From NCBI GenBank assembly GCA_947165755.1, contig CAMVBR010000002.1:1-48000 (forward strand): DNA of 48,000 bases, given 5' to 3'. This DNA is from an uncultured Clostridia bacterium. GTDB taxonomy: Bacteria > Bacillota > Clostridia > Oscillospirales > Acutalibacteraceae. Within the stretch, counting starts at the first letter, position 1, and every line of letters starts with the position of its first letter. The notes below the pieces were generated by a model. That model saw only the letters and a program-made list of their open reading frames with translations. It did no database searches and had not been told where the DNA came from. The position numbers and the translations under genes were made by a program. Shown here in pieces: positions 1-48,000 of the stretch.

Positions 1-5
1 TTTTT

Positions 6-97
6 TGGCGGAGAGCATGGGATTCGAACCCACGAACCGCTTTTGACGGTTACACGATTTCCAGTCGTGCTCCTTCGACCAGCTCGGACAACTCTCC
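6..97 (-). tRNA. tRNA-Ser (anticodon GGA)
   Basis: Read on the minus strand this folds as a class II tRNA. The 7-bp acceptor stem is GGAGAGT/GCTCTCC (last pair T-G), the discriminator is G, and the CCA end is encoded. The anticodon stem CACGA/TCGTG encloses the loop CTGGAAA, giving anticodon GGA (plus-strand 60-62). A long variable arm and the T-loop GGTTCGAATCC are present. The long variable arm and G73 fit serine. It decodes UCC/UCU codons. Confidence 0.97.
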
Positions 98-110
98 AAA
101 AACCTTTGCT

Positions 111-139
111 ATTATATCCGACTGATCCGAAAAAATCAA
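111..139 (-). promoter_or_regulatory. Sigma-A-type promoter of tRNA-Ser
   Basis: On the minus strand TTGATT (139-134) and TATAAT (116-111) are separated by 17 bp, which puts the start near position 104, a few bases upstream of the tRNA 5' end. Confidence 0.75.
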
Positions 140-175
140 GTGTTTTTTCAAAAAATTTTTCAGAATGTGAAATTA

Positions 176-1240
176 TTACACATTGAGCCAGGCAAGGGCT
201 TCGTCTATCGTCTTTATGCCGATCTCATTGTAAGGATTGATCACGGTAAAAACGTGCTCCAGTTTTTTGCCCTCTTCCCCGCCGAAATCCGCAAGCCTGC
301 ATTCTACACCGCGCGCTTTCAGCATATTGTAAACGTCGTTCGTCTGCGCGTGAGCAAGTATATCCCCCGCGCTTGTGATCAGGTACGTTTTCGGCAAAGG
401 CGCAAGATCCACGATATCTTTGAAATTCGCGTAACGGTAGCAATCCTTCTTTTTACGGTCGCCGCCCCAAAGGCGCTTCGTATATAGGGCCATATAACCG
501 CCGTCGTTCATGGACGCCACCGGGGACGTGAGCAAAAGGCCCGCATAGTTCAAAGAGGTACCAAGCGCACCGAACGCCTTGCGAAGCGTTTCGCTTTTTG
601 TGAGCACGGCGGCATAGGCCGCAAGCTGCCCGCCGGCGGAATCGCCCGTAAGAATGATGCGGTTGGTATCGCAGGGATATTCCGATATATGCTCGCCGAT
701 CCAATGCAGCGCGGCCATCACGTTTTGAAGCTGCCCATCCACCGTGGTATCGGGAACCAGAGGATAGCTGATATTGAATACGGTGTACCCTCTGGAGGCC
801 AGCGCAAGACAATACAGCTTATTGAGCTCCTTATCGCCGTATTCCCAGCCGCCGCCGTGGATATCAATGATCACGGGATTTTTGCCTGTCGTCGCTTCCG
901 GATAATACACGTCAAGCAGATGATATACGGAACCGTCGTTGATATACGGAATATTATTGATCTCTTTGATCCCGGCTGGCGCGGTTTGCGTCGCGTGGTT
1001 CGCCGCGTCCTTCTTCGCCGTGCCGATCCACAAAAGCTGCATCAGGCGCACGATGGGAGAACGCATCAGCTTCCGGTCTCGATTTTTTCCGTAGTCATAC
1101 TCCGGCGACGTGATCATTGCGCCCACCGGGATCGCATCCGGCGCATGCAGATCACGCGGTTTTGTTTTTACGTGTACGATCAGCATAAGCGCGACCGAAA
1201 GCAGTAACAACACACAAATCACTATCATTGCGGGAACCAT
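176..1240 (-). CDS. Membrane-anchored alpha/beta-hydrolase (esterase/lipase-like)
   Basis: This is a 354-residue alpha/beta-hydrolase of the carboxylesterase/BD-FAE type. Residues 4-23 are a hydrophobic N-terminal segment followed by positive charges, suggesting a membrane anchor. The oxyanion motif HGGGW lies at 128-132 and the nucleophile elbow GDSAG at 199-203 (Ser201). Asp293 (in SAGD) and His329 (in EHVF) are placed to complete the triad. The substrate cannot be told from sequence. The ATG at 1240 has a good AAGGAGG ribosome site. A weak 6-bp hairpin (164-184) followed by a T-run overlaps the stop and could end transcription before the tRNA gene. The gene is divergent from the glycerophosphodiesterase. 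Confidence 0.88.
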   Translation of the reverse strand: MVPAMIVICVLLLLSVALMLIVHVKTKPRDLHAPDAIPVGAMITSPEYDYGKNRDRKLMRSPIVRLMQLLWIGTAKKDAANHATQTAPAGIKEINNIPYINDGSVYHLLDVYYPEATTGKNPVIIDIHGGGWEYGDKELNKLYCLALASRGYTVFNISYPLVPDTTVDGQLQNVMAALHWIGEHISEYPCDTNRIILTGDSAGGQLAAYAAVLTKSETLRKAFGALGTSLNYAGLLLTSPVASMNDGGYMALYTKRLWGGDRKKKDCYRYANFKDIVDLAPLPKTYLITSAGDILAHAQTNDVYNMLKARGVECRLADFGGEEGKKLEHVFTVINPYNEIGIKTIDEALAWLNV

Positions 1241-1261
1241 AAAAACGCCTCCTTTTTTCCT

Positions 1262-1290
1262 ATATTAGCACAACGAATAAGGCAATTCAA
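1262..1290 (-). promoter_or_regulatory. Promoter of the esterase gene
   Basis: On the minus strand TTGAAT (1290-1285), a 17-bp spacer and TAATAT (1267-1262) lie just upstream of the esterase ribosome site. Confidence 0.55.
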
Positions 1291-1300
1291 CAAATAGTTC

Positions 1301-1329
1301 TTGAATTCCCCTCAAAACAGGAATATACT
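1301..1329 (+). promoter_or_regulatory. Promoter of the glycerophosphodiesterase gene
   Basis: TTGAAT (1301-1306), a 17-bp spacer and TATACT (1324-1329). The TTG that could be taken as an upstream start codon of the next gene is the first triplet of this -35 box, which supports the downstream ATG start. Confidence 0.7.
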
Positions 1330-1354
1330 AAAGAAAAAAACACAGGAGTTCATT

Positions 1355-2074
1355 ATGGATACGATAAAAATCAACTCGCTTAACACAAAAATGGTCGCGC
1401 ACCGCGGCGTAAGCGGCATCGAGCTTGAAAACACGAACGCCTCTTTTATAGCCGCCGGCAACCGCAGCTATTACGGCATTGAAACCGACGTGCACAAAAC
1501 GTCCGACGGCAAATTCGTAGTGCACCACGACGACAACACCGGCCGTCTTTGCGACGTGGACGTGATCGTTGAGGAAACGCCCTTCGATACCCTGCGCAGC
1601 TTTCATCTGAACGATAAATACGGCGACGCCACCCGCGCCGATACGCTGATCCCTACGCTGAAGGAATACATTGCCACCTGCAAGCGCTACGACAAGATCG
1701 CCGTGCTTGAGCTCAAAAATGAATTCACAAAGGACGAGATCAACGCCATCTGCGACGAGATCAAATCTTTGGACTACCTCGACAAAGTGATATTCATCTC
1801 CTTCGCGTTCGCCAACATGGTCCGCCTGAGAGAGCTCTACCCCAATCAGACCGCCCAGTTCCTCACCAGCAAATATCAGGACGACCTCCCGCAGATCCTC
1901 GGCACTCATGGACTGGATATCGATATCGAATACACCGAGCTCACCAAAGAACGCATTGAAGCCTTCCACGCTCACGGCGTCAGGGTGAATTGCTGGACCT
2001 GCGACGATAAAGAATTTGCCGAGTCCCTCGCGCAGTGGGGCATCGATTATATCACCTCCAACATTCTTGAATAA
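1355..2074 (+). CDS. Glycerophosphodiester phosphodiesterase family protein
   Basis: This 239-residue protein matches the GDPD TIM-barrel family, which cleaves glycerophosphodiesters to glycerol-3-phosphate and an alcohol. The signature is complete: AHRG (His16, Arg17), ENT (25-27), GIETDVH (Glu43, Asp45), the second catalytic His in VVHHDD (57-58), and a later ELKNE metal-ligand motif. No signal peptide is present, so it is probably cytoplasmic. The start is set at the ATG at 1355, preceded by AGGAG; a longer reading frame from 1301 would begin inside the promoter. The gene is monocistronic and ends at a bidirectional terminator shared with the convergent beta-galactosidase. Confidence 0.93.
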   Translation: MDTIKINSLNTKMVAHRGVSGIELENTNASFIAAGNRSYYGIETDVHKTSDGKFVVHHDDNTGRLCDVDVIVEETPFDTLRSFHLNDKYGDATRADTLIPTLKEYIATCKRYDKIAVLELKNEFTKDEINAICDEIKSLDYLDKVIFISFAFANMVRLRELYPNQTAQFLTSKYQDDLPQILGTHGLDIDIEYTELTKERIEAFHAHGVRVNCWTCDDKEFAESLAQWGIDYITSNILE

Positions 2075-2081
2075 ATCTATC

Positions 2082-2129
2082 AAAAAAGAAAACACACATT
2101 CTCGCAGCAGAGGATGTGTGTTCTTTTTT
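2082..2129. terminator. Bidirectional intrinsic terminator
   Basis: The stem AACACACAT/ATGTGTGTT (2091-2099 and 2114-2122), extended by TCTC/GAGG with a wobble, is flanked by an A-run (2082-2087) and a T-run (2124-2129). It sits between the converging GDPD and GH35 genes and can serve both. Confidence 0.8.
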
Positions 2130-2163
2130 ATAGTATGCCGTAAAAGGAAATTCCGTCTATACC

Positions 2164-3915
2164 TTAACCGATATCGGGCGTTTCGGTAAACTCCGCCTCG
2201 GCAGCCTTATAGCCCTCGGTTTCCAGCACGATCACGCTGTTTTCGCCCTCGTTCAGGAAGCAAGCGGGCAAATACGCGGTTTTCTGCGGCCCTTCCTCCC
2301 AATAGCGGGAGAGCATTTTCCCGTTAATGAAGATAACTCCTTTTTTGAAGCCGTTCATTTTCACAAAGGTATCGCGCGGTTCGCCGTCAATGATCAGCGA
2401 GCCCTTCAGCAGCTGCGGCCGTTTGGTATATTTCGGCTTGTTCTCTTTCACGAAAGGAACGTTAGAAACGTTATCCAGCGGCAGCGTATAGTGGTGCCAA
2501 TGATAAAGATACTGCTGACCGAGCCTTACGCCGCCGACGATCCCTTTTCTATCGGCAAGCGAAGGGCCGTAATTGGTTCTGCCCATATTCTCCACAAGGA
2601 TCGTAAACTCGGCGCCCTCTCGCGGTACGTCGAACGAGATCTTGGATTTCTTATCGTTTCTGTATACGCAGCCGATATACTTTCCGTTCAAAAATACCCA
2701 GGCGCGGTCATGAGGGGTAAAGTTCAGGACGTCCTTATCCTTCGGCCCTTTTATGATCGTCTTATAGCAGATATAACCGTAGCCCTGATCCAGCTTTTCC
2801 ATGGGCTGCGGGGTTACGAAGATACGATCTTCCGATAATACGGAAAGATTATCCAAAAGATCCGCCGTTTCCGTAAGAGGAATAACGCCGTAAGAAACGG
2901 GCGAAACAGAAGCGGGCAGAGCGGTATCCGCTATAAAACCCCGCTCCCGTAATACAGCCTGCATTTTATAATACTTTTCGGTCGGTTTGCCGTATTCGTT
3001 GATCGGCGCGTCGTCATCATAACTGTTGACCGTGGGCTGGTATTCCTCGTAATCGTTGGCGCCGTTCATCCAGCCGAAGTTCGTGCCTCCGTGGGCCATG
3101 TATACGGAGACGCTCGCGCCCTGATCCAGTATTTCCGCCAGTCCCTTTGCGGCATCCTCGGCATCGCGCGTATGGTGCTTTTCACCCCAATGGTCAAACC
3201 AGCCGTTCCAGTATTCAGCGCAGAATAACGGGCCTTCCTTGCGGAATTTTCGGAACGTTTTGAAATTTGCCGCCGCCTTGGAGCCGAAATTGCAGGCTGC
3301 AAGGATCTCAGGCACAGTACCGCCGGAAAGCATGGTATCGTTCGGGCCGTCGGAGGTGAACAACAGGCAGGTTATGCCGTAGGAGGAAAGCATATCGGCG
3401 AGCCGACGTATATAAATACTGTCGTTGCCGTAGCTGCCGTATTCATTCTCCACCTGCACCATGATCACCGGGCCGCCACAATCCGCCTGCCGCTGCGCGA
3501 TGATCGGGATCAACCGACTGAAATACGCGTCAACCTTTTGTAAATACAGATCGTCAGCGCAGCGCAGGTGCATATTGTCATATTTGAGAAGCCACCAGGG
3601 AAAGCCGCCGAATTCCCATTCGGAGCAAATATAGGGGCCGGGGCGTACGATCGCGCACATGCCAAGCTCCGCGATCAGATCCAGATACGCGCCGAGATCC
3701 AGATTATCAGAGAAATCAAACGTGCCTTCCTTCGGCTCATGCAGATTCCATGCGGTATAGGTTTCTACGGTATTGAACCCACAGGCTTTGAGCTTCAGCA
3801 GCCGATCCCGCCAGTAAGCGCGCGGCACACGAAAATAGTGCATGGCGCCCGCAGCAACGGTAAAAGGCTCGCCGTTCATGAGGAATCCGTTCCCTCTTAC
3901 TGTAAGCTTATTCAT
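2164..3915 (-). CDS. Glycoside hydrolase family 35 beta-galactosidase
   Basis: This 583-residue GH35 enzyme would release terminal beta-D-galactose. Its TIM barrel carries family hallmarks: VETYTAWNLHEP (50-61), RPGPYICSEWEFGG (91-104), the acid/base Glu158 in ENEYG, and the nucleophile Glu234 in FCAEYWNGW. The C-terminal half looks like the beta-sandwich/jelly-roll domains usual in the family. No signal peptide is visible, so it is probably intracellular and acts on imported oligosaccharides. The start is the ATG at 3915, which has AAAGGAG upstream and overlaps the end of the WYL regulator by 8 bases. This indicates translational coupling and suggests the regulator controls it. Confidence 0.95.
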   Translation of the reverse strand: MNKLTVRGNGFLMNGEPFTVAAGAMHYFRVPRAYWRDRLLKLKACGFNTVETYTAWNLHEPKEGTFDFSDNLDLGAYLDLIAELGMCAIVRPGPYICSEWEFGGFPWWLLKYDNMHLRCADDLYLQKVDAYFSRLIPIIAQRQADCGGPVIMVQVENEYGSYGNDSIYIRRLADMLSSYGITCLLFTSDGPNDTMLSGGTVPEILAACNFGSKAAANFKTFRKFRKEGPLFCAEYWNGWFDHWGEKHHTRDAEDAAKGLAEILDQGASVSVYMAHGGTNFGWMNGANDYEEYQPTVNSYDDDAPINEYGKPTEKYYKMQAVLRERGFIADTALPASVSPVSYGVIPLTETADLLDNLSVLSEDRIFVTPQPMEKLDQGYGYICYKTIIKGPKDKDVLNFTPHDRAWVFLNGKYIGCVYRNDKKSKISFDVPREGAEFTILVENMGRTNYGPSLADRKGIVGGVRLGQQYLYHWHHYTLPLDNVSNVPFVKENKPKYTKRPQLLKGSLIIDGEPRDTFVKMNGFKKGVIFINGKMLSRYWEEGPQKTAYLPACFLNEGENSVIVLETEGYKAAEAEFTETPDIG

Positions 3916-4927
3916 TTTTCGCTCCTTTCTGATAGATCCCGAGGATTTTTTCTGCTTTTTCGGCAACCATATCTTTAAGCTCCGTCGGCTGGATCACCTC
4001 GATATCGGTGCCGAACTGCATGATCCATGAAACAAGCCCGCTGCTGATCGAGGCTTCCGTGCGCAGCAAAAAATGCGTATCGTCGGCGCGGCGCGTATTG
4101 ATCCGCTCGCCGAAACGGTCAAATATCTGCTCTAAAATAGAGCTGCTGCATTTCAGTTCGATCATTTGTAGATCGCCGCTGAACATATTGAAGGTTTTGG
4201 CCGCGTAATCGGCCGCGTCGAAATACGTGGTATAAGGACTTACCTCCTCCATCCGCCGCACAGGATCTTCCAAGATCTCCACTTGTGAGATCCTATCAAC
4301 ACGTACGTTCATCAGGTTATCGTATTTTTCGTTATTTGCCACAAGGTAATAATGGTCGCTGCTCCAGATCAGGGCGTAAGGACTCAGCGTGAACGTGCGC
4401 GTTTCTTTGCGTGCGGCGTACTTATCGTCCATTTTCCTACGGGAGTACAGGAACTTTACTTTTTTGCCGGACTTGATCGCGGTATCGAGCCGGTCGATCA
4501 CGTAAAAAACGGATTCGTTCGTGCTCTTTGCGCGATTATCGATATACACCTGTTTTTTCAGCACCGCAGCCTGATGAATGCTTACAAAGCCTTCGATTTT
4601 TTCGATCAGCTTTTTCGTTTTGTTTTTCGTAATAAAATCCGCGGCCTGCACCGCATCGGTAAGCAAACGGATCTCGGCAAGCTCAAACAAACCGCTTGCC
4701 AGGAAATACCCGTTTTTCGGCGTTCTTGTTTTGATGATATCCATACCGTAATCGATCAATACTTCGATATCTTTGTAAATGGATTTCCGCTCGCACACAA
4801 GGCCGTACTCATTTTCAAGCCGGTCGGCAATATCGTTTGAATTCAGCACGTGCTGTTCATCCGAATACTTTTCAAGGATCTCTTTCAAGTACAATAGCTT
4901 CAGCTTTGTATTCTTTTTGCCTGCCAC
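3908..4927 (-). CDS. HTH/WYL-domain transcriptional regulator
   Basis: This protein of about 339 residues has an N-terminal helix-turn-helix (around HVLNSNDIADRL and RKSIYKDIEVL) and a C-terminal WYL-type ligand-binding region (FLYSRRK, LSPYALIWSSDHYYLVA, NVRVDRI). WYL regulators respond to small molecules or nucleotides. The start is placed at the GTG at 4927, where GGGGGAT gives good ribosome spacing. An in-frame TTG at 4984 would lie upstream of the predicted transcription start and has no good ribosome site. The gene heads an operon with the GH35 beta-galactosidase and probably regulates it. The effector and operator are unknown. Confidence 0.85.
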   Translation of the reverse strand: MAGKKNTKLKLLYLKEILEKYSDEQHVLNSNDIADRLENEYGLVCERKSIYKDIEVLIDYGMDIIKTRTPKNGYFLASGLFELAEIRLLTDAVQAADFITKNKTKKLIEKIEGFVSIHQAAVLKKQVYIDNRAKSTNESVFYVIDRLDTAIKSGKKVKFLYSRRKMDDKYAARKETRTFTLSPYALIWSSDHYYLVANNEKYDNLMNVRVDRISQVEILEDPVRRMEEVSPYTTYFDAADYAAKTFNMFSGDLQMIELKCSSSILEQIFDRFGERINTRRADDTHFLLRTEASISSGLVSWIMQFGTDIEVIQPTELKDMVAEKAEKILGIYQKGAKNE

Positions 4928-4960
4928 GCGATTATCCCCCGTACCGTTTTTGTTTTTTTT

Positions 4961-4989
4961 ATTATAAATTTTTTTTCTTGACAAATCAA
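4961..4989 (-). promoter_or_regulatory. Promoter of the WYL regulator / beta-galactosidase operon
   Basis: On the minus strand TTGATT (4989-4984), 17 bp and TATAAT (4966-4961). Its -35 box directly abuts the -35 box of the opposing ribU promoter. Confidence 0.65.
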
Positions 4990-5005
4990 CACCAAATGCT
5001 ATAAT
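4978..5005 (+). promoter_or_regulatory. Promoter of the ribU transcript
   Basis: TTGACA (4978-4983), a 16-bp spacer and TATAAT (5000-5005), so both boxes match consensus. Transcription would start near 5012, just before the FMN riboswitch. Confidence 0.85.
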
Positions 5006-5016
5006 TAAAACAGAAA

Positions 5017-5124
<108 letters not shown>

Positions 5125-5151
5125 ATCGATTTATATTTTACCGATATCCGA

Positions 5152-5180
5152 ACGCCCTGCTGAATCCGGCAGGGCGTTTT
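5152..5180 (+). terminator. Riboswitch expression-platform terminator
   Basis: The 9-bp stem ACGCCCTGC/GCAGGGCGT with an 8-base loop is followed by TTTTCT. It lies between the FMN aptamer and the ribU ribosome site (GGAGG, 5205-5209). Confidence 0.85.
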
Positions 5181-5217
5181 CTATGAAGATTTCCAATTTT
5201 ATCAGGAGGTCTTTTCC

Positions 5218-5760
5218 ATGAAAGCAACACAAACAAACTCAAAAAGCAACACCACAAAGCTCGTGATCACCGCAATGTTGTCCGCCGTGGCCGTAGCCTT
5301 GCAGTACATTGAAGTTTCCATTCCCATCGTGCCGTCATTTTTAAAACTAGACTTCTCCGATATTCCCGAGCTGATTGGCGCGTTCATCATCGGCCCCGTG
5401 GGCGGCGTGGTGATCTGCCTTTTGAAAAATCTGATCCACATGCTTGCAACAAACTCTTTCGGCGTCGGCGAGCTTTCAAATTTCCTGCTCGGCGCTGTTT
5501 TCTCCGTTGTTGCAGGCCTGATTTACAAACACAAAAAAACAAAGGTCACAGCCCTTATCGCCTGCGTTTCTGCCGCTTTCGCCATGGCGGCGGTATGTAT
5601 ACCGATCAACTATTTCCTGATATATCCCATCTATGCGCAGCTTTGGGCGGGCGGGGATATGAACGTGATCATCAGTATGTATAAAGCCATTGTACCTGCG
5701 TCCGATACGCTTTTGAAATCGCTGCTGATTTTCAATCTGCCGTTTACTTTTGTAAAATGA
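5218..5760 (+). CDS. ribU: Riboflavin ECF transporter S component RibU, ended early by an in-frame UGA
   Basis: This 180-residue membrane protein is the substrate-binding subunit that takes up riboflavin together with an ECF energising module. Hydrophobic helices and the motif KLDFSDIPELIGAFIIGPVGG are typical of RibU. The ATG at 5218 follows CAGGAGG. The stop (TGA, 5758-5760) falls inside the last membrane helix, right after FNLPFTFVK, where the family usually continues with Gly. Reading on in the same frame gives 30 more family-like residues to TAA at 5851-5853. One base change, GGA to TGA, would explain this. It may be a real truncation, stop readthrough, or a sequencing error. The FMN riboswitch upstream supports the function. 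Confidence 0.9.
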   Translation: MKATQTNSKSNTTKLVITAMLSAVAVALQYIEVSIPIVPSFLKLDFSDIPELIGAFIIGPVGGVVICLLKNLIHMLATNSFGVGELSNFLLGAVFSVVAGLIYKHKKTKVTALIACVSAAFAMAAVCIPINYFLIYPIYAQLWAGGDMNVIISMYKAIVPASDTLLKSLLIFNLPFTFVK

Positions 5761-5853
5761 TTGATATGTGCCATAGTCAACATGCTGCCTTATACACCGC
5801 TTTCCAACCTGTTTGTAAAGCTGAACAATCAGATCAATCGCAAACGAACGTAA
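5761..5853 (+). pseudogene. Detached C-terminal segment of RibU
   Basis: In frame with ribU after the TGA, this stretch encodes a hydrophobic LICAIVNMLPYTPLS segment and a basic tail ending at TAA (5851-5853). It looks like the end of the last transmembrane helix and cytoplasmic tail of RibU. It has no start or ribosome site of its own. Confidence 0.7.
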
Positions 5854-5873
5854 GAATATTCTTAAAATAACTA

Positions 5874-5902
5874 TTGACAAGCATTATCGTATTTCATATA
5901 AT
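5874..5902 (+). promoter_or_regulatory. Consensus promoter of the SAM riboswitch-metK transcript
   Basis: TTGACA (5874-5879), exactly 17 bp, TATAAT (5897-5902). This is a perfect sigma-A promoter, with a start near 5909. Confidence 0.9.
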
Positions 5903-5920
5903 ATATACAACAATTTAATT

Positions 5921-6011
5921 CCTTATAAAGAGCGGTGGAGGGATCGGCCCTGTGAAACCCGGCAACCTGAATTCAAGGTGCTAAATCCGACGGCGAAGCC
6001 GACAGATAAGG
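5921..6011 (+). promoter_or_regulatory. SAM-I (S-box) riboswitch
   Basis: Closing stem P1 pairs CCTTAT (5921-5926) with ATAAGG (6006-6011). Conserved S-box elements are AGAGCGGTGGAGGGA, GGCCCTGTGAAACCCGGCAA, AAGGTGCTAAATCC and the ACAGATAAGG end. It binds S-adenosylmethionine. With the terminator downstream it should shut off metK when SAM is abundant. Confidence 0.97.
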
Positions 6012-6021
6012 TTATTTTTCT

Positions 6022-6045
6022 GCCCGCAGCCACTGCGGGCTTTTT
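6022..6045 (+). terminator. SAM riboswitch terminator
   Basis: The 8-bp GC-rich stem GCCCGCAG/CTGCGGGC with loop CCA is followed by TTTTT, directly ahead of the metK ribosome site. Confidence 0.9.
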
Positions 6046-6062
6046 CAGTGGAGGAAAAGATA

Positions 6063-7250
<1,188 letters not shown>

Positions 7251-7257
7251 AAAAATG

Positions 7258-7287
7258 AACCGGAGATTTTTCAGTCTCCGGTTTTTT
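7258..7287. terminator. Bidirectional intrinsic terminator after metK
   Basis: The stem AACCGGAGA/TCTCCGGTT (7258-7266, 7275-7283) is followed by TTTTTT on the plus strand and, read the other way, by a T-run matching the A-run at 7251-7255. It lies between convergent metK and the DUF378 gene. Confidence 0.85.
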
Positions 7288-7303
7288 GCGATATTTTCGC
7301 CTT

Positions 7304-7519
7304 TTATTTGTCGCCTTCCTCAACGAGGACTTCGTTATGACGGAACAGCAGAGAGATACACCAGATACCGGCCAAAGCTACGATGGTAAAAATGATCCTG
7401 CTGATGATCGCGGCCTGTCCGCCGAAGATTCTGCCGACGATATCGAACTGGAATAAACCGATGGAACCCCAGTTCAGCGCTCCGATGATCACAAGTATCA
7501 GAGCAATTCTGTCCAACAT
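7304..7519 (-). CDS. DUF378 small membrane protein
   Basis: This 71-residue protein has two hydrophobic helices (about residues 4-27 and 36-60) and the DUF378 pattern IGALNWGSIGLF. Proteins of this family (for example B. subtilis YuzA) have no established function. The ATG at 7519 follows GGGAGTG. It is a single gene, divergent from the metallophosphoesterase. Confidence 0.85.
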   Translation of the reverse strand: MLDRIALILVIIGALNWGSIGLFQFDIVGRIFGGQAAIISRIIFTIVALAGIWCISLLFRHNEVLVEEGDK

Positions 7520-7590
7520 TTATATCACTCCCTTTTTCATTCATAGTATTTGCGTCAAGCATATAATTATTCATTGTTTTCAGGTAATTT

Positions 7591-8712
7591 ATGGAATCAA
7601 AACTTCGCTTTCACAGCAATACATTCAAAATCATGCTGGTGGGGGATCCGCACTGCGAACCGAACGACAGCACAAAACATGAGCGTGACGTGATCAAAGA
7701 CTATCTTGCTTTCCAGTATGCAGCGGTGGAACGGGAAAAGCCGGACCTTGTGGTTCTAATGGGCGACAACGCCACGGGAAACAACGCGGAAGAGCTCAGA
7801 AAAACGCTTCTTCGTATTACAAAACCATACGCGGATACAAAAACGCCGTTTGCCTTTATTCTCGGAAATCACGATCTGCAGGTTGGAGTGACCGAATTAT
7901 CGGAGCAGTACGAAATCTACAAAACGTTGCCCGGCTGCATGCTCACTGCCGATCATACTGCTGCGGGAGATTATAACCTACTCGTTTATAAAGAAAAGGA
8001 AGAAACACCGGCGCTGCATCTTTTATTTGTTTATTCTGGCAGCAGCGCAGAGAAAGCCGCCTACGGTTATTACGATAACGTAAAACCGGCGCAAAATCGA
8101 TGGATCAAAGATACCTGCGCTAATGCAAACGAACGATCCGGTCCCGTGCCGTCGGTTCTTTTTCAGCATATGCCCGTGCAGGAAGAGTTCTCGCTGCTGG
8201 AAGAAACAAGCTGTTTGTCTATGCTCACAGACGGCGTATACGGCCAAAACGAACAAAATGGCCGGTTTTTCCGGTTAAAGAAATCAACTAAGGGCTATAT
8301 GGGAGAAGCGCCATGCCCCGCCGCATATAACAGCGGTGAATTTCAGGCGATCAAAGAAACCGAAAGCATTTTTGCCGTATTTTTCGGTCACGATCATATG
8401 AACGACTTTATCGGCATGCACGACGGTATTCTGATGGGACAGTGCAAGCTTTCTTCTTTCAATGCCTACGGCGACGGCCTCATGCAGGGGGTTCGCATTC
8501 TGGAATTTGAAGAAGACGCCCCCTTCACAATGCGCACCCGGATGCTGTATTACCGGGATCTGTTCGGAGACGAATGCCGGTCTATATCGGGATCGCTGAA
8601 AACGATGCGGGATCGCACCAGTGTTAAACTGGAAACCACTTTGAAAGTATTGGGAGTTCTCGGCGCAATCTCATTACCGCTGATCACGGTCAAATTGCTG
8701 CACAGGAAGTGA
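7591..8712 (+). CDS. Calcineurin-like metallophosphoesterase with C-terminal membrane segment
   Basis: This 373-residue protein carries the full metal-binding series of calcineurin-type phosphoesterases: GDPH (18-21), GDN, GNHD, a later QHMP and GHDH. These coordinate two metals for hydrolysis of a phosphoester, whose identity is unknown. The last ~25 residues form a hydrophobic helix ending in HRK, suggesting tail anchoring with the catalytic domain in the cytoplasm. The downstream ComEA-like gene starts only 4 bases after its stop, so the two are co-transcribed. Confidence 0.88.
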   Translation: MESKLRFHSNTFKIMLVGDPHCEPNDSTKHERDVIKDYLAFQYAAVEREKPDLVVLMGDNATGNNAEELRKTLLRITKPYADTKTPFAFILGNHDLQVGVTELSEQYEIYKTLPGCMLTADHTAAGDYNLLVYKEKEETPALHLLFVYSGSSAEKAAYGYYDNVKPAQNRWIKDTCANANERSGPVPSVLFQHMPVQEEFSLLEETSCLSMLTDGVYGQNEQNGRFFRLKKSTKGYMGEAPCPAAYNSGEFQAIKETESIFAVFFGHDHMNDFIGMHDGILMGQCKLSSFNAYGDGLMQGVRILEFEEDAPFTMRTRMLYYRDLFGDECRSISGSLKTMRDRTSVKLETTLKVLGVLGAISLPLITVKLLHRK

Positions 8713-8716
8713 AAGC

Positions 8717-9175
8717 ATGACAAAAAATAATCCTTCTGATATATCAGACAAGAAAACTGAGCCGGCGGAACAAAGCAATACAGAACCGCAAAAAGACACG
8801 TCGGACAGCAGATATAAAGTTCCTTTCTTTATTTCGAGCCTGATCGTAGTTGCTCTGTTTTTCTCTTTGATCGCCGTTCTTTATATTCAGCACGCATCTG
8901 TTCGCCAGCTGGAATTTTATGAAGACAGCGTCGTTCGCAGTATGCCGACTGCGGGCGAAACAGACAGCGATCTGCAAGTGAACATAAACACTGCGGGCAT
9001 AAAAGAATTGACTCTGCTGCCGGGAATCGGCGAAAGCAGAGCCAAAGATATCATTGATTACAGAAACGAATACGGTTTATTTACAGAGCCTGAAGATCTT
9101 CTGAATATCCGCGGAATCGGAAAGTCAACTTTGGAAAATCTGCTGCCGTATATCGTATTTGAAACACCGGATTAA
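8717..9175 (+). CDS. ComEA-like helix-hairpin-helix protein
   Basis: This 152-residue protein has a charged cytoplasmic N-terminus (1-33), one membrane helix (about 35-58) and a C-terminal tandem helix-hairpin-helix domain (88-148; VNINTAGIKELTLLPGIG, then IRGIGKSTLENLLPYI). This is the extracellular DNA-binding architecture of ComEA, which pulls DNA in during natural transformation. The SLBB domain common between anchor and HhH in Firmicute ComEA is missing, and no comEC is in the window, so a role in competence is uncertain. Its stop overlaps that of the convergent S41 gene by 4 bases. Confidence 0.83.
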   Translation: MTKNNPSDISDKKTEPAEQSNTEPQKDTSDSRYKVPFFISSLIVVALFFSLIAVLYIQHASVRQLEFYEDSVVRSMPTAGETDSDLQVNINTAGIKELTLLPGIGESRAKDIIDYRNEYGLFTEPEDLLNIRGIGKSTLENLLPYIVFETPD

Positions 9176-10386
9176 TCAGACAGCGCGGCAACTGCCGCAT
9201 TATATTGCGCATCCTCTTGCAAGGATAAGTTCTCGAGCGCATCCTTTTGAAAATCGGGCAGTAAAAGTTCAATATCGGGCGTGATCCCTGTACCATCGTA
9301 GCAATCGGTGATATAGGGATATATTTTTGCAACGGTAAGAATCAGCGCTGAACCGTCTTCCAGCATAAAAACCTGCTGATACCCCGCATTGCCTGCGGTA
9401 CGTTCCCCAACCACCGTCGCTTTCAGGAAATCACGCAGATCGGCGCTCAGCAGCTCGGAAGCCCCTTGTGTACGATCGTTGACCAGAACGGCCACCGGAA
9501 TACCGATGCTGTTGGTATCGGACGAATATGCTTTTACCGTTTTATCCTCAACGTCTTTCGCGGTCGCTATGGCGCGGGTCCCTTCCGTAGCCATCGGTAC
9601 CAAAGCGTCGATAACCTGCGCGGCGGCATCGTAGTTTGTACTGCTGTTGTTTCTTACGTCGATGATCAGCTTGCCTACCCCTTGCGCGCCAAGCCATGCA
9701 AGCGCATCCTGAAACGCCTTCGGCGTGCTGTCATAAAACGCGGATATCCGCACAAATCCAACGGTACCGCTGGCAGAGTAAGACACAGAAGCTTTCTGAT
9801 AGCTGCCTGAAAGAGACAGTGTTATTGCTGAGATCGGATCTACGGCATCCGCCTTCAGCACCTTAACACGGATTTCTTTCCCACTGTTGGTTTGCAGCGT
9901 TTGCATAAGAGAAGCATAATTCGCAACAGTTACATCCTTGTTGTTGACGGCAAGAATACGGTCGCCTGCAGCAATTTGCTTTTCTGCCGCAGAGGAACCC
10001 GCAGCAACGGCTGTTACAACAAGGGCGTTTTCTGCGCTGCTGTACTGCGCATTGACCCCGATACCTTCCGCAAAGCCTGCATAGGAAGCGGTATACGCAT
10101 CATATTCTTCCTTTGTAAGATACACGGAGTTTTTATCTCCTAAGCCCTCAATATATCCCTTGGCTGTAAAAACGCCGGCGTCATCAGATGCGATCTTGCC
10201 GTTGTAATTGCTGCGCACGATCGATTCCACCTCGGCAAGCAAACTGTACCGTTCTTTTTGTTCCTCTATGGATAAGAGTGATTTTGTGTAAATACGCATA
10301 TAAACGCTTACCGTTACAAGAACGGTAAGCGCTGAAAACACGAATATCAATGCAATTGTCACCGCAAGCGGTATCTTTTTAGACAT
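9172..10386 (-). CDS. S41-family C-terminal processing peptidase homologue lacking the catalytic lysine
   Basis: This 404-residue protein has an N-terminal membrane helix (8-30), a PDZ domain (about 105-180) and an S41 tail-specific protease domain (about 195-375). Ser310 in QGASE is the expected nucleophile. In CtpA-type enzymes the general base is Lys in a TFGKG motif; here the aligned text is GERTAGNAGYQQ, with Asn333 at that position. The rest, including SALILTVAKIY and DGTGITPD, is conserved. It may be an inactive scaffold or use another base. The ATG at 10386 follows AAAGGTG. It is the last gene after ftsE-ftsX-M23, a grouping typical of division-linked wall hydrolysis. Confidence 0.88.
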   Translation of the reverse strand: MSKKIPLAVTIALIFVFSALTVLVTVSVYMRIYTKSLLSIEEQKERYSLLAEVESIVRSNYNGKIASDDAGVFTAKGYIEGLGDKNSVYLTKEEYDAYTASYAGFAEGIGVNAQYSSAENALVVTAVAAGSSAAEKQIAAGDRILAVNNKDVTVANYASLMQTLQTNSGKEIRVKVLKADAVDPISAITLSLSGSYQKASVSYSASGTVGFVRISAFYDSTPKAFQDALAWLGAQGVGKLIIDVRNNSSTNYDAAAQVIDALVPMATEGTRAIATAKDVEDKTVKAYSSDTNSIGIPVAVLVNDRTQGASELLSADLRDFLKATVVGERTAGNAGYQQVFMLEDGSALILTVAKIYPYITDCYDGTGITPDIELLLPDFQKDALENLSLQEDAQYNAAVAALSD

Positions 10387-10405
10387 CGTTATTCACCTTT
10401 TGGGA

Positions 10406-11746
10406 TCACGGAACTGAAATATAATTCAGGGGGTTCACCTTGCTGCCGTTTACCCGAACTTCAAAATGGCAGTGCGCGCCGAACGCATAACCGGATTCGC
10501 CCGCGTAAGCGATCGTTTGCCCCTGATAAACGGTATCGCCCGTAGATACAAGCAGCTGACTGTTGTGCCCGTAAAGCGTATACAAACCGTTGCCGTGATC
10601 AAGCAGTATGTAATTACCGTAACCGGTTCCCATATGGGCTGCGGTAAGCACTGTGCCGTTTGCAGCGGCACTTATATTTTTACCGTAAGTACCGCCGTAT
10701 ACGCAGATATCCAAACCGCCGTGGAAATTACTGTAGGCCGTACCGGTTCCTGTACGGTAACCGTACCCGGAGGAGATATACGCGCCGGAATACTGCAGCG
10801 GGCAGATGAGACCGCCGGAAGGCGTAAAGCTGATAGGCTGATTACGTTTTCTCGCTTCTTCAATAATGCTGTCGATCTTGGAATCAAAAGCCTTGATGGA
10901 CGCTTCATACTGAGCGATCAGCGCTTTGTATGCTGCGCTCTGCTCGTCCAGCTCACGAAGGTAAGCGGAGGCTTCGCTTTCGAGGGCTTCGATCTCTCCC
11001 TGTGATTGTTCCAACACCGCGCGGCTTTCGCGTATATCATCCTGTTTTGCGCTCAGGGCGTCGATCTGCTGCTGATGCTCCGCCTGTTTTGCTTCAATTT
11101 CCTCAATCAGGCGGATATGCTCCGCATTCAGCTCATCGATCTGCGCGATCTTCTCCTTTAACCCGGAGATGATCTCGTTATCGTGCGCGGCGATATTGGA
11201 CGAAAGCTCCATGGTGATCAGGAAAGACTGGAAATCCGTGCTGTTCAGAAGGAGCTCCAATTCCGATGTTTTACCGTAAACATAGATATCACAAAGGCGA
11301 TCTTTCAGCTCGGTAAAGATATCGTCGATCTCTTGCTGCAGCGCGATCTGCTCCAGTTCGTTGTGGTTGATCTGCGTATGGATCTCTTCGATCTGCACAG
11401 CCAATTCGTCGATCTGCGCCTGAATGGCGTCTTTTTGAGATTCAAGAAAAGCTATGTTTTCATTCAATACGTCGATCTGCGCCTGATAAGCATTGATCTG
11501 CGCCTGCAGCGTGTTCACATACTCTTCCTGCTGCGCAATATCATCCTTCAGGGCGTCCATCTTTTCTTTGTTTTCGGAGATCTGCTTGCGCAGCTCTTCC
11601 TGCTGCGTTTTATAATCGTTGATCTTGTCCTGTTCGGAATCCGTAAGATCGGTTGCGCCGGAAAGCAGAGTACCGGTATTCAGAAACAAAAACAGAAAAA
11701 CGAAAATCAAAGAAAGGAGCTTTTTTATTCTTTTAGTTGTTCGCAT
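10406..11746 (-). CDS. Coiled-coil M23 peptidase (EnvC/PcsB-like murein hydrolase)
   Basis: This 446-residue secreted protein starts with a signal peptide or anchor (about 9-28), continues with a long heptad-rich coiled coil (about 35-290), and ends in an M23 (LytM) peptidase domain. The zinc motifs HGGLD and HCHFE are intact, so it should cut peptidoglycan cross-links directly. EnvC-type proteins dock through the coiled coil onto FtsX. Placement right after ftsX, with a 14-base overlap, fits that partnership. The start is the ATG at 11746 with GGGGAG upstream, rather than a GTG three codons earlier. Confidence 0.92.
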   Translation of the reverse strand: MRTTKRIKKLLSLIFVFLFLFLNTGTLLSGATDLTDSEQDKINDYKTQQEELRKQISENKEKMDALKDDIAQQEEYVNTLQAQINAYQAQIDVLNENIAFLESQKDAIQAQIDELAVQIEEIHTQINHNELEQIALQQEIDDIFTELKDRLCDIYVYGKTSELELLLNSTDFQSFLITMELSSNIAAHDNEIISGLKEKIAQIDELNAEHIRLIEEIEAKQAEHQQQIDALSAKQDDIRESRAVLEQSQGEIEALESEASAYLRELDEQSAAYKALIAQYEASIKAFDSKIDSIIEEARKRNQPISFTPSGGLICPLQYSGAYISSGYGYRTGTGTAYSNFHGGLDICVYGGTYGKNISAAANGTVLTAAHMGTGYGNYILLDHGNGLYTLYGHNSQLLVSTGDTVYQGQTIAYAGESGYAFGAHCHFEVRVNGSKVNPLNYISVP

Positions 11747-12650
11747 CAACAACACTCCCCTGTTCCTTCAGATATTTTCCGATGGAAAAGATGCTTCCGA
11801 TACCGGACGTAACAACACTGATGCAAATAAAACCGATCAGAAGATAAAGCGCGTAATCCTTAAAGTTGATCAATCCGCCGCCGAGAATGCCGAAGATCGT
11901 AAGCAATGCCTCGCCTGCAAGCCTGTAAATGAGATATAACACGCCCATAGAGAGCGCAGCGGAAAGCAAACCTATCGTAAGGCCTTCTATCAGGAACGGC
12001 CAGCGAATGAAAGAATTCGTAGCGCCTACGGCCTTCATGATACTGATCTCAAGTTTTCTGGTAAACATAGAGATACGGATGGTATTCGCTATGATGAACA
12101 AGGCGACGATAAACAGCATAACGATAATACCGACGCACACGTAAGAAACAGCGGTGCGTATTTTTTCGAGCCGATTTGCAAGATCGCTGTTTTCACGGAT
12201 GCTCATAATATGCTCTATGGAGCGGATCTGATTCACCGTGTTTGAGAAATACTGCATATCGGCAACACACACCTCAAAGGCGTCCGGCAGGAAGGATGCG
12301 TCCACACCGTTCATGATATCCGCATTTTCGCCGAGAGATTCCAGCACTGTGCTGTAGGCGTCGTTTTTCGGAATAAAAGTGACGTTCTCTACATTATCGA
12401 CCGCTTTCAATTCTGCTTCAACGTTGTTGATCACATCCGCATCAGCGTCCTTTTCCACAAAAACCATAATCACATTCTGTGATTCAATGCTGTGAAGCAA
12501 AGCGTCTATATTGAAATAAAGCAGCACGGCACACCCGATCATAACAAGGCATGACATAAGAACTGCTATGGAGGCAAACGACATCAGCCGGTTGACTCCG
12601 ATATTTTTAATACCCTCACGCGTAAGGTATCTTAAATTTCTGTTTTTCAT
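11733..12650 (-). CDS. ftsX: Cell division protein FtsX
   Basis: This 305-residue permease-like protein has the FtsX N-terminal pattern RYLTREGIKNIGVNRLMSFASI, one membrane helix, a large extracellular loop (about 60-165) and three C-terminal helices. With FtsE it forms the FtsEX complex that activates peptidoglycan hydrolases at the septum through the extracellular loop. The start is placed at the ATG at 12650 (MKNRNLRY), since an in-frame TTG at 12686 adds residues not seen in the family. Neighbours are FtsE upstream and the M23 hydrolase downstream. Confidence 0.95.
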   Translation of the reverse strand: MKNRNLRYLTREGIKNIGVNRLMSFASIAVLMSCLVMIGCAVLLYFNIDALLHSIESQNVIMVFVEKDADADVINNVEAELKAVDNVENVTFIPKNDAYSTVLESLGENADIMNGVDASFLPDAFEVCVADMQYFSNTVNQIRSIEHIMSIRENSDLANRLEKIRTAVSYVCVGIIVMLFIVALFIIANTIRISMFTRKLEISIMKAVGATNSFIRWPFLIEGLTIGLLSAALSMGVLYLIYRLAGEALLTIFGILGGGLINFKDYALYLLIGFICISVVTSGIGSIFSIGKYLKEQGSVVDANN

Positions 12651-12722
12651 AATCCTATTCCGACCTTCAGTCCGCTTGCCGGACAATTCGGGTTTTTCCT
12701 TAATATAAAGTTGTGATGCGGA

Positions 12723-13556
12723 TCAGGCATCTGCATCCTCTGAGGGATCATCGGGCTTATCATTACCGTAATTCATAAGAAAGCTCTCGATCTCCGCGTC
12801 TTCCGTAGGCGCGTGATAATACCCGCTGGGGGCATTCATCGGGGCTTCCCCCTGAATCGCTTGTATATTTTCCGCCGCGACCTCAGGGTGAGCGGAATCG
12901 GAAATGATATGGCCGTTCTTGATCTCAATAATACGCTTATGGTAATTACTGATCAAATCGACCTCATGCGTAACCATGATGATCGTCGTACCCTTATTCA
13001 GGTTGATCTGTTCCAAAAGGTCAACGATATCCTTGGACATTTCCGGGTCGATATTACCGGTAGGCTCGTCGGCGATAATGACCTCGGCGTCGTTTACGAG
13101 CGCCCTTGCAAGCGCCACGCGCTGCTGTTCGCCGCCGGAAAGCTGCGTGGGCAAGCTCTTTGATTTCGCTGAAAGCCCCACCAAACTCAGAGCATAAGCC
13201 ACACGGCGTGAAATATCCTTTTGCGAGGCGCCGATCACGTGCATGGCAAACGCAACGTTCTCATATACGGTTTTTGTAGGGATCAGGCGGAAATCCTGAA
13301 AAACGATACCGAGTTTTCTGCGGTAATAAGGAACCTTTCGGGCCTTCAGCGCGTTCAGACTTTGACCATCTACGATCACGTCGCCGGCGGTAGGGACCTC
13401 TTCCCGCATCAGTATTTTCAAAAAGGTACTTTTACCTGCGCCGGACGCACCCACCACAAATACGAATTCCCCCTTATCGATATGCAGCGAAACGTCGTCC
13501 AACGCCTTGGTATCCGTCCCCTTGTATATTTTTGATACGTGATTAAAATCTATCAT
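12723..13556 (-). CDS. ftsE: Cell division ATP-binding protein FtsE with acidic C-terminal tail
   Basis: This 277-residue ABC ATPase has Walker A GASGAGKST, signature LSGGEQQRVALARAL and Walker B VIIADEPTGNID, the normal FtsE set. It powers FtsEX signalling to wall hydrolases. FtsE is usually about 230 residues; here about 55 extra residues follow NGHIISD, rich in Asp, Glu, Pro and Asn and likely disordered. The ATG at 13556 has no ribosome site at the usual distance. A good one, GGAAGGA, lies further upstream across a small hairpin. Confidence 0.96.
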   Translation of the reverse strand: MIDFNHVSKIYKGTDTKALDDVSLHIDKGEFVFVVGASGAGKSTFLKILMREEVPTAGDVIVDGQSLNALKARKVPYYRRKLGIVFQDFRLIPTKTVYENVAFAMHVIGASQKDISRRVAYALSLVGLSAKSKSLPTQLSGGEQQRVALARALVNDAEVIIADEPTGNIDPEMSKDIVDLLEQINLNKGTTIIMVTHEVDLISNYHKRIIEIKNGHIISDSAHPEVAAENIQAIQGEAPMNAPSGYYHAPTEDAEIESFLMNYGNDKPDDPSEDADA

Positions 13557-13591
13557 AAAACATACGGCTATTACAGAATGCCGTTCCTTCC
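13557..13591 (-). promoter_or_regulatory. ftsE leader: Shine-Dalgarno separated from start by a hairpin
   Basis: On the minus strand GGAAGGA (13591-13585) is followed by ACGGC, an 11-base loop and GCCGT (13584-13564), then ATGTTTT and the ftsE ATG. If the hairpin forms, the effective distance from ribosome site to ATG is about 8 bases. An out-of-frame ATG just after the hairpin would encode only six codons overlapping the ftsE start. Confidence 0.5.
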
Positions 13592-13684
13592 TATTTTGGT
13601 ATAGTGATAATTATAATAATTCTCACTTAAAAAACGCTTTAAGCCCGAATCACAGCCGCCTGGCAGCCGTTCTTCTGAAGCGGA

Positions 13685-14770
13685 TCAATACTTGATCGGC
13701 GAGGAATCCAGGTACTTTTTGACCATAAGCGCCACTTTGAAAACAATGGCGTCATCGAAGACGCGAAGATCGAGACCTGTAAGCTTGCGGATCTTTTCGA
13801 GGCGGTAAACGAGCGTATTGCGGTGTACAAACAGCTTTCTGGAGGTCTCGGATACGTTCAGATTGTTTTCAAAAAACTTCTGGATGGTAAACAGCGTCTC
13901 ATGATCCAAAGAATCAATGGAACCGCGCTTGAAAACTTCACGCAGGAACATTTCACACAGCGTAGACGGCAGCTGATAGATCAGCCGGGCAATACCGAGG
14001 TTCTCGTAGCTGACGATCACCTTTTCGGTATCAAAGACTTTGCCGACCTCCAAAGCGACCTGCGCTTCCTTAAAGGATTTCGCAAGGTCCTTGATTCCCT
14101 TTACCTGCGTGCCGATACCGACCACAGCGTGTCCTGCGATCTCAGGTTCAAGGGAATCGATCATGCTGCGGGCGAGTTTTTTCAGGTCTTTGTTGTCGAT
14201 ATTTACGGAAATATCTTTGATCACCGCGATATCGGATTCATTAATATTCACAACGAAGTCTTTATTCTTATCGGGGAAAAGAGATTGTATCATATCGAAA
14301 ACAGATATTTCAACAGGCACCCCGAACCGGATAAGAAAAACAACGCGGATCGAATCGTTATTGAAATGAAGCTCTCTTCCCTTCAGATAGATATCGCCGG
14401 GAAGAATGTTATCGAGCATAACGTTCTTGATAAAGTTTCCTCTGTCGTATTTTTCATCATAAAACTGCTTGATACTGGAAAGCGAAACAGAAAGCATCCC
14501 CGCATACTTTTCGGCAAGCGCGTCGGCGCCTTCCACAAAAACGGTAAACTCCGGCTGTATGGAAGCGCCGAAAGCTACGTATGTATATCCGTTCCAAACG
14601 ATGCCAACGTTTGAAACAGAGGCTTCTCCCCCACGGGGATCCGTAACCTCGCCGATTCTGGAAAGATCGCTGCAGGCAATGATCGCATTGGATTCATCCA
14701 ACACGCCGAAGGTACGGCCCACTACGTCCTTCATTTGATGGATCACACTCTGAAAAAGTCTGTTTGACAA
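13685..14770 (-). CDS. CdaR/PucR-type transcriptional regulator
   Basis: This protein of about 361 residues resembles sugar-diacid-responsive CdaR regulators: an N-terminal ligand-sensing region beginning NRLFQSVIHQMKDVVGRTFGVLDES, a central domain with degenerate nucleotide-cyclase features, and a C-terminal PucR helix-turn-helix (FENNLNVSETSRKLFVHRNTL region). The start is the TTG at 14770, which sits 9 bases after AAAGGA; a further in-frame TTG at 14788 lies upstream of that ribosome site. No diacid-use genes are nearby, so its target is unknown. Confidence 0.85.
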   Translation of the reverse strand: MSNRLFQSVIHQMKDVVGRTFGVLDESNAIIACSDLSRIGEVTDPRGGEASVSNVGIVWNGYTYVAFGASIQPEFTVFVEGADALAEKYAGMLSVSLSSIKQFYDEKYDRGNFIKNVMLDNILPGDIYLKGRELHFNNDSIRVVFLIRFGVPVEISVFDMIQSLFPDKNKDFVVNINESDIAVIKDISVNIDNKDLKKLARSMIDSLEPEIAGHAVVGIGTQVKGIKDLAKSFKEAQVALEVGKVFDTEKVIVSYENLGIARLIYQLPSTLCEMFLREVFKRGSIDSLDHETLFTIQKFFENNLNVSETSRKLFVHRNTLVYRLEKIRKLTGLDLRVFDDAIVFKVALMVKKYLDSSPIKY

Positions 14771-14837
14771 TTGAATCAATCCTTTCAAAGACAGTCAAAA
14801 TAACCATTTATACAAATTGACATAAACTATCTTCTAT

Positions 14838-14866
14838 ATCATACTCAATTTTTAAGCAAATTGCAA
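14838..14866 (-). promoter_or_regulatory. Promoter of the CdaR-like gene
   Basis: On the minus strand TTGCAA (14866-14861), 17 bp and TATGAT (14843-14838). Confidence 0.65.
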
Positions 14867-14921
14867 GGTCTTTTAGAATATTTCTACAAATTCTTTTTGA
14901 TTTTTTATGCAATTATGTTAT

Positions 14922-14964
14922 ATAAAAAAGAAACGCACCGATTTTTATTCATATCATCGATGCG
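14922..14964 (-). terminator. Terminator of the rsmD-rsuA operon
   Basis: On the minus strand CGCATCGAT pairs with ATCGGTGCG (14964-14956 with 14942-14934, one G-T wobble) and is followed by TTTCTTTTTT. It lies just after the rsuA stop. Confidence 0.7.
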
Positions 14965-14969
14965 TGTTA

Positions 14970-15695
14970 TTATATATTTTGACGAATTGCTAAAAGCCGG
15001 ATCTCCTCATCCGTCATAAGTCTGCTCTCCCCCGGGCGCAGCGAAGGATCCAGTGAAAGCCCGCCGATTTGCACCCGCCGCAAGGCGCAAACAGCATTCC
15101 CCTGCGAGCCGAACATCCGTTTGATCTGATGATACCGTCCCTCCGTAAGGATGATCTCATATTGCGGCAACCCGTCTGTTTGCACCAAAGGCCGAAGTTT
15201 TGCGGGGCGGAACTGTTCCTCTCCGATACGTATCCCTTTTCTGATTTCTTCGATCTCTTCCATCGTGGCTTCTCTCTCCAACGTTACAACATACGTTTTT
15301 TCAACGTGACGTACGGGGGAAAGAAGCGAATGCGCGAACGCGCCGTCGTCCGTGATCAGAACAAATCCGGTCGTATCCTTATCCAGCCTGCCGGCCGGAA
15401 ACAACCCCGGCCGTTTCAGTTCCTGCGGAAGAATATCGATCACCGTAACACTGCCGTCCGCACTTGCAGATACGACCCCGGCAGGCTTGTTTTGCATAAT
15501 ATACAAAAACTGCCGGTAAGCAATCACACGACCGTCCAGCAAAATACTGTCCGCACAAGGATCGACCTGCAATTCCGGTTTTATCGCAACGGCGCCGTTC
15601 ACGGATATTCGTTTTTGACGCAGCATTTTTTTTGCATCCGTGCGGGATATCGCAAGCTGCGAAGACAGGAATTTATCCAATCTCATCATGGGCAT
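14970..15695 (-). CDS. rsuA: Ribosomal small-subunit pseudouridine synthase (RsuA family)
   Basis: This 241-residue protein has an N-terminal S4 RNA-binding domain (RLDKFLSSQLAISRTDAKKM) and a RsuA/RluB-type catalytic domain. The catalytic Asp lies in PAGRLDKDTTG, and the family motif GRYHQIKRMFG follows. RsuA makes pseudouridine 516 in 16S rRNA. Specificity within the RsuA/RluB/RluE group is inferred from overall similarity. It is the last gene of the rsmD operon and its start overlaps the DUF4830 gene by 23 bases. Confidence 0.88.
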   Translation of the reverse strand: MPMMRLDKFLSSQLAISRTDAKKMLRQKRISVNGAVAIKPELQVDPCADSILLDGRVIAYRQFLYIMQNKPAGVVSASADGSVTVIDILPQELKRPGLFPAGRLDKDTTGFVLITDDGAFAHSLLSPVRHVEKTYVVTLEREATMEEIEEIRKGIRIGEEQFRPAKLRPLVQTDGLPQYEIILTEGRYHQIKRMFGSQGNAVCALRRVQIGGLSLDPSLRPGESRLMTDEEIRLLAIRQNI

Positions 15696-16161
15696 TCATA
15701 AACTCCGAAAAACCGTGCATAAAACCGTCCAACCCGACCGAACAAATATCCCCGCCTACGACCTCGCCGTTTTTCAATAAAATGTTCGCTACCACCGGAG
15801 CATCCGAAGGCAAGCCGGGATAATCCAGTATCCGATACACATACTTTTGCAGTGTTTTGCCGCGAAGCGGCGCGAGATCATATCCCTGAGATACCTGCAG
15901 TGCGTTATAAGAAGAATAAACATCGTTGAATACAGCGGGAATCAAAACCTCCGCGATCTCAGGCGGATCGGGAGATACCCTCCATCCGTGCGACGAGAGA
16001 AACGAGCGGCAATACGCGTCGGGATCATTGTGCTGCGCCGGAACGCTTTTTTCCGGAACGGCAGGACGAGATAAAAGAAGCGCCGCGGTAAGCGTCACAG
16101 AGAGCAGCAGGATAACAACGGAAAACCAAAAGCGAAAATTCTTAACGGAAAACAGAAACAT
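15673..16161 (-). CDS. DUF4830-containing membrane-anchored protein
   Basis: This 162-residue protein has an N-terminal membrane helix (about 10-30) and an extracellular domain matching DUF4830 (LIPAVFNDVYSSYNALQVSQGYDL, VGGDICSVGLDGFMHGF). The family is found in Clostridia and its function is unknown. The ATG at 16161 follows GAGGTG. That ribosome site lies inside an inverted repeat (16170-16193), so translation may be controlled by RNA folding. It overlaps rsuA. Confidence 0.8.
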   Translation of the reverse strand: MFLFSVKNFRFWFSVVILLLSVTLTAALLLSRPAVPEKSVPAQHNDPDAYCRSFLSSHGWRVSPDPPEIAEVLIPAVFNDVYSSYNALQVSQGYDLAPLRGKTLQKYVYRILDYPGLPSDAPVVANILLKNGEVVGGDICSVGLDGFMHGFSEFMNAHDEIG

Positions 16162-16169
16162 AACAAACA

Positions 16170-16193
16170 CCTCGCACAATAATATATGCGAGG
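16170..16193 (-). repeat. Inverted repeat over the DUF4830 ribosome site
   Basis: CCTCGCA and TGCGAGG are perfect 7-bp arms separated by 10 bases. On the minus strand the second arm supplies the GAGG of the ribosome site, so the folded RNA would hide it. There is no T-run, so it is not a normal terminator. Confidence 0.6.
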
Positions 16194-16216
16194 CATTGTT
16201 ATAATAACCGTGCCGC

Positions 16217-16774
16217 TCAGGCGTTGCCGTCGGGCTTGCCGGTTGCGTTCTTCAACTGCTGCGAAGCAATACGCACCTTATTCAAACTCTTTGAGAAATC
16301 CTCGATGCTTTGGGAAAGGATCTGATCGCTCTCATTCATTATGGTTTCAACGAATGCGCTTGCGCCGGTTCTGAGTTCGGAAGCCCATTTCTGCGCGTTG
16401 GCGATGATCTCATTGGAATTGGCCTTAGCTTTTTCCACAAGATCCGCCGCCTGGCGCTTGGCTTCATTCAATATCTCCTGCGCGTTCAGCTCAGCGTTCT
16501 TGGTGATCTCGCTCTCTTCTACGAGCTTTCTGGCCTGAATCTCCGCCTGCTTGATCTTAAGCTCAGCTGCGTCGCTCGCCTGAGACAGAATGACTTTGCG
16601 TTCCGCAGCGATCTTTCTCGCCTGGATCACTTCGTCGGGCATACTGATACGGATCTCGGAGATGATGGCGCGGATAGCGTCGGCGTCGACCTTGACTTTG
16701 CCGCCGCCGAGGAGGCCGGTTTTGCCCTCTTCAAGCAAGTCTTCAATCTTATTCAGTAAATCTTCTACGCTCAT
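16217..16774 (-). CDS. Coiled-coil protein resembling ATP synthase B subunit / DivIVA-type rods
   Basis: This 185-residue soluble protein has an N-terminal segment with LLEEGKTGLLGGGKVKVDADAI and then a long charged helix (about 55-165) rich in Ala, Glu, Lys and Gln, predicted coiled coil. It has no catalytic motif. Similar proteins are loosely annotated as ATPase or F0 subunit B-like, but it lacks the membrane anchor of that subunit. The start is the ATG at 16774 with AAAGGTG overlapping the coaD stop, showing tight coupling. Function not recognised. Confidence 0.7.
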   Translation of the reverse strand: MSVEDLLNKIEDLLEEGKTGLLGGGKVKVDADAIRAIISEIRISMPDEVIQARKIAAERKVILSQASDAAELKIKQAEIQARKLVEESEITKNAELNAQEILNEAKRQAADLVEKAKANSNEIIANAQKWASELRTGASAFVETIMNESDQILSQSIEDFSKSLNKVRIASQQLKNATGKPDGNA

Positions 16775-16779
16775 GTCTT

Positions 16780-17268
16780 TCACCTTTCTCTGATACGTTT
16801 CATAATATCGTCTTTTATTTCAGGGGGAACGAAATCGCCGATCTCGCCGCCCAAGGAGCCAACTTCTTTCACCACGCTGGAGCTGAGGAACATATACTCC
16901 GTGTCGGTGACCAAAAAAATGGTTTCCACGTTTTGCGCAAGCCTTTTATTGGTAAGCGCCTGCTTGAATTCATCTTCATAGTCCGATAGCACCCGAAGCC
17001 CTTTCACAATAGCAACGGCGCCCTTGCGCACAACGTAATCCGCAAGAAGCCCATCGTAAAAGTCAACTTCAACGTTCTTCAGATGAGAAATGCTTCGGCG
17101 GATAAAATCCATTCGCTCTTCCGGAGAAAACATGGCGCTGTTCTTACGGGAATTGACCATAACTACCACGATCACCTTATCGAAGAGCTTTGAAGCCCGG
17201 GTGATAATATTGATATGTCCTATTGTTACCGGATCAAAACTACCGGGACAAACCGCAATCGATGCCAT
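16780..17268 (-). CDS. coaD: Phosphopantetheine adenylyltransferase
   Basis: This 162-residue protein is CoaD, the penultimate CoA biosynthesis enzyme, which transfers AMP to 4'-phosphopantetheine. The nucleotidyltransferase motif GSFDPVTIGH (9-18) and the C-terminal LSSSVVKEV are present, and length is normal. Its ATG overlaps the rsmD stop by one base (TGATG). The rsmD-coaD pair is widely conserved in Firmicutes. Confidence 0.97.
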   Translation of the reverse strand: MASIAVCPGSFDPVTIGHINIITRASKLFDKVIVVVMVNSRKNSAMFSPEERMDFIRRSISHLKNVEVDFYDGLLADYVVRKGAVAIVKGLRVLSDYEDEFKQALTNKRLAQNVETIFLVTDTEYMFLSSSVVKEVGSLGGEIGDFVPPEIKDDIMKRIRER

Positions 17269-17819
17269 CAGCTTTCCTCTGTATCAGGGGTGCGGTATAC
17301 CGTAAGCCGAATGCCCGAATACCGATATTCCTTCACAGCGGAAAGATAGCCGATCTGCACAGGAAGCTCTTCCTCGGGACGGGTCTCGCAAACAACAAGC
17401 GCCCCTTTATTCAATATGCGCGGCAAAAGCGCCGCCGCTTTTTCACACAACCCTTTTTCATAAGGCGGATCCATCAGCACAATGTCAAACGTACGGTCGG
17501 TGGAAGAAAGGAATGAAAACGCATCCGTCTGCAATACCGTACTCTGCGCACCGAAACCTGTGAGCGCAACGTTCTGCCTGATCAGAGCGACCGCCTTTTT
17601 GGAAGAATCCGTAAATACAACGTCCGCTGCCCCGCGGCTGAGCGCTTCCAGACCGAGCTGCCCCGTACCAGCGAACAGATCGAGCACATGTTTTCCCGGA
17701 AGGTCAAAATGCAGTATGCTGAAAAGAGCCTCCTTGACCTTATCTGTGGTGGGACGGATCTCCATACCGACCGGCGTCAAAAGCCGTCTGCCTCTCGCAC
17801 TCCCGGAAATGATTCGCAT
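17268..17819 (-). CDS. rsmD: 16S rRNA (guanine966-N2)-methyltransferase RsmD
   Basis: This 183-residue SAM-dependent methyltransferase has the RsmD start MRIISGSARGRRL, the RPTTDKVKEALFSIL motif, the SAM-binding loop DLFAGTGQLGLEALSRGA, and catalytic DPPY. It methylates G966 of 16S rRNA. It is the first gene of a five-gene operon (rsmD, coaD, coiled-coil, DUF4830, rsuA), with GGAGG upstream of the ATG at 17819 and a clear promoter. Confidence 0.96.
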   Translation of the reverse strand: MRIISGSARGRRLLTPVGMEIRPTTDKVKEALFSILHFDLPGKHVLDLFAGTGQLGLEALSRGAADVVFTDSSKKAVALIRQNVALTGFGAQSTVLQTDAFSFLSSTDRTFDIVLMDPPYEKGLCEKAAALLPRILNKGALVVCETRPEEELPVQIGYLSAVKEYRYSGIRLTVYRTPDTEES

Positions 17820-17847
17820 TACGTTCCTCCAAAGATTTATCTATAAT

Positions 17848-17877
17848 ATTATCACACCAAAAACAGTGTTTTGTCAA
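17848..17877 (-). promoter_or_regulatory. Promoter of the rsmD operon
   Basis: On the minus strand TTGACA (17877-17872), 18 bp and GATAAT (17853-17848), upstream of rsmD. Confidence 0.7.
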
Positions 17878-17922
17878 CCCTTAATTTTCACGGACGGACA
17901 AAACAGGTGCTTTTTTACGCAT

Positions 17923-19767
17923 TTATTGATTCTGAGGGTCTCTGAAAAATGCGTATATGCTGCGCGCCGCAGGTTCCGTGACCCCCGGGACGCTCATAAG
18001 ATCGTCGAGCGCCGCGTTTTTGATCGCAGCCAACGTCTTAAACCGGGCAAGCAGCAGCCCGGCGCGTTTTTTTCCTACACCCTCAATCGAAGTCAGAGTT
18101 CCCTCAAGCGTGTTTTTCTTTTTGCGCGTATGATGATAGGTGACCGCATACCTGTGTACCTCTTCCTGTATCTGCGAAACAAGCGAAAACACGGTACGTT
18201 TATCGTTGATCATGATCTCCCCGCCCCCATACGCAATCGCGCGGGTGCGGTGCTTGCCGTCCTTTACCATGCCGAAGAGGGGCACGTCGAAACCGTATTT
18301 TTCAAAGATCGGTCTGACCGCGTTCACCTGTCCGATACCGCCGTCCAAAAGAATCAAGTCCGGTTTTTTCCCGAAACCCTCTTCCGTGTTCTCGCCGTCT
18401 TTTTCTTTTTCATATTCCAGGATCCTGCGCTCCAGCACTTCCGCAAGCGAACGGTAATCATCCTGCCCCTCAAAAGATTTGATCATAAAGCGCTTATAAC
18501 AGCGTTTTCTCGGGCGGCCATCCGCAAATACTACCATGCCGCAAACGTTCTCCTGCCCTGCGGTGTTGGAAATATCGTATGCTTCAATATAGGAAGGACG
18601 CTCCGGGAGCCCGAGCGCTTCCTGCAGCTCGTAAAGAGCCGCGTTTTGTTTATCGTTGTAAGACAGCACTCTGGCAAGCTTTTCGGCTGCGTTTTTATTG
18701 GCAGTTTCCAAAAGCGTTTTGCTCTCCCCCGAGAGCGGCACATACAGCCGCACCTTTTTTTGGGCCAGCTGTGAAAAATAGGATTCCAAAAATTCTGCCT
18801 GCTCCAAAGGGGTATCGATACAGATGCGATCCGGGTAATCGTCAACGGAAGAATAAAAGCCGGAGAGCATCTCGGGGTAATCCTCTTCAGGATTTTCCAG
18901 CCGATCTACGATGAAGGTATTGGTATTCATGAAGGTACCGCCGCGAAACTGCATCACACAGATACAGGTTTTACCGCTCAGCGAGGAAACGCCGAACACG
19001 TCCTGGTTTTTACAGTTGGAGCATACCATGACCTGACGCTGTGCGGATTTTTCAATGGCGCGGATGCGATCCCGCAGCTTCATCGCTTTTTCAAATTCAA
19101 GATTTTCCGAGGCTTCTTCCATCTGCGCGGTGATCTTGCGCACGTATTCCGCCTTTCCGCCCTGAATAAAACTTATGGCGTCGTCAACGGCGGCGTTGTG
19201 TTCCTCCCGGGTAATAAGCCCTTTGCAAGCGCCTGCGCACAGCTTGATATAGTAATTCAGGCACGGCCTTGCGGAACGGTTGATATCCCTCGGAAATACC
19301 TTGCTGCAGTGCGGCAGCATAAAAATATCATACGCCTGCTTTACGGCGGTAGAAATCGCGTCTCCCGTTGTGTATGGCCCAAGATATTTCGCGCCGTCGT
19401 CTTCTTTCTGTTTTACGTCGTACAGCATTTTCCAGCTGTCCCCTGTAATTTTGACGTAGGTATACCCCTTATCGTCTTTAAGCAGGATATTGTATTTCGG
19501 CTTGTTCTGCTTGATGAGGCTGCATTCGAGCACAAGCGCCTCAAATTCACTGCCCACGATCACATAATCGAAATCATTGACGTGCGCCACCATCTGACGC
19601 ACCTTTGCAGTATGATTGTTCTGCGAACCGAAATACTGGCTCACGCGGTTTTTCAGCACCTTGGCTTTGCCGATATAAATGATCTCACCGCGTGCGTTTT
19701 TCATTATATAAACACCCGGCTCTTCGGGCAGGGCCATGGCTTTTTTTCTGAGCTCTTCAATTGTCAT
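17923..19767 (-). CDS. uvrC: Excinuclease ABC subunit C
   Basis: This 614-residue protein is UvrC, the nuclease that makes both incisions in nucleotide excision repair. The GIY-YIG domain (about 15-95; PGVYIMKN, IIYIGKA), a UVR domain (around MEEASENLEFEKAMKLRDRI), the RNase H-like C-terminal nuclease (YIEAYDISNTAGQ, LILLDGGIGQVNA) and terminal HhH repeats are all present. The start is placed at the ATG at 19767 (MTIEELRKKA); 20 extra codons upstream are not family-like and lack a ribosome site. Confidence 0.97.
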   Translation of the reverse strand: MTIEELRKKAMALPEEPGVYIMKNARGEIIYIGKAKVLKNRVSQYFGSQNNHTAKVRQMVAHVNDFDYVIVGSEFEALVLECSLIKQNKPKYNILLKDDKGYTYVKITGDSWKMLYDVKQKEDDGAKYLGPYTTGDAISTAVKQAYDIFMLPHCSKVFPRDINRSARPCLNYYIKLCAGACKGLITREEHNAAVDDAISFIQGGKAEYVRKITAQMEEASENLEFEKAMKLRDRIRAIEKSAQRQVMVCSNCKNQDVFGVSSLSGKTCICVMQFRGGTFMNTNTFIVDRLENPEEDYPEMLSGFYSSVDDYPDRICIDTPLEQAEFLESYFSQLAQKKVRLYVPLSGESKTLLETANKNAAEKLARVLSYNDKQNAALYELQEALGLPERPSYIEAYDISNTAGQENVCGMVVFADGRPRKRCYKRFMIKSFEGQDDYRSLAEVLERRILEYEKEKDGENTEEGFGKKPDLILLDGGIGQVNAVRPIFEKYGFDVPLFGMVKDGKHRTRAIAYGGGEIMINDKRTVFSLVSQIQEEVHRYAVTYHHTRKKKNTLEGTLTSIEGVGKKRAGLLLARFKTLAAIKNAALDDLMSVPGVTEPAARSIYAFFRDPQNQ

Positions 19768-19795
19768 GCATACCACGCCCTTCATGTAATATAAA

Positions 19796-19828
19796 TAAAA
19801 AGGTGTACCAAGCAAAAGCCGATACACC
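19796..19828 (-). terminator. Terminator between HPr and uvrC
   Basis: On the minus strand GGTGTA/TACACC (19828-19823, 19807-19802), with partial inner pairing, is followed by TTTTTATTT. It separates the short HPr transcript from uvrC and may act as a partial attenuator. Confidence 0.6.
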
Positions 19829-19846
19829 GTTTTGTGTTAAAATGTA

Positions 19847-20110
19847 TTACTCAGCAAAACCGGAGTTCACAAGATTCGAGAGCGCTTCCACAGCCTCGTT
19901 CTCATCAATTCCGTCGGCTATGATTCTGATCTCAGTACCGCCGGTCACCCCCAAAGAAAGCACACCGAGCAAGCTTTTTGCGTTGGCTCTGCGTTCTTCT
20001 TTTTCCACCCAAATGGAAGAACGGAACTCGTTTGCGCGCTGAATGAAAAACGTTGCGGGACGCGCATGCAAGCCGACCTGATTCTGAACCGTAATATCTT
20101 TATAAACCAT
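19847..20110 (-). CDS. ptsH: HPr family phosphocarrier protein
   Basis: This 87-residue protein is HPr-like. His15 in VGLHARPA is the phosphotransfer residue and Ser46 in AKSLLGVLSLG matches the site used by HPr kinase for catabolite control. HPr passes phosphate from enzyme I to sugar-specific PTS enzymes. No other PTS gene is in the window, so a regulatory (Crh-like) role is possible, although Crh proteins lack His15. The ATG at 20110 has AAGGAG about 10 bases upstream; residues encoded further upstream are not family-like. Confidence 0.9.
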   Translation of the reverse strand: MVYKDITVQNQVGLHARPATFFIQRANEFRSSIWVEKEERRANAKSLLGVLSLGVTGGTEIRIIADGIDENEAVEALSNLVNSGFAE

Positions 20111-20150
20111 ATACACAATATCTCCTTCTGAGCATTCACTGATCGTTATT

Positions 20151-20178
20151 ATTATATCACAAATAATAATAGCGTCAA
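20151..20178 (-). promoter_or_regulatory. Promoter of the HPr gene
   Basis: On the minus strand TTGACG (20178-20173), 16 bp and TATAAT (20156-20151). Confidence 0.75.
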
Positions 20179-20286
20179 TCAAAGATTATCAGAAAAGAAA
20201 TATTTCGTTTGTTAAACTAAATCCATCCAAAATTCAGAAAAATGATTTGTGCACAATAACCATAATAATTTGGCGCTTTTTTACAT

Positions 20287-21033
20287 TTACTCCAAATTAT
20301 CGGCGGACATCCTCATTTTATGCAGAATTTCATTGTCTTTTTCGGTCAATTCCGCTTGCGCCAAAAGCTCAGGTCGCCGTTCCAGCGTTCGCCGAAGAGA
20401 CTGTTCCCGTTTCCAGGCTTCGATGTTTGCGTGATGGCCTGATACGAGTACCGCAGGGACCTCTTTGCCGTTCCAACAGAACGGCTTTGTGTATTGAGGA
20501 TGCTCCAACAAACCGTTATAATGGCTTTCCCGGGCGTAGGCTTCCTCGTTCGGCAATACGCCTTCAACCATACGCGCAACACAATCCATCAGCACAAGCG
20601 CGGGCAGCTCTCCGCCGGTAAGAACGTAATCCCCGATCGAGATCTCTTCGTCCACGATCTCTTCCAGCACACGCTCGTCAACGCCCTCATAATGGCCGCA
20701 GAGCAGCGCGAGATTTTCTTCTGCGGCAAGCTCTTTTGCACGTTGCTGCGTCAGCACCTTGCCCTGCGGGGAGAGGTAAATCAGATGCGGCTTTTTTCCG
20801 AGCTCTCCGCAAAGCGCCCGATAGCAATCATAAATGGGCTGCGCCTGCATGAGCATGCCCATGCCGCCGCCGTAGGGAGAATCATCCACCCGGTTATGCT
20901 TATCCAGCGTATAGTCCCGTATGTTATGCGCGTGTACCTCAATGATCCCGGCACTCACAGCGCGCCCGATGATGCTTTCCGAATAAACGTGTTCGCACAT
21001 TTCGGGAAACAACGTAAGAATATCAATCCGCAT
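20287..21033 (-). CDS. trmD: tRNA (guanine37-N1)-methyltransferase
   Basis: This 248-residue protein is TrmD, a knotted SPOUT methyltransferase that makes m1G37 in tRNAs and prevents frameshifting. The motifs [36 protein letters not shown] and [16 protein letters not shown] are diagnostic. The start at 21033 overlaps the end of rimM by 11 bases. The usual rpsP and rplS neighbours are absent here; instead rimM-trmD follow an oxidoreductase and an IMPase gene. No terminator is evident downstream. Confidence 0.98.
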
Positions 21034-21544
21034 CGTCGAAGATCCCCTTGAGCGGCCGGATAAACACGCGGTCGTTTTCAACGTCAGCGTCGATCACAAC
21101 GTCCTTGATCGCGGGCAAAAGATATTCCCTGCCCTTTTCATCCGTTACCGCCCAAACGTCGTTCGCACCGGTTTTGGATATATCCGTCAGCGTGCCGTAA
21201 CACACGTCAGGATCGTCTGCGTCCAAAACCCGGCATCCGATCAGCTCTTCAATAAACCACACGCCGGCTTTGAGCCGGATATCACTGCGGCGAATATACA
21301 GCATCTTATTCCGAAGCGTTTCCGCCTTTTCGATGCTGTCATAGCCTTCCAGCTGCATCAGGATCATATTTTTGTGCGACCTGCAGGAAAGCACCCTTAC
21401 GGGCGCTTCCCCTTTGCCGTCAAAAAAGACCGTATTAAAATGCTTTGCAAAATCAGGCTCGTCGCACCAGGGATTGATCTTCACCTCGCCCCGGATGCCG
21501 TGCGTGGAAACGATCAGTCCGAGTTCCAGATACGCTTTGATCAT
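21023..21544 (-). CDS. rimM: Ribosome maturation factor RimM
   Basis: This 173-residue protein is RimM, which binds S19 and assists maturation of the 30S head. The N-terminal [17 protein letters not shown] motif and the C-terminal PRC-barrel text ([23 protein letters not shown] region) are clear. The ATG at 21544 overlaps the stop of the upstream oxidoreductase gene as ATGA, so the translation genes are coupled to a metabolic gene. Confidence 0.97.
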
Positions 21545-22692
21545 ATCTCGGGAATATCCAGCGTGATCTCTTTGCCGAGGCGCGCGGACTTGGCGATGCC
21601 GTCGATGATCGCCTGATTGTATATGATCTGTGAAGAAGGTACGGGCGCGGCGCCGTTTTCTTTTACTGCGTCGATGAACAGACGGATCTTCTTATAGAAA
21701 TTATCCACGTCGTCATGCTTCATATCCACTTCGTACTCGATCTCTTCGCCTGCGACCGTCTTATAGATTTTCAGCGGACCGCCGATGGAGCCGTTCCAGC
21801 ATTCGGTAGAGGGCACTCTCAAACCGCCCTTGGTGCCGAGGATGATGGTATCGCCGGGGGTATCCAGATTCATCGCCCAGGAGATACGGAAATCGAGTAC
21901 GATGTCGCCTTCGAGACGGATAAAAGCAGCCGCGAAATCATCAACGGTGAATACGTCGGCATACTCTGGGTGATTGGGATAATACGCGGGATCCGTGCCG
22001 AAGAACGCGGAGGTATAACCGGAAACAGAGAGGGGCTTCGGATAACCGATGGCGTTAAGCACCATATCAAGGGAATAGCAGCCGATATCGCCGAGTGCGC
22101 CGAGGCCTGCGGTTTTCTCTTCGATGAAGGAGGTGCCGTAAGGCGTGGGGATACCTCTTCTTCTGCCGCCGCCGGTCTGGATGTAATAGATCTTACCGAG
22201 CTCGCCGGACTGTACGATCTTTTTCAGCATCTGCATGTTGGGATCGAACCGGGGCTGGAAGCCGATGGAAAGGATCTTGCCGCTGGCCTTTTCCGCTTTG
22301 CAGATGGCCACAGCCTCCTCCAGCGTTACGCACATGGGTTTTTCGAGCAGCACGTTGACGCCGTGCTCCAGCGCGTAGATGGTGCACTCCGCATGGGTCT
22401 TGTTATAGGTGCAAACGCTGACTGCGTCGAGCTCCTCGGCGTCGATCATGGATTTATGATCCGGATACAAATGAACACTCTCGATGCCGTTGGCCTTGCA
22501 GAATTTTTCCGCCTTGCCGGGGATCAGATCCGCTGCGGCAACGATCTCCACGTCTTTGCACTTCAGGTAATTCGCAACGTGCGCTTCGGCGATCCATCCG
22601 GTGCCGATAATGCCGACCTTTACCTTTTTTCCGGTAAGGGCTTCTTTTTTTTCTTCCACCGTTTCCTTGAATCTGTCAAGAATGTTTGCCAT
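21541..22692 (-). CDS. Gfo/Idh/MocA family oxidoreductase
   Basis: This 383-residue NAD(P)-dependent dehydrogenase has a Rossmann motif GIIGTGWIA (27-35), the catalytic EKP motif (117-119) and a C-terminal alpha/beta substrate domain. The family oxidises or epimerises sugars, inositols and derivatives; the substrate is unknown. About 22 charged residues precede the Rossmann fold. Start at 22692 with GGAGGAAA upstream. It follows an IMPase gene by 17 bases, which hints at inositol or sugar phosphate metabolism. Confidence 0.9.
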   Translation of the reverse strand: MANILDRFKETVEEKKEALTGKKVKVGIIGTGWIAEAHVANYLKCKDVEIVAAADLIPGKAEKFCKANGIESVHLYPDHKSMIDAEELDAVSVCTYNKTHAECTIYALEHGVNVLLEKPMCVTLEEAVAICKAEKASGKILSIGFQPRFDPNMQMLKKIVQSGELGKIYYIQTGGGRRRGIPTPYGTSFIEEKTAGLGALGDIGCYSLDMVLNAIGYPKPLSVSGYTSAFFGTDPAYYPNHPEYADVFTVDDFAAAFIRLEGDIVLDFRISWAMNLDTPGDTIILGTKGGLRVPSTECWNGSIGGPLKIYKTVAGEEIEYEVDMKHDDVDNFYKKIRLFIDAVKENGAAPVPSSQIIYNQAIIDGIAKSARLGKEITLDIPEI

Positions 22693-22709
22693 CTAAATTT
22701 CCTCCGATG

Positions 22710-23510
22710 TTATTTATTTAATAACTGCAGCATTTCGGAATGCAGCAGCTTATTTGAACATAGAACGGACGTTTTTTCACCTGTTTTCGGAAGATCACCC
22801 GTATAATCAGTTATCATTCCGCCTGCTTCGGTAAGAATCAGCAGCCCGGCAGCAAAATCCCATGGGGAAAGAATATCTTCAAAGTAGGCGTCCACCCTTC
22901 CGCCGGCTACGTAACAAACATCCAGCGCGGCGGAACCGCTGCGGCGAACGTCGGCACATTTCATAAACACGTTGTATACACGGTCGAACGTCTCCCTGCC
23001 ATATTGGTCACGGTTATAGGGAGATGTGCCGAACAACATCAAAGCAGTATCCAACGAACGCCCGGATACCCTGATCGGACTGCCGTTCAGAAAAGCACCG
23101 CCCCCGAGTGAAGCATGGAACATCTCGTCCATGTAAGGGTCGTATACGGCACCAAACAGAGGCTTTGCGTCGTAATATAACGCAACGCTGATAGCGCTGT
23201 GTTTCATATCGTGAATAAAATTCGTCGTGCCGTCGATCGGATCGATCACAAAACAATACGCATCCTTAAAGCAACTGCCGTCATTATCCTTTTCCTCGGC
23301 AAAGAACCTTGCCTGCGGATATAAAGCGGCCAACCGTGAGATCAGCGTATTCTGTACTTTCACATCGAACGAAGTCACAAAATTCGCAGCGCCGGGTTTA
23401 ACGGCGATCGCGCCGTCCTGAGATTCCACGTTTTGCACGGAACGAACTTCAGCGCCGCATGATCTTATAATTTCGATTATTTTTCGTTGATTTTCTATTG
23501 TTACTTCCAT
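22710..23510 (-). CDS. Inositol monophosphatase family protein
   Basis: This 266-residue protein has the IMPase metal-site motifs: AEE (71-73), DPIDGTTNF (90-98) and SPWDFAAGLLILTEAGG near the C-terminus. Members dephosphorylate inositol-1-phosphate or related sugar and nucleotide phosphates. The ATG at 23510 shares one base with the GNAT gene's stop. The adjacent oxidoreductase may act on the dephosphorylated product (inference). Confidence 0.92.
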   Translation of the reverse strand: MEVTIENQRKIIEIIRSCGAEVRSVQNVESQDGAIAVKPGAANFVTSFDVKVQNTLISRLAALYPQARFFAEEKDNDGSCFKDAYCFVIDPIDGTTNFIHDMKHSAISVALYYDAKPLFGAVYDPYMDEMFHASLGGGAFLNGSPIRVSGRSLDTALMLFGTSPYNRDQYGRETFDRVYNVFMKCADVRRSGSAALDVCYVAGGRVDAYFEDILSPWDFAAGLLILTEAGGMITDYTGDLPKTGEKTSVLCSNKLLHSEMLQLLNK

Positions 23511-24073
23511 TATTTATCGAATGTAATGGCCATAGCGAGGCCGAACCGCGTTGTGATCAGATGCTGGAAGCCGTTTTGTTCAAAAAAACGGATCTGGTCG
23601 GCATTATCGGCGTCGCAAACGAGCATCAGACCTTTAACGTATTTCTTCTTCAGCTGTGCCTTCAACGTAGAAAGGAGCAGGCCGCCGACGCCTTGATTCT
23701 GACTCGACAGCGCTACGTTCACGTAGCAGTGCGCCGGGTATTCCTTACGGTACATACCGAATTTCAGGAGATTGAATTTTGCGTCGACGTACCTTCTCGC
23801 GCTGATCATTGCCGCCTGCGGAATATACTTTTCCAAAAAGACTTTTTCAAAATTATTAAAATTCTCGCTGCAAAGGATATACCCAACCACCTTACCATTG
23901 TCGTCAACAGCAACAAAACAGTTTTCACGCTCGTTTTCCAGGTAATACGTGCAGTATATCAAAAGACAAAGCTTTTTCGTCTCTTCTTTGGCGTCTTTGC
24001 ATCCCGCGTTTTCCAAACAAATCTGTTCCACCTGCTCGCGGTCGCTTAAAATATAAGGTCTTACGGATAACAT
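23510..24073 (-). CDS. GNAT family N-acetyltransferase
   Basis: This 187-residue GNAT protein contains the beta4/beta5 region CYVNVALSSQNQGVGGLLLSTLKAQLKKK, with the acetyl-CoA pyrophosphate loop QNQGVGG, and the terminal IRFFEQNGFQHL motif. Its substrate is unknown. The start is the ATG at 24073 (MLSVRPYILSD), 7 bases from AGAGGTG; a GTG three codons upstream is part of that ribosome site. It heads the operon continuing with IMPase, oxidoreductase, rimM and trmD. Confidence 0.87.
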   Translation of the reverse strand: MLSVRPYILSDREQVEQICLENAGCKDAKEETKKLCLLIYCTYYLENERENCFVAVDDNGKVVGYILCSENFNNFEKVFLEKYIPQAAMISARRYVDAKFNLLKFGMYRKEYPAHCYVNVALSSQNQGVGGLLLSTLKAQLKKKYVKGLMLVCDADNADQIRFFEQNGFQHLITTRFGLAMAITFDK

Positions 24074-24140
24074 ATATTTCACCTCTTTTATATATTTTAC
24101 TATTAAAAATCAAAAATGTCTATAAAAAACGAAAAATTTG

Positions 24141-24149
24141 TGCTACAAT
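24141..24149 (+). promoter_or_regulatory. Extended -10 promoter of the second oxidoreductase gene
   Basis: TGC-TACAAT is an extended -10 element, 22 bases before the TTG start. No convincing -35 box is present. Confidence 0.5.
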
Positions 24150-24170
24150 TAAAAAAAAGAAGGTGATAAT

Positions 24171-25142
24171 TTGAAATTCGGAAGCATCGGCACGTCATGG
24201 ATCTGCGAGGCGTATCTTTCCGCCGCCGAAAAACAGGGCGGCATGGAATATACCGCTGCGTATTCCAGATCCAAAGAAACGGGAATCGTGTTTGCGAAGA
24301 AGCACGGCGCAGAAATAGTTTTTACCGACCTTAAGGAAATGGCGCAAAGCGATCTGATCGAAGCCGTTTATATCGCAAGCCCGAACCGGTTTCATTACGA
24401 ACAGAGCAAGCTGTTTTTAAGCCACGGAAAACACGTTATGTGCGAAAAGCCCATGACGACCACAAAAGAAGAAGAAGCGGAACTGATTTCCCTTGCGGAA
24501 CAAAAAGGGCTTGTGTATACAGAGGCGATCATGTCGATCCATACGCCCGCGTTCCAAACACTCCGGCAGGCGATCCGGCAGATCGGAACGATCCGTACGG
24601 TCGATCTTGTATTTTGCCAGCTTTCATCAAAATATCCGGCTTATCTGGAAGGCAGGAATCCGAATATATTCAATCCGGAGATGCACGCAGGCTGCCTGAT
24701 GGATATCGGCGTATACAACGTATACCTTGCAGCCGCGCTGTTCGGCAAACCGAACAAAATCATATCGGATGCGGTATTTCTTCCATCCGGCGCGGACGCT
24801 TCCGGGGTCGCTGTTCTGAAATACGATGATATGACCGTAAATCTGATCTATTCCAAGGTAGGTCAAAATTACGCGCCCAGTGAGATCATCGGCGATCGTG
24901 GTACGATCAGCATTGCTTCCGTTTCACAGCTCACCGGGATAGAGCTGACCACAAAGGAAAAACAGAGCATCCTTGCCGCGCACGATATTTCACGCGATGA
25001 GATCATGGGCGCGGAAGCCGCCTATTTCAGAGACGCCATAGAGAAAGGCCCCGGGGCGGAATACGTTTTTGCCAGAGATACCTCTCTTCTGGTGCGGGAG
25101 ATCACAGATGAGATCCGACGGCAGAACGGATTTCCGTTTTAA
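24171..25142 (+). CDS. Gfo/Idh/MocA family oxidoreductase (second, unrelated position)
   Basis: This 323-residue protein has a Rossmann start FGSIGTSWIC, EKP at 92-94 (MCEKPM) and a substrate-binding C-terminal half, like dihydrodiol and sugar dehydrogenases. The initiation codon is TTG at 24171, chosen because AAGGTGA lies at proper spacing and the Rossmann fold begins at once. It is divergent from the GNAT operon, and its stop overlaps that of the convergent HAD gene by 4 bases. Substrate unknown. Confidence 0.9.
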   Translation: MKFGSIGTSWICEAYLSAAEKQGGMEYTAAYSRSKETGIVFAKKHGAEIVFTDLKEMAQSDLIEAVYIASPNRFHYEQSKLFLSHGKHVMCEKPMTTTKEEEAELISLAEQKGLVYTEAIMSIHTPAFQTLRQAIRQIGTIRTVDLVFCQLSSKYPAYLEGRNPNIFNPEMHAGCLMDIGVYNVYLAAALFGKPNKIISDAVFLPSGADASGVAVLKYDDMTVNLIYSKVGQNYAPSEIIGDRGTISIASVSQLTGIELTTKEKQSILAAHDISRDEIMGAEAAYFRDAIEKGPGAEYVFARDTSLLVREITDEIRRQNGFPF

Positions 25143-25954
25143 TTCGATCCGGCGTCCAGTAATTCGATCACGTGCGCTACCGCGCCGCTGTCGTTGCCGC
25201 GAACCGTAACGTCAGCAACCGCAACGGCTGCAGCGCTGCCGTTTTCCGGTACAAAACCCACAGCGGCAGCTTTCAGCATATCAACGTCATTCTCTCCGTC
25301 CCCTACGGCATAAACGTGACGTTTATCGATTCCAAGCAGCGAAGCAAGACGAAGAAGACCTTGTCCTTTGTCCGCTTCCTTTCGTATGATCTCAACGTAT
25401 TCACCGGTGGAGGGGATGTATTTCAGATCGTATTTACCGATCTCCCCATCCAGCCAGCGCTGCACTTCCCGAGCGCATTTCCCGCCGCAGCTCAGCATGA
25501 TCTTAACGAAGGGCGTATTCGCCTCTCTCACGTCTTCGATCTCGTTCCAGCAGATATCCTGCATAAGGAAGTGATTTCTTGAGCGGTCGTTAAGGCGGAT
25601 CGCATAAGAGCGAAAATCGGCAGAATACAGTTCAACACATACGGAAGGGAACCGCCCCAGCAGCGCCGGCACAAGCATGGCGTCCTCCCTTTCGATCCCG
25701 CAGCAGAAAACGGTTTTTTCTTTTCCGTAATCATACGCCATGATTCCGTTGGCGAGCAGTACCGGGGCGTTGACGATATCGGGCGCGTATTTGTGGAATC
25801 CCTGTTTTGTACGCCCGGTGCACACCGTAAACATACCGCCCTGCGACAGGAAATAATGCAGCGCATCGCGCACGTCTGCTGAAATCTCCCCATTTGAATC
25901 CGCAAGCGTTCCGTCAAAGTCCGACGCCAACAGAAATCCGCTGAATTTACCCAT
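25139..25954 (-). CDS. Cof-type HAD superfamily phosphatase
   Basis: This 271-residue protein has HAD motif I DFDGT (Asp12, Asp14), a large C2B cap domain, a motif III lysine in EADKGQGL, and motif IV VYAVGDGENDVDML. Cof-type enzymes dephosphorylate sugar phosphates and cofactors in the cytoplasm. AAGGAG precedes the ATG at 25954. It is divergent from the aldolase gene, which may share its pathway. Confidence 0.92.
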   Translation of the reverse strand: MGKFSGFLLASDFDGTLADSNGEISADVRDALHYFLSQGGMFTVCTGRTKQGFHKYAPDIVNAPVLLANGIMAYDYGKEKTVFCCGIEREDAMLVPALLGRFPSVCVELYSADFRSYAIRLNDRSRNHFLMQDICWNEIEDVREANTPFVKIMLSCGGKCAREVQRWLDGEIGKYDLKYIPSTGEYVEIIRKEADKGQGLLRLASLLGIDKRHVYAVGDGENDVDMLKAAAVGFVPENGSAAAVAVADVTVRGNDSGAVAHVIELLDAGSN

Positions 25955-25976
25955 ACCGCACCGTCTCCTTTATTTC

Positions 25977-26005
25977 ATTTTATCATACGCTCTTTTGAGA
26001 CGCAA
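25977..26005 (-). promoter_or_regulatory. Promoter of the HAD gene
   Basis: On the minus strand TTGCGT (26005-26000), 17 bp and TAAAAT (25982-25977). Confidence 0.5.
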
Positions 26006-26014
26006 GAAAAACCG

Positions 26015-26042
26015 TTGACTTTTCCGCTGATTTGCCTATACT
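26015..26042 (+). promoter_or_regulatory. Promoter of the aldolase gene
   Basis: TTGACT (26015-26020), 16 bp and TATACT (26037-26042). The transcript would have a leader of only about 12 bases. Confidence 0.65.
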
Positions 26043-26061
26043 TTAGTTTGAGGTGATATTA

Positions 26062-26979
26062 ATGATGAAGCAGATTCCCGGCGGTGTATTCCCAACCATG
26101 ATCACACCCTATACGAAAGATGATAAAATTGATTACGATGCCGTGCTCCAGCTTCTTTCCTGGTATTACGGCAAGGGCGTGCGCGCAATCTTCGCCATCT
26201 GTCAATCCAGCGAAATATTTTATCTGACCTTTGAAGAGCGACTATCTTTGCTGAAATTTATCATGCAGAACAAACCTGCGGACATGACAGTGGTCGCCTC
26301 GGGGCACGTTTCCGAGGATTTTGAAACCATGCGAAAAGAGGCCGTTGCTTTTATCGAAACGGGGATCGACGGATACGTGTTTATAGCAAACCGTTTTGCG
26401 AAAGCGGAAGAAAGCGACGACGTTTTAACCGAACGGATGCTCGCCGCGGCAGACGCTCTGCCTGAAATCCCACTGGGGGTATACGAATGCCCGTATCCTT
26501 ACAAACGCGTTCTTTCCCCCGCAGTGATGAAAGCGCTCTCCGAAAACGGAAAATTCCAGTTTTTGAAGGATACCTGCTGCGATCTTTCACTGATTAAAAA
26601 GAAGCTTGATGCTGTGAACGGCGGAAACCTTAAGATTTTCAACGCGAATTCAGCAACGCTGCTCCCCTCACTGCAAATGGGCTGCGCGGGATTCTCAGGC
26701 GTAATGGCGAATTTTCACCCTGAACTGTATGTGAAGCTCTGCGAAATATACAGAACCGATCCCGAAAAGGCCGCGTTGTTGCAGGCGATGATCGGCACGC
26801 TCTCTATGGCGGAATGCCAATGTTACCCCGTAAACGCTAAATACTATCTCTCATTAGAGGGCCTCGATATCAACATCGACAGCCGTTCCCGCAGCAAAGC
26901 CGATTTTGGCCCGAGCCGCAGGGCGGAGATCGAAGAAATGCGGGAACTGACGCTTGCATTTGAAGCAAGCATTCTATAA
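26062..26979 (+). CDS. DHDPS/NAL-family class I aldolase
   Basis: This 305-residue TIM-barrel protein belongs to the dihydrodipicolinate synthase/N-acetylneuraminate lyase family. Tyr141 (GVYECPYP) and the Schiff-base Lys169 (FLKDTCCDL) fit the catalytic pair. The substrate-loop motif of true DapA (GTTGE) is replaced by CQSSE, so it is probably not lysine biosynthesis but an aldolase or lyase for a keto acid from sugar breakdown; substrate unknown. ATG at 26062, with AGGTG upstream. It ends at a terminator shared with spo0A. Confidence 0.88.
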   Translation: MMKQIPGGVFPTMITPYTKDDKIDYDAVLQLLSWYYGKGVRAIFAICQSSEIFYLTFEERLSLLKFIMQNKPADMTVVASGHVSEDFETMRKEAVAFIETGIDGYVFIANRFAKAEESDDVLTERMLAAADALPEIPLGVYECPYPYKRVLSPAVMKALSENGKFQFLKDTCCDLSLIKKKLDAVNGGNLKIFNANSATLLPSLQMGCAGFSGVMANFHPELYVKLCEIYRTDPEKAALLQAMIGTLSMAECQCYPVNAKYYLSLEGLDINIDSRSRSKADFGPSRRAEIEEMRELTLAFEASIL

Positions 26980-26998
26980 TTTCATATCAAATAATTGC

Positions 26999-27032
26999 GC
27001 CGGACAGCCTTTATCGCTGCCCGGCTATTTTT
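26999..27032. terminator. Terminator between aldolase and spo0A
   Basis: The stem GCCGGACAGC/GCTGCCCGGC (26999-27008, 27016-27025) has one mismatch and is followed by TATTTTT. It lies between two convergent genes and overlaps the spo0A stop. Confidence 0.75.
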
Positions 27033-27810
27033 ATGAAATCTTTTTTCTCTTCAGGCGAAGCTTATCGGCGATCATAGCGATAAACTCGGAGTTTGTGGGC
27101 TTGCCCCTGGAATTCTGAATGGTATACCCGAAATAAGAGCTGAGCACGTCAATATCCCCTCGGTCCCACGCAACCTCGATCGCGTGGCGGATCGCCCGCT
27201 CCACGCGCGATGCAGTCGTATTAAACGTTTTAGCTACGGTGGGATAGAGCACTTTCGTTACCGAGCTCATCATATCGGGCGCGTTGACCGTAAGAATAAT
27301 GGCCGCACGCAAATACTGATATCCCTTTATATGCGCAGGCACGCCGAGCTCGTGCATTATATCGGAAACAACGATCTCCAGATCTGTATCCACCCCCGCG
27401 TTCAACTTGACGACGGCGCTTCCGTTCTTGTTTTCAATACCCGAAAGCCCTGCGATCCGCTCGGTCATAAAGCCGACGTCCACAGGCTTGATAAAATAGT
27501 AATCTGCGCCGGAGTTCAAAAGCTGCTGTTCAAACATACCGTTCTCCACGCCGGACAACACGACGGTAACAGGGCGTTTCTTCATTTTCAGCGTCGGCAT
27601 CAGCTTGAGAACGGCAAGCGCGTCAAAATGAGAAAGGAACGCCTCGGTCACAAATATATCAGGCGAACAGGTTTCAAGCGCTTTTACCACTTGAGAGCCG
27701 TCTCTGGGAGAGGTAACGCATTCAAAACCATAGGTGCGGAATGAGGATACGACGTTCTTCAAAAATTCACCGTTATCCTCTGCAATAAGTACTTTTTTCT
27801 GTGTTTGCAT
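27031..27810 (-). CDS. spo0A: Spo0A-family response regulator with Glu in place of the phosphoacceptor Asp
   Basis: This 259-residue protein is a homologue of Spo0A, the sporulation master regulator. The C-terminal DNA-binding domain is highly conserved ([55 protein letters not shown]). The N-terminal receiver is degenerate: the site of phosphorylation (Asp56 of B. subtilis, in VLDIIMP) aligns with Glu56 in VTEAFLS (codon GAG, 27645-27643). The acidic pair (Glu11-Asp12), Ser in VVLSG and Lys in FIKP remain. Glu may mimic phosphate and leave it constitutively active, or the protein may have lost phosphorelay control. It is transcribed alone, with no spoIVB beside it. Confidence 0.93.
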
Positions 27811-27903
27811 TGTTTTTTCTCCATTTCATTTTTAATTCAGCCCATATAAATCTGAAACGACACCGAAAAACAGCACTTGATTCAATTTTCCGAAAAAATC
27901 GAA

Positions 27904-27925
27904 GAAACCGTGAGAACCACGTTTC
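27904..27925 (-). repeat. Inverted repeat at the spo0A transcription start
   Basis: GAAACCGTG and CACGTTTC form 8 pairs with one bulged base around a 5-base spacer, starting right at the predicted start site. It could be an operator or a leader hairpin. No exact 0A box (TGTCGAA) was found nearby. Confidence 0.4.
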
Positions 27926-27931
27926 TGCCAT

Positions 27932-27960
27932 ATTATACCATTTCATTTTGTGAATTTCAA
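27932..27960 (-). promoter_or_regulatory. Sigma-A promoter of spo0A
   Basis: On the minus strand TTGAAA (27960-27955), 17 bp and TATAAT (27937-27932). It leaves a leader of about 115 bases. Confidence 0.8.
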
Positions 27961-28044
27961 TAGATTTTCAAAATTTTTTGTTATTTTTTGCCATTATTAT
28001 TTTTTTTATATTTATTTGTTTTTTATTACCATTCTTTAAGGGCT

Positions 28045-28076
28045 AAAAAAAAGAGAAAGCCGTGTTTGGCTTTCTC
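28045..28076 (-). terminator. Terminator of the phoH-recO operon
   Basis: On the minus strand the 9-bp stem GAGAAAGCC/GGCTTTCTC (28076-28068, 28061-28053) is followed by eight T. Confidence 0.9.
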
Positions 28077-28092
28077 ACTTATGCGATCATGG

Positions 28093-28836
28093 TTATATTA
28101 CGGCCATCCAGAAAAATTCAAGCAAACGGAATTTCACCTGAAAAACGTTTTGAAGATACGTCTCCGTTAACAGGGTAAGCGGACGAAGCAATTCGGAGTT
28201 CAACTGGAACGAAAACACTTTCTCAAACGGGGAAAAAACGATATGCCGCATCGCGGCAACCACAGCAAGCGGCACGTCGGGTGCATCTCCGCGCCTGCCG
28301 CAGTTCTTGCATAATAAATCGCCGGTAAGGCAATTAAAATACATGATATCAGTCTCAAAAGCACCGCACTCCGCGCAGGCGTGTATCGGCGGCGCATAAC
28401 CCGAAAGCACAGCGATCTGCAGTTCAAAAACGGCCTTGATGAGCAAAATCGGCCTGCGATCGCCGCACAGCAGATACAGCGCGTTCAAGGTCAACCGCAG
28501 ATATTCCTCTTCCGATTCCCCTTCGGGGACCGTTTTCAGCAGCACCTCGCAAAAATACTGCGCGAGCGTCATTTTCGGCATATCTTCACGAAGCGAAAAG
28601 AAGAGTTCTTTTACATCCGCCTCGTTGATATGATACACCTCGTTTTTTTCTGTAAAAGAAAAATTGCAGTATGAAAACAGAGAGCATCCGGCGTGCAGCT
28701 TGCTTTTCATGCCTCTGGCGCCTTTCGCAAACGCCCGCAGAATGCCCCTGGAACGGGTGAGCACAAATACGATCAGATCCGACTCCCCCGTGACCTTTGT
28801 TTTGATTACGATACCGTCCGCATCAAACTTTTCCAT
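28093..28836 (-). CDS. recO: DNA repair protein RecO
   Basis: This 247-residue protein is RecO, which anneals DNA and, with RecF/RecR, loads RecA on SSB-coated strands. It has the N-terminal OB-fold beginning DADGIVIKTKVTGESDLI and a zinc-finger pair CAEC ... CKNC in the C-terminal half. Its ATG at 28836 overlaps the era stop as TGATG. It is the last gene of the operon, in the standard era-recO order. Confidence 0.95.
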   Translation of the reverse strand: MEKFDADGIVIKTKVTGESDLIVFVLTRSRGILRAFAKGARGMKSKLHAGCSLFSYCNFSFTEKNEVYHINEADVKELFFSLREDMPKMTLAQYFCEVLLKTVPEGESEEEYLRLTLNALYLLCGDRRPILLIKAVFELQIAVLSGYAPPIHACAECGAFETDIMYFNCLTGDLLCKNCGRRGDAPDVPLAVVAAMRHIVFSPFEKVFSFQLNSELLRPLTLLTETYLQNVFQVKFRLLEFFWMAVI

Positions 28837-29738
28837 CAATCAAGACCGAAATTGCGGATCAGGCCCTCACGGTTCCGCCAATCTTCCTTTACCTTGACCC
28901 AGCATTTCAGATTGATCTTAACACCGAAAAACCGTTCAAGATCGATCCTGGCGCCGGTAGAGATCTTCTTGAGCATGGAACCGTTTTTGCCGATAATGAT
29001 CCCTTTGTGACTCTCTTTTTCACAGTAGATCGTGGCTTCAATATCAAGGATATCCGCTTCATCCCGTTCCCTGAACTTTTCTATCGCAACTGCGGTTCCG
29101 TGCGGCACTTCATTATCCAGATACATCAGCAGCTTTTCCCGGATATACTCGGCGGCAAGCGCCTTTTCGGGCTGATCGGTGAGAGTATCGTCGGCAAAAA
29201 AGTGTTCGCAGGGCACGCAGAGTTTTTTCAGCTCGTCCTTCAGCTCGTTCATACCGCTGCCATCCTTTGCGCTCACAGGCACAACGGCCGAAAAATCGCA
29301 AAGCGAGGCGAACGCCGCGATTCTTGAAAGCAGAAGCGTTTTATTTTCTATCGTATCGATCTTATTGATAGCCAGGATCGCGGGGATCCCCTCTTTTTTG
29401 ATCCTCTTTATCAGCGTCAGCTCGGCTTCGCGGATCTCGCCCTTTGGCTCGGTAACCAGCATGCAGGCGTCCACGTCGCGCAGACCGGCGGAAACGGCTT
29501 TCACCATTTTTTCACCGAGTTTCGTTTTCGGCGAATGATACCCCGGGGTATCCGTAAACACAAGCTGCGTCTCTTCCTCTGTAAGTACGCCGAGGATCCG
29601 GGTACGGGTCGTTTGCGGTTTCGGGGAAACAATGGCGATCTTTTCTCCCAACAGCCGGTTCAGAATCGAAGATTTGCCCACGTTCGGGCAGCCTACGATT
29701 GCAACGAACGCGCTTTTTGGTTCTTTACTCATACTCAT
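28836..29738 (-). CDS. era: GTPase Era
   Basis: This 300-residue protein is Era, an essential GTPase that binds the 3' end of 16S rRNA during 30S assembly. G1 GCPNVGKS (16-23), G2 TTRTR, G3 DTPGYHS, G4 NKID and the C-terminal KH domain (KGIIIGKNGSMLKKI) are intact. ATG at 29738 overlaps the ybeY stop (ATGA). Together with YbeY and PhoH it forms a ribosome-maturation operon. Confidence 0.98.
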   Translation of the reverse strand: MSMSKEPKSAFVAIVGCPNVGKSSILNRLLGEKIAIVSPKPQTTRTRILGVLTEEETQLVFTDTPGYHSPKTKLGEKMVKAVSAGLRDVDACMLVTEPKGEIREAELTLIKRIKKEGIPAILAINKIDTIENKTLLLSRIAAFASLCDFSAVVPVSAKDGSGMNELKDELKKLCVPCEHFFADDTLTDQPEKALAAEYIREKLLMYLDNEVPHGTAVAIEKFRERDEADILDIEATIYCEKESHKGIIIGKNGSMLKKISTGARIDLERFFGVKINLKCWVKVKEDWRNREGLIRNFGLD

Positions 29739-30241
29739 TCCTCATCCATATAATAGCTGGCGTTGCGCTTCAATCCGAGCTGCGTGAGCACTTCTTCTTC
29801 CTTCTCGCGCATATGCACAGCCTCAATGCCGCCGTTTACGTGATCGTACCCCAACAGGTGCAGCATGGAATGCACGGAAAGGAAGGCAATCTCGCGTTCC
29901 AGCGAATGGCCGTATTCCTCCGCCTGCTCCATCGCCTTTTCCACGGAGATCACGATATCGCCGAGCATATACGCGCCTGTATCGGGGTTTACGTCATATT
30001 CTCCGTTTTCCCCTAACGGAAAAGATAACACGTCCGTCGCCTTGTCGATGTTTCTGTGTTCACGGTTCAACGCTCGGATCATTTCATTGTCTACGAATCT
30101 GACGCTGATCTCTGCGGACCCATGAAACTGCTCCAGCCGCAGCACAGCAACACAGCTGCGGCGAATAAGCAGCCGTACCTGTGAAGGGATCTTCACCGTT
30201 TTCTGGTCGTTTGAAATAATCACTTTGATTTTATCTGTCAT
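29735..30241 (-). CDS. ybeY: Endoribonuclease YbeY (rRNA maturation factor)
   Basis: This protein of about 168 residues is YbeY, a zinc-dependent RNase needed for 16S rRNA 3'-end maturation and ribosome quality control. The metal motif HSMLHLLGYDH gives the H-x3-H-x5-H ligands, preceded by TDVLSFPL. The start at 30241 gives the best spacing from AAGGGG; an ATG two codons earlier is possible. Typical neighbours PhoH and Era flank it. Confidence 0.95.
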   Translation of the reverse strand: MTDKIKVIISNDQKTVKIPSQVRLLIRRSCVAVLRLEQFHGSAEISVRFVDNEMIRALNREHRNIDKATDVLSFPLGENGEYDVNPDTGAYMLGDIVISVEKAMEQAEEYGHSLEREIAFLSVHSMLHLLGYDHVNGGIEAVHMREKEEEVLTQLGLKRNASYYMDEE

Positions 30242-30317
30242 GTGCATCCCCTTTTCTATAAATAATTAAATTCACTTTTCCCCGGATCTGAAAGCGCCCA
30301 AATGAGCAAGTATCTAC

Positions 30318-31277
30318 TTAGCTCTTCGGCTTTTCGGCGTGTTCATACGCCCGTATGATATCCTGCACCAGCTTATGCCGGACCACGTCTTTCTCGGTGA
30401 ATCGAACCGCCTTGATATCCTCTATATTCTTTAATATCCTTACTGCTTCCTTCAACCCCGATTTTTTGCCGTCGGGAAGGTCGATCTGCGTAATATCTCC
30501 CGTTACCACGATTTTTGAGTTGAAGCCGAGTCGGGTCAGGAACATTTTCATCTGCTCCGGCGTAGTATTCTGCGCCTCGTCAAGAATAATAAAGCTGTCG
30601 TCAAGCGTACGTCCGCGCATATATGCCAAGGGCGCGACCTCAATGCTTCCCTTTTCCTGATATTTTTGGAAATTATCCGCCCCCAGCATTTCAAACAGGG
30701 CGTCGTACAACGGACGCAGATACGGATCTACCTTTTGCTGCAGGTCCCCGGGCAAAAAACCGAGCTTTTCACCCGCTTCCACGGCCGGCCGTGTAAGAAT
30801 GATACGGCTTACTTCTTTTGCGCGGAACGCCTTGACCGCCATCGCAACCGCAAGATACGTTTTACCCGTACCTGCGGGGCCAACGCCGAATACGATGGTA
30901 TGATTTGCGATCTGCTCTATATAATTCTTCTGCCCCAGCGTTTTCGGTTTTACCGGCTTGCCGCTCATGGTGATACAGATACAGTCCGAAGAAAGGGATG
31001 AGAGCTTTTCTTCGCTGCCTTCGTTAACAAGCGAAATGCAGTAACGTACGTTTTGCTCATTCAGCTCTTCGCCCTTATTTATCAGCATCAAAAGGCCTTC
31101 CAGCGCTTTTGCGGCGCAGCTGACCCTGTCGGGCTCTCCGGTGATTTTTATAACCGAACCCCGGTTCACGATCCTCACACCGTACTCGTTCTCGATCAGC
31201 TTTACGTTTTCGTCAAAGCTGCCGAACAGGCCGACCGCATCCTCCATGCGTTCTATATTAATGATTTGCTCATACAT
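30318..31277 (-). CDS. phoH: PhoH-family ATPase
   Basis: This 319-residue protein has an N-terminal KH-like segment and a PhoH P-loop ATPase domain with Walker A GPAGTGKT, Walker B FIILDEAQN and VVTGDITQIDLP. PhoH proteins are linked to RNA metabolism and phosphate-starvation responses; the exact role is unsettled. The gene follows the DUF4364 gene by 18 bases and precedes ybeY by about 76 bases, in a common Firmicute order. Confidence 0.95.
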   Translation of the reverse strand: MYEQIINIERMEDAVGLFGSFDENVKLIENEYGVRIVNRGSVIKITGEPDRVSCAAKALEGLLMLINKGEELNEQNVRYCISLVNEGSEEKLSSLSSDCICITMSGKPVKPKTLGQKNYIEQIANHTIVFGVGPAGTGKTYLAVAMAVKAFRAKEVSRIILTRPAVEAGEKLGFLPGDLQQKVDPYLRPLYDALFEMLGADNFQKYQEKGSIEVAPLAYMRGRTLDDSFIILDEAQNTTPEQMKMFLTRLGFNSKIVVTGDITQIDLPDGKKSGLKEAVRILKNIEDIKAVRFTEKDVVRHKLVQDIIRAYEHAEKPKS

Positions 31278-31295
31278 TGGATCTGTTTTCTCCCA

Positions 31296-31853
31296 TCATA
31301 ACTTCAGAGATTCGATCACGCCGGAATAAAGATTCCCGGGGGACGCCATGAAGGAATCCGCTACGGCGTTCGCCTGAATGCTGTCTGAGGCATAGAGAAG
31401 CGTTTCCATCATAACAGTATTCCCGTCCGTGATCGTAAGCTTTACGTGATATCCTTTTTTCAAACGGATGATCTCAGCTTTTGCCCCCCTGGCCGCCCGT
31501 TCACGCGCAAGAAGCTCCAAGGCGCTTGCGACCGCGGTTTTGCGCACGACCTCGGGAAGGTCGGTTTCCAGCCTGTCGGCAACCTCGCGTCCTTTTTGCG
31601 TCAGCGAAAAATACTCGTCGTCCTCACGCACGTCGCTTGAGATCAGGCCGTCCTCCTGCAAAACGCTTAGGGCATCGTTCACCTCGAAAAAATTCGCCAG
31701 GGACGTACTCTGCAGCACCTCGTTCAAGCCTGATTTCGAAAAAGGGACGTCAAGACTTTTCAGAATATAACACAACAAAATGCGGATGTCTCCTTTGTTG
31801 CGCATACCGAAAACAGTGATCCCCTCCGTAAGCGCGTCATATTTTTTTTCCAT
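31296..31853 (-). CDS. DUF4364 family protein (winged-helix-like)
   Basis: This 185-residue cytoplasmic protein matches DUF4364, common in Clostridia. The N-terminal 90 residues (IRILLCYILKSL, SLANFFEVNDALSVLQEDGLI, YFSLTQKGREVADRLE) read as a winged-helix DNA-binding fold. The C-terminal part is a beta-rich domain. Function is unknown; a transcriptional role is inferred. The start is the ATG at 31853, 6 bases after CCGGAG. It lies between the DUF5696-like gene and phoH with short gaps. Confidence 0.82.
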   Translation of the reverse strand: MEKKYDALTEGITVFGMRNKGDIRILLCYILKSLDVPFSKSGLNEVLQSTSLANFFEVNDALSVLQEDGLISSDVREDDEYFSLTQKGREVADRLETDLPEVVRKTAVASALELLARERAARGAKAEIIRLKKGYHVKLTITDGNTVMMETLLYASDSIQANAVADSFMASPGNLYSGVIESLKL

Positions 31854-31867
31854 AATCAACTCCGGCT

Positions 31868-34012
31868 TCAGTTTATTCTCAGAAAATCATACGGCGGCAC
31901 GGAAACGCTGCCGATATTCACGGAATAATTATTATAGTTCACGTATACGATCGCGCCGTTGTCATACGTTACAACGGTCACGCCGTCATTCACAGCTTCA
32001 TGTCCCACGATCCTGCGATCCGAAAGATCCGCCATCGTCTGCGATGCCCGGACGTAAAAATCCGCAACGTCCGAATACGTTCTTTCGTAATAAAACGCGG
32101 ATGAAGGAAGAAAATCCCATTCCACCGCAAGGCTCGCGCCGTATTCCACGCTTTTCAGCATGGAAAGGACGGGGATCTCCGCTTTGTTGCACGCGCCCAT
32201 GGAATACACAACGGACCCATGCAATATCATTTGCAGCAAAGGCACGGGCGTATAAGCGGCGGAGGACGCAAAAACCGTTGTTTCCGGCAAAGAAAGAATA
32301 CCGTCGGCATTTTTCAGAAACCGGAAGCCGCCGCCGTTTAGGCACACACGCCCCCGCGCGGCAATCGACGAAAGCCCGGCGCCGATCAGCCCAGCCGTTT
32401 TTTCAGCCCCGACAGCTGCGTCAGCATAAACAAACGAGGCGTCGTTTACCGCAATGCCGTCGAGCGGTAAACCGGTTGTACTTTGCAGAAGACGGAGCAC
32501 GTGCTTTTCGATCCGCGCCGAAGATGCGGCATAACGCTTTCCGGGGCTTGCGGAAACAAAGGGGTAAAGCGGATTCTTAATTTCGACGATCTGTTTCTTT
32601 CCCTGCAGATCCACCGAGGCAAACGCCGGGGAAGATTCCGTAAACAGATTCACGGACGCAAAAACAGGTATATTCTGCGCGTTTGCGTATTCACAGAGCG
32701 AGCGAAGGTCTTTTTTTCCTCCTGCGGAACGGATCACGTGATAGTTCATCGTCTGATACAAACCGCCGTTAAAAATCCCGTTCAGATACAGGCAGATCCC
32801 GTTTACACCTTTTGCCTTGAGCAGCCCGGTGACCTCTTCCGCCTGCTCGAACGTGCCTACGCTTGTTGCGCGTTTTCCATCAACGCTGAAAAGGAACGAC
32901 ACGTTCATGGGATATTCGCCCTTTGCGGCGGTAGTCTCCGTAAGAAATCCTGCGCGGATCAGCATTTCCCTGAACGCCGCAGCCATCGGGGCATATTCGC
33001 CCGACGTTCCGTGAAGAATCTGATAACACACCTCGATCGTTCCCGTATAGGTCGAGCCAAACATATAAGTGTTTTTCGTTGTCTGATATGGCGTGATATT
33101 GAATTCGGGGTATACAAGATTGACGCCGTCCGTGTTTGCCGTCGCTCGAATCGCACGCACAGAAGCGATGGCGTCGCCCTTTGTGATCAACCCTGCCGCG
33201 GATACGTTACCGTGGCTTACGCCGAAGCAGCCGACCGCTGCCGGCGCCGTATTGACGCCGTTCTCATTGCTGTAAAGCCGGAAGGTAAGGTTTTGTGTTT
33301 CATAATCCGATCGATCCGTACGGATCAAAGCGCCGCATCCGTCGGGCACAACAAGATAGTCTCCGAATCCTGCGGAAGCGTCTTTTGTGCCGTCGGGAAG
33401 CGCGCCGAAATACGGCAATACCGCCAATGATTCCAACACATATCCATCCGACACGAAAATTTCATCACATTCCACGGAAACGCGCAGTTCATTGTCTTGC
33501 AGAGTAAATACAACCGGGATCCGTACATACAGCTCACCCGGCGCAAGCGTTTCCGGCGTTTTCGCCGCAACGGAAGCAAGATCGGACATACCGTAAACGA
33601 TCTTTAACCCGGCGTCTGGTTTTTCATAACGGAAACCGCCGTATGCCACGCTGTGGTCCTGCGTATTCAGATAACACCGATCCTTCTCCGATACAACGGC
33701 GGCGGTCAGCACCGCGCCGGATAAATTCCAGTATAACGGCAGCGCAGTCCAGTAAGCGTCCGCTTCCTTATCAAGTACGGCAACGCCTCCCGTTCGCCGA
33801 TCGAACAGCAAAGACAGCCGTTCGGATGAAATAATTGTCTCAAAATCATCGGCAGTCGCCATGTGCAGTGCGGTGGTACCTACCGCGCCGCTGCGGATCT
33901 CGCTGCTGAGAGGAAACGAACGTACACCCGCGGGACGGCGCGCGCAGGCAGATAAAAACAATTCAATCAATATCAGCACTATGGCAAGGGGCCATTTTAA
34001 CTTCCGGGTCAT
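31868..34012 (-). CDS. DUF5696-like lipoprotein, glycosidase-like
   Basis: This 714-residue protein has a lipoprotein signal (LFLSAC, Cys23), a beta-rich N-terminal domain (about 50-340) and a C-terminal barrel-like region (about 360-690) with repeating beta-alpha texture, for example VNGICLYLNGIFNGG and GLPLDGIAVNDASF. It resembles DUF5696 proteins of Clostridia, which have no proven activity. It may be a surface glycosidase or sugar-binding protein, but no catalytic pair can be assigned with confidence. The ATG at 34012 follows GGAGGAA. It heads the operon running into phoH-ybeY-era-recO, an unusual leader for ribosome-maturation genes. Confidence 0.7.
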   Translation of the reverse strand: MTRKLKWPLAIVLILIELFLSACARRPAGVRSFPLSSEIRSGAVGTTALHMATADDFETIISSERLSLLFDRRTGGVAVLDKEADAYWTALPLYWNLSGAVLTAAVVSEKDRCYLNTQDHSVAYGGFRYEKPDAGLKIVYGMSDLASVAAKTPETLAPGELYVRIPVVFTLQDNELRVSVECDEIFVSDGYVLESLAVLPYFGALPDGTKDASAGFGDYLVVPDGCGALIRTDRSDYETQNLTFRLYSNENGVNTAPAAVGCFGVSHGNVSAAGLITKGDAIASVRAIRATANTDGVNLVYPEFNITPYQTTKNTYMFGSTYTGTIEVCYQILHGTSGEYAPMAAAFREMLIRAGFLTETTAAKGEYPMNVSFLFSVDGKRATSVGTFEQAEEVTGLLKAKGVNGICLYLNGIFNGGLYQTMNYHVIRSAGGKKDLRSLCEYANAQNIPVFASVNLFTESSPAFASVDLQGKKQIVEIKNPLYPFVSASPGKRYAASSARIEKHVLRLLQSTTGLPLDGIAVNDASFVYADAAVGAEKTAGLIGAGLSSIAARGRVCLNGGGFRFLKNADGILSLPETTVFASSAAYTPVPLLQMILHGSVVYSMGACNKAEIPVLSMLKSVEYGASLAVEWDFLPSSAFYYERTYSDVADFYVRASQTMADLSDRRIVGHEAVNDGVTVVTYDNGAIVYVNYNNYSVNIGSVSVPPYDFLRIN

Positions 34013-34039
34013 GCATTTCCTCCGATGATATACAGAGTT

Positions 34040-34068
34040 ATTTTAACACAACTTATTTTGAATAGCAA
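34040..34068 (-). promoter_or_regulatory. Promoter of the DUF5696-phoH-recO operon
   Basis: On the minus strand TTGCTA (34068-34063), 17 bp and TAAAAT (34045-34040). Confidence 0.65.
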
Positions 34069-34089
34069 GGGAAATGCGCAGGTTTCATC

Positions 34090-34119
34090 AAAAAATCAGA
34101 GCGCCCGCTTCAGGCGCTC
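34090..34119 (-). terminator. Terminator of the nucleoside transporter operon
   Basis: On the minus strand the stem GAGCGCC/GGCGCTC (34119-34113, 34105-34099) is followed by a T-rich run (34096-34091). It stands directly after nupQ. Confidence 0.85.
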
Positions 34120-34127
34120 CGATCTTA

Positions 34128-35120
34128 TCATCTTTCTTCCCGGAAATAAGAGGTACCGAGACTTGCGGGAGGCATATTTTCGCGTTTATTGCGGATGCTG
34201 ATGAAGATCAGCACGGCAACGGTCACAAGATAGGGCATCATCTTGATGATCTCCTTCATCGGCGCGGAAAGCCCGGGAATGTATACGCAAAGGATATACA
34301 GACCGCCGAAAATCAGAGAACACAGAATAGAGTTTTTCGGCTTCCACAGGGCAAAGATAACAATGGCAATGGCAAGCCAGCCCTTATCGCCAAAGCCGCC
34401 GTTCGTCCAGCCGCCGCCGGTGGAATCCATAACGAAATACAGTCCGCCGAGGCCTGCGATCATACCGCCGATCAGCGTAGCCAGATACTTATACGCGGTC
34501 ACGTTGACGCCGGCAGCGTCCGCCGTTGCGGGCGACTCGCCCACCGCGCGGAGCGCAAGACCGTATCTGGTTTTGTTCAGGAACCATGAAGCAAGCAGCG
34601 CAATGATAATGGCGAGATACGCAAGGAACCCGTAAGAGAACAGAAGCGTTCCCACAACCGGGATCTTTGAAAGAAACGGGATCGTGGTTCTGTATGCCGC
34701 GCTCGTGGCAGCAAGGTAGATGGAACCGGTCTCCCCGAAGAATTTCAGCAGCGAACCGCCGAAGAAGTTGCCTACGCCCACGCCGAAAATGGTGAGGGCA
34801 AGACCAGTCACGTTCTGATTGGCGCGCAGCGTAACGGTAAGAAAGCTGTAGATGAGCGCCATAATTGCGGAACCGAACAGCGAGGCAAACAGTGAAATGA
34901 GAACGGCAATGATGCCGATGGGGTTCTCGGTATAATGCTCGTAGAGATAGCCGCCGATGATACCGGAAATACCGCCCATATACATGATGCCGGGTATACC
35001 GAGGTTCAAATGGCCGCTCTTCTCGGTGATGATCTCACCGGTGGAGCCGTAGATCAGCGGGATCCCCTGAACGACGGAAGCGGCAAGAAAAGCAATGATT
35101 TTTGTTACAATGATCGGCAT
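34128..35120 (-). CDS. nupQ: Nucleoside ABC transporter permease (NupQ/BmpC type)
   Basis: This 330-residue integral membrane protein with about 9 helices belongs to the branched-chain-type permeases of BMP-family nucleoside transporters. The coupling-region text YGLALRAVGESPATADAAGVNV and the N-terminal IYGSTGEIITEKSGHLNLGIPGIM are typical. It forms a heterodimer with the upstream permease, 3 bases away. Purine nucleosides or bases are likely cargo given xpt at the head of the operon (inference). Confidence 0.92.
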   Translation of the reverse strand: MPIIVTKIIAFLAASVVQGIPLIYGSTGEIITEKSGHLNLGIPGIMYMGGISGIIGGYLYEHYTENPIGIIAVLISLFASLFGSAIMALIYSFLTVTLRANQNVTGLALTIFGVGVGNFFGGSLLKFFGETGSIYLAATSAAYRTTIPFLSKIPVVGTLLFSYGFLAYLAIIIALLASWFLNKTRYGLALRAVGESPATADAAGVNVTAYKYLATLIGGMIAGLGGLYFVMDSTGGGWTNGGFGDKGWLAIAIVIFALWKPKNSILCSLIFGGLYILCVYIPGLSAPMKEIIKMMPYLVTVAVLIFISIRNKRENMPPASLGTSYFREER

Positions 35121-35123
35121 TTC

Positions 35124-36305
35124 TTAACCCTCCCTATGCGTTTTTACGATTCTGTAGTTGATGAAGAACTCGCAGCCTATAATGAAAAAGATGATGATAC
35201 CGGTAATGATATCGCCTACGCTTTCATTAAATCCCATATTCATGGCAATATCGCTGGCTCCTTTTCCAAGGAATACGATCAGGAACGAAGTGAGGATCAT
35301 CATCAGCGGATTGAATTTCGCAAGCCAGGCAACGATAATGGCAGTGAAACCGTAGCCCCTGTCCAGACCGGTGGTGATGCTGTGGTCGGTACCGGATACA
35401 AGAAGGAATCCGGATACGCCGCAAAGCAAGCCGGAAAAGACAAGCGTCCGTATTATGACCTTTTTCACGTTGATACCGATATAGTTTGCTGTATTCACGC
35501 TCTCACCAACAACGCTCAGTTCGTAACCGTGTTTGGAATAGCGCAAATATACGAACATAACGACGGTAAGACATAAAACGATCAGAATATTGAAAAAGTA
35601 ATTTTTCGCGGAGGGATGCATGCCCCATGCATCGGGGAAAACCATTGCGGGCATCCAGCCGATTTTTGAATTCTGATTTACAACGCCCATGACCTGAGAT
35701 CCGTTCGGCACCCAAACGTTGATCATGCAGGAAACGAGCTGAATGGCGATGTAGTTCATCATCAGGGTGAACAGGGATTCGTTCGTATTCCAGCGGGCCT
35801 TGAACAGGGCGGGGATCACGGCCCAGATCACGCCGCCCACAACGGCCGCGATCAGCATAAGCACGAGCACAAGCCATTTGTGCGTGGCCCAGAAACCGTT
35901 GTTGAGATAGAACATAACGGCAACGGAGCACAGGCCGCCGAACAGCACCTGCCCCTGCGCGCCGAGGTTCCAGTACTTCATTTTGAAGGCGGGCGTTACG
36001 GCAAGGGCGATCACGAGCAGCATGCACAATTCCTGCAGCATGGCCCAGAATTTACGCCCGGTAAAGATCTGCGCGAAAAAGCCTTTGTCAATGGATTTAT
36101 TATATACGCCGAAGCTTGCTTCGTAAACGAGCTTCATCGCTTCGAGCGGGGATTTCTTGGTAAGGATCAGAAGAACAAGAGAAGATACGCCGAGGGCCGC
36201 GATAATGGCGATCGCACGGATCAGAACCGATTTCCAACCGGCAATGGCAGGCCGCTTGACTATGTGAAAAGGAGGTTCATGGATTTTATTCTGTTTTGCC
36301 ATCAT
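35124..36305 (-). CDS. nupP: Nucleoside ABC transporter permease (NupP/BmpB type)
   Basis: This 393-residue permease has a cytoplasmic N-terminus (1-25) and about 9-10 membrane helices. It carries the coupling motif YGYELSVVGESVNTANYIGINV in its usual place (KHGYELSVVGE, then NYIGINVKK). It pairs with NupQ. Its start overlaps the nupO stop (ATGATG); the second ATG, one codon later, is equally possible with GGGAGG upstream. Confidence 0.92.
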   Translation of the reverse strand: MMAKQNKIHEPPFHIVKRPAIAGWKSVLIRAIAIIAALGVSSLVLLILTKKSPLEAMKLVYEASFGVYNKSIDKGFFAQIFTGRKFWAMLQELCMLLVIALAVTPAFKMKYWNLGAQGQVLFGGLCSVAVMFYLNNGFWATHKWLVLVLMLIAAVVGGVIWAVIPALFKARWNTNESLFTLMMNYIAIQLVSCMINVWVPNGSQVMGVVNQNSKIGWMPAMVFPDAWGMHPSAKNYFFNILIVLCLTVVMFVYLRYSKHGYELSVVGESVNTANYIGINVKKVIIRTLVFSGLLCGVSGFLLVSGTDHSITTGLDRGYGFTAIIVAWLAKFNPLMMILTSFLIVFLGKGASDIAMNMGFNESVGDIITGIIIFFIIGCEFFINYRIVKTHREG

Positions 36306-37831
36306 TCATTCCCTCCCGTATGCTTCGTCATCAGCAGGCCGATCTCGTTCTTCTTTGCGGTGGGGCCGTCGATGATACCGGTCACCCGACCCGCGCAAAG
36401 CACGAGGATACGGTCGCATAGCTCAATGAGCACGTCAAGATCTTCGCCGACGAAGATCACGGCCACGCCATTTTTCTTCTGTTCGTTGAGCAGGTTATAG
36501 ATTGCGTAGGAGGAATTGATATCCAATCCTCTTACGGGGTACGCCGCCATCAGCACCGTGGGAGCGGCGGCGATCTCGCGGCCAACAAGCACCTTTTGCA
36601 CGTTGCCGCCGGAAAGCCTTCTGACCGGCGTCGTGGGACCGGGCGTTACCACCTCAAGATCCTCGATCACCTTATCGGCAAGCGCCTTCGGCGCTTTTCT
36701 TTCGAGGAATACGGAATTGCCCTTTTTATAAGAGCGGAGCATCATGTTATCGATGATATCCATGTTGCCCACAAGGCCCATGCCGAGGCGGTCTTCCGGC
36801 ACGAAGGAAAGCCGTACGCCGAGATCGCGGATCTGGATCGGCGTTTTATTGCGGAGGTCTTCTGCGTTGCCCGTGGAGGGGTTCATATAGACGATCTCAC
36901 CGCCGTCGAGCTTCTGCAGCCCCGCGATAGCCTCCAAAAGCTCCTTCTGTCCGCTGCCGGCGATGCCTGCGATACCGAGGATCTCGCCCGATCTGGCGGT
37001 AAAGCTGATATCGTCGAGCACCTTGACGCCGTCGTGGTTCGTAAAATCGATACCTTTCACCACAAGACGGTCCGTACTGTTTTCGGGCGTGGAGCGCTCG
37101 ATATTCAGGTCGATCTTTTTACCGACCATCATTTCTGTGAGCTGCGCCTCATCTGTTTGGCTTGTTTCCACAGTGCCGATATATTCGCCCTTGCGCAGTA
37201 CAACAACGTTATCGGAAATGGAAAGCACCTCGTGCAGCTTGTGCGTGATAATGATAATGGATTTGCCGTCTTCCTTCATTTTGCGTAAAACGGCAAACAG
37301 CTTTTCGGTTTCGTGGGGTGTGAGCACCGCAGTGGGCTCGTCCAAAATCAGAATATTGGCGCCGCGATACAGCACCTTGATGATCTCTACCGTCTGCTTT
37401 TCGGAAACGGACATCTCGTAGATCTTCTTATCGGGATCGATATCGAAGCCGTATTTTTCAGTGATCTCGCGCACGCGGGCGGAAACCTGCTTTATATCGT
37501 ATTTTCCTTTTTCTTTCAGTCCGAGTACAATGTTTTCCGCGGCGGAGAACAGCTCAACAAGCTTGAAATGCTGGTGGATCATGCCGATGCCGTACTTAAA
37601 GGCATCCTTTGGGGATTTGATGACGACCTCTTTCCCGTTGATGAAGATCTGCCCCTCATCGGGAAAATAAATGCCGGAGATCATATTCATGAGCGTGGTT
37701 TTTCCGCTGCCGTTTTCACCCAGCAGCGCAACGATCTCGCCCGCATCAACGGAAAGGCTGATGTTTTTATTTGCTACGATCTGGCCGAAGGTCTTTGTAA
37801 TGTTTTTTAATTCGATCGCAGGAGCACTCAA
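36302..37831 (-). CDS. nupO: Nucleoside ABC transporter ATP-binding protein (NupO/BmpA-partner type)
   Basis: This 509-residue protein has two fused ABC domains. The first (1-250) has Walker A GENGSGKT (38-45), signature MSVSEKQ and Walker B ILILDEPTAV. The second (about 255-500) has a degenerate P-loop GIAGSGQKE but a good signature RLSGGNVQK. This asymmetry is normal for the RbsA/NupO group. It energises the two permeases. It is separated from the binding-protein gene by 96 bases containing a terminator-like hairpin. Confidence 0.95.
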   Translation of the reverse strand: MSAPAIELKNITKTFGQIVANKNISLSVDAGEIVALLGENGSGKTTLMNMISGIYFPDEGQIFINGKEVVIKSPKDAFKYGIGMIHQHFKLVELFSAAENIVLGLKEKGKYDIKQVSARVREITEKYGFDIDPDKKIYEMSVSEKQTVEIIKVLYRGANILILDEPTAVLTPHETEKLFAVLRKMKEDGKSIIIITHKLHEVLSISDNVVVLRKGEYIGTVETSQTDEAQLTEMMVGKKIDLNIERSTPENSTDRLVVKGIDFTNHDGVKVLDDISFTARSGEILGIAGIAGSGQKELLEAIAGLQKLDGGEIVYMNPSTGNAEDLRNKTPIQIRDLGVRLSFVPEDRLGMGLVGNMDIIDNMMLRSYKKGNSVFLERKAPKALADKVIEDLEVVTPGPTTPVRRLSGGNVQKVLVGREIAAAPTVLMAAYPVRGLDINSSYAIYNLLNEQKKNGVAVIFVGEDLDVLIELCDRILVLCAGRVTGIIDGPTAKKNEIGLLMTKHTGGNE

Positions 37832-37865
37832 GCCTGTTTACCTCCTCAATGTATTTGCGTTTCTG

Positions 37866-37902
37866 AAAAAAACCGCGGGCGGAGCGTATGAGCGCTTCGC
37901 CC
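37866..37902 (-). terminator. Intercistronic attenuator between binding protein and transporter genes
   Basis: On the minus strand GGGCGAAGCG and CGCTCCGCCC (37902-37893, 37886-37877) pair with one mismatch around a 6-base loop, then GCGG and TTTTTTT (37872-37866). Its position right after the binding-protein gene fits a partial terminator that lowers nupOPQ relative to the binding protein. Confidence 0.65.
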
Positions 37903-37927
37903 TTGGTATAAAAGATAGATTTACTTA

Positions 37928-39229
37928 TCAGCCGAGCTCGGTGATGCCGTCGATAAGGATATCAAAGTAAGGAGCGGAACGGAACTGCTCGTCGCTCTCA
38001 GCGAAGTAGGTGATGCCGGTAGCTTCGTCGGTCAGGATCACGTTGGTCTCGGGAACGAAATCGCCTTCGTCAACCACGTCGGCAGTGTACTCGGTCAGGT
38101 TTTCGCCCTTCACGGTGAAGGTGGAGCAATCGAACACCTTGAGAGAACCGTCTTCCAGCTTAGCCTTCACTTCAGCAACCTTCGCGGCGGCGTCTTCGGT
38201 GCAGTTGGCGGAGAGGTCAAGCAGCTCAACGGAACCGGTAGCAATGGTGCCGATCCAGTCGGTAGCGAAGGTCTCGCCGGCGGCTACGGCCTTGATCACC
38301 ATCTCATAGTAAGGAGCCCAGTTGATTCTGGAAGAAACAAGAGCGGTGTTGGGAGCGATGGAAGAGGTATCGATGTTGTAAGCAACGTTCGGAACGTTCG
38401 CGGCTTCACAGGCCTTGGGAGCACCTTCGGAGTCGGCATGCTGAGAAATGAGCACGCAGCCGTCGTTGATCAGGTTCTCGGCAGCGGTCTTTTCAAGATC
38501 GATATCGAACCAGCTGTTGGTGTAAACGACCTTCATGGTAGCGCTGGGGCAGATGTAGCGGGCGCCAAGGAAGAAGGAGGTGTAACCGGATTTCACTTCG
38601 GCATAGGGGAACGCGCCTACGTAGCCGATCACGGCCTGCTCTGCAGTGATGTCGCCGGCTTCGATCATGGCGTTCAGCTTAAGACCGGCAACAACACCGG
38701 CAAGGAATCTGCCTTCGTAAATGGTGGCGAAAGCGTTGTGGAAGTTGGCGATACCGGCGCTCTTGGAGCTGGTGCCGGTAGCATGGCAGAACTGAACCTC
38801 AGGATATTCCTGAGCGGCCTGCTTCATGTAGGATTCGTGGCCGAAGGAATCAGCCATGATCACGTTGCAGCCGAGCTCAACAAGATCGCAGGCGGCTTCG
38901 TAGCAGGCGTTGGATTCGTCAACGTTGGTCTTGATCACAACCTGATCGTCGGAAAGACCGAGGGCGGCCTGCGCCTCTTTGGCGGCCATGATGAAGTTGT
39001 TGTCGTAAGTGGAGTTCTCATCGTGCAGGCAGATCAGACCGAACTTGATGTTGGAAAGATCGGCGGCAGTATTCTCCGCGGTGGTATCCTCGGTACCTTC
39101 GGCGGTGGTGTCGGCAGTATCGGTGCCGGCGGGCTCGGTGGTGGGTTCGGTCTTACCGGCGCAGGCGGCAAACGCAACGACCATGGCGAGCGCAAGGATG
39201 AGAGCAATTACTTTCAGTGCTTTTTTCAC
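37928..39229 (-). CDS. BMP-family substrate-binding lipoprotein (nucleoside/purine)
   Basis: This 433-residue protein has a lipoprotein signal (VVAFAAC, Cys23), then a low-complexity Thr/Glu/Ala linker (about 26-60) and a BMP (Med/PnrA-like) binding domain: KFGLICLHDENSTYDNNF, DSFGHE, GIANFHNAFATIYEGRFLAGVVAG, VIGYVGAFPYAEV. It captures nucleosides or purines outside the membrane for NupOPQ. The start codon is GTG at 39229, chosen because GGAGG sits 8 bases upstream and the charged-hydrophobic signal begins there. GC-rich strongly biased codons suggest high expression. Confidence 0.93.
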   Translation of the reverse strand: MKKALKVIALILALAMVVAFAACAGKTEPTTEPAGTDTADTTAEGTEDTTAENTAADLSNIKFGLICLHDENSTYDNNFIMAAKEAQAALGLSDDQVVIKTNVDESNACYEAACDLVELGCNVIMADSFGHESYMKQAAQEYPEVQFCHATGTSSKSAGIANFHNAFATIYEGRFLAGVVAGLKLNAMIEAGDITAEQAVIGYVGAFPYAEVKSGYTSFFLGARYICPSATMKVVYTNSWFDIDLEKTAAENLINDGCVLISQHADSEGAPKACEAANVPNVAYNIDTSSIAPNTALVSSRINWAPYYEMVIKAVAAGETFATDWIGTIATGSVELLDLSANCTEDAAAKVAEVKAKLEDGSLKVFDCSTFTVKGENLTEYTADVVDEGDFVPETNVILTDEATGITYFAESDEQFRSAPYFDILIDGITELG

Positions 39230-39270
39230 TTTTGTTTCCTCCAAAAATGCTTTTTATATTCCTTCATCAA

Positions 39271-39843
39271 TTATCCCCTGAACGTGACTGAAGAACCCGT
39301 CATGCTCTCGATAATTGCTAAAGACTGTACGTCGATCCCCTGCCTGCGGAGCTTTTCGCCGCCCGGCTGGAATCCTTTTTCAATGGCGATCCCGATGCCC
39401 ATGAGCTCAGCGCCGGCCTGCCCGATGATGTTCATAAGGCATTCGCACGCGGCGCCGTTGGCAAGGAAATCATCGATGATCAATACCTTATCCTCTTTTG
39501 TGAGGTAATCCTTCGATACGGTAACGTCGTAAGTGGTTCCCTTTGTGTAGGAGAAGCATTCACAGGTATAAACGTTATCGCCTACGTTCTTGTGTTTGCC
39601 TTTTTTTGCGAATACCACTGGCACGTTGAAACGCTGCGCCGCCGCAAAGGCCAGCGCAATCCCGGAGGACTCCACGGTAAGGATCTTTGTGATATTATAT
39701 AATGAAAAGTGTTCGTAGAACGCATTCCCGAGCTCTGTGACCAATGCGACGTCGATTTGATGATTCAGGAAATTATCTACCTTCAGAACTTCGCCGGGCA
39801 GCACCTTTCCACAGGCAAGGATCTTATCTTCCAACAGTTTCAT
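39271..39843 (-). CDS. xpt: Xanthine phosphoribosyltransferase
   Basis: This 190-residue protein is Xpt, which converts xanthine (and guanine) with PRPP to the nucleotide. The PRPP-binding motif VLIIDDFLANGAACE, the start MKLLEDKIL, and KGKHKNVGD are typical. The ATG at 39843 follows GGAGGAA; residues upstream in the same frame are not family-like. It is the first gene of the xpt-bmp-nupOPQ operon, linking purine uptake to salvage. The leader is too short to hold a purine riboswitch. Confidence 0.96.
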   Translation of the reverse strand: MKLLEDKILACGKVLPGEVLKVDNFLNHQIDVALVTELGNAFYEHFSLYNITKILTVESSGIALAFAAAQRFNVPVVFAKKGKHKNVGDNVYTCECFSYTKGTTYDVTVSKDYLTKEDKVLIIDDFLANGAACECLMNIIGQAGAELMGIGIAIEKGFQPGGEKLRRQGIDVQSLAIIESMTGSSVTFRG

Positions 39844-39875
39844 TGTGTTCCTCCGGCACCGTAATGACAAAAAGA

Positions 39876-39904
39876 AGTATAAACGAAAAGAGGGATGAAT
39901 GCAA
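39876..39904 (-). promoter_or_regulatory. Promoter of the xpt-nup operon
   Basis: On the minus strand TTGCAT (39904-39899), 17 bp and TATACT (39881-39876). The start near 39869 leaves a leader of about 26 bases. Confidence 0.75.
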
Positions 39905-40287
39905 GCAATTTTCGACAGATTCTTTAAAATCTATGTTTTGCCTATTTATTTGTACAATACACCGGAATACTGTTTTAAATTCTTTTACAAAATGAAACGA
40001 ATAATGCTCGTAGTGCTGTATTGGTATTATCTTTACACTTATTATATTAGCAATACAATGGCTTAATTTATCTGATATTATCAACGTCTTTTACCATTTT
40101 ATATATAATTTATTTTTTCGTCTTTCTGTATTGTTATTTACTTTACATATATCATTGTGCAATTTGTACAAATGCTGTAATTTTCGATTTTTCGCATCGG
40201 AAATTGCTTAAATTAATATTTAAAATGAAAATCATATTTTACAAATTTTTTTTATAAAGATTGTAAAAAACCACAAGGTAAAATCAG
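39905..40287. other. AT-rich intergenic region without a gene
   Basis: No coding sequence or RNA gene was recognised. It holds a 12-bp perfect palindrome ATTTGTACAAAT (40162-40173) and a near copy (39948-39958). A 9-bp hairpin ATTTTCGAT/ATCGGAAAT lies at 40180-40204 (one wobble, no T-run). TTTTACAA occurs at 39983-39990 and 40237-40244, and its complement at 40261-40268. These may be regulatory sites for the flanking xpt and dockerin genes, but the strong AT bias makes chance repeats likely. Confidence 0.6.
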
Positions 40288-40316
40288 TTTACAATTTGTT
40301 GATATTGTGATAAAAT
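40288..40316 (+). promoter_or_regulatory. Promoter of the dockerin protein gene
   Basis: TTTACA (40288-40293), 17 bp and TAAAAT (40311-40316). Confidence 0.6.
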
Positions 40317-40371
40317 AACCATGTTAGTTTCTCCGTATCAGGAAAACAAGCAATTCAAAACGAAAGGAAAC

Positions 40372-43032
40372 ATGAAAATGAAAAAATCCACCAAGTTTAT
40401 CAGCTTGCTGCTGGCAGTCATCATGGTATTTTCCGTGATCCCAATGACGGCGTTTGCGTCTCCGATAAAGAACTCAAGCACCGTTAATGATTTGATCAAG
40501 AATGATAGCCTTGCAAACATTGTAGAGTATTTGTTGACGAAGATCAATGATCGCAAAACAGCTATCACCGGCACTGTGCTCCGTCTTGTTTTTTCTTTCT
40601 TAACGGATAACGAAGATCTCCAGAAAGAAATCGGCGGGAAAGACGTTTTTGCATTAAAAGACGCCGAAGCTGCGAAAGCACTTCTTGACTGGCTCGACCA
40701 CACCATTCTCCCTGCCCTTCAGGCAAAGCTTGATTCGAACGATACAGTTAAAGATATTCTCGACACATTGAATAATGTTACGCCGATAACCGTTAAAGTC
40801 AACAGCGTTGACAATCTTTTTAAAACTTTGACAGATGACGTTCCGATCCTCGGAACCATTAAAACCCTTTCGCTTGGCGCAGTTAGTGTCGGTGATTTAA
40901 ATTCCCTTAATGTCAACGCTTTGAATACAAAAAGAGCAAACGGCGACTTAAATGTCGTTTATGCATTCCTTCAGTTCATTGCGGATAATACTTCTTTGAT
41001 AAAGAAAGCTCTGACCGGCAATCTTGATCTTGGTATTCTGAACAACAGGATCGACGCTCTTGACAATATTCTCAACCTTATTACTGAGCTGCCCTCCTTT
41101 ATCAAGAGCGCGTTGTATAAGCTTATTGATAAAGACGCTGAAATGGGCAAATTTGAAGAAGGCAAAATGGGCGGTGATTGGGCAAATTCCGCATATAAGG
41201 GATTTTCTGCCGACCAACTGCTTGCCGCTGCGCTCATCAAATTGATCAATCAGAATGATGATCCTGTTTCCGACAAAGAAGCAAACGAAGTGCTCAATCT
41301 GAGCTTTTACGGTTTGCTTACCGAGTACGGCCCCGTGCTATATGAGAAATTTGCAGTGACCGCGCTGAACGATCACCTTCAGGGATGGCTCGATATGGTT
41401 CCCGGCGACGCCAGAAAAGAATTTGTTGCCACAGCTCCCACGCTTGACGCCGACACCTTCAAAGACATTTTTGCCGGCGCGGGCGACAGCGGCTTCCTCG
41501 GCCAGCTCAACAATATCGTAGTTAAAATCGCAAAGCTCGTTCTTGCCGACAAGACCTTCAAAGCGCTCGCGCTTGAAAATGACGCCGGCGACAACAGCAA
41601 GCTCAACGCCAACCTGACCAAGATCGCCCGCTACGCGCTGCCGATCCTGATCTCCCTTGAAGGCGAAATCGGCTATACGTTCCCCGAAGCAATTAAGAAG
41701 GCCGATCCCGCAAAGCTTTCCCTTGCGGATATGGCCGTCTACATTCTGAAGCCCTTCTTCACCACTTGGTTCAAAGACAGCGCCAACTTCGATCAGAAGG
41801 TTGTGGACGCCGCAGATTCTCTTCCCGCATTGGCTCTTCTTGCAGTGAATTACACCGCCACCAATGACGAATGGCTGCATCTTGATTACACCTTTGATAA
41901 GGTTGCGGCAAAGGACGTTAAGGGTATTTCCGAGAACGACGCCACCAACAAGGTGCTCGCTACCGCTGCCGGCATCGCCATCGGCGCGCTGAAGCACAAC
42001 GCCGATTCCATTCACTTTACCGCCAAGGTTGACGGCAAGACCTGGGATAACGCCCTGATCGAAGTAGAAAACTGGGGCCTTGACTTTGTAACCGGTCTTC
42101 CCGCCGTTGCCGGAGTACACGAGCTGAGAAACGCGAACAGCTACGGTCCGTTCTATAAAGTAAATGTTCTGCTCAACGAACTGATCAACTTTGCTTTCCT
42201 GAACAACGTAGACAGCAAGACCTTCAAGCTGGATCTTGAGAAGCTGCTCAAGGAAGGCGTTCTGAAGAACCTCTATGAGTTCGATATCGCCGGCGTGATC
42301 GGCATTTTCCAGAAGAACACCAAGGATGGCAACGTTCTGAACGGCAAGATCGTCACTTCCGTGATCGGCATCGTTGACCGCATCCTCACTGCGCTGTTTG
42401 AGCACAACTGCGGCACTTCTGCCGGCACTGCGGCTGAAACCGTTGACGATCCCGTCGACCCCTGCACAAAGGGCATTAAATACGATTACACCTATTGCAA
42501 GGTTTGCGGCGCTTACAACGGCAAATACAATAAGCTGACCTTCGGCAGAACCGAAACCGCCCAATCCTGGAACCACCACAAAACAGTAGACCGTAAAACC
42601 GAGAAAACCGTAAAAGCCACGGAAAAGACCTGCACGAAGCAGATCATCACGGAAAAGGTCTGCACCGTGTGCAACAAGGTTATCTCCACCAAAACGGAAA
42701 CGCCTGTACACAAGATGGTAAAACAGTCTGAATACGTTTACAAATGCTCCGTTTGCGGATATATCGTAGACAAAACGCCCACGAAACCCGACGACCCCGT
42801 AGAACCCGAAGTACCTACCTACAAGCTCGGCGACGTTGACAACAGCGGCAAGGTTGACACCTCCGACGCACGCTTGGCGCTGCGCAGATCGATCAATCTT
42901 GAAAAATACGCAGTAGGCAGTCCCGAATATATTGCCTGCGACGTAGACAAGAACGGTAAGGTAGAAACAAAGGATGCGCGCTTTATTCTGCGCCACGCCA
43001 TCAACCTGAAGGATCCCGAGATCGTCTGGTGA
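40372..43032 (+). CDS. Large secreted protein with C-terminal type I dockerin
   Basis: This 886-residue protein has a signal peptide (1-30, ending MTAFAS), a long mostly helical region (about 31-690) I do not recognise, a Cys-rich segment with three CxxC pairs (CKVC, CTVC, CSVC; about 695-800), a Pro-rich linker and a dockerin (818-886). Both Ca-binding loops are visible (GDVDNSGKVDTSDA and CDVDKNGKVETKDA). Dockerins bind cohesins on scaffoldins or cell walls; no cohesin or carbohydrate-active domain is in this protein. The start is the ATG at 40372 after AAAGGAA; the ATG two codons later is also possible. Third-position GC rises sharply near 41.35 kb. Function unknown. Confidence 0.85.
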   Translation: MKMKKSTKFISLLLAVIMVFSVIPMTAFASPIKNSSTVNDLIKNDSLANIVEYLLTKINDRKTAITGTVLRLVFSFLTDNEDLQKEIGGKDVFALKDAEAAKALLDWLDHTILPALQAKLDSNDTVKDILDTLNNVTPITVKVNSVDNLFKTLTDDVPILGTIKTLSLGAVSVGDLNSLNVNALNTKRANGDLNVVYAFLQFIADNTSLIKKALTGNLDLGILNNRIDALDNILNLITELPSFIKSALYKLIDKDAEMGKFEEGKMGGDWANSAYKGFSADQLLAAALIKLINQNDDPVSDKEANEVLNLSFYGLLTEYGPVLYEKFAVTALNDHLQGWLDMVPGDARKEFVATAPTLDADTFKDIFAGAGDSGFLGQLNNIVVKIAKLVLADKTFKALALENDAGDNSKLNANLTKIARYALPILISLEGEIGYTFPEAIKKADPAKLSLADMAVYILKPFFTTWFKDSANFDQKVVDAADSLPALALLAVNYTATNDEWLHLDYTFDKVAAKDVKGISENDATNKVLATAAGIAIGALKHNADSIHFTAKVDGKTWDNALIEVENWGLDFVTGLPAVAGVHELRNANSYGPFYKVNVLLNELINFAFLNNVDSKTFKLDLEKLLKEGVLKNLYEFDIAGVIGIFQKNTKDGNVLNGKIVTSVIGIVDRILTALFEHNCGTSAGTAAETVDDPVDPCTKGIKYDYTYCKVCGAYNGKYNKLTFGRTETAQSWNHHKTVDRKTEKTVKATEKTCTKQIITEKVCTVCNKVISTKTETPVHKMVKQSEYVYKCSVCGYIVDKTPTKPDDPVEPEVPTYKLGDVDNSGKVDTSDARLALRRSINLEKYAVGSPEYIACDVDKNGKVETKDARFILRHAINLKDPEIVW

Positions 43033-43066
43033 TCACAGATCCTTTCACCGAATCACAGTAATTGAG

Positions 43067-43101
43067 CACGCCGAAGCGGGAAACCGCTTCGGCGTGTTTT
43101 T
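43067..43101 (+). terminator. Strong intrinsic terminator of the dockerin gene
   Basis: A perfect 13-bp stem (43067-43079 with 43084-43096; arm begins CACGCCGAAG) is capped by a GAAA tetraloop and followed by TTTTT. Confidence 0.95.
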
Positions 43102-43114
43102 CTGTTTATTGATC

Positions 43115-43133
43115 AAAAAGACGATTCCGTCTT
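43115..43133 (-). terminator. Terminator of the M29 aminopeptidase gene
   Basis: On the minus strand the stem AAGACG/CGTCTT with a GAAT loop is followed by TTT. It is short but correctly placed after the stop. Confidence 0.5.
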
Positions 43134-43146
43134 CAAAAGGCAATGG

Positions 43147-44373
43147 TCAAAAGGCCCATTCGCCGTTTTCAAATATCTGCACGGCTTTCCCGTTTTTATA
43201 GCCGGTAATGGAAAGATCCGGCGCGCCGATCATGAAATCCACGTGGATCATACTTTCGTTAACGCCTTTCGCCTTGCATTCCTCATTGGTTAGCGTTTCA
43301 AAACCGTCCACACATTCGTTGAATCCCGCGCCGAGCGCCACGTGGCAGCTGGCGTTTTCATCGAACAGCGTTTCATAATACAGGATCCCCGAATTATTGA
43401 TAGGGCTGTTGCAGGGGATCAGCGCAAGCTCTCCCAGCATGGCGGCGCCCTCGTCCATCGTGATCATTTTCGTAAGAAGCGATTCACCTTTTTCCGCCTT
43501 CCATGAAACGGCTTTGCCGTCCTTGAAGGTGATCGAGAAGTTTTCAATAAGCTGCCCTTCATAAGACAGCGGCTTTGTGGATACAAGCGTGCCCTCTACC
43601 CTGCCCTTCGCGGGGGACGTAAAGATCTCTTCCGTTGGCAGATTCGGATTGTAATATACGCCGGAAAGCGTGTATTCCCCGCCGCCGCACCAGCGGCCTT
43701 CCGGCATCAGCCACGCGGTGAAATCGGTACCGTTCGCGCTCTTATATTCCAACCGCTCGAATTTCTGCGCGTTCAGCCAGGCGCAGCGCGCCTTGAAATT
43801 ATCGTTATGAGCAGCCCATTCCGCCTCGGGATCGTTGGTTTCGCTCACGCGAACGCTTTTCAGGATCGCATCCCACAGCTTTTCATAAGCCTGCCTTTTT
43901 GAAAGCTCGGGAAATACCTTTTTCGCCCATGCAAAGGACGGGATCGCGGCGATCGTCCACTGATGCTTGTTATCTATCGCGTCCCGATAAGGCTTGATGA
44001 TAGGATATCTCGCAATACGGGTTTTCTGCATTTTGGTCTGGTTCACCCCTTTGAGGCCGTCCGGATCGTCGCTGATCACAAAAATGCGGCACGGCAGCTC
44101 CTCGGTCATCAGCTGCAGGCGGTCCTCTTCCCATTTTTGTACGGTGGAAAGGGATTTCAGCGTTCTATAACGGTAATCCAGCTTGGTAATGGGCTGCCAG
44201 CTCCAATCGATATCCACACGGGATGCGCCCGCTTTATAGCATTCATCCACAAGTATGGTGGCAAATTCATACTGGTCGGCATTGATGAACAGCCGAACGG
44301 TTTGCCCTTTCTGAATATTTGCGCCTACACGCGCGATGAGCTTTGCGTATTTTCTTTGTATTGTTTTTTTCAT
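43147..44373 (-). CDS. M29-family (thermophilic-type) aminopeptidase
   Basis: This 408-residue metallopeptidase of family M29 removes N-terminal residues from peptides in the cytoplasm. The metal-binding and active-site texts are recognisable: NLPTEEIFTSP, MDEGAAMLGELALIP, ENASCHVALGAGF and MIHVDFMIGAPDLSITG. Length fits the family. The start is the ATG at 44373, 6 bases after GAGGTG; a GTG three codons earlier is part of that ribosome site. Confidence 0.95.
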   Translation of the reverse strand: MKKTIQRKYAKLIARVGANIQKGQTVRLFINADQYEFATILVDECYKAGASRVDIDWSWQPITKLDYRYRTLKSLSTVQKWEEDRLQLMTEELPCRIFVISDDPDGLKGVNQTKMQKTRIARYPIIKPYRDAIDNKHQWTIAAIPSFAWAKKVFPELSKRQAYEKLWDAILKSVRVSETNDPEAEWAAHNDNFKARCAWLNAQKFERLEYKSANGTDFTAWLMPEGRWCGGGEYTLSGVYYNPNLPTEEIFTSPAKGRVEGTLVSTKPLSYEGQLIENFSITFKDGKAVSWKAEKGESLLTKMITMDEGAAMLGELALIPCNSPINNSGILYYETLFDENASCHVALGAGFNECVDGFETLTNEECKAKGVNESMIHVDFMIGAPDLSITGYKNGKAVQIFENGEWAF

Positions 44374-44391
44374 TTCATTCACCTCTGAGAA

Positions 44392-44420
44392 AGTGTATCA
44401 CAATCATTTATTGAATTCAA
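44392..44420 (-). promoter_or_regulatory. Promoter of the M29 aminopeptidase gene
   Basis: On the minus strand TTGAAT (44420-44415), 17 bp and TACACT (44397-44392). Confidence 0.6.
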
Positions 44421-44434
44421 GAAGCCCATGGATC

Positions 44435-44467
44435 CAAAAATGACATTTTTACGGACAAAAATGACAT
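44435..44467. repeat. Direct repeat CAAAAATGACAT, two copies 21 bp apart
   Basis: Identical 12-mers lie at 44435-44446 and 44456-44467, two helical turns apart. They sit between divergent promoters, and the downstream copy overlaps the weak -35 region of the lipid kinase promoter. This is the layout of an activator (or repressor) binding site. Confidence 0.55.
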
Positions 44468-44487
44468 GCCCGGCTTGTAACTAATAT

Positions 44488-44493
44488 TATAAT
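44488..44493 (+). promoter_or_regulatory. -10 box of the lipid kinase promoter
   Basis: A consensus TATAAT lies 40 bases before the start codon. At 17-bp spacing the -35 position reads CATGCC, far from consensus, so activation by a bound factor is plausible. Confidence 0.5.
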
Positions 44494-44533
44494 GTAAAAT
44501 GTATTTGAGAAATTATGCACTTTTGGAGGAACT

Positions 44534-45454
44534 ATGAATTTCAGCGTGATCTACAATCCGATCGCATCGGATTTTACGCAGGAGGTTTTGGACCATCTTG
44601 TAGATAAAATGAAAGAAAAAGGGCTTACGCCTTATAAAATCGTAAAAAGCGAATATTCCGGGCACGTGATCCCTTTGATCAAGGAGCTGGACCCCGTTTC
44701 GGATTATCTTTTCACCATCGGCGGCGACGGCACGGTAAATGAAGCCGTCCGCGCGTTTCATGAAATAAATCAGCATTGTGTTTACGGCCATATCGCGGCA
44801 GGCACCACAAACGATATGGCAAACAATTATAATCTGAGCCGCCACGATCCGATCAAGTCCATTGACAAGCTTGCCGCAGAGGGCGTTGTGACCGAAACAG
44901 ATTCCATTCTTGTAAACGGTGAACCGGTTTGCTACGTTTCTTCCTTCGGCTACGTGGCGCCCGTACCCTATCTTGTAAACCCCAAGCTCAAAAACAAGCT
45001 CGGCCACATGGCTTACGTCGTTTCGGCGCTGCCGATCTTACTGCGTAAGCCCGAATGGATCAGGGTGAGATACACCGCAAACGGCGAAACAAAAGAGGTA
45101 ACCACCTGCCTGGCGCTGATCACTACCTCCAAAGGCATGGGCGGCGTTACGCTTTACCACAACGCCGATAACAACGACGGTAAATTTGAGGTATTCTTTT
45201 TAGAAAAGCTCTCCCCCGCCATGATTTTGCAGATCATGCCGCACTATCTGAGCGATACCATCAACCTTGCCGATTATAAAAAATACTGCACCTGCTTTTC
45301 TACGGATCACATGATCATAGAATTCCCCGGTCTGCCGCCGAAATACGATCTCGATAACGACGGCAACCGCGCCTCCTTCCATTTATCGCTCCACGAACGT
45401 ACGCTGGAATTCAAAATGGGACGCAAGATCCGTGTGCTGAAGCCTGAAAAATAA
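44534..45454 (+). CDS. YegS/DagK-family lipid kinase
   Basis: This 306-residue protein belongs to the diacylglycerol kinase catalytic family. The ATP-binding GGDGTVNE, the start VIYNPIAS and AAGTTNDMANNYNL are diagnostic. Members phosphorylate diacylglycerol or related lipids at the membrane surface to recycle phospholipid precursors; the precise lipid is unknown. The ATG at 44534 follows GGAGGA. It is monocistronic between a divergent peptidase and a terminator. Confidence 0.93.
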   Translation: MNFSVIYNPIASDFTQEVLDHLVDKMKEKGLTPYKIVKSEYSGHVIPLIKELDPVSDYLFTIGGDGTVNEAVRAFHEINQHCVYGHIAAGTTNDMANNYNLSRHDPIKSIDKLAAEGVVTETDSILVNGEPVCYVSSFGYVAPVPYLVNPKLKNKLGHMAYVVSALPILLRKPEWIRVRYTANGETKEVTTCLALITTSKGMGGVTLYHNADNNDGKFEVFFLEKLSPAMILQIMPHYLSDTINLADYKKYCTCFSTDHMIIEFPGLPPKYDLDNDGNRASFHLSLHERTLEFKMGRKIRVLKPEK

Positions 45455-45467
45455 TTTCCATTTCTTT

Positions 45468-45500
45468 AACCGGAGATTTTTTCTCCGGTTTAATTTTTTC
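45468..45500 (+). terminator. Terminator of the lipid kinase gene
   Basis: The stem AACCGGAGA/TCTCCGGTT (45468-45476, 45482-45490) is followed by TAATTTTTT. The arms are identical to those of the metK terminator. Confidence 0.85.
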
Positions 45501-45502
45501 TA

Positions 45503-45531
45503 TTGACAAACGCTATACGAAGTGATATTAT
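45503..45531 (+). promoter_or_regulatory. Promoter of cysK
   Basis: TTGACA (45503-45508), 17 bp and TATTAT (45526-45531). Confidence 0.8.
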
Positions 45532-45544
45532 ATTACCAACCTAT

Positions 45545-45559
45545 CCACCTGTTTGGTGG
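45545..45559 (+). repeat. Palindrome CCACC-TGTTT-GGTGG in the cysK leader
   Basis: Perfect 5-bp GC-rich arms begin about 7 bases after the predicted start site. A repressor bound here would block transcription; an Rrf2-type cysteine or Fe-S regulator is one possibility (inference only). Confidence 0.45.
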
Positions 45560-45586
45560 GTTATTAATATAAAAGGAGTTCTTATT

Positions 45587-46519
45587 ATGGCAAATATCTA
45601 TACCTCCGCCGATCAGCTGATCGGCAAAACCCCGCTGCTGGAGCTCACCCACGTTGAGGAAACGCTCGGTTTGAACGCAAAAATCTACGCAAAGCTGGAA
45701 TATTTCAATCCGGCGGGCTCCGTAAAAGACAGGATCGCAAAAGCCATGATCGACGACGCCGAAGCCAAAGGCATCTTAAAACCCGGCGCCGTGATCATTG
45801 AGCCCACCTCCGGCAACACGGGCATCGGGCTTGCCTCCGTGGCCGCCGCAAAAGGATACCGAATCATTATCGTTATGCCCGAAACCATGTCGGTGGAACG
45901 CCGCCAGATCATGAAGGCTTACGGCGCGGAGCTCGTGCTCACCGAAGGCGCGAAGGGCATGAAGGGCGCCATTGCAAAGGCGGAAGCGCTTGCCGCTGAA
46001 ATCGATAACGCCTTTATTCCCGGGCAGTTCGTGAACCCCGCAAACCCGGCGATCCACAGAGCCACCACCGGGCCGGAGATCTATGAAGATACCGACGGCA
46101 AGGTGGATATCTTTGTTGCGGGCGTAGGTACCGGCGGCACGCTGACCGGCGTTGGCGAATACCTGAAGGCGCAAAACCCGGATATCCGCATCGTTGCAGT
46201 GGAACCCACCGACTCTCCCGTGCTTTCCGAAGGCCGCGCCGGAGCGCATAAGATCCAGGGCATCGGCGCCGGATTCGTTCCGGAGGTGCTGAATACCGGT
46301 ATTTACGATGAGATTATTCCCGTTTCCGCCGATAACGCATTTGCCACCGGCAAGCTGATCGGCAAAAAAGAGGGGGTGCTCGTGGGGATCTCTTCCGGCG
46401 CGGCAGCGTTCGCAGCCATCGAGCTTGCGAAGCGCCCCGAAAATGCAGGAAAGCATATCGTTGTGCTCCTGCCCGACACCGGCGACCGCTACCTTTCCAC
46501 GCCTCTGTTTGCCGACTGA
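45587..46519 (+). CDS. cysK: Cysteine synthase A (O-acetylserine sulfhydrylase)
   Basis: This 310-residue PLP enzyme makes cysteine from O-acetylserine and sulfide. Lys47 in [11 protein letters not shown] binds PLP, and [24 protein letters not shown] and GISSGAA are typical of CysK. The start is the ATG at 45587 after AAAGGAG; the same frame extends upstream into the promoter and is not coding there. Monocistronic, with its own promoter and terminator. Confidence 0.97.
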
Positions 46520-46538
46520 GTTCCTATCTGTTTTTCAG

Positions 46539-46567
46539 CTCCGCACTTGATTCGTGCGGAGTTTTTT
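46539..46567 (+). terminator. Terminator of cysK
   Basis: The 8-bp stem CTCCGCAC/GTGCGGAG with a 7-base loop is followed by TTTTTT. Confidence 0.9.
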
Positions 46568-46578
46568 CTTTTGCCGTA

Positions 46579-46607
46579 TTGAACTTCTGTTATATGTGTG
46601 CTAATAT
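46579..46607 (+). promoter_or_regulatory. Promoter of the glycosidase-like gene
   Basis: TTGAAC (46579-46584), 17 bp and TAATAT (46602-46607), with a start near 46614. Confidence 0.55.
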
Positions 46608-46625
46608 TAAATAAAAGAATAATAT

Positions 46626-46635
46626 TTTGTACAAA
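46626..46635 (+). promoter_or_regulatory. Candidate operator palindrome TTTGTACAAA
   Basis: A perfect 10-bp palindrome about 12 bases after the predicted start, in a classic repressor position. The same core occurs at 40162-40173 upstream of the dockerin gene. Confidence 0.4.
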
Positions 46636-46672
46636 TATCCGTTTATATCCTTTATGAAAGGAAATGCGCAAC

Positions 46673-47920
46673 ATGGAACAATTTGTAATTGACCAGATCA
46701 GATCGGGACTAAAATACCTTCCCGCGAATCTTGCGAAATCGTATTTCATCAAAAACAGCAACGCCGAAACGATAGCCTTTCGCAGCAAAGGGTTTATTCG
46801 CGGCGTATGCCACCCGAACGAAAACTTTTCCCAGCTGAAGGAAGCGAATATCGGCTGGATCCGCATCGATATCCCTTATCCCTATAAACCGGACGGCAGC
46901 ATTTCCGCGCATTACAAGGGGTTCAAGGAAAAATGCAGGCGTTTTCATGAACACGGGATCAAGGTAATGGCCGTAACGCCCTACCCGAGCGATTATATCG
47001 CCGACGGCGCCGACGTGCGCACGGAGGCGGGGCGGGAAAAGCTGAAAGCCGTTGCCGCGTTTCTGGCGAAGGACCTTCAAAACGACGTGGACGCGTTTCA
47101 GATTACGAACGAGATGGGCATTCCCCACTTTACGCTGCCGCTCACAATGGAGGAGGCCGTTCGCTTTATCGCGCTGCACCTTGAAACGATCTTTCCCATC
47201 AGGGGGCGGCTGCTGATCGGTTACAACTCCGCGGGGCCGCAGGCCGATCTGCACGCCGGATTAAAGCCGTATCTGCAATACGTGGATTACGTAGGCGTGG
47301 ATATTTACGTGGGCTGCTTCGATACGATCCCCGGCGCTATGTGGATGTTCGATTCTCTGCTGCGATACCTTTGGAATTTTACCAAAAAGCCGATCCTGCT
47401 GCAGGAATTCGGCTATATCAGCGGCGGAAAGCCGAAAACGAAAAAAGAAAAGCGGGCCGTGCTGCAGGCCTACGGCTATTCCTCTGAGGCGGAGGCGGCC
47501 AAAGAGCCGGACATGTTCATCGAACGGCTGCCCGAAACGCTGAAAAAGCACGTAAAGCACGTTTGCGAAAACGACCCTGACCGTTATGCGGATCTGCTGT
47601 TCCGAAGCGATCTGAAAAACCACTTTTACAGGGAGCTGCCCGCAATCACAAAAATTCCGGGGTATGAGCATACCCCCGAAGGTCAGGCGAAATTCTACGC
47701 GGATATCCTGCCGCATCTGTATTCTCTTCCGTACGTTTGCGGCGCGATCATTTACTGCTATATGGATTCGGACCGCTGCTATATCTGCGGGCAGAACGAC
47801 TGCCCCACCGAGACCCGCTGGGGGCTGGTGGATTGCGCCGGCAGCCCGAAGCCCTCGTTCTACGCTGTAAAAAAAGCCTTCGGGCGCATCCAGTGGGAAG
47901 ATAAGGTCTCCGATCGATAA
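46673..47920 (+). CDS. Clan GH-A glycoside hydrolase-like protein
   Basis: This 415-residue protein reads as a (beta/alpha)8 barrel of the GH5/GH39/GH42-like clan GH-A. RGVCHPNENFSQLKEANIGWIRIDI opens the barrel (43 on). Glu147 in QITNEMG fits the acid/base (the NE motif after strand 4) and Glu245 in LLQEFGY fits the nucleophile (strand 7). There is no signal peptide, so it acts inside the cell. A Cys cluster (CYICGQNDC) lies near the C-terminus. The family cannot be fixed from sequence alone. The start is the ATG at 46673, 10 bases after AAAGGA; an ATG three codons earlier is too close to that site. Confidence 0.75.
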   Translation: MEQFVIDQIRSGLKYLPANLAKSYFIKNSNAETIAFRSKGFIRGVCHPNENFSQLKEANIGWIRIDIPYPYKPDGSISAHYKGFKEKCRRFHEHGIKVMAVTPYPSDYIADGADVRTEAGREKLKAVAAFLAKDLQNDVDAFQITNEMGIPHFTLPLTMEEAVRFIALHLETIFPIRGRLLIGYNSAGPQADLHAGLKPYLQYVDYVGVDIYVGCFDTIPGAMWMFDSLLRYLWNFTKKPILLQEFGYISGGKPKTKKEKRAVLQAYGYSSEAEAAKEPDMFIERLPETLKKHVKHVCENDPDRYADLLFRSDLKNHFYRELPAITKIPGYEHTPEGQAKFYADILPHLYSLPYVCGAIIYCYMDSDRCYICGQNDCPTETRWGLVDCAGSPKPSFYAVKKAFGRIQWEDKVSDR

Positions 47921-47931
47921 GAGGTGTTATT

Positions 47932-47951
47932 ATGAAAAAGGTTCTGAGTAT
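47932..47951 (+). CDS. Start of a further gene, cut off by adapter sequence
   Basis: GAGGTG lies at 47921-47926 and the ATG at 47932 opens MKKVLS before genuine sequence ends at 47951. Codons read after that are adapter. Twelve bases after the glycosidase-like gene, it is probably in the same operon. Function cannot be inferred. Confidence 0.7.
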
Positions 47952-48000
47952 AGATCGGAAGAGCGTCGTGTAGGGAAAGAGTGTAGATCTCGGTGGTCGC
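47952..48000. other. Illumina sequencing adapter (assembly artefact)
   Basis: The last 49 bases begin AGATCGGAAGAGC and continue exactly as the standard Illumina TruSeq-type read-through adapter, including GTCGTGTAGGGAAAGAG and the flow-cell part. This is not genomic DNA. Confidence 0.98.

Follow-up and report, generated by a model that had tools for sequence, protein, structure and literature searches.

Does the sequence of this contig belong to the genome up to its last letter, or has something been appended to it? The window, that is, the whole stretch of DNA that was analysed, comprises all of contig C2 (48000 bases), and whatever stands at 47952-48000 therefore reaches the very end of the contig. 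The earlier note had taken these bases for untrimmed Illumina adapter, and exact identity, position at the end, three further adapter ends in the same assembly and the pattern of the same 49-mer in public collections bear this out, with coordinates (47952-48000, junction at 47951/47952) that are correct to the base. It is virtually certain that the segment is Illumina TruSeq adapter, sequenced where reads ran past the 3' end of short inserts, and retained as an assembly artefact.

Adapter sequence at the contig end

On the plus strand, the terminal bases read AGATCGGAAGAGCGTCGTGTAGGGAAAGAGTGTAGATCTCGGTGGTCGC, an exact adapter that begins with the 13-base core AGATCGGAAGAGC, points outward and contains the core's only exact match within the window. 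The earlier note had proposed a comparison with known adapter sequence, and this identifies the segment as the Illumina read-2 read-through adapter: 49 of 49 positions agree, without mismatch, with the start of the 58-base reverse-read sequence in PMC10072461, of which solely the final nine bases (CGTATCATT) are lacking. The read-2 adapter given in PMC10038132 corresponds to the first 33 bases of the segment. Within the segment, the read-2 part joins the P5 part directly, with no i5 index between them (read from the sequence, on the established TruSeq layout), which points to a single-indexed TruSeq-type library. In established TruSeq chemistry, the first A (47952) is the A-tail added to the insert, with the oligo proper starting at 47953, and the last genomic base is thus 47951 (Table 1).

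Table 1. Features at the right-hand end of contig C2
Feature	Positions	Strand	Evidence
Last intact real gene ahead of the junction, 418 aa, conserved in the genus	46664..47920	+	ORF list, relatives, Pfam
False open frame, 83 aa, first 16 residues RPPRSTLFPYTTLFRS being translated adapter	47748..47999	-	ORF list
Probable genuine beginning of the next gene: ATG, MKKVLS codons (47932-47949) and two bases, severed by adapter	47932..47951	+	Same-genus genomes
TruSeq read-2 read-through adapter, bases 1-49 of 58 (the single-index universal adapter in reverse complement)	47952..48000	+	Exact match to published adapter; contig ends at 48000
AGATCGGAAGAGCGTCGTGTAGGGAAAGAGTGT, standard 33-base read-2 trimming sequence	47952..47984	+	Match to published read-2 adapter
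AGATCTCGGTGGTCGC, part of the P5 flow-cell sequence in reverse complement	47985..48000	+	Match to published adapter

The letters themselves show these bases to be adapter and an artefact; the steps of read-through and assembly we infer from the chemistry of the library and from the fact that the adapter faces outward. Where an insert was shorter than the read, read 2 would have left the insert and entered the P5-side adapter in reverse complement; such reads would have been incompletely trimmed, and the assembler may then have gone on building the contig from adapter for as long as there was support, ending it there. No evidence against adapter read-through was found in this sequence-level analysis. 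That the 49 bases might instead be genomic DNA resembling adapter by chance or descent has nothing in its favour and a probability that is practically nil: about 2e-23 copies of a given 49-mer are expected in a 2.95 Mb genome, complete E. coli genomes amounting to 28 billion bases do not contain it, in relatives the gene runs on with a sequence quite unlike this one, and the idea is refuted by outward-facing adapters at other contig ends, two of them with a common index.

Outward-facing adapter in this assembly and in public contigs

Three copies of the adapter core occur in the genome against 0.09 expected by chance, and in a pattern search of the genome's contigs all three lie less than 50 bases from a contig end and face outward. 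Besides C2, TruSeq adapter stands at three contig ends (C61, C100 and C226), outward in every case, a count obtained by searching the contig ends of this draft genome by pattern only, so that damaged or partial adapter may escape detection. The last 46 bases of C61 are the same read-2 adapter as in C2, C100 starts with the read-1 adapter in reverse complement (AGATCGGAAGAGCACACGTCTGAACTCCAGTCAC, then ACGCTCGA and ATCTCG), and C226, from a second search, starts with the read-1 adapter, ACGCTCGA and ATCTCGTATGCC, its core being short of one A. The 8-base index ACGCTCGA followed by ATCTCG is thus common to C100 and C226; by established adapter layout we take it to be the i7 index, and its presence at both ends is as expected for one barcoded library. 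No other contig of the same genome shares real DNA at the C2 junction, the sole match being the adapter of C61. The same artefact is present in a same-genus genome, G007, where it closes contig C330.

The exact 49-mer is also found in more than 200 contigs in public collections, in at least 119 stretches of genome contigs and 117 stretches of viral contigs. Among the matches listed, 122 of 124 in genome contigs face the contig end that is nearer, as do 118 of 119 in viral contigs; its median distance to the contig end is 80 bases in genome contigs (again among the matches listed) and 10 in viral ones. The bases that most commonly follow it in public contigs are CGTATCATT, the remainder of the adapter, and at least 32 bases of it are present in seven phage records. 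The few inward-facing matches (2 of 124 in genome contigs, among the matches listed, and 1 of 119 in viral contigs) would suit an adapter ligated as a chimera, an adapter dimer joined to the insert, which would likewise put adapter beside genomic DNA. However, all four adapter ends in this assembly face outward, as short-insert read-through predicts, and none of them (C2, C61, C100, C226) runs on into other DNA; a ligation chimera is consequently a highly improbable source of these ends, and read-through remains the preferred reading.

Contamination of this kind in microbial genomes has been described by Moeller et al. 2024 (PMC11536531), who found 1110 of 15,657 MGnify reference assemblies to be adapter-enriched at p < 0.01, mostly at contig ends. 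The present case resembles theirs in carrying the TruSeq core at draft contig ends, forward at ends and as the reverse complement at beginnings, but differs in extent, with four adapter ends among 490 contigs here as opposed to up to 805 copies per assembly there. Literature searches with the index joined to the P7 string, and with the peptide translated from the adapter, found no paper. There is no credible novel reading of the segment, which is an ordinary, fully explained and already documented artefact without biological meaning.

A probable gene start severed at the junction

The window ends in GAGGTGTTATT ATG AAA AAG GTT CTG AGT AT, followed across the 47951/47952 junction by the adapter, and the resulting chimeric frame from 47932 reads MKKVLSIDRKSVV*, 13 residues with a stop at 47971-47973. 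The earlier note had called the last gene artificial. This holds from the seventh codon onward and fails ahead of it, given that a Shine-Dalgarno-like sequence and the MKKVLS codons fit the next gene of same-genus genomes. In G007, G005 and G010, the gene that follows the homologue of 46664-47920 starts MKKIVSILL, MKKSISLLL or MKKILSVSL; its protein has a signal-peptide-like start and is at least 469-493 aa long, these lengths being minima because the retrieved sequence stops before the gene does. Since these next genes start similarly, 47932-47951 is kept as genomic and only the bases from codon 7 are assigned to adapter; MKKVLS is most likely the real start of a comparable gene, to judge by this resemblance. 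Beyond the junction, three same-genus genomes carry sequence unrelated to 47952-48000, and other relatives have a different neighbour after the 46664-47920 homologue.

The G007 protein has a sub-threshold Abhydrolase_1 match (E 1.6e-4), and the product of 46664-47920 has no Pfam match. A search of the same genome for the remainder of the severed gene identified no adjoining contig; a gene on C4 was considered and rejected, as it is a 41% identical paralogue that matches over nearly its full length. It is very unlikely that the adapter marks a spot of fallen coverage, with the real neighbouring gene absent from the bin as a result.

Trimming, false frames and other features of the contig

The practical consequence is housekeeping only: 47952-48000 and the adapter on C61, C100 and C226 should be trimmed before the contigs are annotated, scaffolded or used in translated searches. 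Neither IDRKSVV nor RPPRSTLFPYTTLFRS, both of them translated from adapter, should be taken as protein sequence; the 83-aa false frame that contains the latter has no Pfam match.

The earlier note had further read the adapter as a warning about the stop in ribU. This does not follow: read-through affects contig ends and not single interior bases, so the adapter should have no bearing on a position 42 kb away and is no evidence on the base in question. The gene itself, a RibU-like substrate-binding gene of an ECF transporter (5218-5850) downstream of an FMN riboswitch (5012-5128), has an in-frame TGA at 5758-5760. Past it, the same frame can be read for another 30 codons, and these align with the C-terminal end of a relative that is 65% identical; two relatives, including that one, have glycine at the TGA position. 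The TGA is a genuine anomaly in the sequence, and may be either a true truncation or a base error. At the opposite end of the contig, where there is no adapter, a tRNA gene lies on the minus strand at 9-97, plausibly a repeat-induced assembly break. The arrangement at 5920-6012 is an ordinary one, with a SAM riboswitch closely preceding a methionine adenosyltransferase-like gene (6048-7250).
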